Shown piece by piece: positions 1-64,000 of a DNA stretch of 64,000 nt. Below the pieces are notes generated by a model. It was not told the DNA's origin, did not search any database, and saw only the letters and a list, made by a program, of their open reading frames with translations. Source of the stretch: Bacteroidota bacterium (lineage in GTDB: Bacteria; Bacteroidota; Ignavibacteria; Kryptoniales; JAKASW01); assembly GCA_021825585.1 (NCBI GenBank), contig JAKAGT010000019.1:1-64000 (forward strand), read 5' to 3'. The translations under genes were made by a program, and so were the position numbers. How positions within the stretch are numbered: the stretch's first letter is position 1; every line of letters begins with the position of its first letter.

Positions 1-71
1 TGGAGGAATCATCTCTTCGGATCTTAGCGAGACAAAAAATGCGCCAACTCTAAACTAACAAAATATCATGA

Positions 72-392
72 TTACGGCTCAACAAACTTTGTACACAAAA
101 ATGTTTGTTCCCCGACAGACTCCTAGAGAATGTGATAAAATACTCAGTAGCTGTGATGGAATCTCGTGATTTGGTTCTTGATGTTCACCATCTCCCGCCT
201 TATTTAATTCTTAAATGCCCAGTGCGACCCACCCCGGACAACGATGGATTGAATGAGCGCGTGAGATGTTTCAAGAGGACTTTGGTAGAGCATGCCATGA
301 AGCAGCATCAAGGCGATTACAGAAGTGTCTCAGAGGAGCTTTCTGTTTCAAAAACTGAGATTTATAGACTGCTGGGCGCGAAATCACGCTGA
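72..392 (+). pseudogene. Remnant of a sigma-54-dependent (NtrC-type) regulator: end of the AAA+ region plus C-terminal Fis-type HTH
   Basis: Translation ...FPDRLLENVIKYSVAVMESRDLVLDVHHLPPYL...GDYRSVSEELSVSKTEIYRLLGAKSR resembles the (N)VRELENVIKY segment and Fis HTH of bEBPs. The frame is closed by a stop at 69-71, and no AAA+ core lies upstream in the visible 104 nt. Confidence 0.6.
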
Positions 393-543
393 ACCACGGT
401 GTGATCTTATAATATTTTCAACGTAGGCTGTCAATAGAGCGCCTGCCTCACAATAAATTGACGAGCCGGTGAAACAGCGTCACACATTGAACCGGCGTTA
501 GGATTTTGTCATAGCGTTCTTGACGTTGTCTCAGGGTGTTCGC

Positions 544-559
544 TTCCCAGATTTGGGAG
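544..559. promoter_or_regulatory. Inverted repeat TTCCCAGATTTGGGAG, candidate enhancer-binding-protein site 1
   Basis: Palindromic and matches the repeat at 576-591 (shared pattern TTCCCANNTTYGGGAR); 32 bp centre-to-centre spacing. Confidence 0.55.
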
Positions 560-575
560 AGGGAGAGAACATGGT

Positions 576-591
576 TTCCCAAGTTCGGGAA
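576..591. promoter_or_regulatory. Inverted repeat TTCCCAAGTTCGGGAA, candidate enhancer-binding-protein site 2
   Basis: Palindromic, same pattern as 544-559; about 50 bp upstream of the -24/-12-like element. Confidence 0.55.
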
Positions 592-640
592 AATAGTCGG
601 AGAAACCTTCGAACGTAGAGCAGAATCGGCGTTTGCAATC

Positions 641-657
641 AGGCATGACTATTGCAT
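641..657 (+). promoter_or_regulatory. Candidate sigma-54 (-24/-12) promoter AGGCATG-ACTA-TTGCAT
   Basis: GG at 642-643 and GC at 654-655 with exact N10 spacing; TTGCA matches the -12 consensus and AGGCATG matches TGGCACG at 5/7. Confidence 0.6.
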
Positions 658-761
658 TCTTATTCCCTGATGCATACAACTCTGGTTTGAGATCCCAAAC
701 GTTGGATCGGGACAGCAAACGAACTGGAAACAACAAGATCAAAAAGAAGGGAGAAAGTTCC

Positions 762-932
762 ATGAACTCGGAAAAGCACGAAGAAGGTTCCGCACGGAAC
801 GACGCACTTGACGGCATTATCCATGTTCTTGTACCTGCGGATGATTCCTCCGACTTGAGCTTGATGATACCGCCGGGGTGCTGCGTATCCATTAACACCA
901 GCATACCGGCCGCAAGCGATGTATTGAGCTAA
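762..932 (+). CDS. Putative RiPP precursor peptide (56 aa)
   Basis: ATG preceded by AGAAGGGAGAAAG; encodes MNSEKHEEGSARNDALDGIIHVLVPADDSSDLSLMIPPGCCVSINTSIPAASDVLS. Immediately upstream of two radical SAM/SPASM genes, same strand. Confidence 0.6.
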   Translation: MNSEKHEEGSARNDALDGIIHVLVPADDSSDLSLMIPPGCCVSINTSIPAASDVLS

Positions 933-942
933 GGAAAGAAGC

Positions 943-972
943 GGCGAGTGGAGGAACTTATCTCCACTCGCC
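943..972 (+). other. GC-rich stem-loop between precursor ORF and radical SAM gene
   Basis: GGCGAGTGGAG (943-953) / CTCCACTCGCC (962-972), 11-bp perfect stem, 8-nt loop, no following T-tract. Confidence 0.8.
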
Positions 973-1030
973 AGCGCACAAGGGTACATTCTCGCGAGTC
1001 TTGCATGGTGGTGCAGAAAGACATAATGAC

Positions 1031-2347
1031 ATGGGATTCTCAAATTACAATATACTTCTTAAACACGGCGGCAAGAACATAGTATTTAATACAAGAACCA
1101 AGAGTCTCTTAGAAGTCTCCGAAGAAATTTTTGACCTAATTAGAACCAAGGATGTTAACGCTCTGCAGAACCTGAGCGTGAGGAATCTAAACCTCCTAAA
1201 GGAATCGGGCAATGTAGTCAATGATAACATCAACGAGCTGGAATATATCAGAGTGTTACACAATCTTAGGAAGTATGATACAGCGGCCGCAGGCTTAGGA
1301 ATACTATTGACTAAGTCATGTAATTTTGCCTGTACTTACTGTTTTGAACAGGATCGCAAAGGCTCTATGACGCAAGAGTCTTTCGCGCGTCTGTCGATGT
1401 TGTTAAAGAATATGCTGCCTACCCTTCATTCACTTAATATCCGCTGGACTGGCGGTGAACCGTTGTTGATGTGGGAAGAAATAGCAGACATTTCTGATTT
1501 TCTTAGAATGGAATGCGAAAAACGGTCTATAAACTACATCGCTACAATTACCACGAATGGTTATCTCTTGAATGAGAGAATTCTTGAGAAGCTTGTTCTT
1601 CTCGGAATTAAACAACTCCAAATAACTTTGGATGGCCCGAAAGAAATCCACGACAAGCGACGAATGTTGGCGGGAGGAGGACCAACTTTCGACACAATCT
1701 TGCAAGCGATTAATCTTGCCACTTCATACGTTAATGTCAACCTTCGAGTGAATCTTGACGATTACAATATCAATTCTTTCCAGAGTTTGATCGATATTCT
1801 TGACGTGAGTATCTTGAAGAAAGATAAAATAAAGTTGTTCTGCAGACCGGTGGTCGATTGCATTAAAGGTAATTTAGCGTTCGCGGGTGGTGGATTTGCA
1901 AAAGTGGAGGCTGATCTCATGAAAATTGGAAACCGGAAAGGGTTTATGTTTTCTTTCCACCCCAACGCACGGTTTGGTTTGCGATGCCTTTATTACCAAT
2001 GCAACAGCTATTACGTTGATCCGGGATTGAACCTCTTTAAGTGCCCGGAACATCTTAATCATCCGTGGAGAGCTGTTGGAGTGATTGATGAGACGGGCAG
2101 AATAATTATGACCAATCAAACAAATTATTTGGAGTCGATGAGGCAGGATCCGTTCAATTTGGCAGAATGCAGAAATTGCCGCGTATTGCCGTTATGCTAT
2201 GGAAAGTGCGCGCTGTTGTATGAAACTTCAGGGAAGCAGAAAGGGACAGGATGCATTCCAGAAAAGCGCACCCTTGAAGGGAAGATCAGGCAAGCCTTGA
2301 CTTCTCAAGATAGATTGCAAGAGTTCGTCGAAGATATCCAAACATGA
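1031..2347 (+). CDS. Radical SAM/SPASM peptide-maturase-like protein 1
   Basis: CNFACTYCF (CxxxCxxC), WTGGEPLL motif, and C-terminal CRNCRVLPLCYGKC...GC SPASM-type cysteines; alternative TTG start at 1001. Confidence 0.85.
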   Translation: MGFSNYNILLKHGGKNIVFNTRTKSLLEVSEEIFDLIRTKDVNALQNLSVRNLNLLKESGNVVNDNINELEYIRVLHNLRKYDTAAAGLGILLTKSCNFACTYCFEQDRKGSMTQESFARLSMLLKNMLPTLHSLNIRWTGGEPLLMWEEIADISDFLRMECEKRSINYIATITTNGYLLNERILEKLVLLGIKQLQITLDGPKEIHDKRRMLAGGGPTFDTILQAINLATSYVNVNLRVNLDDYNINSFQSLIDILDVSILKKDKIKLFCRPVVDCIKGNLAFAGGGFAKVEADLMKIGNRKGFMFSFHPNARFGLRCLYYQCNSYYVDPGLNLFKCPEHLNHPWRAVGVIDETGRIIMTNQTNYLESMRQDPFNLAECRNCRVLPLCYGKCALLYETSGKQKGTGCIPEKRTLEGKIRQALTSQDRLQEFVEDIQT

Positions 2348-2383
2348 GAACATTTGAAGGGGCGAGACCAATTCTATTGTGAT

Positions 2384-3799
2384 ATGAGTGCAAATAGGCT
2401 TAAGCAATCCCGCTATAATCTGATAGTTCAATTGGAAGCAGGTGATGCGCTTGTTTACAACAGCTTGAGAGGGAGTCTGGTGTATGTAGGCCAAAACTTA
2501 CGACCTGCGCTCGCGGAAATACTAGACAGCCCTAGTGATGACCCGCCACAGGCAGAGGCTCCCATGTTGCGAGAAAAACTCATTCAGAATGGATTTATTG
2601 TTCCGCTGTCGTTTGATGAAGTAATGTACCTCAGAGGAAGGAATAAGATCGCTCGGTATTCCAATAAGGTACTTGATTTGGTGATAGCTCTTACCTATGA
2701 TTGCAACTTTTGCTGCCCTTATTGTTGCGAGACCTTAAGGAAGGTTTACATGTCTAGAGAGGTTTCGGACAGAATCATTTCACTAGTGAGTCGTAAAATT
2801 ACATCAGAGGGGGTGCGCCACATCGACTTAGAATGGTACGGAGGTGAACCGCTCTTGTGTAAAGACACAATTCGATATATGTCCCGTAAAATTCTCGGTG
2901 AATGCACGAAGCATAATGTCGAGTACAGTGCGCAGCTCTGTACCAACGGATACGAGATGGACACGCACTTTATCTCAGAATTGGGGCAGCTTGGTATCTC
3001 ATCTATTCATGTAACACTAGATGGCCCTAAGGAATTTCACGATAGAAAAAGATACCTAAAGGGAAAAGTTCCGAGTTACGACGTCATATTAAAAAATCTC
3101 AAAGAGGTGACAGCCCGGTGGCAGGACAAAATCAGGATTTTTGTCAGGATAAATATCGACAGAAATAACGTTAGGTCTTTCCATCCGTTTCTAGAGGAAA
3201 TGAAACGATTCTCAAGGCAGATAAGGATTTACTTTCGACCAGTTTCATCAACTAGTGGCCGAGGGAAGTGCTATTCATCCCAATGCCTTGGCGCGAACGA
3301 ATTTGAAAAGGAGTCTGAAGATTTTTATGACACTCTGTTTAACGAGGGTTTCAGCGGAGGTAAGTTGCCTAAACCATCTTTTTTATCGTGCGGTGGCGAC
3401 CTCCTAAATTCTTTCTCAATTGACCCTGAGGGCACGGTGTACAAGTGCATCTATGGTGTGACGGCTAATGAGGGGACTGTTAAACCCTTAGGTACACTCA
3501 CTGAGATGGGAACAATTAAGTATGATACGGCTGAACTCGTTAAGTGGGCTTCCTGGGACGCACTGGATAATGCGGTCTGCGCAGAATGCAAGTACCTGCC
3601 CCTATGTTTGGGAGGGTGCCCAATATTTGGATGGCCTGCAGATTCTGATAATCAGCAGGCTCAAGTAATTCCGTGCAAGGAAATAGCTAAGCCGGGTCTC
3701 CTTGACGCGCTGATTACCTCTTACTGGAAAAAATACGGAAGCGCAACGTCTGATTCCTCTGGATCAAGCCGTGGTGCCACCCCACCTTCTCGGGGGTAA
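2384..3799 (+). CDS. Radical SAM/SPASM peptide-maturase-like protein 2
   Basis: CNFCCPYCC (CxxxCxxC), WYGGEPLL, DPEGTVYKCIYG, CAECKYLPLCLGGCP; alternative upstream start at 2354. Confidence 0.85.
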   Translation: MSANRLKQSRYNLIVQLEAGDALVYNSLRGSLVYVGQNLRPALAEILDSPSDDPPQAEAPMLREKLIQNGFIVPLSFDEVMYLRGRNKIARYSNKVLDLVIALTYDCNFCCPYCCETLRKVYMSREVSDRIISLVSRKITSEGVRHIDLEWYGGEPLLCKDTIRYMSRKILGECTKHNVEYSAQLCTNGYEMDTHFISELGQLGISSIHVTLDGPKEFHDRKRYLKGKVPSYDVILKNLKEVTARWQDKIRIFVRINIDRNNVRSFHPFLEEMKRFSRQIRIYFRPVSSTSGRGKCYSSQCLGANEFEKESEDFYDTLFNEGFSGGKLPKPSFLSCGGDLLNSFSIDPEGTVYKCIYGVTANEGTVKPLGTLTEMGTIKYDTAELVKWASWDALDNAVCAECKYLPLCLGGCPIFGWPADSDNQQAQVIPCKEIAKPGLLDALITSYWKKYGSATSDSSGSSRGATPPSRG

Positions 3800-3801
3800 C
3801 T

Positions 3802-6561
3802 GTGAGTTATCGCAAGCTTAACCGCTACATCGCTTTGGGACTTTTCGCAGTTACTCTGTTTATGTATCGGATGACCGCTCAGTCATCTGTTGCATTCTGG
3901 GATTGCGGTGAATATGCCGCAACCGCTCCCGCACTTGAGGTGCCGCATCCACCGGGTGCACCGCTCTTTACCCTTATCGGAAGAATTGCCATGATGACGC
4001 CTTACGTTCATGATCCTGCTCTCCGTTACAATCTCGTTTCCGGTCTGGCGAGCGCTCTGGCAGTAATGTTGCTGTACCTCATCGGGGTACGGGTCATCTC
4101 ACGATGGAAAGGCTTTCCCGCCAACGTTCGTGGCTCCATAATAGTGTTTGGCTCTGCGGCAATTGGCGCTTTGACATTGTCCGTAAGCGATACATTCTGG
4201 TTTAACGCGGTTGAATCAGGCTTGTTTGCATCCAGCATTTTCTTCGTCTCATTTGTCATCTGGCTCGGCGTGGTCTGGTTTGAAAAGGCGGACGAGCCAG
4301 GGAGTCAGAAATATCTACTCCTGGCTTCATACGTGATGGGTCTTTCCATCGGGATACACCAGTTGAGCCTGTTGGCTTTCTTCACCATCGCGTTGCTGAT
4401 CTACTTCAAATACTACGAGTTCGAGTGGAAAACATTTTTCAGGTTCGCAATAATTACCGCTCTTGCTTTCATGATTGTTTACCCCGGTATCGTAAAGTGG
4501 ATCGCCGCTATACTCAATGGCGACCTGAAGTTCGGGCCATTCGACGTAACTCACAGCCCTATAATTGAACTTGTCCCCCCGGCAATCGTGATCGCCGCAA
4601 TCTATGGAGTGTTCAAAGCGGAAAAGGCAAAAAGATGGATCACTGCCACCTCTCTTATGGCGGGCCTCCTCATAATCCTCGGATACTCCACTTATACTTT
4701 GATCTACATCCGCGCCAATGCTCACCCACCAATCAACGAAGACAACCCAAGCAGCCTCAAGAGCCTGGTAGGATATTTGAACCGGGACCAATATGGTTCG
4801 CAGCCGATCTTCTGGCCGCGAAGGTGGAGCACTGAACCGCAGTACCAGGCCAACTACGCAAAATATTCTTCGGACTTTTCGTACTTCATTGGGTATCAAC
4901 TCGATCACATGTTCCTTCGATACCTTGGTTGGAACTTCATTGGAAGGGCCGGCGACATTCAGGATGCGCCCGTCGCCCTTTTCACGGCTCCTAGAGGATG
5001 GTACAACGGCAGGACCGGGTTCCCGACAAGATACTACGCTATTCCTTTCCTCCTGGCATTGTTCGGGATATGGTACCAGTTTAAGAATGACTGGAAGTTT
5101 GGCGTTGCTTTCCTGACAATGTTTATTATTATGGGATTCGCTCTCGTAGTTTACTTCAACATGGCCGATCCACAGCCGAGGGAGCGTGACTACTTTTTTG
5201 TCGGCGCATTCTTCGTGTTCGCGATGTGGGTAGGAGTGGCCGCCTCAGGCGTGATGGACTATGTCTCATCGAAACTCAAAGAGGGCAAATACAAATCCCT
5301 TCTTATTGGCGGAACCGCCCTCGCTCTATTTGTGGTTGCACCGCTGAACATGTTCAACCAGAACCTGTACAGCCATGATAGACACGGCAACTTTGCACCG
5401 TGGGATTATTCGTACAACATCCTGCAGTCTTGCAAACCAAACGCTATACTATTCACAAACGGCGATAACGATACTTTCCCGTTGTGGTATCTGCAAGAGG
5501 CTATGGGGATCCGAACCGATGTACGCATCGTCAACCTCAGCCTGGCAAACACGGACTGGTACATACTTCAGTTGAAGAACGAGACCCCGCATGGTGCGAT
5601 GAAGGTGCCGATCAGCCTGACCGACCAGGAGACAAGAGATATCCAGCCGATAGAATGGCACGCACGAACATTCAAGCTGCCGGTTCCCAAAGAGGTATAC
5701 AAAGAGTTTGGAGTCACTGATACCAGCATCACGAATAAGGGCTATATCGAATATACCGTAAACCCGACCTTGCAGGCCGGCAATGTGCAGGCGATCAGAG
5801 CGCAGGACATTCTGATGCAGAACATCATTCAGACAAACGACTGGAGGCGCCCGATTTTTTACGCGGTAACCGTGGCGCCAGACAATTTCATAGGGGTGAC
5901 CCCGTATCTCCAAATGCAAGGCCTTGCGCTTCAATTAACACCCTTTGAGAATACGAATCCCGGCGAGGACTATAGAATAGACGAGCCAATCATGAGGGAA
6001 TGTCTTCTCCATCAGCCTCGGACCTTTCACCGTCATGCGCACTACGGATTCTTCTTCACAAATCTGAGCAATCCAAATATCTACTATGATGACAATGTCA
6101 GAAGGTTGATCACGGATTATAACTACAGCTTTGTTCAACTGGCATCATATTATGAGATGCAGGGTGACAGCGCTGCAGCCATTGCCACGCTCGACACCAT
6201 GGAAACTCGCATTCCAATCAGTGCCTTTCCGATGGACTACAAGATCATGAGCGATGTCGCCAGGATGTACTACATGGCCGGGGATACAGCCCAATTTCAT
6301 AAATATGCAATCGTGGTTGAGCAGAATGCCCTTCAGTCTATCCAGGAGAACCCTGACGACGTGCAGAGTTACTATAACCCCTATAGAATACTCTTGGATA
6401 TTTACGACATGGACAAGGATTATCAAAAGTCCATTGAGTTGCTTGAAAAATTGCAGGCGATGTTCCCGAATGACAAAGGAATTTCCCAGAGGATTGCAGA
6501 ACTCCAGATAATCCTTCGCGGAAATCCGCCGCTGTCCGGCACCGCGGTCGGTCATCGCTAA
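3802..6561 (+). CDS. DUF2723-family multi-pass membrane protein (protein O-mannosyltransferase-like) with C-terminal TPR-like region
   Basis: N-terminal YIALGLFAVTLFMYRMTAQSSVAFWDCGEYAATAPALEVPHPPGAPLFTLIGR is characteristic; GTG start 2 nt after the previous stop. Confidence 0.8.
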   Translation: MSYRKLNRYIALGLFAVTLFMYRMTAQSSVAFWDCGEYAATAPALEVPHPPGAPLFTLIGRIAMMTPYVHDPALRYNLVSGLASALAVMLLYLIGVRVISRWKGFPANVRGSIIVFGSAAIGALTLSVSDTFWFNAVESGLFASSIFFVSFVIWLGVVWFEKADEPGSQKYLLLASYVMGLSIGIHQLSLLAFFTIALLIYFKYYEFEWKTFFRFAIITALAFMIVYPGIVKWIAAILNGDLKFGPFDVTHSPIIELVPPAIVIAAIYGVFKAEKAKRWITATSLMAGLLIILGYSTYTLIYIRANAHPPINEDNPSSLKSLVGYLNRDQYGSQPIFWPRRWSTEPQYQANYAKYSSDFSYFIGYQLDHMFLRYLGWNFIGRAGDIQDAPVALFTAPRGWYNGRTGFPTRYYAIPFLLALFGIWYQFKNDWKFGVAFLTMFIIMGFALVVYFNMADPQPRERDYFFVGAFFVFAMWVGVAASGVMDYVSSKLKEGKYKSLLIGGTALALFVVAPLNMFNQNLYSHDRHGNFAPWDYSYNILQSCKPNAILFTNGDNDTFPLWYLQEAMGIRTDVRIVNLSLANTDWYILQLKNETPHGAMKVPISLTDQETRDIQPIEWHARTFKLPVPKEVYKEFGVTDTSITNKGYIEYTVNPTLQAGNVQAIRAQDILMQNIIQTNDWRRPIFYAVTVAPDNFIGVTPYLQMQGLALQLTPFENTNPGEDYRIDEPIMRECLLHQPRTFHRHAHYGFFFTNLSNPNIYYDDNVRRLITDYNYSFVQLASYYEMQGDSAAAIATLDTMETRIPISAFPMDYKIMSDVARMYYMAGDTAQFHKYAIVVEQNALQSIQENPDDVQSYYNPYRILLDIYDMDKDYQKSIELLEKLQAMFPNDKGISQRIAELQIILRGNPPLSGTAVGHR

Positions 6562-6958
6562 AGGTAATAGAATTGTTATATCGCGTTAATTCACCATCTT
6601 CTCCTGGTCCTCTGCGGCGCTTTTATGGTCTGACTCGATTTGCTACCACACCTTATCCCAGTATCTTGGCAACTCAATTCTTTCAGCAGACACATTGCGC
6701 CTCTTTGATGTTGTAGCCCTTTAGGCTGTTCCAATTCGCGTTAGCAATCCCTGGGGAATTATTATGGCCCTATGTCAGCCTAACTTCGGGGTTTATTCTG
6801 GCACGAAGATACTGCTCAGATTTGATTATTTCATCGCTGTGTGCAAAGTTTCAGGTGCCCGGAATCGGACGGTGGCGTTCGAAAATGAACGGCAGCAATG
6901 TTCAACTACCATTAATCAATGATCGGTGAAAATCAAATGCAGCAAGGGAGCAGGGAAA

Positions 6959-7330
6959 ATGGAAAAGAAAAATGTTATTCAAGACAAATCTTTCGAGTTT
7001 GCAGTTCAGATTGTGGAGAGCTACCAATTTCTGGCGGCTACCAAGAGGGAATTTGTACTGTCTAAGCAATTATTGAGAAGCGGCACATCTATCGGAGCAA
7101 ACGTCTCGGAAGCGGAAGGAGCTATTTCTAAGGCGGATTTCTCAAACAAGATATCAATTGCTTACAAGGAATGCCTTGAGACGAAATACTGGATCAAACT
7201 TCTCAACCGCACGGGATTCCTTGACAAAAAAGATCACTCGAAGCTCTACCCCGACGCTGACGAGATTGGCAAAATCCTATTTGCGATATTGAGGACTACA
7301 AGAATCAAACCAAGCCACAATGACCAATGA
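6959..7330 (+). CDS. Four-helix bundle protein (23S rRNA intervening-sequence protein family)
   Basis: SFEFAVQIVESYQFL...LSKQLLRSGTSIGANVSEAEGAISKADFSNKISIAYKECLETKYWIKLL. Confidence 0.9.
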   Translation: MEKKNVIQDKSFEFAVQIVESYQFLAATKREFVLSKQLLRSGTSIGANVSEAEGAISKADFSNKISIAYKECLETKYWIKLLNRTGFLDKKDHSKLYPDADEIGKILFAILRTTRIKPSHNDQ

Positions 7331-7338
7331 TCAATGAA

Positions 7339-7429
7339 CAATTATCAATCGATGAGGTCCGGTGTTCGCCGTTACTTTTTTTCGTCCTTTGTTGATAATT
7401 AATTATTGATCACTGATTATTGATAATTG
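7339..7429. repeat. 11-bp inverted repeat CAATTATCAAT / ATTGATAATTG bounding an AT-rich spacer
   Basis: Perfect arms at 7339-7349 and 7419-7429; several related (A)TTGAT/ATCAAT words nearby. Confidence 0.7.
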
Positions 7430-7433
7430 AACA

Positions 7434-8807
7434 ATGAATAAGTCCGGTAAACTCCTTATCATCGACGACGACGAGGACATCCTCTTCTCGGCAAGGCTGT
7501 TACTGAAGCAGCATTATTCAATAGTCCGCATTGAAAAGGATCCGGGCCAGATTCCTTCCCTCCTGAAGAGTGAACACTATGATGTAATCCTTCTGGACAT
7601 GAATTTCTCCGGAGATGCCACTAGCGGGACTGAGGGGTTCATCTGGTTGAAAAAGATCCTGGCAACAGATCCCTCGGCGGTGGTAGTCCTGATCACTGCA
7701 TATGGAAACATTGAAATGGCAGTCAAGGCTATCAAAGAAGGCGCTACCGATTTCGCATTGAAACCGTGGCAGAACGAAAAGCTTCTGGCAACGATTTCTT
7801 CTGCGATGAAACTCAGTGAATCAAAACAGGAGATAGAGGAACTTCTCTCAAAACAAAAACAGCTCACAAACGACCTCGACAGTCAATTCCAGGAAATCAT
7901 CGGTGTATCTGATGAGATGAGACGCGTATTCAGCACTATCCAGAAGGTCGCCGCGACCGATGCGAACGTCCTGATAGTCGGCGAAAACGGAACCGGCAAG
8001 GAGCTGGTGGCGAGGGCTATCCACAGGCAATCGCCGAGGAGGGAACAAATATTCCTCGGTGTCGATGTCGGATCCCTGAGCGAGAGCCTTTTCGAGAGCG
8101 AACTGTTCGGCTATGTGCGTGGTGCCTTCACCGACGCAAAGGAGGACAGAGCCGGCCGCTTCGAAACTGCTTCAGGCGGGACGCTGTTCCTCGATGAGAT
8201 CGGAAACCTGACTCAAAATCTGCAGGTCAAGCTTCTGGCTGTGCTTCAAAACAGGCAGGTAACGAGGCTTGGAGCAAACATTCCAAGGCAGATCGACATA
8301 AGGCTCCTGTGTGCAACCAATCTGCCGATGGAGGAATTGAAATCAGAGAGAAGGTTCAGACAGGATCTTCTCTACCGCGTCAACACAGTCGAAGTTCAAT
8401 TGCCTCCGTTGAGAAACCGGCGGGAGGACATTCCGCTTCTCACCGACCATTTCCTGAAGATGTACACCCGGAAGTACAACAAGCCAATGAAGCAGGTCAG
8501 CACCGAGGCAATGAATAAGCTCAGCAGCTACAATTGGCCCGGCAATGTCAGGGAACTGCAGCACACTATAGAACGCGTCGTTATACTGAGCGACTCCGAC
8601 ACCCTTACGCCGAGCGAGCTCTACCTCTCCTCGGGCGAGGCCGGCCCCGAAAACATTCCCCTGAATACTTTTCAGCTCGACGAAGCCGAGAAACTCCTGA
8701 TAATAAAGGCCGTCAGCAAGCATGACGGGAATCTGACAAGGGCAGCAAAAGAATTGGGCATAACGCGCGCGGCTCTATATAGGAGGCTCGAAAAATATGG
8801 TCTTTAG
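7434..8807 (+). CDS. Sigma-54-dependent response regulator (NtrC family: receiver, AAA+, Fis HTH)
   Basis: IIDDDEDI receiver, GENGTGKELVARAIH Walker A, GAFTDA motif, WPGNVRELQ, C-terminal TRAAKELGITRAALYRRLEKYGL. Confidence 0.95.
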   Translation: MNKSGKLLIIDDDEDILFSARLLLKQHYSIVRIEKDPGQIPSLLKSEHYDVILLDMNFSGDATSGTEGFIWLKKILATDPSAVVVLITAYGNIEMAVKAIKEGATDFALKPWQNEKLLATISSAMKLSESKQEIEELLSKQKQLTNDLDSQFQEIIGVSDEMRRVFSTIQKVAATDANVLIVGENGTGKELVARAIHRQSPRREQIFLGVDVGSLSESLFESELFGYVRGAFTDAKEDRAGRFETASGGTLFLDEIGNLTQNLQVKLLAVLQNRQVTRLGANIPRQIDIRLLCATNLPMEELKSERRFRQDLLYRVNTVEVQLPPLRNRREDIPLLTDHFLKMYTRKYNKPMKQVSTEAMNKLSSYNWPGNVRELQHTIERVVILSDSDTLTPSELYLSSGEAGPENIPLNTFQLDEAEKLLIIKAVSKHDGNLTRAAKELGITRAALYRRLEKYGL

Positions 8808-10200
8808 GAGATTCAGCGTAGTCGTCTTTGCGAGGACGGTAGTATTGTGCCTGTCGGTTTTCGTTCTAATCTACCTCCTTACCAAGACAACGTTCGTAGC
8901 CACACCATTCATCGTATCGCTCCTTATCATCGCACAGATCTACTCATTGATGCACTACGTTCAGAAGACAAACCGGGACATCGCGCGGTTTTTCGATTCG
9001 ATAAAGTATTCAGACTTCTCTCAGAGTTTCCACACGACCGTCAGAGGTTCTTCTTTTGAAGAGCTGAACAAAGCCTTTTCAGACGTCATTGAAGAGTTTC
9101 GAAGAGCCAGAAGTGAGAAAGAAGAGCAATACCGGTATTTACAAATCGTGGTACAACATGTCGGTATCGGGCTGATAGGGTACACCGCGGAAGGCCGTGT
9201 CGAATTGATGAATACCGCCGCAAAAAGGCTACTCAAGGTCAATAATGTCCAGAATATCTCGGACTTGAAGTCCGTCAGCAAGCGGCTACGTGAAGCGCTC
9301 GATCAGATTAATGCCGGCGAAAATGTCCTGGTAAAATTTGTGAATGACAATGAGTTGTTTCAGCTCTCCATTTATGCAACCGAATTCAAGATGAGAGACA
9401 CACAGTATAAGCTGGTATCGCTTACTAACATACAAAACGAGCTGGAAGAAAGAGAGATGGAGGCCTGGCAGAACCTGATCAGGGTTCTAACCCATGAAAT
9501 AATGAATTCGGTTACGCCGATCATCTCGCTTTCTTCGACTGCAGGGTCATTACTTGACCGTTTCGTCAATTCTCACGAGAAAGGAGCAGGGAGCTGGAAA
9601 GAACCTGCATCTTTGAGCCTTCCGTCTTCCGTGTCCCCTGTTCCGTGTTCCGTCATGGAAGACGTCAAAGGAGCTCTCGACACAATCTCGCGGAGGAGCA
9701 ACGGGCTCCTGCACTTCGTCGACGACTACCGGAACCTGACGCGCATACCTGCGCCTAGTTTCCAGGTGTTCAGGATCGCCAATCTCCTCGACAGGGTCCA
9801 CAAGATGTTCGCTGAGAGGTTCCAGGTGAGGGGGGTAGAGTATTCACAGGCAGTCGAGCCTGCCGAGCTTGAACTCACCGCAGACCCCGACCTCATCGAA
9901 CAGGTTATCATAAATCTCGTCATGAATTCGATCGGCGCTCTCGCCGGCGCCTCTTCGCCCAGGATAGGATTAAGTGCAAAGACAGACAGTCGCGGAGGAG
10001 TGCTCGTTCAGGTGTCCGACAATGGCCATGGAATACCGGAAGAACTGCAGGAGAAGATATTCATCCCCTTCTTCACGACACGCAAAGAAGGATCCGGTAT
10101 CGGTCTCAGTCTCTCACGACAGATAATGCGCGCCCACAAAGGAAGCATAACGGTCAGCTCGATACCCGACACTGAAACTGTTTTTACTCTCAGGTTCTGA
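8797..10200 (+). CDS. Sensor histidine kinase (NtrY-like), overlapping the response regulator gene
   Basis: PAS-like region, LTHEIMNSVTPI H-box, NLVMNSIGAL N-box, DNGHGIPEE, GSGIGLSLSRQIM. Confidence 0.92.
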   Translation: MVFRRFSVVVFARTVVLCLSVFVLIYLLTKTTFVATPFIVSLLIIAQIYSLMHYVQKTNRDIARFFDSIKYSDFSQSFHTTVRGSSFEELNKAFSDVIEEFRRARSEKEEQYRYLQIVVQHVGIGLIGYTAEGRVELMNTAAKRLLKVNNVQNISDLKSVSKRLREALDQINAGENVLVKFVNDNELFQLSIYATEFKMRDTQYKLVSLTNIQNELEEREMEAWQNLIRVLTHEIMNSVTPIISLSSTAGSLLDRFVNSHEKGAGSWKEPASLSLPSSVSPVPCSVMEDVKGALDTISRRSNGLLHFVDDYRNLTRIPAPSFQVFRIANLLDRVHKMFAERFQVRGVEYSQAVEPAELELTADPDLIEQVIINLVMNSIGALAGASSPRIGLSAKTDSRGGVLVQVSDNGHGIPEELQEKIFIPFFTTRKEGSGIGLSLSRQIMRAHKGSITVSSIPDTETVFTLRF

Positions 10201-10209
10201 GCAGCCGGC

Positions 10210-10839
10210 CTATTTAGGCCGGTAAACTCCGTCTTTCACTGCCCCATTGAAGCAGAGCCCGACTAAGTCATCATCCGCGTAACTCAATTTCCTTATCATC
10301 TGTCCGCCGAGTACCAGGTGATGTTTGACTTCATTCAGGTAGTCACCGATGTAGTCAAGATTCTCGTCAGTCGTCATCCAATTCCGTTTATCGAACCGCG
10401 ACAGGTCGACGGGATTCGAATAACTCCTCAGAGACTTCTGCCCCTTGATGTTGAAGTAGAAGTCGAAGTACGACATGACCAGCTCCCTCAGCGACCGGTA
10501 AACCGGCTCGCGATAACGAAGCATGGTAGTGTTAGATTTGGCAACGGCCCCGTAATGCCCGCCTCGTTTGAACAAAGCAAAGACGTGGTCATCGTCATTC
10601 TCGGCGATCATGTCGACTATGAGGGGTTTATATCCCAGACAGCGCAGCGCCGCCGCTGCAAACAGCGCGCCCTCGAAACAGTTGGCCTTTCGCTCCGACG
10701 CCACTATTCCCGGAGAGCTGGTCCCGGGCTCCGCATCGTACGGGATTTTATTCAGGAATACCTGAACATCATGCGGGTTCCTGAGGCGGCGGAACACATC
10801 TTTTCCGACCGCGGTACTTAACCGGCCGTTGTGCATCAT
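10210..10839 (-). CDS. Transglutaminase-like hypothetical protein
   Basis: KANCFEGALFAAAALRCLGYKPLIVDMIAENDDDHVFALF, a Cys...His arrangement typical of transglutaminase-like folds. Confidence 0.55.
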   Translation of the reverse strand: MMHNGRLSTAVGKDVFRRLRNPHDVQVFLNKIPYDAEPGTSSPGIVASERKANCFEGALFAAAALRCLGYKPLIVDMIAENDDDHVFALFKRGGHYGAVAKSNTTMLRYREPVYRSLRELVMSYFDFYFNIKGQKSLRSYSNPVDLSRFDKRNWMTTDENLDYIGDYLNEVKHHLVLGGQMIRKLSYADDDLVGLCFNGAVKDGVYRPK

Positions 10840-10927
10840 TGCAGATGCTCGATATTACGAATCGACATAGAAGTTTCTCTCATTTGGTGGACGAGTTAGG
10901 TACAATTGGCGGAGCTGCAGGGAATCC

Positions 10928-11557
10928 CTAGCGGGGTCTCTCGTCAAGATCGTGTGGAGGTCGGTCGGAGAACACCATATGTGATGTTACAACGATTGCC
11001 CTGTCTTCGATTCTCATCTCCTGGGATACAGGAATAATATATAATATCTTCTCTCGGTCATCAGGGAGTTTCACTCGTACTGAAGTGTCGACCGGTCTCG
11101 GACCGGCAAACTCAAAACGCGGATGATAGAATTCAGCTGCATCCACGTTCGCGATATGAATCTTCCTTCCGAATATCTTTGTATATACCTCGAACACCGC
11201 ATGTTCGACCCTGATTTTTATCCTGTTTTCCCGAGGGTCGTACCTGACCTCGACGTTGCCGACGGCGGGCGAGCTGTAAGAAACCGGCCCCGCCTTTATG
11301 TTTGCGTCGGCCAGGAACCTCGCGTGATCCGGAAGCAATTCGATGCGAGCATTTCTCAATGTCCACGTGTACTTCCCCTTGACGCTGAGGAAGTTGAAAT
11401 CCTTCGTGCCGCTCACGGGTCCGACTGCATCCAGAAAAGCGTTCAGCATGTTCTGGTGGATGATGACCGTTGCATCTGGTGCCTGGCCGTAGCTATTTCC
11501 CCACAACAGGAACAGGCAAAGAAATACAGATACTTTGCGAAACATGACACTCCTCAA
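10928..11557 (-). CDS. Hypothetical exported protein
   Basis: N-terminal signal peptide MFRKVSVFLCLFLLWGNSYGQ; coding-like ORF. Confidence 0.6.
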   Translation of the reverse strand: MRSVMFRKVSVFLCLFLLWGNSYGQAPDATVIIHQNMLNAFLDAVGPVSGTKDFNFLSVKGKYTWTLRNARIELLPDHARFLADANIKAGPVSYSSPAVGNVEVRYDPRENRIKIRVEHAVFEVYTKIFGRKIHIANVDAAEFYHPRFEFAGPRPVDTSVRVKLPDDREKILYIIPVSQEMRIEDRAIVVTSHMVFSDRPPHDLDERPR

Positions 11558-11789
11558 TTTGATTCAATTGCCTAAAATCATATTGCTGGTTTGGAGACTT
11601 GACTTTCCGATAAGATAGCGAATGACGGCCTAAAATGTTCCCCTTTCGCGCTTACGAATCTCCTGCGAGAAAACATCATCAGATAGAGTGAAATGAGAAG
11701 TTTGACTCCGTTAGACCGGTCGGAGATTGAAAGTTGAGCAGCGATGGCTTAAATTTCGCACAATAAAAACAGTGAGAATGGAGTAGACG

Positions 11790-12086
11790 ATGCCGACGTA
11801 CGAATACAAATGTGATAAATGCGGCTACGTTTTTGAAGAATTCCAATCGATGAATGAAGAGCCACTTAGTGTGTGTCCCAAGTGCAAAGGAGAAGTCCAC
11901 CGTCTAATAGGTGCCGGCGCGGGCCTCATTTTCAAGGGTACCGGGTTTTACCTCACGGATTACAAAAAGTCCAACAGTTCGCCTGCAACTTCGAACGGGG
12001 ATCCCAAGCAAGATAAATCTGAAAAGTCCGCAAATCCAAAAACCGAAAAACCGGCCCCGGCCTCAAAGCAGGAACAGCCCAAATAG
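11790..12086 (+). CDS. FmdB-family zinc ribbon protein
   Basis: MPTYEYKCDKCGYVFEEFQSMNEEPLSVCPKCKGEVHRLIGAGAGLIFKGTGFYLTDYK. Confidence 0.93.
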   Translation: MPTYEYKCDKCGYVFEEFQSMNEEPLSVCPKCKGEVHRLIGAGAGLIFKGTGFYLTDYKKSNSSPATSNGDPKQDKSEKSANPKTEKPAPASKQEQPK

Positions 12087-12087
12087 C

Positions 12088-13023
12088 TCAAGCCCTGCTC
12101 ATTGTCAGATTCGTACCCGCTGCAACCCTGGCACCCCTGAGGAATTCAGCCGCAGCAAGCCTCTTCTTCCCTTCCAACTGCAGTTCGAGTATCTCGACGA
12201 GACCATCCGAGCAAGCTGCAAACAGTCTCCCGGTTTCGACTTTTACAGATCCTGCCGGGAGATTCGCTCTCTCGTGAGCCAGACGGGTTCTGAACACCTT
12301 CAACATCTTCCCATTCAGAAATGTGAACGCCCCCGGCTCCGGCGAGAAGCCGCGTATGAAGTCATGAACTTCTTTGGCCGGCCTGTTCCATTCGATGGCA
12401 CAATCATCCTTTGATATCTTCGGAGCCCTGGTCGCTAACGAGTTCTCCTGATCAATTAATTTCACATTCCCGGACTCTATCAGCTTAATCGTCTCCACGA
12501 CAGCTGCAGCACCGATGACGGAGAGTCGCGCAGTGAGTTCGCCCGCTGTCTCGTTCTCCCCGATGTCCGTTTTTTTCTGAAGAATGACTTTTCCCGTATC
12601 CATCTTTTCATCGAGGAAGAATGCAGTTATTCCTGTCTCGGTCTCGCCATTTACCACTGCCCAATTAATCGGCGCCGCCCCCCGGTATTTGGGAAGCAAC
12701 GAAGAATGGAGGTTAAATGTGCCGAGACGCGGGACCGTGAACACTTCCTTCGGCAGTATACGGAATGCCACGACAACCATGAGATCAGGAGCAATCCCGC
12801 GCAGTTTCCGCAAGAACTCCGGGTCTTTCAACGACTCAACCTGTATTACGGCAAGGCCCAATTCCAGTGCCGCAGTCTTGACGGCTGGCGGGAATACTTT
12901 CAGTCCTCTGCCCTGTGGCTCATCGGGGTTGGTCACAACCGCGGCAACTTCGTAACCCGCTTGAACGATCGCCCGCAGCGATGGCACGGCAAACTCTGGT
13001 GTCCCCATGAACACTATCTTCAT
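12088..13023 (-). CDS. fmt: Methionyl-tRNA formyltransferase
   Basis: MKIVFMGTPEFAVPSL..., LPKYRGAAPINWAVVNGETETGIT; start at 13023 preferred over the longer ORF. Confidence 0.95.
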   Translation of the reverse strand: MKIVFMGTPEFAVPSLRAIVQAGYEVAAVVTNPDEPQGRGLKVFPPAVKTAALELGLAVIQVESLKDPEFLRKLRGIAPDLMVVVAFRILPKEVFTVPRLGTFNLHSSLLPKYRGAAPINWAVVNGETETGITAFFLDEKMDTGKVILQKKTDIGENETAGELTARLSVIGAAAVVETIKLIESGNVKLIDQENSLATRAPKISKDDCAIEWNRPAKEVHDFIRGFSPEPGAFTFLNGKMLKVFRTRLAHERANLPAGSVKVETGRLFAACSDGLVEILELQLEGKKRLAAAEFLRGARVAAGTNLTMSRA

Positions 13024-13102
13024 ATTGTTCTCATCATTTGACACGACAAAATAACTGAAGACAGTGAGTATTACTATCGGGTCTTGGTGAAGGCCTTCGG
13101 CT

Positions 13103-13441
13103 TCAGTAACGCGGCAAGGTCGGGTCGATCTCCTCAGCCCACCGGTCGATTCCGCCGGCAAGGTTCTTCACGTTCAGGAAACCTGCCCTTTGAAGGTATT
13201 GAGTGGCTCGTGCGCTCCTTGCACCGGAGTGACATACAACCACTATTTCGCGCTCCGGATCAAGGTCACTCATCCGCCTCGGCAAATCTCCGAGAGGCAT
13301 CAGGAGTCCTCCGATGTTACAGTATCTATATTCGTCCGGCTGACGCACGTCGAGTATAAAGATCTCTTCGCCGTTGTCGAGACGTTCCTTCAACTCTACA
13401 GCTGATATTTCCGGAACAGAACGATTTCCAAATAACGACAT
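13103..13441 (-). CDS. Rhodanese-like domain protein
   Basis: FILDVRQPDEYRYCNIGG...VVVCHSGARSARATQYLQRAGFLNVKNLAGGIDRW. Confidence 0.92.
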   Translation of the reverse strand: MSLFGNRSVPEISAVELKERLDNGEEIFILDVRQPDEYRYCNIGGLLMPLGDLPRRMSDLDPEREIVVVCHSGARSARATQYLQRAGFLNVKNLAGGIDRWAEEIDPTLPRY

Positions 13442-13605
13442 CTTGTATCTCCAATTAGGTTCTTAACAATTGAGTCATCGTGGGCGGCATTCCGTACTCC
13501 TCCCGGGATAATAAAATGAACACATGGGTTACAGCGAAAGTTCAGGGCATGATACGCCGTTGGAAGCAGACACTTCCGGCTCGACCGAATCCGGATAATT
13601 TTCCC

Positions 13606-14466
13606 CTAAAGCTCTTCTAGTCCGATTTTGCATCTCGGTTCGCAGCTCTTCTTTACTTCCTCGAACCTTCTCGCCGACTTCTCGGAAGTCCGCGTAAACG
13701 GATGATAAACATGGAATTGAATTCCGGCATTACGAAGTGATTTTCCCGTGACCCCGATAAGCCCGAGCCGGTATTGAATATCGGAATCTTCACCGTGTCC
13801 TGGTCCGTCATAGGTCTCATCGAAACCGTTGATAGCAACTATGTCTTCCTTATGCAGCGAGAAGTTGCTTCCCAGAATTCCGGTAGCTTGTCTCGGCAAT
13901 AGTTTTCGGATCCACCGGCTTCCTACCCTGATCCCGTCTTCGAGCCTCAGTGCCTTCCCTCTCATTCCATCCATGATTTCTGCCGCCCCGATGCTTTCAA
14001 ATTTTCCTGAGGCGATCTTTTCCATAGTCAGTGATTCCGCCCATCTCTCACTCATCTCAACCCTTCTTCCGAGGAGCACTTTCTTTCTCTCCTTTTCGGT
14101 CCAGTGGTCGAGCAGGAATTTTTGCGCGGGAAGACAATCCCCGTCGATGAAGACCAGATAGTCCGAGCGTGACGCGCGGATTCCGTGATTCAGAATCTTG
14201 TTCTTCCGCCATCCGGCATCCTCGTGCCACAGGTGATTTATCGGATAACTCTGAACCGTCCTCGCCTTTTCAACGACCTCCTTCACTTCCGGTCCGGAGC
14301 CGTCGTCGGCAATAATCACTTCGAATTCTCTGAACGCCTGACGTTCAAGCGCAGCTAACATAAACCTGAGAACCTCAGGTCTGTTGTAAACGGATATTAT
14401 CAGCGAGAGTCTCGGAGCCTTATCCGGCATCATCCTGCTTTTTCGATCGAATGGGGGGTACTGCAC
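13606..14466 (-). CDS. Family 2 glycosyltransferase
   Basis: LSLIISVYNRPEVLRFMLAALERQAFREFEVIIADDGSG...DYLVFIDGDCLP. Confidence 0.9.
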   Translation of the reverse strand: MQYPPFDRKSRMMPDKAPRLSLIISVYNRPEVLRFMLAALERQAFREFEVIIADDGSGPEVKEVVEKARTVQSYPINHLWHEDAGWRKNKILNHGIRASRSDYLVFIDGDCLPAQKFLLDHWTEKERKKVLLGRRVEMSERWAESLTMEKIASGKFESIGAAEIMDGMRGKALRLEDGIRVGSRWIRKLLPRQATGILGSNFSLHKEDIVAINGFDETYDGPGHGEDSDIQYRLGLIGVTGKSLRNAGIQFHVYHPFTRTSEKSARRFEEVKKSCEPRCKIGLEEL

Positions 14467-14507
14467 AAGGCAATGGGAGTCTTGCGGCTTCTGTCAGAAT
14501 GCGAATG

Positions 14508-14864
14508 CTAATTGCATGCAGACTGAAGGATCTCTCTAAGGTTGGCATTAAACTCAAAACGCGAAAGCACCTCATCGCATCCCGCCGCCAGAGCCTGTGC
14601 TTTCAGGGACGAGTTCACATGGGAGATATATGCGATCAACCTGGTTGCGGCCGTTTGAGGATTCGCCTTCAATCTCTCAATCATATTCACCGGGTCGATG
14701 AAATCACTCTCAAGATCGATGACTATCAGTTCGGAATCCCTGGCGTACCGGTCTATCTGCCCTTCACTTCCCACGAATCCTACCGATATCCCGAAATACT
14801 CGGCCATGGTCCGTATCTTCGTCATGAAGGCCAGATCATTTACTACGGCAGTTATTTTCGACAT
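14508..14864 (-). CDS. Receiver-like (degenerate response-regulator) protein
   Basis: LIVIDLESDFIDPVNMIERLKANPQTAATRLIAYISHVNSSLKAQALAAGCDEVLSR has REC-like topology; no DD acidic pair. Confidence 0.55.
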   Translation of the reverse strand: MSKITAVVNDLAFMTKIRTMAEYFGISVGFVGSEGQIDRYARDSELIVIDLESDFIDPVNMIERLKANPQTAATRLIAYISHVNSSLKAQALAAGCDEVLSRFEFNANLREILQSACN

Positions 14865-15445
14865 CAGGCTAATCCTAAGATTGAGGCATTTTGCTGGAGT
14901 ACATTTATCACGAAGGCAATATGTTCATCTTCCGGGATTCCCAGCTCCGCAATTCCATTCTTAATGTCTTCCCGGCTGACAGTCTTCGCAAACGCCTTGT
15001 CCTTCAGCTTCTTCTTGACCGATGAAGGTTCCATGCCGACAAGCTTCGTGGGTCTGACGAGGGCAACCGCGATGACGAACCCTGAAAGTTCGTCGCAGGC
15101 AAACAGACATTTTGCCATCCGTGTCTCACGCGGCACCTTTGTGTACGGCGCATGTCCCATGATGGCCTGTCGAATTGCCTCGGGATATCCCCTCTCTGCG
15201 AGTATCTTGTTCCCCACGTAGGGATGCTGTTCCGCCGTCGGATACATTTCGTAGTCGAAATCGTGCAGCAATCCCGCAAGGCCATAGAGGTCCTCGTCTT
15301 CACCGAATTTCCTGGCACACGCACGCATTACGGCCTCTACGGCAAAAGCATGCTTCCGAAGACTTTCGGTCTTGGTGTATTCAAAAAGAAGGGCTACCGC
15401 TTCTTCTCTAGCAGGCGTTCGTCGTTCACTTTCAATCACGATCAA
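14864..15445 (-). CDS. HD-domain (HDIG-type) protein
   Basis: LRKHAFAVEAVMRACARKFGEDEDLYGLAGLLHDFDYEMYP. Confidence 0.9.
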   Translation of the reverse strand: MIVIESERRTPAREEAVALLFEYTKTESLRKHAFAVEAVMRACARKFGEDEDLYGLAGLLHDFDYEMYPTAEQHPYVGNKILAERGYPEAIRQAIMGHAPYTKVPRETRMAKCLFACDELSGFVIAVALVRPTKLVGMEPSSVKKKLKDKAFAKTVSREDIKNGIAELGIPEDEHIAFVINVLQQNASILGLA

Positions 15446-15655
15446 AATATATTTTCCGAGAGGATGAAAATCAAATTAACACTTACTCGGCCAGCGGGCT
15501 GTTTTCCGCTCGCAAAGGCGCAGCATACGTGAGGCGTGTTTGGGTACGAATGGCTTGCCGGCGCAGGGTCCGAACCGTATACCATATTCCGGCCTTGTCG
15601 AAAAACAGCCCGTAATTCTGGCCAATAAGTCTTAAATTGTCCAAAAAGGAAGATT

Positions 15656-16426
15656 ATGATTGATAAAGTGATTGAAATTGCAAAGGAAGCTGGAAGGTTT
15701 CTTAAAGAGAACGAAGGCAAGATATCTGAGATAAAGGAAAAAGGGTACTTCACGAATCTGGTAACGAACATCGACAAGGGTTCCGAGACGAAGATCAAGA
15801 ACTTTGTAGAGAAGAATTTTCCCGGGCACGGCGTTCTTGCCGAGGAAAGCGGTATTTCTTCACCCTCGTCTGAGTACCGGTGGATCATCGACCCGCTCGA
15901 CGGTACGACAAACTTCACACACGCATTCCCGGTCTACTGCGTTTCGATCGCTGTGGAACACAAGGGTGAAGTAGTGGCGGGAGCGGTCTACGATCCGAAC
16001 TTCGACGAACTTTTCTCCGCCGAGAAGGGTGGCGGAGCTTTCCTGAACGGGAAGAGGCTTGTGGTTACTCCGGCGGACAAGCTTGAGAGGTCGATGCTCG
16101 CCACCGGATTTCCGTACGATGTCAAGGACGATCCATTCCATTGCGTCGAGCATTTCGAGTCTTTCCTTGTGAGAGCACAGGCGGTCAGACGGCTCGGCTC
16201 CGCGGCACTGGACATCTGTTATGTTGCCGCGGGAAGGTTGGACGGCTTCTGGGAGGTAAACCTGCATCCCTGGGATACCGCCGCGGCAGTCTTAATTACG
16301 ACGGAAGCGGGCGGAAAGGTGACAGGGTTTCACGGGGAAAAGTATTCGATATACCAGAAGGACATCGTCCTCTCAAACGGGAAGATCCACGACGAGATGC
16401 TCGAGGTGATTAGACAGAACCTCTGA
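15656..16426 (+). CDS. suhB: Inositol monophosphatase family protein
   Basis: WIIDPLDGTTNFTHAFPVYCVSIAVE...WDTAAAVLITTEAGGKV. Confidence 0.93.
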   Translation: MIDKVIEIAKEAGRFLKENEGKISEIKEKGYFTNLVTNIDKGSETKIKNFVEKNFPGHGVLAEESGISSPSSEYRWIIDPLDGTTNFTHAFPVYCVSIAVEHKGEVVAGAVYDPNFDELFSAEKGGGAFLNGKRLVVTPADKLERSMLATGFPYDVKDDPFHCVEHFESFLVRAQAVRRLGSAALDICYVAAGRLDGFWEVNLHPWDTAAAVLITTEAGGKVTGFHGEKYSIYQKDIVLSNGKIHDEMLEVIRQNL

Positions 16427-16428
16427 TC

Positions 16429-16851
16429 TCACTCGAGGACAAAGCTGCTGTCTACTTCCATCCCGAGTTTGTGTTTTTCGTTTGCGAAGATCTTCTCCCT
16501 GCTGTTGGAAGGGATTTGTATCGCCCAATCCCCCTTCTTATTCCGGACCGCACTGCCGAAGAGCTTCCTGCTTTTCTTCTCGGTGAACCTTTCGATGAAG
16601 ACCCAGCCAAAATAAGCTTTGGTGCCTCGCAGGACAAACGCAGGGACTCTTTCTTCGAAGTCCACACTCACATCGCCGACGGTCGTCTCATTGAAACCTG
16701 ATGCCCTGAGCCTTTCGGTGAAAAGCGGAGAAAGGTCCTCTCCGTCGACATCCAACTCGTGCACGAACCGCTCGACATTCGTCCCGCTTATTATGTAATC
16801 CATCGCTTCGGCGATCTGTGCGTTAGGCTTCATCGGCAACCCGGATGTCAT
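16429..16851 (-). CDS. Conserved hypothetical protein
   Basis: ORF of 140 aa overlapping the peroxiredoxin stop. Confidence 0.5.
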   Translation of the reverse strand: MTSGLPMKPNAQIAEAMDYIISGTNVERFVHELDVDGEDLSPLFTERLRASGFNETTVGDVSVDFEERVPAFVLRGTKAYFGWVFIERFTEKKSRKLFGSAVRNKKGDWAIQIPSNSREKIFANEKHKLGMEVDSSFVLE

Positions 16852-17303
16852 CCCGCCTGTGTGCTGTAAGATGTCGCGGCTGAGATATGAGTCTTCGGAG
16901 AAAATAGATTCTTTGTCATCGAGACAATCTTTCCGTCACCGTCTATTATGAATGTCACCCTGTTTGCAATCTTGAAAAGCCTGATGTAAGCGCCATATAG
17001 CCCGGACACATCTCCGTTGGAATCGGAAAGCAGATCAAAAGGGAGATCATATTTTTCTTTGAACTTCATATGCGTCTCGATGGAATCTGTGCTTATTCCG
17101 AGAACTCTCATTTCCGATTTCCTGAGGTCCGCGAAGGCATCGCGAAAACCGCAAGCTTCTGCCGTGCAGCCAGTGGTAAAATCCTTCGGATAGAAGTATA
17201 GAACCAGGTTGCCCCGGTTAAGATTATCGGCCAACCTGAATGTGCCGCCAGCCGTGGTCGGCAATTCAAAATCGGGCGCCTCATCACCAATATTCAGTTT
17301 CAT
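16848..17303 (-). CDS. bcp: Thioredoxin-dependent peroxiredoxin (Bcp-type)
   Basis: MKLNIGDEAPDFELPTTAGG...LVLYFYPKDFTTGCTAEACGFRD. Confidence 0.92.
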   Translation of the reverse strand: MKLNIGDEAPDFELPTTAGGTFRLADNLNRGNLVLYFYPKDFTTGCTAEACGFRDAFADLRKSEMRVLGISTDSIETHMKFKEKYDLPFDLLSDSNGDVSGLYGAYIRLFKIANRVTFIIDGDGKIVSMTKNLFSPKTHISAATSYSTQAG

Positions 17304-17478
17304 ATTTTTTAGAACAGAGCCGGAGCCGATTAAATTCCGGCTGGCATACCCTCTTTGCTCCAATAGGAAGATCGAGTCACCTGAATTAATTCACTGCGGC
17401 ACTATTTCATCAGATTGAAATTTTTCATAGTATTATTGACTGGTGAAGGAGGTAACCGGCTGATGAGACGAGGTAACA

Positions 17479-18066
17479 ATGTTTATATCCTGGTTGAAGC
17501 ACTCAGTGTGTTTACATTCTTTTCATATACTGAGGCAGACGGTGAGCGCTTTCAACAACGCGTCCTTACCGTCGATGCCTCTCGCGTCGATCTCTTCATC
17601 CGGCAAAACGGCCTCGAGTTCATCTTCCCTGAACCTGTTTTACGTTCAGCAGACCGTCAGCGGATCTGGCTTCTCAGGGAATGATGGCAATCTCACGCTC
17701 TTTGGGAACGTAGGCAACAATATCCTGGATAGCTTTCGCGGAAGAAATGCCTACTATCATCTTGCCGGAATCGCGGCCACCGCGTTGATCGTTGAAACCG
17801 GCACGGACTACACGGTCGAACATTATTTCAATATCCATCCCGATTACGGCCGATGGGCACATCCGGTCGTCTTCACCGGACAATTCCTCCCTTTCGTTGC
17901 AGGAGGTTCACTTCTTGCATATGGCATAATAGGAAGAGACAGGCAGACACTGGGCGCATCTTTTGCCGTGATCCAGACAAGCCTGATCGAACCGACGTAC
18001 AACTCCGCAATCAAGGCAATCACCGGACGTCCTCATCCGGATTCGTTCTCCAGATCAGGGAAATAA
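17479..18066 (+). pseudogene. C-terminally truncated PAP2-family (phosphatase-like) gene
   Basis: Ends ...IEPTYNSAIKAITGRPHPDSFSRSGK*, i.e. right after the first PAP2 motif; no SGH or final H motif downstream. Confidence 0.5.
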
Positions 18067-18098
18067 GATGGAGCCAACTTCCTGACACGCCCCCCTCG

Positions 18099-19133
18099 TC
18101 AGCGACGTCTCAGGCCGTCAAGTTCTTCTTTCGCCTGCTTGCAGGCATACTCGCCATTGTCCATGCCTGCGACGATTTCAAAATCCGCGATCGCTTTATC
18201 CTTTTGATTGAGTTTCTCGAAAGAAACACCCCGATAAAGCCGGATATACGCGAGGCTCGTCTTACAGCACGTGTCCACTATGGCAGGATGCTCCAATGCT
18301 AAATCTGCGTAATGAATCGCTTCCGTATATCTCCCAACCCTGCAGAAAGTAGTGCACAGTTCTCTGATGAAATTGAGATTCCCCGGATACTCCCGGTGAA
18401 GGTTGCGCATGACGAAGATCGCGTCGTCATATTTTCTCTCTTTGAGGTAAACTACCGACGCCAGGAAATCCGCAGCCTCGGCTTTCGAATATTTTCCCTT
18501 CTGCGCGGCCGTTTTCAGCTGGGTAACCGCCAACTCTCCATTTCCGCTTATTCCCATCATAACCGCGATTGGTCTCAAATACCAGGGCAGGTTGGCCGTA
18601 TAAAAATTGAATGCGCCAATGCCGGAATAAGCATCGTAAAAATGCGGGTCTATCGCAACCGCCTTCTCGAGCAGCTTCCTCGCCTTGTTTCCGTCCGCCA
18701 TCACTCCAAACCAGTCGCTCTTCATCATCTCGTACTTCGCTCGGTAAACCAGCGCGCCGGCGTAATAGAAAAGTCCCTTCACATTCTCCTTATCGGCACC
18801 AAGCTTCAGCTCGGAAAATCTGCATGCCTGATCGATAAGCACCTTTATTTTCGATAACGTACTGTCCCCGGGATTATCGCATCCTTCCTTCATCATCTTC
18901 CAATAAATGCCGCACCTGTACAAATACCCTTCGGGATCTTCCGGATACATGGCAATCATACCGGCGGTCGTCTGCAGGGCGTCGTCGAAGCGGTAGTTGT
19001 AGGTTTGATTAATCGTCGAGTCCACCATCGCCTCGAGGCGAGCGGACGAATCGTCCGGATGCGCCAGAGCAGAGTGCAAAGGCTCAATGGAAAAAAGCAA
19101 CAAAAGCAGTATGCAACGAATTTGTCCGTTCAA
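18099..19133 (-). CDS. Exported tetratricopeptide-repeat protein
   Basis: Signal peptide and repeated TPR-like helices (AIDPHFYDAYSGIGAFNFYTANLPWY). Confidence 0.75.
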   Translation of the reverse strand: MNGQIRCILLLLLFSIEPLHSALAHPDDSSARLEAMVDSTINQTYNYRFDDALQTTAGMIAMYPEDPEGYLYRCGIYWKMMKEGCDNPGDSTLSKIKVLIDQACRFSELKLGADKENVKGLFYYAGALVYRAKYEMMKSDWFGVMADGNKARKLLEKAVAIDPHFYDAYSGIGAFNFYTANLPWYLRPIAVMMGISGNGELAVTQLKTAAQKGKYSKAEAADFLASVVYLKERKYDDAIFVMRNLHREYPGNLNFIRELCTTFCRVGRYTEAIHYADLALEHPAIVDTCCKTSLAYIRLYRGVSFEKLNQKDKAIADFEIVAGMDNGEYACKQAKEELDGLRRR

Positions 19134-19143
19134 TGCGGGTTCC

Positions 19144-19470
19144 TCAAAGCTCTGTGTATCCGAAAAAGACGCGGCCCCCGTCGACGAGGATGTGGCGTTT
19201 GATGAGATTAGGATCTTGGAGCATAAGATCTATGAGTTCAGACTTGGTGAGTTTCTTCTTCGCAAGATTGAGCTCGCGGTATGGCTTTGAGTGCTTGTTG
19301 ACATAAGCTTTCAGGTTCCCCTCATCGATATTCCTTTCCAAAAACTCCCTTGTCGGCGGATTCTTTACGATATTGATCTCATCGAATGAGATTTTGACTT
19401 TCGAAAGATAATCCTTTTCCTTCCTGCACGTGCCGCATGTTGCCTTCTGGTATATTACGATCTTCTTCAC
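19144..19470 (-). CDS. ArsC/Spx-family reductase-like protein
   Basis: MKKIVIYQKATCGTCRKEKDYLSKVKISFDEINIVKNPPTREFLE. Confidence 0.9.
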   Translation of the reverse strand: MKKIVIYQKATCGTCRKEKDYLSKVKISFDEINIVKNPPTREFLERNIDEGNLKAYVNKHSKPYRELNLAKKKLTKSELIDLMLQDPNLIKRHILVDGGRVFFGYTEL

Positions 19471-20774
19471 GCTATCCTCTCCTTAATCAACTCGGGCCTG
19501 CTGCATTTCCTCCCCGAGAACGAGTATGCGTTCTTGATGTCAGCCTTCGCAGACTTCGCCCGCTCTTCATCGTTTGCCTGGACGATGGCGATAACGTCTC
19601 CCGCGTTGACCCGGTCTCCTACCTTCTTCAGAAATGTAATCCCGACGACAGGATCGATTTTGTCTTCGATCTTTTCCCGTCCGGCCCCAAGCTTCACTGC
19701 TGCCATGCCTATCTTGAATGTGTCCATAGAATCGACGTAGCCGCTTTCAGGTGATTTCACTTCAACAACTACCCGTGGCATCCGGTATTTAGCCGGATTC
19801 TCCACGACGCTTGAATCGCCTCCCTGCGCTCTCACCATTTCCAGAAATTTCTCGTAACCCGCACCTGACTCGATGGCTCTTTTGACCCGTTGCGAAGCAG
19901 ATGCTCTTGTCTCACCCGAGCAAAGGGAGATCATTTCGGCGGTCAGTTTGATGGTAAGCTCCACGATGTCATCGGCATCCGATTCTCCCCGCAGCATCTT
20001 CACCGACTCGACCACTTCGTTCCAATTCCCGACTTCCCTGCCGAGAGGCTGGCTCATGTCGGTCAAATACGCCGCAACCTTCTTGCCGTAAAGTCTCCCC
20101 ACCTGCACCATCTTCTTCGCGAGAGCGCGCGCACGGGCAAGATCCTTCATGAAGGCGCCGTTCCCGACCTTCACGTCGAGGACAAGCACGTCGATCCCTT
20201 CGGCCAGCTTCTTACTCATGATGCTCGACGTGATGAGCGGAACAGATTCCACCGTGCCGGTGACGTCTCTGAGCGCATAAAGCTTGCGGTCGGCCGGCAC
20301 GAGATGGTCCGACTGCCTGCTCATCACGAGCCCGACCTGCTTTAGAATCCGTTTATATTCCGGGATCGAAACGCCGGTCCGAAATCCGGGGATCGCTTCC
20401 AATTTATCCACAGTTCCGCCGGTGTGCCCGAGTCCCCTTCCCGACACCATCGGCACCTTAACACCGCAGGCTGCCGCCAGCGGCGCAAGCATCAGAGATA
20501 TCTTGTCCCCTACTCCGCCCGTCGAGTGCTTGTCCGCCTTACAACCGGGTACGTCAGAGAGGCGAACGATAGTTCCGGTGGACATCATGGCGCGAGTCAG
20601 ATGAAGTATTTCCCCGTCATCCATTCCCTTGAAGAAGATCGCCATGAGGAGAGCGGACGCCTGATAATCAGGTATCTTACCGGCCGTGTATTGCTTTATG
20701 AAGTAGTCTATCTCTTCAGGGGAAAGGATCCCCCCTTCTCTCTTTTTCAAAATGATTTGATACGGGGTTAGCAT
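19467..20774 (-). CDS. Pyrimidine-nucleoside (thymidine) phosphorylase
   Basis: KADKHSTGGVGDKISLMLAPLAAACGVKVPMVSGRGLGHTGGTVDKLE. Confidence 0.95.
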   Translation of the reverse strand: MLTPYQIILKKREGGILSPEEIDYFIKQYTAGKIPDYQASALLMAIFFKGMDDGEILHLTRAMMSTGTIVRLSDVPGCKADKHSTGGVGDKISLMLAPLAAACGVKVPMVSGRGLGHTGGTVDKLEAIPGFRTGVSIPEYKRILKQVGLVMSRQSDHLVPADRKLYALRDVTGTVESVPLITSSIMSKKLAEGIDVLVLDVKVGNGAFMKDLARARALAKKMVQVGRLYGKKVAAYLTDMSQPLGREVGNWNEVVESVKMLRGESDADDIVELTIKLTAEMISLCSGETRASASQRVKRAIESGAGYEKFLEMVRAQGGDSSVVENPAKYRMPRVVVEVKSPESGYVDSMDTFKIGMAAVKLGAGREKIEDKIDPVVGITFLKKVGDRVNAGDVIAIVQANDEERAKSAKADIKNAYSFSGRKCSRPELIKERIA

Positions 20775-20942
20775 CTGTGTTCCAAATCTCGATTATGGAT
20801 AACTGATGTGCCCGGAGAGATCCGGGCAGACGCAGCCGGTGAACATGCTGAGAGCCGTTCGCAGGCTGCGGAGTACGATTCAAACCCTGGTCTCACGCGC
20901 CCGGCTCGCGTCCCGAACTATTGACAAGTGCTGAATCGGTGG

Positions 20943-21479
20943 TCATGCCATCAACATGCTTTGCAGGAAGAAGAGCCCCACGATCGTCTTGGCGTCCACG
21001 ATTTCATTCGACCGGACCATGTGGAACGCTTCTTTGAAATGGATGTACTTCAATGTCAGGCCAAGCTCACCTTCTTCAAGCTGTTGCCTCCCGTCCCGAA
21101 GGTCTCGCGCAAGAAAAATGTGCAACCTCTCCGTACAAAAACCGGGGGAGGTGAATATCGCCGTGAGCTTCTCCAGCTTCGATGCTTTATAACCTGTTTC
21201 TTCTTCGAGCTCGCGCCTGGCGCATTCTTCGGGCGGCTCATTGGGCTCAAGCTTTCCCGCCGGGAGCTCGTAAAGACTCTGATTCAGCGGATAGCGATGC
21301 TGATGCACAAATATGATCCGGCCGTCGTCGAGCAAAGGAAGCACGACCGCCCCGCCCGGATGCTCGGCAACCTCCCGAACAGCTTTGTTGCCCGAATCGT
21401 ACTCTATTTCGTCGACAATCGTGTTGAACACTTTGCCGTTGTGAATGACTTTGTGATTAAGGAGCTTCATTGGAATCAA
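20943..21479 (-). CDS. NUDIX hydrolase (ADP-ribose pyrophosphatase-like)
   Basis: Nudix box GKLEPNEPPEECARRELEEETGY. Confidence 0.93.
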   Translation of the reverse strand: MIPMKLLNHKVIHNGKVFNTIVDEIEYDSGNKAVREVAEHPGGAVVLPLLDDGRIIFVHQHRYPLNQSLYELPAGKLEPNEPPEECARRELEEETGYKASKLEKLTAIFTSPGFCTERLHIFLARDLRDGRQQLEEGELGLTLKYIHFKEAFHMVRSNEIVDAKTIVGLFFLQSMLMA

Positions 21480-21490
21480 TATAAGTCTAC

Positions 21491-22093
21491 TTAACGTTTC
21501 CCGCCGGCTTCGGGCGTGTCCGCTACCTTCCGGCTGCCGGGCTTGACGATCGGCATCCCCTCCTTGCAGAGCGGGCAGGAATCCGGCTCATACACGGGCA
21601 CTTCCATCTTGAGGAGCGCGAACAACTGCGAGCCGAAATTCACCGGTGAGCGGCTTCTGTCGACTATCGACCCGACGCCGACGACCACCCCTCCGACTGC
21701 TTTCACGAGGTCCACCACTTCCTGCACGCTTCCGCCGGTTGTTACGACGTCTTCGCACACGAGGACACGCTCTCCCTTCTTCACTTCGAAGCCACGGCGG
21801 AGACTCATCGTCTTGTCCTCCCGCTCGGCAAAAATCCCGCGCACGCGCATCTGCCGCGCGACTTCCTGGCCAACCATGATGCCGCCGATCGCGGGAGCGA
21901 CGACCACATCCACTTTCCAGTCGAAGAAATGACGCGCAATTTCTCCGCAAAGCAGTTCATTGTACTGCGGATACTGCAGGACTTTCGCGCATTGGAAATA
22001 TTCCGAACTGTGAAGGCCGCTTGTCAGTCTGAAATGTCCGTGCTGCAGTGCGCCCGTAGACTTGAAGATCTCAAGAATCTTTTCTTTTTCCAT
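21491..22093 (-). CDS. pyrE: Orotate phosphoribosyltransferase
   Basis: ALQHGHFRLTSGLHSSEYFQCAKVLQYP...VLVCEDVVTTGGSVQEVVDLV. Confidence 0.95.
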   Translation of the reverse strand: MEKEKILEIFKSTGALQHGHFRLTSGLHSSEYFQCAKVLQYPQYNELLCGEIARHFFDWKVDVVVAPAIGGIMVGQEVARQMRVRGIFAEREDKTMSLRRGFEVKKGERVLVCEDVVTTGGSVQEVVDLVKAVGGVVVGVGSIVDRSRSPVNFGSQLFALLKMEVPVYEPDSCPLCKEGMPIVKPGSRKVADTPEAGGKR

Positions 22094-22374
22094 TATGCTC
22101 CGGCGAACTTTTGGATTTTTTCAGCTGCATCAAAATCCTTCCCGGTCACCCCCTCCTCGCTGTGAGTGGTCAGTATTATTTTGACGCGGTTGTATTCTAT
22201 CGTTATGTCGGGATGATGCTGGACTCTCTCGGCCTCAAGCGCAATCTTCACGACAAATCCCATCGCTTCCTGAAAATCCTTCAGCTTGAAGTCTTTCTTT
22301 ATCGAACCGTCGGCGTATTGCCATCCCGGAAGATTCTTCAAACGAGTCTCTATCTCCTGCTTCGTTAGCTTCAT
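22093..22374 (-). CDS. 4a-hydroxytetrahydrobiopterin dehydratase
   Basis: LPGWQYADGSIKKDFKLKDFQEAMGFVVKIALEAERVQHHPDITIEYNRVKIILTTH. Confidence 0.93.
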   Translation of the reverse strand: MKLTKQEIETRLKNLPGWQYADGSIKKDFKLKDFQEAMGFVVKIALEAERVQHHPDITIEYNRVKIILTTHSEEGVTGKDFDAAEKIQKFAGA

Positions 22375-22547
22375 TTCTCATCCCTCCTCATCATGTTTAG
22401 CTTCTATCTCGGGTACATCGCAATGTCATTCCCATTCCGTCAAGCGCCGTCAGGATCTTCAATGTCCGCCGGACGGCGGATACTGGCCCTGTACGGCAGA
22501 GCCTCCGCTCAAATCAGCTCCTCGCGGCACCGGAAAACCGGAATAAT

Positions 22548-23144
22548 TCAATTCTTGTTTTGTGCGTACAGCTCGAGTTCCGCGAGCTCCGATATTATGT
22601 GGCCGATCGTAATGTGACCTTCCTGGATCCGCTGGGTGTTTTCAGACGGCACGATAATCGGCAGGTCGCATCTAGACTTGAGTTTACCTCCGTCCTTTCC
22701 AAGGAACCCGATCACGAACATCCCGTTTTCATGAGCCTTGTCCACGGCGCGGATGACATTTTCGGAATTCCCGCTCGTGGAAATTCCGATCAACACGTCT
22801 CCCTTTCGGCCGAACGCCTCCACGAGACGTGCAAATGTGTTTTCGAAACCGATGTCGTTCCCTCCCGCGGTCATCGCGGACGGGTCCGTAGTCAGTGCCA
22901 TCACAGGAAGTCCCCTGCGCTTTATGTCGTGGCTGAGCCGGATCGTAAATTCCGTTGCAATGTGCTGTGCATCCGCGGCGCTTCCTCCGTTGCCGCAGAG
23001 GAGGACTTTGTTGTCCTTACCAAGCGCGTCCCTCACTACCGTCACTGCACGTGATATTTCTTCAAAACATTTATTCAGAATTGCTTTTTTTGTTGCAGCA
23101 CTTTCCTCAAGAGATTCTCTGATAAATTTGGCGCGATCAACCAT
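22548..23144 (-). CDS. gmhA: Phosphoheptose isomerase (SIS domain)
   Basis: VLLCGNGGSAADAQHIATEFTIRL...LIGISTSGNSENVIRAVDKA. Confidence 0.92.
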   Translation of the reverse strand: MVDRAKFIRESLEESAATKKAILNKCFEEISRAVTVVRDALGKDNKVLLCGNGGSAADAQHIATEFTIRLSHDIKRRGLPVMALTTDPSAMTAGGNDIGFENTFARLVEAFGRKGDVLIGISTSGNSENVIRAVDKAHENGMFVIGFLGKDGGKLKSRCDLPIIVPSENTQRIQEGHITIGHIISELAELELYAQNKN

Positions 23145-23908
23145 TAAACAATTACTCCCTCAGTTTTCTTGAAATGTATTGCTCTTGCAAACTCCTTCAG
23201 CATTCCCGAGTTGCCGTTCTCCTCGAAAAAATTTCCGGTAACGACGAACGACGCGCCTGAGCTGGCAAGCTCGTGTGCAACCTCCGGGTTCCGTATCCCT
23301 CCACCGACGGTTACGGGCACTTTGACCGAGCCGGCAACCTTATGGACCATCTCCTTCGGCACACTCGACAGAGCGCCGCTTCCCGCCTCGAGATAGACCA
23401 TCTTCATTCCGAACATCTCAGCAGCCAGGGAATACGCAGCGGCTATTTCCGGCTTCTCGCGGGGAATGGGAAAACTGTCGGACATAAAGTGTGCGGAGGT
23501 CATCTTTCCCGATTCAACAAGGAGGTACGCTGTCGGTATGGTCTCGAGTTCATGCTGCCTGATCAGAGGCGCGGCATGGATATGATTTCCTACTATCAGA
23601 TCGATGTTGCGCGAGGCGAGCACCGATAAGAAAAGGATGGCATCAGCCTGGCCGGAAATCTGGAAGAGGCTCCCCGGGAAAATGATAACCGGAATCTTGG
23701 CGGTCCTTTTAATTTCCTGCAGCGTATTTTCGAAATTGTCACGTGTCATAAGGCTGCTTCCGACCAGAAACGCATCCACGCCGGCTTCCTGGGCATGACT
23801 CACGACGAGAGATAGATCCTCTTCAGCTAACTTGTCGGGGTCAAGAAGAAGCAAGAAGCCGGCCCCCTTTTGCTCGCGAACTGCGAGCAGATAGTCAAAA
23901 GTTTTCAT
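23144..23908 (-). CDS. Geranylgeranylglyceryl/heptaprenylglyceryl phosphate synthase family (GGGPS/PcrB)
   Basis: FLLLLDPDKLAEEDL...DAFLVGSSLMT...IPVIIFPGSLFQISGQADAILFLSVLASRN...YLEAGSGA...VPVTVGGGIRNPE. Confidence 0.92.
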   Translation of the reverse strand: MKTFDYLLAVREQKGAGFLLLLDPDKLAEEDLSLVVSHAQEAGVDAFLVGSSLMTRDNFENTLQEIKRTAKIPVIIFPGSLFQISGQADAILFLSVLASRNIDLIVGNHIHAAPLIRQHELETIPTAYLLVESGKMTSAHFMSDSFPIPREKPEIAAAYSLAAEMFGMKMVYLEAGSGALSSVPKEMVHKVAGSVKVPVTVGGGIRNPEVAHELASSGASFVVTGNFFEENGNSGMLKEFARAIHFKKTEGVIV

Positions 23909-23920
23909 TAGCCTCCTATT

Positions 23921-26539
23921 CTATCTTACGCGCCCCTTGGTAAGAAACTCTTTCACTATCTCGGGGACACTGTTCACTGCTTCCCTAATTTTCGTAGGGT
24001 CTTTCCCACCGGCGGTCGCATAATTCGGCCTTCCGCCGCCGCCGCCGCCGACCTTTCGAGCCACTTCGTTGACAATCTTCCCGGCATGCAGTTTCTTCTC
24101 GGATACCGCATCGGATGAAACGCTCGAGACAAACATGACTTTGTCGCCTATCCTGCTTCCCAGAACGATGACTCCGCTTCCAAGCTTGTCTTTCAGATGG
24201 TCCGCCACCTGTCTCAACTCTTCGTCCGATTGGACCTCGGTCACGCCGTAAACGACGCGGACGCCTTCAATTACACCTTCCCCATTGACCGATTCGAGCA
24301 ATTTCTCGGCCGCCGACATGGCTGCCGTAAGTCGGTAGCTGCTCAGTTCCTTTTCCAGGTTCTTAACGCGTTCCAGCAGTTCATCCCTCTCGCGTTCGCG
24401 CTCTTCGGCACGTTTGGTCAGGGTTCCGATCACCCTCTCTACTCCGTTGCCGGTAACTGCCTCGAGACGACGTACGCCGCTCGCTATGCTCGACTCGGTT
24501 ACGACTTTGAAGAAGCCGATCTCGCTTGTGTTATGAACGTGAGTGCCGCCGCAGAACTCCATCGAGAAGTTGCCGAATTGTACGACGTTCACCCTATCGC
24601 CGTATTTATCACCGAAGAATGCGAGCGCCCCCATCTTCCGCGCCTCTCCGTATGGAATATTTCTGTGATGGGTGAGCCGGATCCTCTCGAGTATTTTTTC
24701 ATTTACGATCTGCTCGATGTCGTGGAGCTCTTCGGCCGAGACTTTCTTGTGATGAGAGAAGTCGAACCTCAGATGATCCGGGTCGACGAGCGAGCCAGCC
24801 TGCTGAACATGCGTACCCAGTGTCTTTCTTAAAGCCGCGTGCAGCAGGTGCGTCGCACTGTGGTTGCGCATTATTTCCAGCCGACGCTTGCTGTCGACTT
24901 TTGCCAATACATCCTCGCCGATCTGCAGCACTCCGGCGGAATCGCCCTCTACAACGTGGACTATCCTGTCATCCACTTTTACCAGATCCAGCACCGGCAC
25001 ACTCGTTCCCTGGGCAGATATGATACCCGTGTCGTCTACCTGACCGCCCGATTCCGCATAGAATGGCGTCTTGTCGAGGACAACGTATCGCTCTGTTCCA
25101 ATTTCCTTCAAGCCTACAACCTTGGATTCGTTCTCGACGGTATCATAACCTGTAAATTCGGTCTTTGCCTTGCCTACCAGGTCGCCCAGTTGAATATTGT
25201 CCGCGACGACGATGTTTACCACTTTCTTCGTTGCTTCCCTGGATCTGTCCTGCTGCTCAGTCATCAATTTGTCAAAGCCCGCCATATCGAGCGACAGGCC
25301 CCGTTCCTGCGCGATGAGATTCGTCAGGTCGGCCGGGAAGCCGTAAGTGTCATACAGCTTGAACACATCCTCACCGGCAATAACCTTCTTTCCCGATTTC
25401 CCCACCCGCTCCGCGACCTCGGCAAATATTTCCAAACCGCGATCCAGAGTCTGATTGAAACTCTCTTCCTCCGATTTTATTACTTCCTTGATCCTGTCCT
25501 TCGAAGCCACGATCTCAGGATACGCGCCGCCCATGTTCGTCACGAGAACGTCCACAAGTTTGTAGATTAACGGCTCGCGAACGTCGAGGTTACGCGCGTA
25601 TCGCGAAGCGCGGCGAAGGATTCTCCTCAGCACATATCCGCGCCCTTCGTTGGAAGGGTTCGCGTTGTCGGCAATCGCAAACGTCAGGGCACGAACGTGG
25701 TCGGCGATAACCCGCATGGCGACCTGGTTTCGTTCTCCTTCGTACGACTTTCCGGTAAGTCTCGCTATTTCCGATATGACAGGCGTGAAAACATCCGTAT
25801 CGTAGTTCGACCTTTTTCCTTGGAGGACCGAGACAACCCGCTCGAATCCCATGCCGGTATCGACATGTTTTGAGGGCAATGTTTCCAGTTTGCCCGACGT
25901 GTCTCTGTTATACTGGATAAATACCAAGTTCCAGAGTTCTATGAAGCGTCCGCATCCGTCGACATTTACACCGTGTCCGTGATTCCTGGCGCAGATCCCT
26001 TCGCCGAGGTCGAAGTGAATTTCCGAGCAGGGACCGCACGGCCCTGTCTCGCCCATCTCCCAAAAATTGTCCTTCTCTCCGAATCTCAGGATTCTCGCGG
26101 GGGCGATATCCGTTACTGTTTTCCAAAGCTCCGCGGCTTCGTCGTCGGTCTTATAGACGGTGGCGTACAGTTTATCTTTCGGGAGTTTCCATTCTCCGGT
26201 CAGAAGCTCCCACGCCCACTCAATTGCCTCCTTCTTGTAATAATCACCGAACGACCAGTTGCCGAGCATCTCGAAGAACGTGTGGTGGTATGTATCGTGT
26301 CCGACTTCTTCGAGGTCGTTGTGCTTGCCGCTTACCCTGATGCATTTCTGGTAGTTTGCAGCGCGCGTGTAGTCACGCTTCCCGGCTCCGAGGAAGACAT
26401 CCTTGAACTGGTTCATCCCCGCGTTGGCAAAAAGGAGCGTCGGATCATCGTAAGGAACCACCGGTGAACTGGGGACAAACCGGTGCCCGCGCTTCTCGAA
26501 AAACCTTATGAAACCTTCTCTAACCTGGTTTGAATTCAT
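23921..26539 (-). CDS. alaS: Alanyl-tRNA synthetase
   Basis: REGFIRFFEKRGHRFVPSSPVVPYDDPTLLFANAGMNQFKDVFLG...; HSATHLLHAALR; FCGGTHVHNTSEIG. Confidence 0.98.
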   Translation of the reverse strand: MNSNQVREGFIRFFEKRGHRFVPSSPVVPYDDPTLLFANAGMNQFKDVFLGAGKRDYTRAANYQKCIRVSGKHNDLEEVGHDTYHHTFFEMLGNWSFGDYYKKEAIEWAWELLTGEWKLPKDKLYATVYKTDDEAAELWKTVTDIAPARILRFGEKDNFWEMGETGPCGPCSEIHFDLGEGICARNHGHGVNVDGCGRFIELWNLVFIQYNRDTSGKLETLPSKHVDTGMGFERVVSVLQGKRSNYDTDVFTPVISEIARLTGKSYEGERNQVAMRVIADHVRALTFAIADNANPSNEGRGYVLRRILRRASRYARNLDVREPLIYKLVDVLVTNMGGAYPEIVASKDRIKEVIKSEEESFNQTLDRGLEIFAEVAERVGKSGKKVIAGEDVFKLYDTYGFPADLTNLIAQERGLSLDMAGFDKLMTEQQDRSREATKKVVNIVVADNIQLGDLVGKAKTEFTGYDTVENESKVVGLKEIGTERYVVLDKTPFYAESGGQVDDTGIISAQGTSVPVLDLVKVDDRIVHVVEGDSAGVLQIGEDVLAKVDSKRRLEIMRNHSATHLLHAALRKTLGTHVQQAGSLVDPDHLRFDFSHHKKVSAEELHDIEQIVNEKILERIRLTHHRNIPYGEARKMGALAFFGDKYGDRVNVVQFGNFSMEFCGGTHVHNTSEIGFFKVVTESSIASGVRRLEAVTGNGVERVIGTLTKRAEERERERDELLERVKNLEKELSSYRLTAAMSAAEKLLESVNGEGVIEGVRVVYGVTEVQSDEELRQVADHLKDKLGSGVIVLGSRIGDKVMFVSSVSSDAVSEKKLHAGKIVNEVARKVGGGGGGRPNYATAGGKDPTKIREAVNSVPEIVKEFLTKGRVR

Positions 26540-26542
26540 CTA

Positions 26543-26869
26543 TCAGACTTCTATTTGGGTAATTAGACTGATTTCTTCGAGGACTCCATTTATTCTGAGA
26601 CAATCAGGCATCGGGCCCTCGTAGACCAATGCCTTGCCTTTGGAGTGCGCCTCAACAGCGATCGCCTCTGCCTTGTCGGAGCCGCAGCCCAGTGCTTTTA
26701 CCAGCTGGCCGATAACTTCATCGAACGTGTGCCAGTCATCGTTAAAAAGAATCACTCGTGCGGGTGTTTCCACTTTCGTTTCATCGTCTTCAACTTCTAT
26801 CGGCATCTCTTCGGTCTCGTGTCCGATGGAATCCCACTGAGAATTGAGGACGTCATTCAATAAAACCAT
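26543..26869 (-). CDS. clpS: ATP-dependent Clp protease adaptor ClpS
   Basis: PARVILFNDDWHTFDEVIGQLVKALGCGSDKAEAIAVEAHSKGKALVYEG. Confidence 0.93.
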   Translation of the reverse strand: MVLLNDVLNSQWDSIGHETEEMPIEVEDDETKVETPARVILFNDDWHTFDEVIGQLVKALGCGSDKAEAIAVEAHSKGKALVYEGPMPDCLRINGVLEEISLITQIEV

Positions 26870-27112
26870 TGTAAGCCTCTGTGAAATATAAACCTAAGGG
26901 TTGTGTGATTCAAGAACGCATTGACCATTATGTGCGAAGAGTGCGGATGATTATGGCAGTTGTGACGACACTCCTGCAGTCAAACCATCAGGTCAAGGTC
27001 GATATCGTCTCAGATATTCCAACCTATCATCCAACCATGTGTTATACACGTGGCCGGCGACGGCACGGTGAGCTTCCGATGAAAGAGACAACGACGCAGG
27101 TATTTTTCCCGC

Positions 27113-28393
27113 CTATGCGTTTTCCACTATCTTAAGCTTCTTCCCCTTCGTCTCCGGGAAAGTCCAAATCCAGATGCCTGTGAGCAGCGCGAAGATCGCA
27201 GCAAGCGAAATCCCACCGCTGAGACCGTACGTTTCTGCGACGACTGCAATTATGACCGGCGTGAAAAACTGGACTCCGCGGGCGAGGTTGAATGCTGAGC
27301 CCATTGCAGTATTTCTTATCGAGGTTGGATAGAGTTCGCTGAAGAGCGGGCCGTAACCGCTGAACATTCCCGTACCGAATCCGACCAGGAACATGAACGA
27401 GAGTATAACCGGAGGATAGACTACCACTACGCTCCACATCAGAGTTACCATCACCAGCGCGGCGGCCATTATGAACGAGTAAATGGAATATGCCGGACGC
27501 CGGCCTAACTTATCCGCGACAAATCCAAACGTCAAATAACCGAGCAGTCCTCCCGCCTGCGTCACAAGCATCCATACCGCAGACTTTGCCATCGGGAATT
27601 GACGCTGCTCGTGAAGATAGCCGGGAAGCCACGAATAGGTAAACCAGTATGCAGACATATCGAAAATTGCGAGCAATAAAGATTGTCCGAAGAGTTTCCT
27701 GTACTCGGCTGAAAACAGGAGCAGGAATTTGTTCCTGCCCTCTTCCTCGACATTTCCGGCTTTGAAGCCCTCTTGAGATATGAGTCTCCTTCTTTCGGCC
27801 CAGACATCGGACTCAGGCAGTCGGCGTCTTATAATTATGACCAGGATGGCAGGCAGGATAGAGACAAAGAAACACGCTCGCCACCCGATCGAGGATTCAA
27901 GAAAACCGCCGACCAGCGTGGCCAACGCGATTCCGAATGGTGCCCCGGTTTGCATGAACGCTGCATATCTCCCCCGCACTCTTGCCGGGAATGTCTCGCC
28001 GACGTAAGTCTGACCGGTTGCCCACTCCCCGCCTACTCCCAGACCGGTGATTATTCTAAACAGAAGCAATATCCAGATTGAAGGGGAGAAGCCACTGAGG
28101 AATGTTCCCACACTGTAAGTTAATATCGTCCATTGGAGCACGCTCTTGCGCCCAAACCGATCGGAGAGGACTCCAAAGATCACGCCCCCCAACGCAGTAG
28201 CAGCCAACGATGCACCAAGAACGAATGAAAGCTCTACTCTCGTGAGATGGAGTTCACTCCCAACTGGAATTAGAAGAAAAGTGAAGAGGATTAAGTCGTA
28301 AAAGTCGAAGACCCAGCCCGCCCAGCTCATTAACAATATCTCGAAATGGGCTCTTGTAGGTTTCTCGACTTCGTTAAGAAGTGCCCGCTCCAT
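27113..28393 (-). CDS. MFS transporter
   Basis: 12-TM MFS features, GVLSDRFGRKSVLQWTILTYSVGTFLSGF, GLGVGGEWATGQTYVGETFPARVRGRYAAFMQTGAPFG. Confidence 0.9.
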   Translation of the reverse strand: MERALLNEVEKPTRAHFEILLMSWAGWVFDFYDLILFTFLLIPVGSELHLTRVELSFVLGASLAATALGGVIFGVLSDRFGRKSVLQWTILTYSVGTFLSGFSPSIWILLLFRIITGLGVGGEWATGQTYVGETFPARVRGRYAAFMQTGAPFGIALATLVGGFLESSIGWRACFFVSILPAILVIIIRRRLPESDVWAERRRLISQEGFKAGNVEEEGRNKFLLLFSAEYRKLFGQSLLLAIFDMSAYWFTYSWLPGYLHEQRQFPMAKSAVWMLVTQAGGLLGYLTFGFVADKLGRRPAYSIYSFIMAAALVMVTLMWSVVVVYPPVILSFMFLVGFGTGMFSGYGPLFSELYPTSIRNTAMGSAFNLARGVQFFTPVIIAVVAETYGLSGGISLAAIFALLTGIWIWTFPETKGKKLKIVENA

Positions 28394-28753
28394 TTGCGCC
28401 TCTCCTCATGTTAAGGTTTTCCCGGTCCCGGGCCTTCGAAGTAAGACGGGAACAAGCCGGAGTCTATTCGAAATTCCGGCTTTTCATCGATTCATGATAA
28501 ATCAAAAAGAGAAGTCTGAGAATTTGCCGGCGAGTGATCACCTGGACTTCTCTCTGTCAAGCTCCCTTTTTATTTCCGGAACCGCATTGATATTCACGAG
28601 GAAAGACAAAACTTTAAGCTTCATGTACGATTCTAAGATCATCGTCTGTCGTACCGCCATTGTCGAATCTCAATTCGCGTGAAGCCTGCTTTATGTCGCT
28701 AAGCCTGATGTCGTAGGGAGGAATGAGGAGTAATCCCGGGCTAAATGTGTCCT

Positions 28754-29320
28754 TTATGTTCGAGTTCTAAAGAGATTTCTCCATATGACGTAAAACCCGG
28801 CAACCACGACCGCGGCCGGAATGAGGAATCGAAGCACGCTGAATGCTCCCCCGCTGACATCGAAATCGCCCTGGACCGCCATAAGTCCTGCCCAGCCAAA
28901 CAGGACAAAGAGTCCGGCAATGACAATCAGAACGTATTCCTTGGGATCGGAGAAGTAAACCATGAGGAATGCGAGACCGGGGATCAGGAGCACCGAAGGC
29001 CAAATTTGGCTCCACGAATCGGGTATAAATCCATACGACGCAAGCAGGACCAGTAACGCGGTCAGGAACAGCACGGCCCCCCAGAACAATCGGCGTCTTT
29101 CCGAAGAGGCAAAAGCGGTTATTGCCCCTACACCGCCCGCAGCCAGTACGGTAAATGCAACAATTCTGGTGAAGTTCAAATTGACGACCCCTGCCCTGCT
29201 GATCAGCAGCAGAATTCCGAGAATCAGCAGCAGCATGCCGAGCAGGAACGTACCGATACGGCTTCTATTGTTTACAATCGCGCTCATGAAGGAACCTCCT
29301 TTGGTATCACAAATGCGCAT
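28754..29320 (-). CDS. LiaF/LiaI-like multi-pass membrane protein
   Basis: Short glycine/leucine-rich TM segments; adjacent to PspC-domain gene. Confidence 0.6.
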   Translation of the reverse strand: MRICDTKGGSFMSAIVNNRSRIGTFLLGMLLLILGILLLISRAGVVNLNFTRIVAFTVLAAGGVGAITAFASSERRRLFWGAVLFLTALLVLLASYGFIPDSWSQIWPSVLLIPGLAFLMVYFSDPKEYVLIVIAGLFVLFGWAGLMAVQGDFDVSGGAFSVLRFLIPAAVVVAGFYVIWRNLFRTRT

Positions 29321-30030
29321 ACAAAGTAGAGAATGATGGCTAGTCCGAATGACGCGAAGACGAGGAGGACGAGGAAGAGTCTCACGATTGTCGAATCGAC
29401 GGCAAAGTATTCTGCCAATCCTCCGCAGATACCTGCGATCTTCCTGTCGCGAACGGACCGCACAAGTTTTCTTGTCTCCACTCCCGTATGAAGACTCTCA
29501 TTGTGAATCTCAGAAGGCTCTTTTTCCTTCTTCTGTCTCCCCATAAGCAGGGCGCCGCCGATCAGAATGATGATCACGGGGAGAAACAGGCGTCCGAAGT
29601 TGCGCCACGCACTGTCTATGTAAAAAATATTGTAATAGCCGACGAGAAGCGAAATCCCGATTATGACAACTATGATGCCTGCGATGAGGGTTACTGTGCT
29701 CCACGCGCCGGACGGCCGTCTCTCAGCACCCGCAGTCGATGGGTCGGTTGGCGACGCCGGTTCCGCCGGCATAATAAGCATCGATACAAGATAAAATATA
29801 ATTCCGCCCCCGAGGCTGAAAACTGAAAAAGCTACTACCAGAAGTCTTACAACGCTCGAATCAATCTGGAAATACTCGGCAAATCCCCCGCACACGCCGT
29901 CCAGTATTCTGTCCGAAGAAGATTTGAATAATCTGCGGGACGATTCACGTTCTTGCGGTCCACCGGATGATGCCGCTTGTTGCTCATCCGTCCCGGCATC
30001 GTTGGATGCTGTGTCACCACTTTCGAGCAT
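29284..30030 (-). CDS. PspC-domain protein with two PspC domains
   Basis: RLFKSSSDRILDGVCGGFAEYFQIDSSVVRLLVV and KLVRSVRDRKIAGICGGLAEYFAVDSTIVRLFLV. Confidence 0.9.
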   Translation of the reverse strand: MLESGDTASNDAGTDEQQAASSGGPQERESSRRLFKSSSDRILDGVCGGFAEYFQIDSSVVRLLVVAFSVFSLGGGIIFYLVSMLIMPAEPASPTDPSTAGAERRPSGAWSTVTLIAGIIVVIIGISLLVGYYNIFYIDSAWRNFGRLFLPVIIILIGGALLMGRQKKEKEPSEIHNESLHTGVETRKLVRSVRDRKIAGICGGLAEYFAVDSTIVRLFLVLLVFASFGLAIILYFVCAFVIPKEVPS

Positions 30031-30649
30031 TTGTTTTTATAATCTCATCTTCTGTTACGATATAATCAACCCTGACGTCTTTATCCGACGCCTCGATTGC
30101 ATCTACGACCTGAAAGTTATAAGCGAGAGCCACTATAGGTTTCTTCTGAGCGCGAAGCAAGTTGTCGTAGTAACCGAATCCCCATCCGATCCTGTTTCCC
30201 GTCCTGTCAACTGCTATAACAGGGACAATAAAGATGTCGACTTCTTCTGCTGGAACAGGGGCAAACACCTTTGGCTCCTTAATGTTGAACGGTCCTTCGG
30301 TCAGGTCGCCTATGTTCATCAGCTCGGAAGTATCCAGCGTCCTTAGCTTCCTGTCTGTAATTACAGGAACCGCTATCCTCTTTCCGCGCGCAAACGACCG
30401 TGCAATAAGCATGATGGTGTCGACTTCGTTAGGCTTTGACGCTATGTACGTATGAACGAGACCGGCATTCCTGTATTCCGGCAAATTCTCGAGACGCGTC
30501 AGCACAGTCTTGCTCCTCTGCAGTGCCTCCCCTTCTGTGAGCTGCTCACGAAGTGTTAATATTGTTTTTCGAATTTTTTTCTTCTGAGTCAAGTAACTTT
30601 TCTCCTGATCGAAATCGTGAAAGGAGCTCGGCAAATTGCATCTATCCAA
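30014..30649 (-). CDS. 5-formyltetrahydrofolate cyclo-ligase
   Basis: DIFIVPVIAVDRTGNRIGWGFGYYDNLLRAQKKPIVALAYNFQVVDAI. Confidence 0.93.
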   Translation of the reverse strand: MDRCNLPSSFHDFDQEKSYLTQKKKIRKTILTLREQLTEGEALQRSKTVLTRLENLPEYRNAGLVHTYIASKPNEVDTIMLIARSFARGKRIAVPVITDRKLRTLDTSELMNIGDLTEGPFNIKEPKVFAPVPAEEVDIFIVPVIAVDRTGNRIGWGFGYYDNLLRAQKKPIVALAYNFQVVDAIEASDKDVRVDYIVTEDEIIKTNARKW

Positions 30650-30676
30650 AAGCTGGCGTTAGCAAGTTCCGTTATT

Positions 30677-31567
30677 TCAAGCGCCTCTTTGTTGTTTCCT
30701 GTCGAACATCTCATAGATTGCCGAAATATCCTGCTCGCCATAACCGTAAGTGGCAGCGAGTGAAAACAGGTCTCTCACGAGCGAATGGATCGGCATGACA
30801 GCGCCCGCCTTTTCGGCCATCTGAGTAATGTAATTCAAATCCTTAACGAGCAGCCTAATCGGGAATTGAGTTGCGTGGTCCCTTGACATCATCTTGGGTG
30901 CCCGCAGCTCGTAAACGGGCGATTTCACTGCACTTGTGTTCAGTACATTAGAGAAGACCGATGAGTCAATTCCAAGCTTCTCGGATAGTTCCAGCCCTTC
31001 CGCCAGCAAACCGATCATGCCGGATATGAAGTGGTTGACGACGAGTTTCATGCCGCAAGCCGACCCATGATCTCCCACATGAAAGATGAACTTCCCCATC
31101 GCCTGAAAGATATCCCTGACCTCGTCGAGCACGCGGGGGTCTCCGCCGACCAGTATTGTCAGTTCGCCTCTTTCCGCAACGCTGCTCGTTCCCACCACCG
31201 GTGCGTCGAGCATCCTGGCGCCTGTCGCCTCCACGACTTCCGTGAACTTCCGGGACGCGTCAGGGGTGATCGTACTCATGTCTATCAAAACTCTATTCTT
31301 TCCGAGCGTACCTAAAACACCATCTTTACCAGAAAGGACGGACTCGACGGCCTCTATGTTTGAAAGCATCGTGATGACGACGTCTGCCGCTTCCGCAGCT
31401 TGTCGCGGACTCTCAGCCAGACTCGCCCCGGCACCTACAAGCTGCCTCGTCTTCTCCTTCGTACGGTTGTATACCGTTACCGGGAAACCTTTTTCCAAGA
31501 CCCTGGTCGCCATTGGCCTACCCATCAAGCCCGTGCCAATAAAAGCAACGCTCTTCATGCTCAACAA
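30677..31567 (-). CDS. NAD(P)-dependent beta-hydroxyacid dehydrogenase
   Basis: VAFIGTGLMGRPMATRVLEKGFPVTVYNRTKEKT...MLDAPVVGTSSVAERGELTILVGG. Confidence 0.93.
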   Translation of the reverse strand: MLSMKSVAFIGTGLMGRPMATRVLEKGFPVTVYNRTKEKTRQLVGAGASLAESPRQAAEAADVVITMLSNIEAVESVLSGKDGVLGTLGKNRVLIDMSTITPDASRKFTEVVEATGARMLDAPVVGTSSVAERGELTILVGGDPRVLDEVRDIFQAMGKFIFHVGDHGSACGMKLVVNHFISGMIGLLAEGLELSEKLGIDSSVFSNVLNTSAVKSPVYELRAPKMMSRDHATQFPIRLLVKDLNYITQMAEKAGAVMPIHSLVRDLFSLAATYGYGEQDISAIYEMFDRKQQRGA

Positions 31568-31795
31568 GCCTTAGTTAACTTAATGATGATTAAAACTAGT
31601 CAGGCTCGACTGCGTGGGCACAGTCGTTAATTCACTTTCAACTGCAAGTAATACCGTAAGAATATCACAAAAGAACTTCTGAAATGCAAATCACACGCAC
31701 GCAGGCCCTGCCGGGATGGTGATAAACGGCAGGGCAGATCCATGTACCCAAACTCGAGCATATGGCGCCTGTACAGTTCCATTGCCCCCACACGT

Positions 31796-31820
31796 GAAAA
31801 AGTCCGCTCGAAAGCGGACT
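31796..31820 (-). terminator. Intrinsic terminator downstream of the tRNA gene
   Basis: Minus strand AGTCCGCTTTCGAGCGGACT hairpin followed by TTTTT. Confidence 0.85.
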
Positions 31821-31828
31821 TCATTTTG

Positions 31829-31901
<73 letters not shown>

Positions 31902-32155
31902 ATCGGCAGATAATATAATAGAACCCCGACTCTTAAACAAGGATCAGACGGGAAGATTCGGACAATTCGAGCGAATAGCGGACACAAGACAAGCGGTTAA
32001 GCAGCCCCGCTATCAAAAACGCCAAAAAAGACTCGGTTGTCGATTTGATCTTACAGTCACTCAAACCAAATGCCCCTAATCAGGAGAGAATTCACCGCTG
32101 ATTAAGGTCCCCCTCAAAACCCGGCATCAAACGCCATTTCCCGCCTCTCCTCCGG

Positions 32156-33223
32156 CTAACAGATTCGCGGCAGCTGCTCACCGGACAGCATATCGACGAC
32201 TCTTGTGCCGCCGATCTTACTGTTCATCACGACTGTTCCATGATATCGATCGACCACTTCTCCGACAACGACGGATCTTTCTCCGAGTGGATGCTTCCTC
32301 ATCGCATCAAGGACCACATCGGCGTCGCGGGCGGACACGAACGCGAGAAGCTTACCCTCGTTAGCGATATACAGAGGATCGAGCCCGAGAAGCTCACAGG
32401 CTCCCTTGACATCATCGGGAATCGGGATAGCTTCTTCGTCGACAATCAATCCCAGTCCCGACTGTTGGGCTAATTCGTTGAGCGACGTTGCTACACCTCC
32501 GCGTGTTGGATCGCGGAGAGCGTGAATTTCACCGCCTGCATTGAGCATCCCGTCAACCAGACCGTTCAACGGCGCAGTATCGCTTTTTATGACGGTCTCG
32601 AAATCCAGCCCCTCCCGGACTGACATTATGGCAATACCATGCAGCCCTATCTCACCGCTCACTATAATCTTGTCTCCAGCTTGTATTCTTTTAGGACCTA
32701 TTTCGACGCCGCCAGCGACCAATCCGACACCCGATGTATTTATGAAAAGTTTGTCGCCCTTCCCGCGATCCACCACTTTGGTGTCGCCGGTGACGAGAAG
32801 CACACCCGCCTTCTGGGCGGCCTCTTTCATCGAGAGAACGATCTTCCAGAGATCTTCTACGGGCAGGCCTTCTTCGATTATGAATCCGGCAGACAGATAA
32901 AGTGGCTTTGCCCCGCACATCGCAATATCGTTCACGGTACCGTTCACTGCCAGTTCACCTATGTTTCCGCCCGGGAAGAAGATGGGATTAACCACATACG
33001 AATCGGTCGAGAAGGCGACTTTCTCTTCGCCGATCGTGAAGACCGCCCCGTCATGCAGCTGATCGAGGAGCTCGTTCCTGAACTGAGGAAGAAACATTTC
33101 CTCGATCAGCTGATGAGTCATTTTCCCGCCGCTGCCATGGGCCAGGAGAATATTGGCATAATCCGACTTCGGTATCGGGCAGGCAAAGCCGTTGTCGAGA
33201 TTCAATGATTGTTTATTTTCCAT
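32156..33223 (-). CDS. hypE: Hydrogenase expression/formation protein HypE
   Basis: ILLAHGSGGKMTHQLIEEMFLPQF...LRDPTRGGVATSLNELAQ; C-terminal PRIC. Confidence 0.95.
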   Translation of the reverse strand: MENKQSLNLDNGFACPIPKSDYANILLAHGSGGKMTHQLIEEMFLPQFRNELLDQLHDGAVFTIGEEKVAFSTDSYVVNPIFFPGGNIGELAVNGTVNDIAMCGAKPLYLSAGFIIEEGLPVEDLWKIVLSMKEAAQKAGVLLVTGDTKVVDRGKGDKLFINTSGVGLVAGGVEIGPKRIQAGDKIIVSGEIGLHGIAIMSVREGLDFETVIKSDTAPLNGLVDGMLNAGGEIHALRDPTRGGVATSLNELAQQSGLGLIVDEEAIPIPDDVKGACELLGLDPLYIANEGKLLAFVSARDADVVLDAMRKHPLGERSVVVGEVVDRYHGTVVMNSKIGGTRVVDMLSGEQLPRIC

Positions 33224-33304
33224 GTTCGTTATCCTTCGTAACCCCGGTCAAGTGCAAAATTAAGCAGCAGTTTCGTTTCCTCGCAGGACTTGACGACCCC
33301 CCCT

Positions 33305-34417
33305 TCATCTGACCGCTTCTCCCGCAATTCCGCGAAATTTTCCGTAATGGTAATATGCTGCACATGCTCCCTCGGATGACACCATCGGTGCACCGAGCGG
33401 ATGCTCCGGCCTGCAGTCTCTGCCGAACGCAGCGCACTCGTGCGGCTTCTTCAAGCCCTGCATGATCTTTCCGGCTATGCACACCGGAGATTCCTGCGTT
33501 TCAATTCCAGCGACATCGAAGATCTTCTCAGCATCGTGTTCGGCAAACTCAGGCTTCAATCCCCAGCCACTCTTTGGTATCATTCCGATGCCGCGCCACT
33601 TTCTATCGACAACTTCGAACACTTCAGACAGGAGCCTCTTGGCCGTGATGTTCCCTTCCCTTAGGACGGCACGTGAGTATTGGTTTTCCACATCGACTCG
33701 CCCTTCCTCGAGTTGTCTGACAGCCATGTAAATTCCCTGGAGGATATCAACCGGCTCGAAACCGGTGACCACTATGGGCGATCTGTATTTTTCCGCTATC
33801 GGGAAATAATCTTCAAATCCCATGACCGTACAAACATGGCCGGCAGCAAGGAACGCCTGAACAAGATGCGAAGGAGAGGAGAGAATTGCCTCCACAGCCG
33901 GAGGAACGAGAACATGAGAGGTAAGAACGGAGAAGTTTTTCACTCCGAGTTCTCTCGCTTGCCAGACTGCCATGGCGTTTGCCGGTGCGGTCGTCTCGAA
34001 CCCGACTGCGAAGAATACGACTCTTTTTGCCGGGTTCTCTCGGGCAATTTTCAGTGCATCGAGAGGAGAATAGACAATTCGGACATCGCCGCCTTCGGAC
34101 TTGACTGTCAGCAGGTCCTTTGCGGATCCCGGCACCCTCAGCATGTCTCCGAAGGAGGTGAAAACAACTTCCTTGCGCGCTGCAATCGAGATTGCCTTAT
34201 CGATAATTTCCAGGGGCGTGACGCACACCGGGCATCCGGGCCCGTGTACAAGCGTGATCTCATCAGGAAGCAATTGGTCGATCCCGAATTTAACTATCGC
34301 GTGAGTCTGGCCTCCGCAAATCTCCATCATCGTCCACTCGCGCGTGGTTATGCTGCGTATCGATTCTGCATACTTCTTCGCGGTCGCGGCGTTTCTGTAT
34401 TCATCGATGTACTTCAT
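33305..34417 (-). CDS. hypD: Hydrogenase formation protein HypD
   Basis: [38 protein letters not shown]. Confidence 0.96.
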
Positions 34418-34465
34418 GGCGTTTAGCTTTTGGCCGTCAGCTCTCGGCTGAAGCTCTTCCCTTTC

Positions 34466-36955
34466 TTACCTGTAATTTCCGGCCTCTGAGTTCCGGATCC
34501 TGACTTCTTGGTTATCATTTCCAACTTCTTCTTTCCCGCTTTTATCATTCCGCTCACCCGGCTTTCTCAGCCTTTGTAGGGCTACAAACATCTGTCCCAA
34601 CGAGATTCCTCCATCATTCGTCGGCACTCGCTGGTGCCAATAAGCCCTGAACCCATTTCTACCCAGCTCTTTTACGACACGTTCGGTCAGGTATTTGTTC
34701 TGGAAACATCCGCCGCTGAGCACAACTCTGTCTATGCCTGCATGTTTTGCAACGTCAACCGCAATTTCGCACAGCGTGTTGTGAAACCTGGCGGAAATCA
34801 CTCCAGAGGACACATGCGCCGAAAGGTCCGCAAGAATCGCAATGAACGCCGGTTCCCAATTCACGATATGGGCAGGTTCAAAATATCTCCTGTCTCCTGA
34901 CTCCGGCCTGGTTTCTCCAACTATCTCAAATTCATACGACTCGCCGGTATCCACCCCTTTGAGCTCAAACTCGAGCTCCATGGCCGCCTGTCCTTCAAAG
35001 TTGACGACCTGTCGGATTCCCACCAGGGATGCTACCGCATCGAAAAGCCGCCCGGCGCTTGATGTCAAAGGCGAATTCACCCCTCCGCCAAGCATCTTCC
35101 TCAGAACCAGAAGCGAGCGTGAATCAAAGGCAGCAACCGGTGCGATGCCTTTCATCTCAAAAACTGCGTCTCCAAGAATTTCGTAGAGCGCACCAAGCGC
35201 AGTCCGACGCGGCTCCTTTATCGAGGCATTTCCACCAGGCAGCCTGAATGTCCGGAACGCAGCTGCCCTGTCGTATGTTTTTCCATCTGTCACCAGAAAC
35301 TCACCGCCCCATATCGTGCCATCCTCACCGTAACCGGTTCCATCCCACGAAATGCCCAACACCTCGCCGTCGAGACCGTTCTCGGCCATGCACGATGCGA
35401 CATGAGCAAAATGATGCTGAACCCCAAAAGAAGACAATGAATCCCGTGAAGCTGACAGTCTATGCGCAAACCGGGAAGACAGATAATCAGGATGCAAATC
35501 ATGAACAATCAGAGAGGGAGACGCTTCGTACAATTTTTGAAAATCCTTCGTCGTTTTCTCAAACGCCTGAAATGCTTCATGAGTCGATAAGTCGCCGATG
35601 TGCTGGCTTACGACAATATTCCTCCCTGAATTCATCGCAATCGAGTTCTTCAAATGCCCTCCCGTAGTGAGGACAATTTGGGATTCAAGGTCGCTGGTGG
35701 CTGAACTTAGTTCGATGGGAAATGGAGCAAATCCGCGGGCGCGACGGATAATTTGGGGCCTGCCAGCCATCACCCGGATCACGGAATCATCGACCTGCCG
35801 CTCGATCGGTCTGTCGTGCACGAGCAAGAAATCTGCGATCCCTCCTAATTTCTTCAACGCATCATGTTCGTCGATGCAGATCGGCTCGTCAGTAATATTC
35901 CCGCTTGTCGCGACGATTGGGAAATTCAGTTCGTGCATCAGGATATGATGGAGCGGCGAATATGGAAGCATCACACCGAAATACGGATTGCGGGGAGCTA
36001 CAGACTCATAGTTTGCGGGGCTTTCACTCCTTCGCAAGATCAGGACGATCGGTGACTCAGGAGACAGAAGCAGCCGTCCCTCAGGCTCCGATATTTCGCA
36101 ATCTCGTTCGACTTGTTCAAGCGATGGGTACATCAGGGCGAACGGTTTCTCTTCGCGATGCTTGCGAGCACGGAGACGCTTCACTGCATCTTCATTCCGT
36201 GCGTCGACGAGGAGCTGAAATCCTCCGATCCCTTTCATCGCCACGATCTTCCCGGCACGGATGGCCTCCGCCGCCTTCGTTATCGCCGCATCCCGCATCT
36301 CCAAGACTTCTCCGGAACTCTCCCACAATTCGAGATGCGGACCGCAAGAGGGACACGCATTCGGCTGCGCATGGAACCTGCGATTTGAGGGATCTATGTA
36401 CTCTGCCCTGCACTCATCGCACATCTCGAATGCCGACATGGTCGTGTTCGGCCTGTCATAAGGCAATCCTCTCATTATGCTGAAACGCGGACCGCAATTT
36501 GTACAGTTGGTGAACGGGTAAAGATATCTTCTGTCGGACGGATCGAATATCTCGGCAGTGCATACGGGGCAGGTGGCAATATCAGGCAGCACGATCGCGC
36601 TTTTTTCGCCGCCGGAATCACTCTCTTTTATTTCAAACCGAGTGTATCCGACCGGATCAAGAACCGAGCTCTCGAATCCCTGGATGTAAGCGCGTGCCGG
36701 TTTCTCCCTTTGGAGACGAGATACGAACATATCAAGTGCCGGAGGTTCGCCTTCCACTTCGACGAATACGCCTTGTGATGAATTAAGGACCCACCCGTTA
36801 AGTCCCATTTCTCCAGCGAGCCTGTAAACAAACGGCCTGAATCCCACTCCCTGCACGGCCCCATGGATGGAAATGCGAAGCCGGGCAACCGGAGTTCTTA
36901 TGTCCTGGCGAACAGCCAATCCGACCACTCCTTTATTCCGGAACCTGTCGTACAT
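34466..36955 (-). CDS. hypF: Carbamoyltransferase HypF
   Basis: Acylphosphatase-like GAVQGVGFRPFVYRLA, double zinc-finger CPVCTAEIFDPSDRRYLYPFTNCTNCGPRFSI, QHHFAHVASCMAENGL; exact start uncertain (overlaps hypB). Confidence 0.95.
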   Translation of the reverse strand: MYDRFRNKGVVGLAVRQDIRTPVARLRISIHGAVQGVGFRPFVYRLAGEMGLNGWVLNSSQGVFVEVEGEPPALDMFVSRLQREKPARAYIQGFESSVLDPVGYTRFEIKESDSGGEKSAIVLPDIATCPVCTAEIFDPSDRRYLYPFTNCTNCGPRFSIMRGLPYDRPNTTMSAFEMCDECRAEYIDPSNRRFHAQPNACPSCGPHLELWESSGEVLEMRDAAITKAAEAIRAGKIVAMKGIGGFQLLVDARNEDAVKRLRARKHREEKPFALMYPSLEQVERDCEISEPEGRLLLSPESPIVLILRRSESPANYESVAPRNPYFGVMLPYSPLHHILMHELNFPIVATSGNITDEPICIDEHDALKKLGGIADFLLVHDRPIERQVDDSVIRVMAGRPQIIRRARGFAPFPIELSSATSDLESQIVLTTGGHLKNSIAMNSGRNIVVSQHIGDLSTHEAFQAFEKTTKDFQKLYEASPSLIVHDLHPDYLSSRFAHRLSASRDSLSSFGVQHHFAHVASCMAENGLDGEVLGISWDGTGYGEDGTIWGGEFLVTDGKTYDRAAAFRTFRLPGGNASIKEPRRTALGALYEILGDAVFEMKGIAPVAAFDSRSLLVLRKMLGGGVNSPLTSSAGRLFDAVASLVGIRQVVNFEGQAAMELEFELKGVDTGESYEFEIVGETRPESGDRRYFEPAHIVNWEPAFIAILADLSAHVSSGVISARFHNTLCEIAVDVAKHAGIDRVVLSGGCFQNKYLTERVVKELGRNGFRAYWHQRVPTNDGGISLGQMFVALQRLRKPGERNDKSGKEEVGNDNQEVRIRNSEAGNYR

Positions 36956-37542
36956 GATACTTCGAAGACTGCCAGATTCGGATTAATCTGGAGAGCGTTC
37001 TTTTTCAATTCTGCGAGATTGCAGTTAAGGTAAGGAAGGAGGTCGATCTTGTTTATGATCAAGACCGACGCATTGCGGAACATCGCCGGGTATTTCAGCG
37101 GCTTGTCGTCTCCCTCAGTTGTGCTGGCAACGACGACCTTCATCGCCTCACCGAGATCATAACCCGCGGGACAGACTAGGTTACCTACGTTCTCGATCAC
37201 AAGTAGATTCACTCCGTCGAGTTCAAGCCTGGAGACTGCGTCCTGGACGAGCTTCGCATCGAGATGACAACCACCATTGGTCACTAGCTGAACGACGGGG
37301 ACATCAAACTTTGCAACCCGCTGCGCGTCGAGGTCTGTTTGCACGTCGCCTTCAATCACTGCGATCTTTATCTTCCCTTTCAGACTCTCGATCGTTTTTT
37401 CAAGAAGGCTCGTCTTTCCGGAGCCCGGTGAGCTGACAAGATTGATTACAAAAGTAGCGCTCTTCCTGAACAGTTCCCTGTTCTGCTCCGCAAGCTCGTC
37501 GTTTTTCTCCAGGACTTTTCGTTCGATGGTTACAATGGCCAT
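36898..37542 (-). CDS. hypB: Hydrogenase nickel incorporation GTPase HypB
   Basis: NLVSSPGSGKTSLLEKTIESL...NVGNLVCPAGYDLGE...INKIDLLPYL. Confidence 0.96.
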   Translation of the reverse strand: MAIVTIERKVLEKNDELAEQNRELFRKSATFVINLVSSPGSGKTSLLEKTIESLKGKIKIAVIEGDVQTDLDAQRVAKFDVPVVQLVTNGGCHLDAKLVQDAVSRLELDGVNLLVIENVGNLVCPAGYDLGEAMKVVVASTTEGDDKPLKYPAMFRNASVLIINKIDLLPYLNCNLAELKKNALQINPNLAVFEVSCTTGSGIKEWSDWLFART

Positions 37543-37636
37543 ACTTCTCCTTTCACTTATTACCGGCTCCCTTCAATAAGAGACAAGCCACGATCGTTCC
37601 GATTTGCGACTCCGCCACTTCGCTCCCTCTCTCTTT

Positions 37637-37981
37637 CTAGACATCAATTTCAATTTCTACAACCTGAAGTTCGTTTCCTGAGATTACCTCAACGTTTGGG
37701 TTTTCACAGCCCGGACATTGGAATATGAAGTTTCCGACGGTGGAGTCTTTGCCGCAGTCGAAGCAGTGAACGATGATTGGCATCTTCTCAATCTTTAGTT
37801 TTGCGTCTTCCATCGCCGTCCCCTTTGCTATCGCTGTAAAACAGAATTGGAGAGATTCCGGGACGACGCCGGCGAGTTCGCCCACTTTGATCTTCACGCT
37901 TCTGAGCTTCTTCCCTCTATTTATGATAAGAGATTCCCCGGCAATTTCAAATACATTCTCGGCGATGGATAGCTCATGCAT
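37637..37981 (-). CDS. hypA: Hydrogenase maturation nickel metallochaperone HypA
   Basis: MHELSIAENVFEIAGE...VHCFDCGKDSTVGNFIFQCPGCENPNVEVISGNELQVVEIEID. Confidence 0.95.
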   Translation of the reverse strand: MHELSIAENVFEIAGESLIINRGKKLRSVKIKVGELAGVVPESLQFCFTAIAKGTAMEDAKLKIEKMPIIVHCFDCGKDSTVGNFIFQCPGCENPNVEVISGNELQVVEIEIDV

Positions 37982-38255
37982 CTTCCATTCCCGCTTCTGC
38001 AGTTCCCGGGCCTGCTGTCGATTCCCGCGGAGACCCTCCTTGCTCAAAACATTTAAGAACCTCCCCGGCTTCTTCCTCATTCAGAATGCTGATAGCAAAA
38101 CCGACGTGGACGATGACATAGTCTCCGACTTTCACCTCCGGGACATAAGCAAGACAGACCTCCTTTGATATGCCTCCAAAGTCGACCTTACCCATGGTCA
38201 GGCTTCTCGGTTCCTCATCTATCCTTGTAACTCTGCCGGGAATTCCAAGACACAT
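37974..38255 (-). CDS. hypC: HypC/HybG/HupF-family chaperone
   Basis: MCLGIPGRVTRIDEEPRSLTMGKVDFGGISKEVCLAYVPEVKVGDYVIVHVGFAISILNEEEA. Confidence 0.95.
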   Translation of the reverse strand: MCLGIPGRVTRIDEEPRSLTMGKVDFGGISKEVCLAYVPEVKVGDYVIVHVGFAISILNEEEAGEVLKCFEQGGSPRESTAGPGTAEAGMEDA

Positions 38256-38500
38256 CGCTTCCTCCTCACCAACATTTTCTAAACTTTCAGTGGGCGTTCC
38301 GAATCATTGCTTGAGTTCAGGTATGACGCCATCCATCATATGGCAATGACTATGCCGGGAGAATTCGCTCAAAACATCAAAAATTCCGGCAATCGCCGAT
38401 GAAACGGAGGCAGAGCGCCTCACGCTGACTATCCGAACCGCAGGGATAGCCGTCAATTGGAATGAGAGTCACGAATTATTCCTCCATCTGAAGACATGAA

Positions 38501-39313
38501 TCACACGTTTCTTTGTCTCGCCGCCTCATACAATACTACCCCCACGGAACTGGCGACATTTATCGAGTCGACATCGTTTTTCATCGGTATCTTGATGCGG
38601 TCATCGCAAGCTGCAAGCACGCGCGGCGAAATCCCATCACCTTCACTCCCGAATACGAAGCAGGCATTGCCGGTCAGGTCTGATTCTGTAACGCCAAGGG
38701 ATCCCGACTGAGGATGAGCTGCAAATACCCTGAAGCCGAGCTCGCTCCGCAACCTCTGCAATGTCTCGACAAGAACATCACTCCTGGCAACAGGCAGTTG
38801 GAAAATGGTGCCCATCGAGTTCCGGACAGACCTTCTGAGATAAGGATCGCACGATGTCTCCCCGACAATCACTGAGTCGACACCAAACGCCGCGCAGTTC
38901 CGGATGATTACCCCCATGTTCTCCGAATTTGCTATACCATCTAATGCTACCAACAGGCGAGATTCTCCGGGCGCATTATAAGTGTTGAATATGTCGGCCG
39001 GGAGCGGCACCCTGCCGATTGCCATAATCCCCTGATGAAGTCCGTAGCCGACTATCTCTTCGAGCAGGCTTCTGTCGGCAACGATCACGCCCTCTTCAAT
39101 CTCCCTGTCTTCCAGAAACCGGGAATATTCATCCAGCCACTCTCCGGTCATCAGTATCGACACGACATTCAGTTTGCTCTGTATAAGCCGCTTCACGACC
39201 TTATCTCCCTCTGCCACAAAGATGCCCTTCTCGCGATGCTCGACAGGACGCCGCATTGTGCGATATGGCTCTAATCCCGGCAAAGAGAGAGAATCAATCC
39301 GCCTGACGTTCAA
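38501..39313 (-). CDS. TrmH-family RNA methyltransferase
   Basis: LLVALDGIANSENMGVIIRNCAAFGVDSVIVG...FVFGSEGDGIS...IPMKNDVDSINVASSVGVVLYEA. Confidence 0.93.
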   Translation of the reverse strand: MNVRRIDSLSLPGLEPYRTMRRPVEHREKGIFVAEGDKVVKRLIQSKLNVVSILMTGEWLDEYSRFLEDREIEEGVIVADRSLLEEIVGYGLHQGIMAIGRVPLPADIFNTYNAPGESRLLVALDGIANSENMGVIIRNCAAFGVDSVIVGETSCDPYLRRSVRNSMGTIFQLPVARSDVLVETLQRLRSELGFRVFAAHPQSGSLGVTESDLTGNACFVFGSEGDGISPRVLAACDDRIKIPMKNDVDSINVASSVGVVLYEAARQRNV

Positions 39314-39368
39314 TTGAACCGCCTGTTTTCGAAAAGAAAATAAAAGGCAGACTGGGTTCGGATCGACA

Positions 39369-39868
39369 CTACTTTAACGCTCCCTCTTCTGCTGCTAATT
39401 TCGAGATACTCACTATTGTCAGGACTGATTTCACCATAGACCCGGCCGGGATCCACTCCAGCTTGCTGTGCGCATTTTCCTCACCGGCAAAAATGTTCGG
39501 AGTCGGCAGGCCCATGAAGGTCAGCTGGGAGCCGTCGGTGCCACCGCGGACAGGCTGCTTCACCGGCGTTATCCCCGCCTCCTTCATTGCCTCTTCTGCC
39601 AGCCGGACTATTTCAGGATGCTTGTTTAGTAAGGACGGGCGTCCTGCAGCCCAAGGACCTGCAGTTCGTCGAACAATATTCCTGCAAGATCGAATTGCTT
39701 GCGCGTGCTCGGCACATGGTCGACATCCTCTTCCGACTGAGTATCTATCTTCACGTACTTCACCAACCGATCAACTGCAGCTTTCTTGATCCAATTTTCA
39801 TCGACCTGCCCGAAAGACAAATCTGCCGCAAGCAATATCGATAGGCAAAGTAAGATGCCCTTCTTCAT
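39369..39868 (-). pseudogene. pepT: Internally deleted, frame-disrupted peptidase T
   Basis: N-terminal piece ...RLVKYVKIDTQSEEDVDHVPSTRKQFDLAGILFDELQVLGLQDAR joins out of frame to C-terminal piece KHPEIVRLAEEAMKEAGITPVKQPVRGGTDGSQLTFMGLPTPNIFAG; central catalytic region absent. Confidence 0.8.
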
Positions 39869-39943
39869 GAATCGCCTCCCGACGTTTTGATTAACCTGTT
39901 AATGATCTTGACCCGTTGCCAATGTGGCCGCACAAAAAGACAA

Positions 39944-39972
39944 AAGGCTGTCCCACATACAGGGACAGCCTT
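39944..39972 (-). terminator. Intrinsic terminator downstream of ahcY
   Basis: Hairpin AAGGCTGTCCC / GGGACAGCCTT, followed on the minus strand by TTTTGTCTTTTT. Confidence 0.85.
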
Positions 39973-39999
39973 GAAGGTCAGAAATTTAATCGCCTCAAA

Positions 40000-41280
40000 T
40001 TACGTCCCGGAGCTGTAATCGGTCTGGTATTTAACCTGTTCCGGAGTGAGCTTATCGATCTTGATGCCCATTGTCTTCAGTTTCACTATTGCGATCTCCT
40101 GGTCCTGTTCGGTCGGGATGTCGTGGACCTTGTTCTCGAGTTTCTTCCCCTTCTTGTGGAGTTCCACGATTCTCAACTGAGACATGAACTGGTTCGCAAA
40201 GGACATATCCATGACTTCAGACGGGTGTCCCTCAGCAGCGGCAAGGTTGACGAGCCTTCCCTGAGCCAGGACGTAAATACGTCTTTCGTCTTTAGTCGTG
40301 TGTTCTTCGTTATTATCCCGGATTTCACGTATTTTTTTCGTCGACTGCTTCAGATCGTTCAGATTGAGTTCGCAGTCGTAGTGACCCGTGTTACAGACGA
40401 TTGCGCCGTCTTTCATCTTGTCGAAATGTCTGCTTACGACAATATCCTTCACTCCGGTGGCTGTGATGAATATGTCGCCGATCTTCGCGGCCTCGTCCAT
40501 CGTCATTACTCTCATTCCTTCGAGAGTTGCCTTCAGCGCGGCGGTCGGCTTCACCTCTGTGACGATCACGTTGGCACCCATGCCCTTTGCGCGCATCGCC
40601 ACGCCTTTTCCGCAATGGCCGTAGCCCGCAACGACGACATTCTTGCCGGCAAGCAGAACGCTAGTCGCCCTGATTATGCCGTCAAGGGTCGACTGGCCGG
40701 TTCCGTAAACGTTATCAAAGTCCCACTTGGTCTCGGCATCGTTCACTGCAATTACAGGGTACCTTAACGCACCGTCATCCGCCATAGCCCGCAATCTGTG
40801 GACTCCGGTAGTCGTCTCCTCCGTCCCGCCGAGTATGGTCCCCTCCGCAAGCTCGGGATACTTGTTGTGTACGGTGAAAATCAAATCCGCACCGTCGTCC
40901 AGCGTAAGGTTGGGCTTCATCTTAATGGTTTCATCGATTGCCCAGTAAAAATCTTTCACTGACATTCCGTGCCATGCAAAGATCGAAATATCCTCGGAAG
41001 CGAGCGCGGCAGCGACGGAATCGTTTGTGGACAACGGGTTGCAGCCGCTCCAACTGACTTCCGCTCCGCATGCGGCGAAAGTCTTGACGAGTACCGCAGT
41101 CTCCTTCGTCACGTGAAGGCAACCTGCTATCTTATAGCCCTTGAATGGCTTTGTCGTCCTGTACTTCTCTTTCAGTGCCATTAATACAGGCATTCTCGAT
41201 TCGGCCCACGCGATTCGCTTCTTTCCCTCTTCGGCGAGAGAGATGTCGCGGACTTTGTAAACTCCTTTTACTTCATTCAT
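40000..41280 (-). CDS. ahcY: Adenosylhomocysteinase
   Basis: KIAGCLHVTKETAVLVKTFAACGAEVSWSGCNPLSTND...NTGHYDCELNL. Confidence 0.97.
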   Translation of the reverse strand: MNEVKGVYKVRDISLAEEGKKRIAWAESRMPVLMALKEKYRTTKPFKGYKIAGCLHVTKETAVLVKTFAACGAEVSWSGCNPLSTNDSVAAALASEDISIFAWHGMSVKDFYWAIDETIKMKPNLTLDDGADLIFTVHNKYPELAEGTILGGTEETTTGVHRLRAMADDGALRYPVIAVNDAETKWDFDNVYGTGQSTLDGIIRATSVLLAGKNVVVAGYGHCGKGVAMRAKGMGANVIVTEVKPTAALKATLEGMRVMTMDEAAKIGDIFITATGVKDIVVSRHFDKMKDGAIVCNTGHYDCELNLNDLKQSTKKIREIRDNNEEHTTKDERRIYVLAQGRLVNLAAAEGHPSEVMDMSFANQFMSQLRIVELHKKGKKLENKVHDIPTEQDQEIAIVKLKTMGIKIDKLTPEQVKYQTDYSSGT

Positions 41281-41323
41281 AAGACGGAATTCTCCAGACT
41301 TTAATTTCTGATTTTAGTATTCG

Positions 41324-42505
41324 TTACCGGACCGCGGCCTGCAGGGCCCTTACGAGATCGAGTTTCTCCCATGTGAACTCTTTTTCTGCCCTGCCGAAAT
41401 GTCCGTATGCAGCCGTCTTCTCGAAAATCGGCCTGCGCAGGTTCAGATGCTTCGTGATCCCGCCCGGAGTCAGGTCCATTACCTCCGCTATTATCTTCCC
41501 GAGCCGGTCATCCGAGACGGCATAGGCCGTTCCTTTAGTGTCCACGAGGATGGAAACCGGTTCTGCAACCCCGATGGCGTAAGCGAGCTGGATCATGCAT
41601 TCCTTTGCCAGACCCGCCGCCACTATGTTCTTCGCCAGATATCGTGCCGCATATGCAGCGCTCCGGTCAACCTTCGACGGATCTTTACCGGAAAAAGCGC
41701 CGCCGCCGTGGGGTGCATATCCGCCGTAAGTGTCAACGATGATTTTCCTTCCGGTAAGGCCGGTGTCGCCGTGTGGCCCGCCTACTTCAAACCTGCCGGT
41801 TGGATTTATGTGATACTGTGTATTATTCGTCAGGAATCTTTCGGGTATGACTTTCCTGATCACATACTTCTTCACGTCGTCGGCGATCCTCTTCTGCCAC
41901 TTCGACTCGCTTACCCCTTTCGGCTCCGGGTCATGCTGGGTAGAAACGACTACGGTGTCGACAGTTATCCTGCCGCCTTCGTGGTACGAAACAGTGACCT
42001 GGCTTTTCCCGTCAGGGCGAAGATAGTGCATCGGGGATTTCTCCTTCATCTTCCTTACTTCCGCCAGCCTGCGTGTTATTCTATGAGCAAGCGCTATCGG
42101 AAGAGGCATGTACTCCTCGGTCTGGTCGCATGCGAATCCGAACATCATTCCCTGGTCGCCGGCTCCGCCAGTAACGACGCCGCGGCTGATATCTCCGGAT
42201 TGCGAATGCATCACGTTAATGATCCCGCATGATTCGGCATCGAACTTATAGCGAATGTCGTTGTAACCGATCTTGTTGATAACTCTGCGAGCTACTTCTG
42301 CTACGTCTATTTTAGCTTTTGCTTTTTCACTTGTAGTCACTTCGCCACCGATGACGACCAGCCCCGTAGTCGCGTAAGTCTCACAGGCAACTCTGGAATT
42401 CGGTTCTATTGCCAGATGCGCGTCGAGTACTGCATCGGAAATCTGATCGCAAACCTTGTCAGGATGTCCTTCTGTGACTGATTCCGACGTGAATATCTTG
42501 TACAT
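41324..42505 (-). CDS. metK: S-adenosylmethionine synthase
   Basis: [25 protein letters not shown]...[12 protein letters not shown]...[19 protein letters not shown]. Confidence 0.98.
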
Positions 42506-42523
42506 TGTGTCTCCAGTAATTTG

Positions 42524-43501
42524 TTAAGAAAGGTCTATCTCGGTGGAATCACCGGCGTTTACGCGTTTGAAGCTTCCCTTCAGCTGCGCGTTCTGGCCCA
42601 CAATTGATCCTTCAAGCAGCGAATTCTGAATCGAGGCGCCTGAGCCTATTATCGAGTCCCTGATCAACGAATCTGTCACGGTCACAGCCGAGTCGATTGT
42701 CGCATTGGGCCCGATCACGGAATTCTTGATCACTGCCGAGTCCGCAATGAAAACCGGCGGTAGTATGACGACGTTGTCGCGCTGCTTGAAGCAGCTCGTC
42801 CTTTTGAGAAGATGCCTGTTCGTCTCAAGAAGCGTCTCCGGTTTTCCGCAATCGTACCATCCGTCTATCTCGAAGTACGTAATGACTTCACCGTGGTCGA
42901 GCATAAGCTGCAAGGCATCCGTCAGCTGGTACTCCCCCTTCGTTCGTATGTCCTTGTCGATTAGTTCCTGAAGTGCGGCAAAGAGGGCCTTGGGTGTTTT
43001 TATATAGTACAATCCGACGACTGCAAGATTAGAAGTGGGATTATCCGGTTTTTCGATTAATCTCTTCACCCTGTTGCCGGCTGTTTCCGCCACTCCGAAC
43101 CTTCTCGGATCCTCTACCCTTTTTACTCCTATGCTCGAATATTCGCTCTCAAGCAACGGAGACAGGTCAACATCGAAGACTGTATCTCCCAGGACAATCA
43201 GGAGCGGCTCGTCGCTGCCATCCCTGGACAGCGCTACGTGAGTCGCATGTCCTAGTCCGAGTCTCTCTTCCTGGTATACGAACTCAAAATCAGCCTGGTA
43301 GTTCGACCGGAGGTAGTCCTCCACCATGTCGCCCATGTATCCGACAACCACGGAGATGTTCTTTATGCCGACACTCAGCAGGTTCTCTACTATGTGACCC
43401 ACGATCGGCTTTCCGCCGACATTGAGAAGTACTTTCGGCAATGTGTACGTATGCGGACGCAGTCGTGTTCCCACCCCCGCTACGGGGATCAAAGCTCTCA
43501 T
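42524..43501 (-). CDS. NDP-sugar pyrophosphorylase (nucleotidyltransferase)
   Basis: MRALIPVAGVGTRLRPHTYTLPKVLLNVGGKPIVGHIV; hexapeptide-like C-terminus. Confidence 0.92.
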   Translation of the reverse strand: MRALIPVAGVGTRLRPHTYTLPKVLLNVGGKPIVGHIVENLLSVGIKNISVVVGYMGDMVEDYLRSNYQADFEFVYQEERLGLGHATHVALSRDGSDEPLLIVLGDTVFDVDLSPLLESEYSSIGVKRVEDPRRFGVAETAGNRVKRLIEKPDNPTSNLAVVGLYYIKTPKALFAALQELIDKDIRTKGEYQLTDALQLMLDHGEVITYFEIDGWYDCGKPETLLETNRHLLKRTSCFKQRDNVVILPPVFIADSAVIKNSVIGPNATIDSAVTVTDSLIRDSIIGSGASIQNSLLEGSIVGQNAQLKGSFKRVNAGDSTEIDLS

Positions 43502-43615
43502 AATCTTAGATGCATTTTATTGAAAAATTTAACAATCCGAAACGGAACTTGCAAAACAGGCATCAGTTTTGTTTCTTAGCCCGATTTTTACGAATTTTGT
43601 TAAAAGGTCCGGAGA

Positions 43616-44680
43616 ATGCTAAAACAAATTTTCGATAAAATTCGGGATGGCGAGCGTCTCAGCCTTGCAGACGGGTTGGAGCTTTTCGAATCCAACGATT
43701 TGCTTGGAATCGGTATGATGGCTGATTACGCTCGGTGGAAAAAACACCCCAAACCGGTCGTCTCTTACATTATAGATAGAAACATAAACTATACCAACGT
43801 TTGCGTTACCGAGTGCACTTTCTGTGCGTTCTACGCGAAGGTTGGAGACGAAAAGAAGAGTTACACTCTCTCGTATGACGAGCTCGGCAGAAAGATACAG
43901 GAGACAATCGATCTCGGAGGATCTCGTATCCTTCTCCAGGGCGGATTGAATCCCGAACTCGGGATCGACTATTATGAGGACACCTTCAGGTTCATAAAAT
44001 CAAACTACAAGATTTGGCTCCACGCCCTCTCTCCTGAAGAAATTGTCTTCATTGCAGAGCAGAGCGGACTCAAAACCCGCAATGTCATCAAGCGGCTGAT
44101 CGACGCCGGACTCGACTCCATCCCGGGAGGCGGCGCCGAGATTCTCGTCGACTCGGTCCGTGACAGAATAGCGCCGAAGAAATGCACTTCCGACGAATGG
44201 CTCGGCGTAATGTACGAAGCCCACAAGCTTGGACTCAAGACGACGGCGACCATGATGTTCGGCCACGTTGAGGATTACCAGGACAGGTTGCAGCACATGA
44301 TCGTAGTGCGCGAGCTTCAGGATATCACCGGCGGCTTTACGGCTTTTATTCCCTGGACGTTCCAGCCGAGGAATACCGAGCTCGCGGAAAACCATGATAA
44401 TCTTCGGGAGAAGTCCTCGGCGTTCGATTACCTGAAGACTCTCGCCATATCGCGGTTAATGGTCGACAACGTGGATTCGATACAGGTGAGTTGGGTCACA
44501 CAGGGTCTGAAGATTTCACAGATAGGACTGCGATTCGGGGCCGACGATTTTGGAAGCCTGATGATAGAGGAGAACGTGGTAAGTGCTGCGGGCACAAAAC
44601 ACTTCTCCGGCTTCAGCCTGAGCCACATAACGCGCGCAATAAAGAGCGCGGGGTTCGAGCCTGTTCAAAGGTATATCTAG
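43616..44680 (+). CDS. mqnC: Dehypoxanthine futalosine cyclase
   Basis: Radical SAM CTECTFCAFY; RNINYTNVC, LGGSRILLQGGLNPELGIDYYED, DSIPGGGAEIL. Confidence 0.93.
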   Translation: MLKQIFDKIRDGERLSLADGLELFESNDLLGIGMMADYARWKKHPKPVVSYIIDRNINYTNVCVTECTFCAFYAKVGDEKKSYTLSYDELGRKIQETIDLGGSRILLQGGLNPELGIDYYEDTFRFIKSNYKIWLHALSPEEIVFIAEQSGLKTRNVIKRLIDAGLDSIPGGGAEILVDSVRDRIAPKKCTSDEWLGVMYEAHKLGLKTTATMMFGHVEDYQDRLQHMIVVRELQDITGGFTAFIPWTFQPRNTELAENHDNLREKSSAFDYLKTLAISRLMVDNVDSIQVSWVTQGLKISQIGLRFGADDFGSLMIEENVVSAAGTKHFSGFSLSHITRAIKSAGFEPVQRYI

Positions 44681-44806
44681 GACAAGACTCAAAGGTCAAA
44701 AAGAGAAGACTAATACTCTACCGAGCTAATCCTGTAATTGCATTTTAACCATCGACCTTTGACTCATCGATGCAGAGCGGCTTTAATTCCAAAAACAGGG
44801 CATATT

Positions 44807-46192
44807 ATGTGGTACAATTCAATTCTTGAAATTATCGGCAACACTCCTATGCTGCGGTTGACCCGTATCGCTCCCGGCATCAAGCCTATTCTCCTGGCGA
44901 AACTCGAGTACCTTAATCCCGGCGGCTCAGTCAAAGACAGAATCGGCATTACCATGATAGAGGATGCTGAGCGCCGGGGGATATTGAAACCGGGCGGAAC
45001 GATCATAGAAGGTACGTCAGGGAATACCGGAATGGGACTCGTACTTGTGGCCGCAATGAAGGGATACAGGTGCATTTTTACGATGCCGGACAAAATGAGC
45101 CAGGAGAAGATCGATTTGCTCCGCGCGTTTGGAGCCGAAGTAATCGTGACTCCGACAGCGGTCGAGCCGGAAGACCCGCGAAGCTACCACTCCGTGGCGG
45201 TGAGACTCAGCAAAGAAATACCCAACTCCTTCTTCCCCAACCAATATGACAATCCGAGCAACCCTCAAGCTCACTACGACACCACCGGCCCTGAAATCTG
45301 GGAACAAACCGAAGGCAAGATAACCCACCTCGTCTGCGGTATCGGAACCGGCGGGACAATCGTCGGAGCGGCTAAATACCTGAAGGAGAAGAATCCCTAT
45401 ATAAGAATAGTCGGCGTGGACCCGGAAGGAAGCATATACGCGGAGTATTTCGCGACCGGGAGAATACCGGATAGTCATCCTTACAAGGTTGAGGGAATCG
45501 GGCAGGACTCAATGCCGAAGATAATGGACTTCAGCGACATCGACCAGGTGATCACCGTATCCGACAAGGATTCGTTCCTTGCTGCAAGACAGCTCGTGAA
45601 GAACGAGGGCATATTTGCCGGTGGATCAGCCGGCTCGGCAATTCACGCCGCTCTTAAGATTGCCGGCACTCTAAGGGAAAAAGATGTGGTCGTCGTCATC
45701 ATTCCAGATCATGGTTCTCGGTATCTATCAAAGCTATTCAACGATAACTGGATGAAGGATAACCGTTACCTCGAACCGCGGTTGAAGCTGACAGCAGGAA
45801 ACGTTTCCGAAGGCAAGCGCGCCAAACACGCGCTCGTAACGGTCAGCACAGAGGCAACCCTCATGCAGGCCATTGATCTCATGCAGGAGAACGATATCTC
45901 CCAGCTTCCGGTAATGGAAAATGGGAAGATCATCGGCAGCCTCACGGAGAACAAGGTCCTCTCGACTCTGGTGTCGAATCCGGAGCTGAGAGAGCAGAGA
46001 GTGATGGAGTTCATCGACAAACCTTTTCCAGTAGTAAGCGAGAGAGCATCGATTGAGAACCTTTACAAGACACTCGACAAAGAAACTTCTGCCATAATCG
46101 TCGAGCGAAAGGACGGATCGATGGACATCATCACAAAATCAGATTTGATCTACGTGATAACTGAACGCTCAGCCGAAAACCCGGAGAAATAA
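44807..46192 (+). CDS. Cystathionine beta-synthase (with CBS domain pair)
   Basis: ILEIIGNTPMLRLTRI...YLNPGGSVKDRIG...EGTSGNTGMGL; C-terminal CBS domains. Confidence 0.93.
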   Translation: MWYNSILEIIGNTPMLRLTRIAPGIKPILLAKLEYLNPGGSVKDRIGITMIEDAERRGILKPGGTIIEGTSGNTGMGLVLVAAMKGYRCIFTMPDKMSQEKIDLLRAFGAEVIVTPTAVEPEDPRSYHSVAVRLSKEIPNSFFPNQYDNPSNPQAHYDTTGPEIWEQTEGKITHLVCGIGTGGTIVGAAKYLKEKNPYIRIVGVDPEGSIYAEYFATGRIPDSHPYKVEGIGQDSMPKIMDFSDIDQVITVSDKDSFLAARQLVKNEGIFAGGSAGSAIHAALKIAGTLREKDVVVVIIPDHGSRYLSKLFNDNWMKDNRYLEPRLKLTAGNVSEGKRAKHALVTVSTEATLMQAIDLMQENDISQLPVMENGKIIGSLTENKVLSTLVSNPELREQRVMEFIDKPFPVVSERASIENLYKTLDKETSAIIVERKDGSMDIITKSDLIYVITERSAENPEK

Positions 46193-47337
46193 TGAAATTT
46201 GGAACGCTTGCAATTCATGCCGGACAGGAACCCGACACCGCAACCGGCGCCGTCATGACGCCAATCTACCAGACTTCCACCTTCGCCCAATCGGAACCGG
46301 GAGTCCACAAGGGTTACGATTATTCGAGAGCAGGAAACCCGACACGCACGGCGTTGGAGATGAATCTCGCTGCGCTCGAAGGTGCAAAGCACTGCGCCGC
46401 ATTTTCTTCCGGCATGGGGGCCATTGATGCGGTCGTAAAGCTCCTCAAAGCCGGCGACCATGTTGTCGCAGGCAACGACCTGTACGGCGGCACTTACCGG
46501 ATATTCGTCAAGGTGTTCGAGCAATTCGGTCTGAGTTTCGATTTCATAGATATGAGCGAACTCGCAAATGTCAAGGCAGCACTCACGCCGAACACGAGAC
46601 TCATTTGGATAGAGACCCCGACGAATCCGCTCCTCAGGATAGTGGACATAGAAGGCATCTCCCGGCTTGCGAAACAGTCCGGTGCTTTGTCGGTTGTCGA
46701 CAACACATTTGCGACTCCGTACTTGCAGAAACCGCTCTCGCTGGGCGCCGATATAGTGGTACACAGTGCGACCAAGTACATCGGAGGGCATTCCGACGTG
46801 ATTCTTGGAGCAGCCATAACCAACGACGACGAACTGGCGGAGAAGCTTCACTTCATCCAGAAGTCGAGCGGCGCTACACCCGGCCCCTTCGACTGTTTCC
46901 TCGCTCTCCGCGGTACGAAGACGCTGCACCTCAGGATGCAGCGCCACTGTGAGAACGCGAGCCGCGTGGCCGAGTTTCTCTCTTTGCATCCGAATGTGAA
47001 ACACGTGAATTATCCCGGATTCAAGACGCATCCCAACCACGATATCGCGGCGAGACAGATGAGCGATTTCGGGGGGATGCTCTCTTTCACACTCAAAAAT
47101 GACGACATCCGGGCAGCCAGGCGCCTGACCACCCTCACGAGAGTCTTCACCCTGGCAGAGAGTCTTGGAGGGGTCGAGTCCCTGATTGAACAGCCGGCCA
47201 CCATGACTCACGCTTCCCTGCCGCGCGACGTCAGACTCAAATCGGGCCTGGAAGACTCCCTGATAAGACTGTCGGTTGGCGTGGAAGATGTCGACGACCT
47301 GACTGAAGATTTGAACCAGGCTTTGCGGCAGGTCTGA
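46192..47337 (+). CDS. Cystathionine gamma-lyase/gamma-synthase (PLP-dependent)
   Basis: YDYSRAGNPTRTALEMNLAALEGAKHCAAFSSGMGAI...VHSATKYIGGHSDVILGA. Confidence 0.93.
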   Translation: MKFGTLAIHAGQEPDTATGAVMTPIYQTSTFAQSEPGVHKGYDYSRAGNPTRTALEMNLAALEGAKHCAAFSSGMGAIDAVVKLLKAGDHVVAGNDLYGGTYRIFVKVFEQFGLSFDFIDMSELANVKAALTPNTRLIWIETPTNPLLRIVDIEGISRLAKQSGALSVVDNTFATPYLQKPLSLGADIVVHSATKYIGGHSDVILGAAITNDDELAEKLHFIQKSSGATPGPFDCFLALRGTKTLHLRMQRHCENASRVAEFLSLHPNVKHVNYPGFKTHPNHDIAARQMSDFGGMLSFTLKNDDIRAARRLTTLTRVFTLAESLGGVESLIEQPATMTHASLPRDVRLKSGLEDSLIRLSVGVEDVDDLTEDLNQALRQV

Positions 47338-47447
47338 TTTCACCGCCGACAACGAAATGAAAATATTTTAAGGACTCTTAAGGGAACCATTACGACACTT
47401 ATCCTGTCTTAAATTGTATCATGTACCGAGTAAGAGCTTAAACTGGA

Positions 47448-47783
47448 ATGTTGACGGGAAGAAAAAAAGCGGTCGCAAAGGCCCTCCTGCTTGTTTACCT
47501 CGTAATTATTTCCACATTTGAACTTGCCCATAGAGATTTTGTTCCTCTCGGCGGAACCCTGAGGATCAGCGATGGCAACTACGTAACACATAACCTGGAC
47601 ACTGAAGACGGCCATTTCGTCTGTCCGGCACATTATTTCGCTCAATCTACCCATGGCCCGACAGCGGTCTCAAAACTCTATATCCCTTCCGCCAACGTAA
47701 CGTTCATTCGCATCGAGAGGAACACCGAGCCTCCATTTATCTCTCTGCAGAATTTTTCTGCGCGCGCACCCCCTCAAGCATAG
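47448..47783 (+). CDS. Small exported/membrane-anchored hypothetical protein
   Basis: N-terminal hydrophobic segment ALLLVYLVIISTFEL and HFVCPAHYFAQS motif; directly precedes the TonB-dependent receptor. Confidence 0.5.
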   Translation: MLTGRKKAVAKALLLVYLVIISTFELAHRDFVPLGGTLRISDGNYVTHNLDTEDGHFVCPAHYFAQSTHGPTAVSKLYIPSANVTFIRIERNTEPPFISLQNFSARAPPQA

Positions 47784-47842
47784 CTCCATATCGTAGTTTC
47801 TCAATTTCACTCTAAAACCACGTTTTAACAGGAGAAGTGTTT

Positions 47843-50098
47843 ATGCTTAAGGCCGTTGTGCTGTCTATAATTGTATCTTTGTCTGTTCAGGGAATCATTT
47901 TTGCACAGGCGACACCCGCCCTCTACAACAGGGCAACCGTTAGAGGAAAGATTATTGAAAAGACGGATAAACAGCCGATCGCGTATGCTGAGGTGGCTGT
48001 CGTGAGAGGTGACAAAGTCGTCACGGGCACTATAGGAAACGAGTTCGGACAATATGAGATAAAAAACCTCATCCCGGGGCGTTACAAAGTCGTTGCATAT
48101 GTCGTCGGCTTCAGGAAGGAAGAGACGGACACAGAGCTCGTCGCGGGAAATAACGAGATGAATTTCACGCTGGAGCCGACCGACATACAAATGGAGGGGG
48201 TTACCGTAACAGCAAACGCCCATAAGAGTCATTCGACCAGCCAGGATTTGCAGCTCATTCTAACGGCCCCTGTCTTCCATACGAGCACATATCATGGATC
48301 ACCGATGAGCACACCGTCTGCCATCATTCAGCAGAGCGTGCCGGGGGCGGTTCAGGCCCCGACAGGCGAGGTCCATATCCAGGGACAGCACTCGGAATAT
48401 TCATACTACGTGGACGGTATTCCGATACCTGAGACAATGAGTGAAGGAATGACGGAGCTCTTTGACCCGCGCGTTGTGGACCGCATCTCCTTTCTGGTCG
48501 GCGACCTGCCTGCAGAATATTCGGACGCGCTTTCAATAATCGACGTCAGAACTAAAATACCTGCCACCAGATTCAGCGCACACGCTTCGGGATACGTCGG
48601 AAGCTTCAACTCATCCGGTCAGTCACTTTCGCTGGCCGCGCATACCGGCAATTTCTCTTATTTCTTCGCAGGTTCACGGAAAATAACCGACCGGAGAATA
48701 GACACGCCGACTCCCGACATATACCACGATCATGGACAGGACCTCTTCGGATTCGGCAAGGTCCAGTATATTTTCTCGCCGAACGACATACTCTCTCTCG
48801 ACCTCGATCAAAGCGGCTCCAGGTTCCAGGTCCCATACGACTCCACAGGCGGAATAACAAAGAACGACATAGAGACATTTGCGGATGGATTTCAGAATCT
48901 GATATACCGGCACGCGTTCGGGAGCGAAGGCGGCAGCGGCCAGTTTGTCCTTGGACTCAGTCACAGACAAGGAACCGGCACTTATGTGCCGGGAACGAAT
49001 GATGTCCCGTCCTTTTTCTTTGCGGGCGACTCCATAGCCTATAACATAAGGGAGAACAGGCTATTCAACGTCTATGGTGCACAATCAAGCATTGCCCTCC
49101 CTGAAAGCAACGAGCTTTCCCTCAAGGCTGGAGCATCTTACTACTACACGAAAGGAAACGAGAACTTCAGCTCTTTCAATAAGAATACACTCGGCCCGCA
49201 GTCAATCCAGACACTCCAGGGGTACGACCTCGGCGCGTACGTGCAAGGGACCTACCAGCCTGTCCCTATTCTGGAATTGGACGCCGGAGTCAGATTTGAT
49301 CAGCACTATGCACAGGGAATCGGAACTGAATCGCAAGTATCGCCCAAAGTCAAAATAATGTATATACCGAGTCTCTCAACGCGAGTGTATGGCTACTATG
49401 GGCGTCTCTTTGTCCCTGTACTCATCGAGCAGCTTAGGGAAATAACAGGTGCATCCGGAACCGTATCACAAATCACCCTCCCCGTACGAGGAGATTACTT
49501 CGAAGTTGGCGTTTCGCACTACTTCACAAGGTCGATATCGGCCAAACTCGAAGGGTACTACACTCAGGAAAATCCCGGCATGGATAACAATACTATACCG
49601 GGCACAAATATCCAGACCGCCGTCAACATTCAGCAGATTTTTGTGAGGGGTGTTGAACTTGGACTGAATTACAACCCTGTTGGGCCGTTTAGCGGTTACT
49701 TCAACCTGGCCGTGAGCCATGCTCAGGGCGTCGGCGCAACTACCGGGGGCTTCCTGCCGACCCTGCCGCCCACCACGGCTTTCGACCTGGACCATGATCA
49801 GCGAATCACCTATTCCATCGGATTGAACTACGACCGGTCCGGATATTTCGCGAACCTGATTGGGAGTTACGGAAGCGGTCTTACGAACGGACAGGTGAAC
49901 GGTCACGTGGCTCCGCACCTCATCTTCGACGGTTCCGTCGGCAAGACTTTCTACGTGGGCAGCTTCAGCCTCAGGCCGGAGTTATACGTTGCAAACATAC
50001 TGAACCATCAATACCTGTTGAACGGCGCATTCTTCAACGGCGCGAACTTCGGAAGCCCAAGGAGTATATTGTTCAAAGTATCGTTTGGCGTCGATTAA
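47843..50098 (+). CDS. TonB-dependent receptor with N-terminal carboxypeptidase-regulatory-like domain
   Basis: Signal peptide, VRGKIIEKTDKQPIAYAEVAV...GQYEIKNLIPGRYKVVAYVVGF, plug and beta-barrel ending in KVSFGVD. Confidence 0.9.
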   Translation: MLKAVVLSIIVSLSVQGIIFAQATPALYNRATVRGKIIEKTDKQPIAYAEVAVVRGDKVVTGTIGNEFGQYEIKNLIPGRYKVVAYVVGFRKEETDTELVAGNNEMNFTLEPTDIQMEGVTVTANAHKSHSTSQDLQLILTAPVFHTSTYHGSPMSTPSAIIQQSVPGAVQAPTGEVHIQGQHSEYSYYVDGIPIPETMSEGMTELFDPRVVDRISFLVGDLPAEYSDALSIIDVRTKIPATRFSAHASGYVGSFNSSGQSLSLAAHTGNFSYFFAGSRKITDRRIDTPTPDIYHDHGQDLFGFGKVQYIFSPNDILSLDLDQSGSRFQVPYDSTGGITKNDIETFADGFQNLIYRHAFGSEGGSGQFVLGLSHRQGTGTYVPGTNDVPSFFFAGDSIAYNIRENRLFNVYGAQSSIALPESNELSLKAGASYYYTKGNENFSSFNKNTLGPQSIQTLQGYDLGAYVQGTYQPVPILELDAGVRFDQHYAQGIGTESQVSPKVKIMYIPSLSTRVYGYYGRLFVPVLIEQLREITGASGTVSQITLPVRGDYFEVGVSHYFTRSISAKLEGYYTQENPGMDNNTIPGTNIQTAVNIQQIFVRGVELGLNYNPVGPFSGYFNLAVSHAQGVGATTGGFLPTLPPTTAFDLDHDQRITYSIGLNYDRSGYFANLIGSYGSGLTNGQVNGHVAPHLIFDGSVGKTFYVGSFSLRPELYVANILNHQYLLNGAFFNGANFGSPRSILFKVSFGVD

Positions 50099-50214
50099 GC
50101 CGCTGGAACAAAACATGCAGGTTCTCATCTTTCCCGTGTGGCGCCCCGGCCACACGGGACTTGCACCCGGAATCGCGCACGCTGATTGCATGTTGTCTGG
50201 CGTGGCGATTAGTC

Positions 50215-50691
50215 TCAGCGGGCCTTACAGACGTCAACCCACCTCTCATTCGATGAGTACTCTTCAAGCTCATCGCATGTAAGCCGAATCGCGGAATTAC
50301 TGCTCCCGCATGCGGGGAAAACCGTCTCGAACCGCTTCAGAGACACGTCCAGGAAAACATGAGTCCCTTCCTTCAGTCCGAACGGACACACGCCCCCTAT
50401 CGCGTGCCCCGTCAATTCGATCACCCGTTCGGGAAGAAGCATTGTCGGCTTGAATCGGAATTCCGCCTTGAACTTAGGGTTGTCTATTTTCACGTCTCCC
50501 GCGGTCACCAGCAACATTGCCGAGTCTCCATATTCAAGGGAGATTGTCTTGGCGATTCGAGCAGGCTCAACGTTCAAAGCATGTGCAGCCAGCGCCACCG
50601 TAGCGCTGGACGTTTCAAATTCCAGGATATCTGAATCCCGGCTCCATTTTCTCAGGTGCTCACGAACTCTGTCTATTCCCATGTGACGCAT
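50215..50691 (-). CDS. YbaK/EbsC-family aminoacyl-tRNA deacylase
   Basis: KTISLEYGDSAMLLVTAGDVKIDNPKFKAEF...GHAIGGVCPFGL. Confidence 0.92.
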   Translation of the reverse strand: MRHMGIDRVREHLRKWSRDSDILEFETSSATVALAAHALNVEPARIAKTISLEYGDSAMLLVTAGDVKIDNPKFKAEFRFKPTMLLPERVIELTGHAIGGVCPFGLKEGTHVFLDVSLKRFETVFPACGSSNSAIRLTCDELEEYSSNERWVDVCKAR

Positions 50692-50821
50692 ATTCCTTCA
50701 ATCGTAACCTGCCGAGTTCTTTGATTCCCGTGTAAACCGCTCGTCGGCACGAGCCATCTTTGTGTTCTCCGCGGGCCTCCGCCGATCGCTCACCTCGCAC
50801 ATTACTTTGAGAAGCGCTTCT

Positions 50822-51256
50822 TTAGTCCTTGGAATATACAAGCTCGGTGATAAGAATCTTCATGTTTTCGCAGTGGGTCACCCTCTTATAGACTATGCAT
50901 GTCCGGCAGTCCGCAGCAGAACAATCCGACCGTGTGCCGGCCAAGAGCCAGCAGGGCATAGAATCTTCAGTATACGCGGGACATTTCAGCCGATCGTCGA
51001 TGTGACATTTCCGCAGCTCCCAACATGGGATCATGGAGACCATTCTCTTGATCGCCTCCAGCGTCATTCCCCTATTGGTTATCATGTCGCGCACACACGA
51101 CAGCCAGAACAGGTCGTCCTCCGAAAAAAGCCTGTGCCTTCCGAAAGTACGTACGGGGAGTACCACTCCAGCGGCTTCATACTTTCGCACAGTAGATACC
51201 GCGACACCAAGCTTCTTCGCGATATCTCCAATCTTCATCAATTTCCCGGTCGTCAT
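50822..51256 (-). CDS. MerR-family transcriptional regulator with Cys-rich C-terminal extension
   Basis: KIGDIAKKLGVAVSTVRKYEAAGVVLPVRTFGRHRLFSEDDLFWL followed by PCWELRKCHIDDRLKCPAYTEDSMPCWLLAGTRSDCSAADCRTCIVYKRVTHC. Confidence 0.85.
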   Translation of the reverse strand: MTTGKLMKIGDIAKKLGVAVSTVRKYEAAGVVLPVRTFGRHRLFSEDDLFWLSCVRDMITNRGMTLEAIKRMVSMIPCWELRKCHIDDRLKCPAYTEDSMPCWLLAGTRSDCSAADCRTCIVYKRVTHCENMKILITELVYSKD

Positions 51257-51373
51257 ATTCTTCTCCTTTCGCGAAGACCTACACCAATGAGGACAGCTTC
51301 GCGCCAAAAAAACTGCAGTCGTATGACCCTGGCATATTTTGTCGTTGTCAAACGCACCGCCATACTCCATTCT

Positions 51374-52687
51374 CTAAATCCAGTTTCTCTCCTTCGCTAG
51401 CCTGGTCAGTTCGTCTCTGAAATTCGGGTGGGCAATTCCAATGAGCGACCTCACCCTCTCGCTGATCCTTTTTCCGTGCAGATTAGTGACTCCAAATTCG
51501 GTGGCCACATAATGCACGTCTCCTCTCGACGTCGTCACACCCGCACCCTCGGCCAAGTGAATGGTTATTCTCGAGACGGTACCGCCTCTTGCCGTGGATG
51601 GCAGGGCAACTATAGGCTTTCCACCTTCAGATCTGGCCGCGCCGCGGATGAAGTCAACCTGTCCTCCGAAGCCGCTGTAAAATTTATAGCCGATTGAATC
51701 CGCACACACCTGTCCGGTAAGATCGATCTGCAGCGCGGAGTTAATCGCCACCATCTTTTTATTCTGGCTGATTATGAACGGGTCGTTGACATAATGCGAC
51801 GGGTGAAATTCGGCAATCGGATTGTTGTGTATGAAATCGAATAGTGCCCTGCTCCCGAGCACGAAGCTGGCGACCATTTTACCCGGATGGAGCGACTTCT
51901 TTTCGTTCGTTATAACTCCGCTTTCCACCAGCTTGATAACCCCGTCGGAAAACATCTCGGAATGAATTCCCAGGTCTTTCTTTCCGCCGAGCGACATAAG
52001 TACCGAGTCAGGAATCTTTCCGATGCCGAGCTGCAATGTCGACCCATTTTCGATTAGCTCGGCGATATTCCTTCCTATTTTGCGGTACACTTCCAGGTCG
52101 TCCTCGGAAGTATCAGGTTCAACCTGGGGCAGTTCCATTATAGGAACATCCGTCTCGACAACCCTGTCAATCTTGCTGACATGGATGAAGCTGTCTCCTA
52201 GAGAGCGGGGCATGTTTGGATTGACCTGGGCGATCACGCTTCGTGCAACCTCAGTCGCAGCCTTCGTGGTTTCCACTCCGACTCCGAAGCTGCAGAAGCC
52301 GTGTTCATCCGGCGGCGAAACCTGTATGAGTGCGACATCGATTTCTATCTCTCCTGAATAGAAAAGACGCGGTATCTCCGAAAGGAAAACCGGGATGAAG
52401 TCGGCCCTTCCCTGGTTTACTGCTTCCCTTGTATTAGGTCCGATGAATAACGCAGTGTGATGAAAATGGCGAGCCATTTCCGGTTGAGCGTATTTAGCCT
52501 TGCCGAGAGACAAGATGTGAATGACTTCGCAGCCCTCCAGCTCATCCGCCCGTCCTACCATCGCGTCAACCAGGACTTCTGGAACGGCACAGCCGGGATG
52601 GATGTAAATCCGGTCACCGGACCCGATCAGCTTGACGGCATCACTTGCCGATGCGACTTTGCTTCTGTACGTGTCTATCCAGGACAT
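51374..52687 (-). CDS. Acetyl-CoA hydrolase/4-hydroxybutyrate CoA-transferase family protein
   Basis: IYIHPGCAVPEVLVDAMVGRADELEGCEVIHILSLGKA...LQLGIGKIPDSVLMSLGGKKDLGIHSEMFSDGV. Confidence 0.92.
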   Translation of the reverse strand: MSWIDTYRSKVASASDAVKLIGSGDRIYIHPGCAVPEVLVDAMVGRADELEGCEVIHILSLGKAKYAQPEMARHFHHTALFIGPNTREAVNQGRADFIPVFLSEIPRLFYSGEIEIDVALIQVSPPDEHGFCSFGVGVETTKAATEVARSVIAQVNPNMPRSLGDSFIHVSKIDRVVETDVPIMELPQVEPDTSEDDLEVYRKIGRNIAELIENGSTLQLGIGKIPDSVLMSLGGKKDLGIHSEMFSDGVIKLVESGVITNEKKSLHPGKMVASFVLGSRALFDFIHNNPIAEFHPSHYVNDPFIISQNKKMVAINSALQIDLTGQVCADSIGYKFYSGFGGQVDFIRGAARSEGGKPIVALPSTARGGTVSRITIHLAEGAGVTTSRGDVHYVATEFGVTNLHGKRISERVRSLIGIAHPNFRDELTRLAKERNWI

Positions 52688-53805
52688 CAGCTGAGCAGTG
52701 TTTGTATTGGTGAGTACTCCTTGCCAAAAATTGCTTTCGCCATCTTATGAGTACTGAAACCGCCGAATGTGAAGAAACTCCTGGCAAGACCGGGATCTTC
52801 TTTGAGTGCCTGTACGATTCCTTTGTCTGCTATCCTGACCAAATAAGGAAGTATCGCATTAGTCAGCGCGTAAGTGGCCGTACGTGCAACGGTCGCAGTT
52901 ATGTTGGGAACGCAATAGTGGATCACGTCGTGGATACTGAACGACGGATCCTGAATAGTCGTAGGCCTGCTGGTTTCGACGCATCCCCCCTGGTCGATCG
53001 ACACATCCACGATTACCGCTCCGGGTTTCATGGACTTCACCATTTCCTCGGTGACCACGTGCGGTGTGCGCCCACCCCGCATGAATACGGCTCCGATGAG
53101 TACGTCAGCATACGCGACACTCTTGCGAATGCTGACCGGCGTAGCGAGGACCGTAGTCACGCGCTTCAGGAGCAGCCGATCGACGTTCCGCAGGCGCCTC
53201 AGGTCGGAGTCGAGAACTATCACCTGCGCACCCAAACCGGCAGCAGTCCTGGCCGCTTCTGTGCCTACGATGCCGGCTCCGATAACGACGACTGCCGCAG
53301 GCGCGACCCCGGCGATTCCGCCCAGGATTATTCCTCGCCCCCGGTCTCCGGTCTCGAGATAACGAGCCGCTATGAAGATGGACAGCTGACCCGCGATCTC
53401 GCTCATCGAATGTATTACAGGATGATCGCCATCCTCCGTCTCGATGAGCTCATAACCCGCGGTATTGACCTTTTTTTCGAGCAAAGCGTCGACAAGCTGA
53501 GGGCGTGCAACAGGAAGATTGAGAAAACTGAAGACCGTCTGCCCTGGTTCCATCATTGCGACTTCCTGGAGAGAATGCGGCTCGACAGCGCAGACGATCT
53601 CGCACCGCCTGTACACTTCTTCCTTGCTATAAACAACCGTGCCACCCGCGTTCAGGTAGACTTCATCTCCGAACCGGCTCGCTTTTCCGGCTCCCGACTC
53701 GACGTAGACCGACTGACCGAGTTGTACCAGCGTCGCCACCGCCGCAGGAGTAAGGGGCACGCGGTTCTCATGCTTCAGTTGCTCATTAGGAATGCCGATG
53801 TTCAT
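52687..53805 (-). CDS. ald: Alanine dehydrogenase
   Basis: MNIGIPNEQLKHENRVPLTPAAVATLVQLGQSVYVESGAG...VPNITATVARTATYALTNAILPYL. Confidence 0.95.
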   Translation of the reverse strand: MNIGIPNEQLKHENRVPLTPAAVATLVQLGQSVYVESGAGKASRFGDEVYLNAGGTVVYSKEEVYRRCEIVCAVEPHSLQEVAMMEPGQTVFSFLNLPVARPQLVDALLEKKVNTAGYELIETEDGDHPVIHSMSEIAGQLSIFIAARYLETGDRGRGIILGGIAGVAPAAVVVIGAGIVGTEAARTAAGLGAQVIVLDSDLRRLRNVDRLLLKRVTTVLATPVSIRKSVAYADVLIGAVFMRGGRTPHVVTEEMVKSMKPGAVIVDVSIDQGGCVETSRPTTIQDPSFSIHDVIHYCVPNITATVARTATYALTNAILPYLVRIADKGIVQALKEDPGLARSFFTFGGFSTHKMAKAIFGKEYSPIQTLLS

Positions 53806-53837
53806 ATTCTGGCCTCAAAAATGGAAGATCAAAAGAC

Positions 53838-55292
53838 CTAAGCCAGGCTGCTGCTTGCCTTGACTTCTGCCTTCTGAATCTTGACTTCCAAGTAATTGTG
53901 AATAGCCGCTGCAGATCGTTGACCATCTTCCATTGCGAGGATGACGGTCGCTCCGCCGCGCGAGAGATCACCGCCTGCAAAGACACCTTCACGGCTCGTC
54001 TTGCAATTTTCGTCTACGACCACGGTACCCCGCTTCGACATGTTCAGGCCGGGTGTGGTTGCCTGCAATATCGGGTTCGGCTTCTGGCCGATCGCGAGGA
54101 TGACCGTGTCGACGTCCATTATGAAATTCGAGCCCGGAATCACAGCCGGTCTTCTCCTGCCGGACTCGTCGGGTTCGCCCAGCTGCATCTTCATGCACTC
54201 CATGCCCTTTACCCACTTGTTCTCGCCGGCAATTATTCGGACCGGGTTCGTGAGTATGTGGAATTCCACGCCTTCCTCCTCGGCATGCTTGACCTCTTCT
54301 TCGCGAGCAGGCATTTCTTCCCTGCTTCTTCTGTAGACGAGATACGCCTTCTCCGTTCCGAGACGATTTGCCGTGCGTACGGCATCCATCGCAGTATTGC
54401 CGCCCCCGATTACTGCAACCCTTCTGCCGATCTTGACAGGAGTATCGTATTCGGGAAATCTATAACCGCTCATAAAATTAACGCGGGTAAGAAATTCGCT
54501 TGCCGAGAAGACGCCGGGAAGATTTTCACCCGGGATACCGAGAAATGTCGGCGTTCCCGCTCCTGTCCCAAGGAACACGGCATCGAATCCGAGATCGTCC
54601 ATCAGCTCGTCGACGGTGGCAGTCCTGCCGATTACGAAGTTGGTGATGATCTCCACGCCGAGCTTCTTGACATTCTCTATCTCGGAATCCAGTATCGATT
54701 TGGGAAGCCGGAATTCCGGGATTCCGTATCTCAGCACACCGCCGGCGGCGTGCAGCGCCTCGAACATAGTCACGTTGTATCCCAGCTTTGCCAATTCCGC
54801 AGCACAAGTGAGACCCGCAGGTCCCGTCCCGACAATAGCAACTTTCTCTTTCCTTTTGTCCTTTACGACAAATCCGTCGAACGAGTTGTGCAGCCTCTCG
54901 TAATCAGCGACGAAGCGCTCGAGCTTTCCTATTGCAACCGGTTGGTGCTTCTTGCCGATCGGACAGACGGCCTCACACTGTGTCTCCTGCGGACAAACTC
55001 TTCCCGTTATGGCCGGGAGATAGTTCTTCTCTTTTATCTTCTTTGCAGCACCCAGATAGTCCTTTTCAACGATCAGCTTTATGAAACCGGGGATGTCGAT
55101 GCCAACCGGACAACCCTTCACGCAATACGGCTCTTTGCATTCGATACAGCGAAGCATCTCTTGCGACACAAGGCTCTCATCCAGACCGAACGAGACCTCT
55201 TCAAAATTGTGCCTCCGAACCTCCGCCTCCTGCTCGATCGGAGTCTGTCGCGGTATCTTCATTCTCTCTGAAGGCTTCAACGTATTAGGCAT
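53838..55292 (-). CDS. Glutamate synthase small-chain-like FAD/NAD(P) oxidoreductase (NfnB-type)
   Basis: CIECKEPYCVKGCPVGIDIPGFIKLI...ICP-type Fe-S cysteines, VGTGPAGLTCAAELAKLGYNVTMFEA. Confidence 0.92.
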   Translation of the reverse strand: MPNTLKPSERMKIPRQTPIEQEAEVRRHNFEEVSFGLDESLVSQEMLRCIECKEPYCVKGCPVGIDIPGFIKLIVEKDYLGAAKKIKEKNYLPAITGRVCPQETQCEAVCPIGKKHQPVAIGKLERFVADYERLHNSFDGFVVKDKRKEKVAIVGTGPAGLTCAAELAKLGYNVTMFEALHAAGGVLRYGIPEFRLPKSILDSEIENVKKLGVEIITNFVIGRTATVDELMDDLGFDAVFLGTGAGTPTFLGIPGENLPGVFSASEFLTRVNFMSGYRFPEYDTPVKIGRRVAVIGGGNTAMDAVRTANRLGTEKAYLVYRRSREEMPAREEEVKHAEEEGVEFHILTNPVRIIAGENKWVKGMECMKMQLGEPDESGRRRPAVIPGSNFIMDVDTVILAIGQKPNPILQATTPGLNMSKRGTVVVDENCKTSREGVFAGGDLSRGGATVILAMEDGQRSAAAIHNYLEVKIQKAEVKASSSLA

Positions 55293-56157
55293 TGGCCGCC
55301 TCCTTTGAGTGCGAGGCGCAATGATGAGCAACCAATTCCTTGTCAAATCGTTCAAGAGACTGCTTCTCCAGATCCATGTATGTCCTGTTTCTTGTGATTA
55401 GTTCGTCGAAGTCGACCAAATGTCCGTCAAATTCCGGACCGTCAACGCATGCAAATTTCGTCTCGCCGCCAATCGTAACTCTGCAGGCGCCGCACATCCC
55501 CGTTCCGTCCATCATGATTGGGTTGAGACTGACAAAGGTCTTAATGCCTTTCGGCCTCGTGAAATCCGAAACAGCCTTCATCATTATTATCGGCCCTATG
55601 GCATATACTGCCTTCACATCCGTGTCCTTCTTCAGATAATCATCAAGGGCTCCTGTCACGAGTCCCTTCATGCCGTAAGAACCGTCGTCCGTCGTGACGA
55701 AGAACTCGTCTGAAATACCGCACAGCTCATCTTCCAGAATCACGAGGTCCCTTGACCTTGCACCTACAATCGTTACGAGCTTATTCCCCGCGCCCTTCAA
55801 GGCACGTGCTATGGGATATACCTCTGCCGTTCCAACACCGCCGCCGATGCAAACGACGGTCCCGAAGCTGTGGATGGGTGTCGCGTTGCCGAGTGGACCC
55901 GCGACATCGAGCAGATAGTCGCCCTCGTTCAGTGTGCTGAGGAGTTTCGTTGTCTTTCCAATAGTCTGAACCATTATGGTTATGGTTCCCGCAGCGGGAT
56001 CGGAATCCACTATAGTCAAAGGTATTCGTTCCCCATGATCATTCACCCTAATGATCACAAAGTTACCGGCCTTATGCTTCCGTGCCACGTATGGAGCCTG
56101 AATTACAAATTTCGTTATAGCTTTAGCAGGGGTTTCTTTGCTAATTATTTGAAACAT
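55285..56157 (-). CDS. Ferredoxin-NADP reductase alpha-like (NfnA-type) FAD/NAD-binding protein
   Basis: APYVARKHKAGNFVIIRVNDHGERIPLTIVD...MCGACRVTIGGETKFACVDGPEFDGHLVDFDEL. Confidence 0.93.
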   Translation of the reverse strand: MFQIISKETPAKAITKFVIQAPYVARKHKAGNFVIIRVNDHGERIPLTIVDSDPAAGTITIMVQTIGKTTKLLSTLNEGDYLLDVAGPLGNATPIHSFGTVVCIGGGVGTAEVYPIARALKGAGNKLVTIVGARSRDLVILEDELCGISDEFFVTTDDGSYGMKGLVTGALDDYLKKDTDVKAVYAIGPIIMMKAVSDFTRPKGIKTFVSLNPIMMDGTGMCGACRVTIGGETKFACVDGPEFDGHLVDFDELITRNRTYMDLEKQSLERFDKELVAHHCASHSKEAANA

Positions 56158-56172
56158 GAAATGGTCCTTTCC

Positions 56173-56409
56173 TCAATGCGGCTTTGTGATTTCACATATT
56201 GCATCAACCGTACAAATGGCCGCCGCCTCTCTTATGAGTGCGACTTCTGATTCAGTTACCGGCTGACGCGACATGTAGTAGTAGTAAGCATAATCCACGA
56301 AGTCGAAGAAGTCGGGAGCGATGTTCTTGCATAACCCGCATCCGTTGCATTCTTCCGTCACATAGAACTCAGCAGACTGCACCACTTTCGGAGCCGAGAA
56401 TTCTGGCAT
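56173..56409 (-). CDS. Single-cluster 4Fe-4S ferredoxin
   Basis: EECNGCGLCKNIAPDFFDF...AAAICTVDAICEI. Confidence 0.9.
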   Translation of the reverse strand: MPEFSAPKVVQSAEFYVTEECNGCGLCKNIAPDFFDFVDYAYYYYMSRQPVTESEVALIREAAAICTVDAICEITKPH

Positions 56410-56703
56410 CGCATCTTCCTCCCTTTGAAATGTGAGGACTATGATCTGGGCTGCACATTAGCTGGACAGAATCACAGAATTTTTATGAACGTTCAAGATT
56501 TGAAGGGCACTTTCAGTGTCCCGCTAGCGGTTTGACGCAATAGATGTGCCGAATTAAACGGGTAAAATCTCGCATTAGAGAGTGTAGCTTAGCGGAATAG
56601 GTCAATTCTCCGCAAAATTCGGTGGCATGTTGCCGTCTCTTTCGCACAATCCGCCAGTTCCGGGTATTATTCTCGACGCCACTAGCACTGGCGCAGGCTC
56701 ATT

Positions 56704-56730
56704 TTGGCACTCATTATGTCAGAGTGCTTG
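56704..56730. promoter_or_regulatory. CIRCE element 1 (HrcA operator)
   Basis: TTGGCACTC-N9-GAGTGCTTG. Confidence 0.9.
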
Positions 56731-56754
56731 ACTTTAGAACTGACTGCGTGTAAA

Positions 56755-56781
56755 TTGGCACTCATAAACACTAAGTGCTAA
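56755..56781. promoter_or_regulatory. CIRCE element 2 (HrcA operator)
   Basis: TTGGCACTC-N9-AAGTGCTAA. Confidence 0.85.
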
Positions 56782-56830
56782 GAAGAAGTTATTTCCTTAC
56801 GTTAGTAAAACAAAAAGGAGGATAAACGAT

Positions 56831-57115
56831 ATGAAGATTAAACCGTTGGCAGATCGGGTTGTCGTCAGGCCGCTCGAAGCCGAGGAAAAGACAAAGGGCG
56901 GTCTCTATGTACCTGATAGCGCGAAGGAACGTCCGCAACAGGGTGAGATAGTTGCGGTGGGACCGGGAAGAGTGACGGACGATGGAAAGAAAGTTCCACC
57001 TGAAGTCAAAGTAGGGGACAGGATTCTCTACGGGAAATATTCCGGGACAGAAGTCAACTATGAGGGAACGGAATACCTTATCATGCGTGAAAGCGACATT
57101 TTTGCAATTTTATAA
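56831..57115 (+). CDS. groES: Co-chaperonin GroES
   Basis: [46 protein letters not shown]. Confidence 0.98.
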
Positions 57116-57119
57116 TTGA

Positions 57120-58760
<1,641 letters not shown>

Positions 58761-58792
58761 GCAAAGTCAAAGGTAAAGATTCAACTGCGAGT

Positions 58793-58818
58793 AAGTCCCG
58801 CGAAAGCGGGACTTTTTT
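58793..58818 (+). terminator. Intrinsic terminator of groESL
   Basis: AAGTCCCGCGAAAGCGGGACTT followed by T-run. Confidence 0.92.
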
Positions 58819-58980
58819 TATCGGTAAATAGTCGGGCGACGGGATTCTGACTGTCTTTACGAAAAGTCAGCAGCGTGGGTGGCAACCTTGAAGTCAGGCC
58901 AAACTAATCCTCTGTTTGCATTCTTCAGCGGGTTTCAGCTCTCCCAACTTATCCGGCCGACAGTTTGACGGAGGCCGTAC

Positions 58981-59754
58981 CTAGCCCAACTCGAAAAGAA
59001 ACTTCGCCAGTTCCCCAACCAATTCCGCCGGCGATTCTATCCAATACTTCGCAAGTGTCTTCCGGTGCCTTCTTCCGACGAACACGCTCATCCCGCCCAA
59101 CGCGTTCACCCGGCGGAAGCCGAATTCGTCCGTCGTGTCGTCGCCGAAGAACGCAGGCTTGCGGTTCTTGCCTGCCCTTGCAGTTATCATCCCAATCGCA
59201 TTCCCCTTGTTCCAGTCGACCGGAGGCTTTACCTCCACCACCTTCTTCCCATGGAAGACCTCGATCTTCCCCGCATCAAGAGGGCCCTTCACGAGCCTAT
59301 TGAACTCTCGGAGCAGCTTAGGCACAAGTGACGGCTCAATAGTCCGATAATGAATCGAAAGCGAGTAAATCTTCGAGTTAACACCCGGAGAAAACGGCCT
59401 CAAAGCTCCGACAAGCTCTTTTCCCAATGAAGTAATGAACGCCGACGACTTCGCCGAACGAGGTTCCACGAAACTCAGTCGCGGCCCTTCTATTTCGACA
59501 CCGTGATTTCCCGAATAGTAGGCTCCCTTTATTCCGACCAGCTTCCTCACATCATCCAGCTTCCTTCCGCTGACTATGGCAAGCGGGAATCTCCCCTTCA
59601 GACCTTCGAGGACCTGTTTGGCAATCCCGCGCAAACGTACTTCTGCAGGCGTCGGGACGATATTGACGAGCGTACCGTCAAAATCGAAGAAGAAAACGGG
59701 TTTTTGGGCTGCAAAGTTCAGAAGATGCCGATGAGTCAGTTTCGTGGGTGCCAT
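58981..59754 (-). CDS. otsB: Trehalose-6-phosphate phosphatase
   Basis: PVFFFDFDGTLVNIVPTPAEVRL...LAIVSGRKLDDVRKLVGIKGAYYSGNHGVEIEG. Confidence 0.92.
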   Translation of the reverse strand: MAPTKLTHRHLLNFAAQKPVFFFDFDGTLVNIVPTPAEVRLRGIAKQVLEGLKGRFPLAIVSGRKLDDVRKLVGIKGAYYSGNHGVEIEGPRLSFVEPRSAKSSAFITSLGKELVGALRPFSPGVNSKIYSLSIHYRTIEPSLVPKLLREFNRLVKGPLDAGKIEVFHGKKVVEVKPPVDWNKGNAIGMITARAGKNRKPAFFGDDTTDEFGFRRVNALGGMSVFVGRRHRKTLAKYWIESPAELVGELAKFLFELG

Positions 59755-59882
59755 CTATCATAAGTCCTTAAATGGGCGCAGAAGACAAGCTCGCAGGTAT
59801 AAAAACGGGGGACATGAGTCACGGTGAATTCCAATGACTTCGCGGCTTTGCGTCTCAACATCTCTGTGCCTTCCCGAGAAAA

Positions 59883-61103
59883 TCACAAGTAAACGATATC
59901 CTTGTCATGAAACAGGGAAAGCGATAGGAGAAGGTAGTCGCGCAGGTGGCGCGTTATGAGAAAATTCTGCCTTATGTGTTCCTTGCCGTTTCTGGCTAAC
60001 TCGCGCGCGTAATTTGGCTCGTTGATCAGCTGCTTGATCCAATAAGCGGTTCCTTCAATGCTGTGGGTCAATATGCCGTTGTACTTGTGTTTAATCTGCA
60101 ACGGTATACCGCCAACGGCAGAAGCGATGACCGGCCTGGACTTCCACATAGCTTCGGCTACAGTCAATCCGAAACCTTCTCTCAATGATTTCTGCAGTAC
60201 GACGGTTGATCCCCTCTGCAGAGCGTTAATTTCGACGTCGCTCGACGGAGGAAGCAGCAGTACAAACACGTCTCTGTCTCCGTTGGCGGCCTCTCTCACC
60301 TCGCTCAGCACCTTCTCCCCTTCTGGATCATCGGTCGCACCGCCTCCCGCAAGAACAAGCTGACAATCTATGTATCTCTTCACGAGCCGGTAAGCCTTGA
60401 TCACGCCGACAGGGTCCTTCAAATAATCGAACCTGGAAATCTGCGTAACGACCGGGCGCTTTCTATCGATACCGAATCTGTCAAAAATATCCCTCACGAA
60501 ATCATCGCTCAGGTCCTTGTTCTTGTCGCTGAGCGGATCTATTGAAGGAGATATCAGGAACTGTTTCGTCTTCAGCGGACGGCTGAAGGCTGGAGCGGAA
60601 AAGATTGCGCCGTCAAAACGCTCGATGAAATCTTTCAGGAAGAGCCAGACATTCTCTCTCGGCTCTGAAAAATCTATATGACATCGCCATACCCATTTAT
60701 TGTCGAGGTGCTCCCTCTGTTCGACCAAGCCGATGGGCTGCGGGTCATGGATAAATACCACGTTATTGTCGAAGTTCATCGACCGCGCGTTTTCCCTGTC
60801 GACTTCCATGAAGTGCGCCCAGTCGTCGTCGGTGAAAGTCTCCGGTACGCCGTGAAGCGCGTTGTGCATCTTCTTCGTGATTGCGAAAAACTTTTCTCCG
60901 CCTTTTATCACGTCCCATCTTGCCTGCACGCCGAGCTCGTTCATCATCGGGACAAGACGTGTCAGGATTTCGGCAACGCCTCCCCCGACAGCGGTGGAGT
61001 TGACATGCTGTATCTTCAGGTCGCGCGACTTTTCGCCTATGGCGAATAGCTCGTCGATGACAGACTGACCGACGATGTCCTTGTAATCTTTAACTTGTGG
61101 CAT
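59883..61103 (-). CDS. GT4 glycosyltransferase, trehalose synthase (TreT)-like
   Basis: IQHVNSTAVGGGVAEILTRLVPMMNELGVQARWDVIKGGEKFFAITKKMHNALHG...LREGFGLTVAEAMWKSRPVIASAVGGIPLQI. Confidence 0.9.
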   Translation of the reverse strand: MPQVKDYKDIVGQSVIDELFAIGEKSRDLKIQHVNSTAVGGGVAEILTRLVPMMNELGVQARWDVIKGGEKFFAITKKMHNALHGVPETFTDDDWAHFMEVDRENARSMNFDNNVVFIHDPQPIGLVEQREHLDNKWVWRCHIDFSEPRENVWLFLKDFIERFDGAIFSAPAFSRPLKTKQFLISPSIDPLSDKNKDLSDDFVRDIFDRFGIDRKRPVVTQISRFDYLKDPVGVIKAYRLVKRYIDCQLVLAGGGATDDPEGEKVLSEVREAANGDRDVFVLLLPPSSDVEINALQRGSTVVLQKSLREGFGLTVAEAMWKSRPVIASAVGGIPLQIKHKYNGILTHSIEGTAYWIKQLINEPNYARELARNGKEHIRQNFLITRHLRDYLLLSLSLFHDKDIVYL

Positions 61104-61746
61104 TGTTCACAATTTTCAAGAGTCTTTCCCGGAGACCTTCCAGGGTGAATGTATATGGATCGAGGCGCGATATCTGCTCCGCTTCTTCTTCTTTCCCTGC
61201 AGACCGAAGCCAGATTGAGAAATCGTTGTCACCTTTCTCAAGACGCAGTTTTGCCTCGAACATGTGGAAATAAATCGAGTGTATGCTGACGACTTTCAGG
61301 AAATCCCTGAACTCTTTGATATTTCCCGCGATCTTTCCAGTCGGCACGACAAATATCCGCGAACTCATGAAGTGAAATTCTTCTCCCTCGGGAGACTGCC
61401 TGTTCACATTAATGGCCGTACCGAGATATTCTTCCATGAGAATAAGGAATCGCTGCCTGAGGTCGGACAGCTTCAGGAATTGCGTGACATCGATGCTGGC
61501 CAGTTTTTCGCCGGCGATTTCGTCGTTCAGCATGTTGGTGACCCAGTAAGCAAAATCGTTCGGGGGCTCCGGAGAAAGAAAATGATGCTGTTGGAGAAAC
61601 CGGTGGGTGTGGTGGTAGATCGAAGAAAGAGGAACCGACCTTATTCCTTCCACTAATTCGGGCAGAGTTGCGGCCCTGCGTCCCAGCAGCTCGGTGAGGA
61701 CCAGCCTGGATTTGAATTCGAAAGGAGTGATCTCCATCTCAGGCAT
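61090..61746 (-). CDS. DUF5752-like protein
   Basis: Start/stop-overlapping gene directly upstream of TreT-like gene; PFEFKSRLVLTELLGRRAATLPELVEGIRSVPLSSIYHHTHRFLQQHHFL. Confidence 0.7.
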   Translation of the reverse strand: MPEMEITPFEFKSRLVLTELLGRRAATLPELVEGIRSVPLSSIYHHTHRFLQQHHFLSPEPPNDFAYWVTNMLNDEIAGEKLASIDVTQFLKLSDLRQRFLILMEEYLGTAINVNRQSPEGEEFHFMSSRIFVVPTGKIAGNIKEFRDFLKVVSIHSIYFHMFEAKLRLEKGDNDFSIWLRSAGKEEEAEQISRLDPYTFTLEGLRERLLKIVNNATS

Positions 61747-62779
61747 CTCCTTTACTCATGTACACGGTGCGGGCAGGGAACGGTATCGATATCCCTTCCT
61801 TGTCGTATCGCGCCTTCAACCTCTTTATGAATTCGTGCTTCATCAGGTATTGATCCACATAACTATTGCCACGCATAATAACGGAAAAGTCGATTGACGA
61901 ATCGCCGAACTGGTTGTATCGAATGAAAGGTTCGAAGTCCCTCTTTGCACCGGCGACCGTTTTTTGAACATCGCGCGCGACTTCAATCGTCACGGCTTCA
62001 ACTTTGTCAAGATCGCTCGAATAATCCACTCCTACATTCATCGATACGGAAACTTCTGGCATCGGTCGCTCATAATTTGTCACGATAAGACTGGCAATGT
62101 TCTTGTTCGGAACAATCACGTGATTCCCGGACAGTGTGCGGATTACCGTAGCCCTCCAATTAAGGTCCTCAACATACCCCTCGTCGCCCGTACTGAGACG
62201 CACGTAATTCCCCACCTGAATCTGACGTGCCGCGAGTATTTGCAGCCCCGAGAAAAAATTGGAAAGAGTTTCCTGAAGGCCAAGGCCGATTGCGAGGCCG
62301 CCGACCCCGAGAGCGGTCAGAAGCGGTGCAATCGAGATATGAAGGTCGTCAAGTATAATCAGGACGCCGATCGAATATACCGTTACCCTTATGATGTTCT
62401 TCAGGAGACTGGTAGCTGAGGCAAGACCTACAATCACCGACCTGTAGTATTCGATGATCCCGGTGCCGATGTTCGATACAACTACCGTGACGGAGAAAAT
62501 AACCAGCACGCCCAGTGCCTTGGACAATATTTCTGCCGCGTTCCTGGAGAGTCCCTGAGTCTGAATCAACACGTAGAGGCCGACTGCAAGCGACCATAAT
62601 ATGACCCCGCTGCGCGCGGCGTCGATGACTACATCGTCAAAACGCCATTTCGTCCGCTTGGCAAGCTTCTGCAAATACGAAAAAACGACATTTCTCAAGA
62701 ACACACCCAATAGAAGGGCGCCAGCGATTATCGCCAGAGGGATGATTATCCGTTCAATTAATGACATTGTCAGTATCAT
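61739..62779 (-). CDS. MscS-family mechanosensitive ion channel
   Basis: LLTALGVGGLAIGLGLQETLSNFFSGLQILAARQIQVGNYVRLSTGDEGYVEDLNWRATVIRTLSGNHVIVPNKNIAS. Confidence 0.93.
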   Translation of the reverse strand: MILTMSLIERIIIPLAIIAGALLLGVFLRNVVFSYLQKLAKRTKWRFDDVVIDAARSGVILWSLAVGLYVLIQTQGLSRNAAEILSKALGVLVIFSVTVVVSNIGTGIIEYYRSVIVGLASATSLLKNIIRVTVYSIGVLIILDDLHISIAPLLTALGVGGLAIGLGLQETLSNFFSGLQILAARQIQVGNYVRLSTGDEGYVEDLNWRATVIRTLSGNHVIVPNKNIASLIVTNYERPMPEVSVSMNVGVDYSSDLDKVEAVTIEVARDVQKTVAGAKRDFEPFIRYNQFGDSSIDFSVIMRGNSYVDQYLMKHEFIKRLKARYDKEGISIPFPARTVYMSKGDA

Positions 62780-64000
62780 ACTCTACAAATTCAAAGTTAA
62801 AGATCTCACTGAGCAATTTAGCCGCCCATCTGTAGACATTCTGGTATTCCACCGCTTCCCGCATCTTCGCCATTCTCCGCTGCTGCTCTTCGGGAGTCAT
62901 CTCGATCGCCCTCTTGATTGCGTCAGCTAGACCGTCGATGTAGTAAGGATTCACAAGCACGGCGTCCACAAGTTCTCTCGCTGCTCCCGTGAACTCACTC
63001 AGGATCAGGGTACCGCTAAGGTCAAAGCGCGCGGCGACGAATTCCTTCGCCACGAGATTCATCCCGTCATGAAGTGAAGTAACCATCGAAACGTTTGCCA
63101 GACCATTCCAGGCGGTAACGGTCTCCTTCGAATGATTAGCCCGCACGAAAATCACCGGCTTCCAGCCTGACGATTGATATTTCTCATTGATCCTAACCAT
63201 CATATTATTCAACGAATCATTCAGCTCCCTGTAAGCAGGAATATGCATTCTACTCAGGGCGCCGAGCTGGACGAACACAAACTTGCCGATGTATTGCGGA
63301 TTCTTCTCGAGGAACCTCTCGACGGCATGGAAGCGTTCGACTATCCCCTTCGTGTAATCTATCCTGTCGACCCCGATCGCTACGATCTTGTCCTTCAAGC
63401 GGTATTTCTTGACAAATTCGTTTCTCATATCCAGGATTTTCCGGCTGGAGGACAATCTTGACACCTGTTCAAAATCTATACCTATCGGGAATGAGCGGAC
63501 AAGAGTCGTTCTTCCCCCTCTGTTTATCCGCGAGACGTCGTACTCCACGCGCGCTTCCAGATATCGGTTGACGGTATCCAGGAAGTTCATCAAATGGTAC
63601 TGGACTTGAAATGCAAGGAGATCATTATACAGGAGGTCGTCCAGGATTTCCTCTCTGAAAGGTAGGATCCGTACCACCTCGCTGTTCGGCCAAGGAATAT
63701 GCCAGAACTGAGCGGTGATGACGTTCTTGACTTTTTCTTTCAGTATACGGGCAAGATTGGCGAAGTGATAATCCTGGATGAACACGAAGGCCGGCCGATC
63801 GCCTACGATTTCCGCGATGGCATCGGCATACTTCTCCTGCACCCTCTTGTACATCGCATAATCCGCCGCTTCAAAGCTGGGCCTGATATACGCAACATGG
63901 CACAGAGGCCAGAGCCCACCGTTGGCAAAATTGTAATAGAATCCCGTCTCTTCTTCTTTGGTCAGGAAAACGCGCTTGAGTGTGAAACTCGGCTCTTCAG
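62754..64000 (-). CDS. otsA: Trehalose-6-phosphate synthase (GT20), 5' part lies beyond the window edge
   Basis: [44 protein letters not shown]...[22 protein letters not shown]...[18 protein letters not shown]; frame stays open to 64000. Confidence 0.92.

Follow-up and report, generated by a model that had tools for sequence, protein, structure and literature searches.

A candidate radical SAM RiPP locus encoding two RRE-bearing maturases behind a sigma-54-type promoter in a Kryptoniota genome

Results

Organization of the locus

The window, i.e., the whole stretch of 64,000 nucleotides analyzed here, covers the initial 64 kb of a contig of 110 kb; the 5-Mb genome is most likely that of a member of the Kryptoniota. 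The contig begins 761 bp before an ORF for a putative precursor peptide of 56 aa (762..932, + strand), which starts with ATG and is preceded by a ribosome-binding site, AAGGGAG (747..753, +), found by reading the sequence eight bases 5' of ATG 762. After a gap of 98 bp the gene for the radical SAM protein rSAM A follows on the same strand (1031..2347, +) and, 36 bp further downstream, the gene for rSAM B (2384..3799, +; alternative start TTG 2354). Domain, family, structure and tree evidence assigned both proteins as peptide maturases consisting of an RRE, a radical SAM and a SPASM domain. An earlier note on this DNA had described a 56-aa ORF with its ribosome-binding site just upstream of two adjacent rSAM genes on the same strand; this arrangement was recovered, with a peptide sequence exactly as stated.

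Codon usage was determined for the 56-aa ORF, the coding status of which the note had left to be checked. The ORF reached 0.17 bits/codon in frame; pieces of neighbouring genes of the same length gave 0.29 ± 0.14 bits/codon in the true frame versus -0.58 ± 0.25 bits/codon in wrong frames, and none of the wrong-frame stretches attained 0.17 bits/codon. Codon usage and the position behind the promoter described below both support a coding ORF, and a distant genome provides a positional counterpart (see below). Inspection of the sequence between the promoter and rSAM A singles it out as the ORF that has both an ATG and a Shine-Dalgarno sequence, flanked by a sigma-54-type promoter on its 5' side and a strong hairpin on its 3' side. 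A short, coding-like precursor ORF is hence present next to RRE-rSAM/SPASM genes within one sigma-54-type unit. The note had also stated that the peptide is hidden in a 99-aa ORF. This frame is real, but it begins at TTG 633, upstream of the -24/-12 promoter element at 641-656, so that use of the complete frame from this promoter is unlikely; ATG 762 is thus the likely translation start.

We propose that residues 1 to about 35, including the strand GIIHVLV, form the leader and that PPGCCVSINTSIPAASDVLS, carrying Cys-Cys, forms the core. The proposed core contains two cysteines and is devoid of Trp, Tyr and Lys; its Cys-Cys motif lies in a PG context near the C-terminus, like in known precursors. 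With an E cutoff of 10, a search of the 13 family genomes returned nothing but noise besides the peptide itself, and no sequence homolog was found in any set searched, family genomes, viral contigs and TIGR04229 included.

Control region

Two TTTCC-N8-GGAAA-like palindromes, CTTCCCAGATTTGGGAGA (543..560) and TTTCCCAAGTTCGGGAAA (575..592), are located upstream of the peptide ORF as putative activator sites, 32 bp apart as in single-rSAM clusters of the genus. About 65 bp past the second palindrome, a sigma-54-type -24/-12 promoter, AGGCATGACTATTGCA (641..656, +), was detected with a score of 18.7 of 19.7, which was equalled by 2 of 500 shuffles; its spacing is that of the sister clusters. Judged from sequence, the 56-aa ORF opens a sigma-54-type transcription unit. 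Between the peptide ORF and rSAM A, a stem-loop without T run (941..975, +; -25.1 kcal/mol, z -5.4) may serve as an mRNA-processing or attenuation element. Rfam families were not found within 1-4500.

Further upstream, the window contains the C-terminal remnant of a sigma-54 activator gene (105..392, +; 95 codons) with a Fis-type HTH. It was recognized by its similarity to the activator preceding a cluster on contig C31 of the same genome (C-terminus of L039 10462-11577; 37% identity over 91 aa, E 4e-19), the AAA+ domain of which is Sigma54_activat. The AAA+ part of the remnant is missing in the assembled sequence: the upstream frame is shut by TAA at 54-56, and the contig begins at base 1. 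We infer that the palindromes bind an activator of this family.

Enzymes A and B

The adjacent enzymes A and B are 27-29% identical to each other. The earlier note had ascribed a CxxxCxxC motif and C-terminal SPASM cysteines to each of them, and all of these residues are present. The radical SAM motif (PF04055) reads CNFACTYC in A (C97/C101/C104) and CNFCCPYC in B (C107/C111/C114). Seven of seven SPASM cysteines were located in A (319, 338, 380, 383, 389, 393, 408) as well as in B (336, 355, 399, 402, 408, 412, 431), in columns that are near-invariant in an alignment of 46 sequences; B additionally matches TIGR04085. The closest NCBIfam relatives of both enzymes are all Cys-peptide maturases, each scoring far below its curated cutoff (525-600 bits): the best match was CefB for A (233 bits, cutoff 600) and the Clo7bot maturase for B (265 bits, cutoff 600), and the best TIGR04463 score was 252 bits with a cutoff of 525.

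AlphaFold2 models were obtained with a mean pLDDT of 90 for A and 87 for B. At both N-termini, strands followed by three helices were predicted, corresponding to the beta3-alpha3 topology of an RRE, with a pLDDT of about 93-97 in A and mostly 79-97 in B, where one block has 68. The N-terminal RRE also gave a profile match to TigE starting at residue 6. In Foldseek searches, CteB was the top match of both enzymes over the full length (A, 5wgg, E 2e-18; B, 5why, E 9e-18), followed by TigE and a sulfatase maturase; SuiB, ChlB and EpeE were structural neighbours as well. Both enzymes are therefore predicted, on the basis of these models, to carry canonical N-terminal RRE domains; the note had named these N-termini as the place to look for an RRE, and the prediction there is of high confidence, with full-length structural matches to CteB and TigE.

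Neighbourhood and distribution in the genus

Neither a protease nor an exporter adjoins the locus, which has one precursor peptide and no transporter beside it on a contig that starts 761 bp before that peptide; the neighbouring genes agree in this with the earlier observation that a dedicated protease or ABC exporter is not adjacent. A C39 peptidase was not found in the genome. The gene after B (3802-6561) encodes a TMEM260-like/DUF2723 protein and was rejected as a cluster member, as homologs occur throughout the genus without the A/B pair: they were present in 12 of 12 other genomes, the pair in 0 of 12. A small ORF at 6926-7330 resembles a four-helix-bundle protein of the 23S rRNA intervening-sequence type.

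From position 4280 on, the window is 97.7% identical to G402, the closest genome, which lacks the A/B pair. The match stops inside the DUF2723 gene (window 4280 / L088 4166), beside a MacB-type permease; a deletion, an insertion or an assembly break are candidate causes. The GC content is 42% for A and 46% for B versus 51% window-wide, which suggests that both genes were acquired from elsewhere.

A second tandem pair

An alignment that combined A and B with the enzymes of the genus served as query in a scan of 84,980 genomes for relatives. Among the best 80 matches, a locus from a distant 'Bacteroidota bacterium' MAG (L120) stood out alone. On one strand, a LytTR regulator gene comes first, followed by the ORF of a 58-aa peptide (MKKERKKSEISEEIIIVKKGLALLKGGDEGGGTTPPPIKKPGCACIPPAIATYCDNAS) and a hairpin, and then, in this order, by genes for an A-like rSAM, a B-like rSAM, an alpha/beta hydrolase, an ABC exporter with C39 peptidase and HlyD. 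A homologous tandem pair, as the note had advised looking for, thus exists elsewhere, immediately preceded by a Cys peptide and followed by a C39-ABC/HlyD exporter. The A-like enzyme is 34% identical to A (268 bits) and the B-like enzyme 29% identical to B (176 bits). In the tree, A and its counterpart formed one clade on a long branch with 100% SH-aLRT support; B and its counterpart were weakly joined at 87, together with one Mycoplasmatota protein (L122). The hairpin between peptide and A occurs in both loci (z -5.4 in the window, -4.3 in L120).

The two peptides share their position, nearly their length (56 and 58 aa), a hydrophobic leader stretch and a PGC located 18-19 residues from the end. 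Their sequence similarity is not significant: 169 of 5000 shuffle pairs likewise had a 3-mer in common at an equal distance from the C-terminus, so that the precursors could not be shown to be homologous. Conservation of the Cys-Cys core, for which the note had suggested a precursor alignment, was not shown either: L120 has PGCAC instead of CC.

Further A-type proteins were absent (0) from four sets of 391-395 genomes covering the phylum, the class of the window, and the order and the class of L120. Together with L120 being the sole match to stand out from the 80 best of the larger scan, this indicates that the two-rSAM system is rare within the genomes searched, the pair being found in only two of them. 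A scan of genome contigs with A alone as query returned no relatives; it was the alignment query that succeeded. Viral contigs, queried with the A profile and the peptide, yielded distant rSAMs only and no peptide, and plasmids only rSAMs at 25-35% identity. Bacteroidota relatives of A (f26, L003-L026) were rejected as orthologs since they fall outside the A clade in the tree; some have peptides nearby that appear nif11-like on visual inspection. Likewise, G580 and other order-level matches (157-202 bits) were not counted as A-type because their scores do not distinguish A from B and they lack an adjacent tandem partner. In an Aminicenantes MAG (L110 2900-6382), two related peptide-rSAM modules (MDYLVEPMDFF..., MEYIIEPTDFL...) lie in tandem, which represents a whole-module duplication.

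A control signature shared in genus and genome

A cluster consisting of a sigma-54 activator, an rSAM and then a 32-35-aa peptide was observed genus-wide (L039, L056, L057, L058, L060, L061, L069). The peptide is conserved, MK(I/V)(I/V)VxPKV...PGxNCxxCNxxxCxxD. One such cluster is located on contig C31 of the same genome (L039 8608-10118, - strand), where a MacB/FtsX ABC transporter closely precedes the activator; the cluster encodes a clear 35-aa Cys peptide and its own adjacent maturase, 28-29% identical to A and B. As far as searched, these Kryptoniota single-rSAM clusters are undescribed.

In six single-rSAM clusters of the genus (L039, L056, L057, L060, L061, L062), two TTTCC-N8-GGAAA-like palindromes, 31-32 bp apart, were found upstream of the rSAM, with a sigma-54-type promoter 62-65 bp past the palindromes and about 50 bp before the rSAM; the -12 part is degenerate in some, L039, L057 and L061 included. 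The palindromes come after the sigma-54 activator gene wherever the fetched sequence includes one. The window shares this layout, but has the 56-aa gene first instead of the rSAM. Paired palindromes, promoter spacing, activator family and maturase superfamily thus connect the single-rSAM clusters (L039, L056-L058, L060, L061, L069) with the window, whereas their peptide differs in its length of 32-35 aa, its position downstream of one rSAM and its three spaced cysteines.

The 5-Mb genome was scanned for the paired palindrome, allowing two mismatches and using the reversed pattern as control. Four sites were obtained and none in the control: the window locus, the C31 cluster, a cluster on contig C4 and a lipoprotein-like gene on contig C26, so that three of the four precede rSAM peptide-maturase clusters. 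The C4 cluster (L248 612-11930) harbors a SCIFF/PapB-like rSAM maturase behind the paired palindrome, two isolated-SPASM proteins, one of which also matches signal peptidase I, a LuxR-type regulator and a TonB receptor. Similar lipoprotein-like genes preceded by paired palindromes were observed at L249 9412-11044 and L255 7575 onward; the genes of this kind behind palindromes carry the motif M(D/H)KH..LQRL...SC(R/K)SSPTGPHV. The putative regulon would therefore be wider than the peptide clusters.

Discussion

The locus is probably a small, enhancer-controlled rSAM-RiPP operon in which two RRE-rSAM maturases jointly cross-link a Cys-Cys peptide. The L120 pair, the predicted RREs and the coding-like peptide lend support to the claim of the earlier note that an undescribed rSAM-RiPP locus is present here; it may fairly be called unannotated and undescribed. 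In such an operon, an enhancer-binding protein on the palindromes would switch transcription on, and the hairpin would keep the peptide mRNA in excess over the enzyme mRNA. The leader strand around GIIHVLV may dock on the RRE of A and/or B, upon which both enzymes, probably as a complex like TrnC/TrnD, would act together on the core PPGCCVSINTSIPAASDVLS. Each Cys thiol would be joined to a carbon of a downstream residue in a sacti- or ranthi-type thioether, for a total shift of -4 Da; enzymes encoded elsewhere would then remove the leader and carry out the export.

A and B might instead modify a substrate encoded elsewhere, e.g., the 35-aa C31 peptide in trans, the 56-aa ORF being unrelated or a regulatory leader peptide. 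The attenuator-like hairpin directly 3' of the ORF would fit, as would the missing sequence conservation of the 56-aa peptide and the clear Cys peptide at C31 in the same genome. We regard this as decidedly unlikely, as the orthologous L120 pair is accompanied by a Cys peptide that corresponds in position and almost in length, the C31 peptide has a maturase of its own that is just 28-29% identical to A/B, and the ORF itself holds Cys-Cys next to PG and close to the C-terminal end, as known precursors do. That we are looking at horizontally acquired low-GC genes in decay or already inactive appears improbable: peptide, A and B have uninterrupted frames in which no catalytic residue is missing, the promoter and the two palindromes are in place, and the intact activator of the same family at C31 could act in trans, all of which has to be set against the truncated activator gene, the lack of an adjacent exporter and of a C39 peptidase in the genome, the low GC content of A and B and the nearly identical G402 flank without the region.

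The chemistry and the division of labor allow for further variants of the operon. Membership in the rSAM/SPASM group leaves the chemistry unfixed, and with SuiB, ChlB and EpeE among the structural neighbours, A and B could be epimerases or could form C-C or ether links rather than thioethers; CteB as the best structural match, the mostly Cys-containing substrates beside the closest collected relatives and a core without Trp, Tyr and Lys make this unlikely on balance. A sub-case of the joint action favored above, in which one enzyme is catalytic on the peptide and the other a structural or leader-delivery partner, deserves serious consideration, even if we do not favor it. In thuricin CD, TrnC and TrnD form a complex acting jointly, and only the rSAM activity of TrnC is essential, though both cleave SAM; TrnD has a non-canonical RRE and was reported as the structural or leader-delivery partner (PMC12093266). 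The presence of only two cysteines in the core would agree with one catalyst. A and B, however, both keep CxxxCxxC, the seven SPASM cysteines and a predicted RRE that is canonical, unlike that of TrnD.

A wider reading, which we advance tentatively and would not yet call probable, is that a regulon under a sigma-54 enhancer-binding protein jointly controls several Kryptoniota rSAM-RiPP clusters, and that the window locus founds a two-maturase RiPP family with RRE-rSAM enzymes obligately cooperating on one Cys-Cys peptide. The shared signature suggests a common cue for making these peptides, and the paired palindromes with their sigma-54 promoter provide a searchable marker for rSAM peptide clusters of the genus that is independent of the peptide sequence. 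In a full-text search joining RiPP, sigma-54 and radical SAM, the only match appears to concern Aneurinibacillus genome mining. The L120 ortholog with its exporter offers a second independent test bed.

Comparison with known systems

CteB (PDB 5WGG/5WHY) resembles A and B in combining RRE, rSAM and SPASM at 18-20% identity, and acts alone on a six-Cys SCIFF peptide. The CefB, TIGR04463 and Clo7bot Cys-peptide maturases are the best full-length NCBIfam relatives of A/B; their precursors differ. In the geopeptides of Geobacteraceae (TIGR04229/TIGR04280), a short peptide is likewise encoded directly upstream of an RRE-rSAM-SPASM gene, with a hydrophobic leader strand and then a Cys-Cys core (e.g., L171, L175, L149, L140), but one maturase is present instead of two. 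The window peptide did not match TIGR04229 at E 1 and scored 1.0 bit with an HMM of nine geopeptide-like peptides, where 98 of 2000 shuffles were as good; A (170.8 bits) and B (171.5 bits) missed the TIGR04280 cutoff of 400 bits. Because it failed the geopeptide model, the window peptide was not filed as a geopeptide.

Two-rSAM RiPP loci (thuricin CD, thuricin Z, ruminococcin C) and CC-core geopeptides before a related rSAM are already known, and a "new class" would therefore be a stronger term than the evidence allows. The sactipeptides thuricin CD and thuricin Z share with the window two non-identical RRE-bearing rSAM/SPASM enzymes per cluster; in the window both RREs are predicted to be canonical, and the phylum is a different one. 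Thuricin CD has two precursors and an adjacent ABC transporter, whereas the window has one precursor and no adjacent transporter. As a minimal system that pairs a single short peptide with two RRE-bearing rSAM enzymes, the locus bears on the question raised by thuricin CD, namely why some RiPPs need two maturases.
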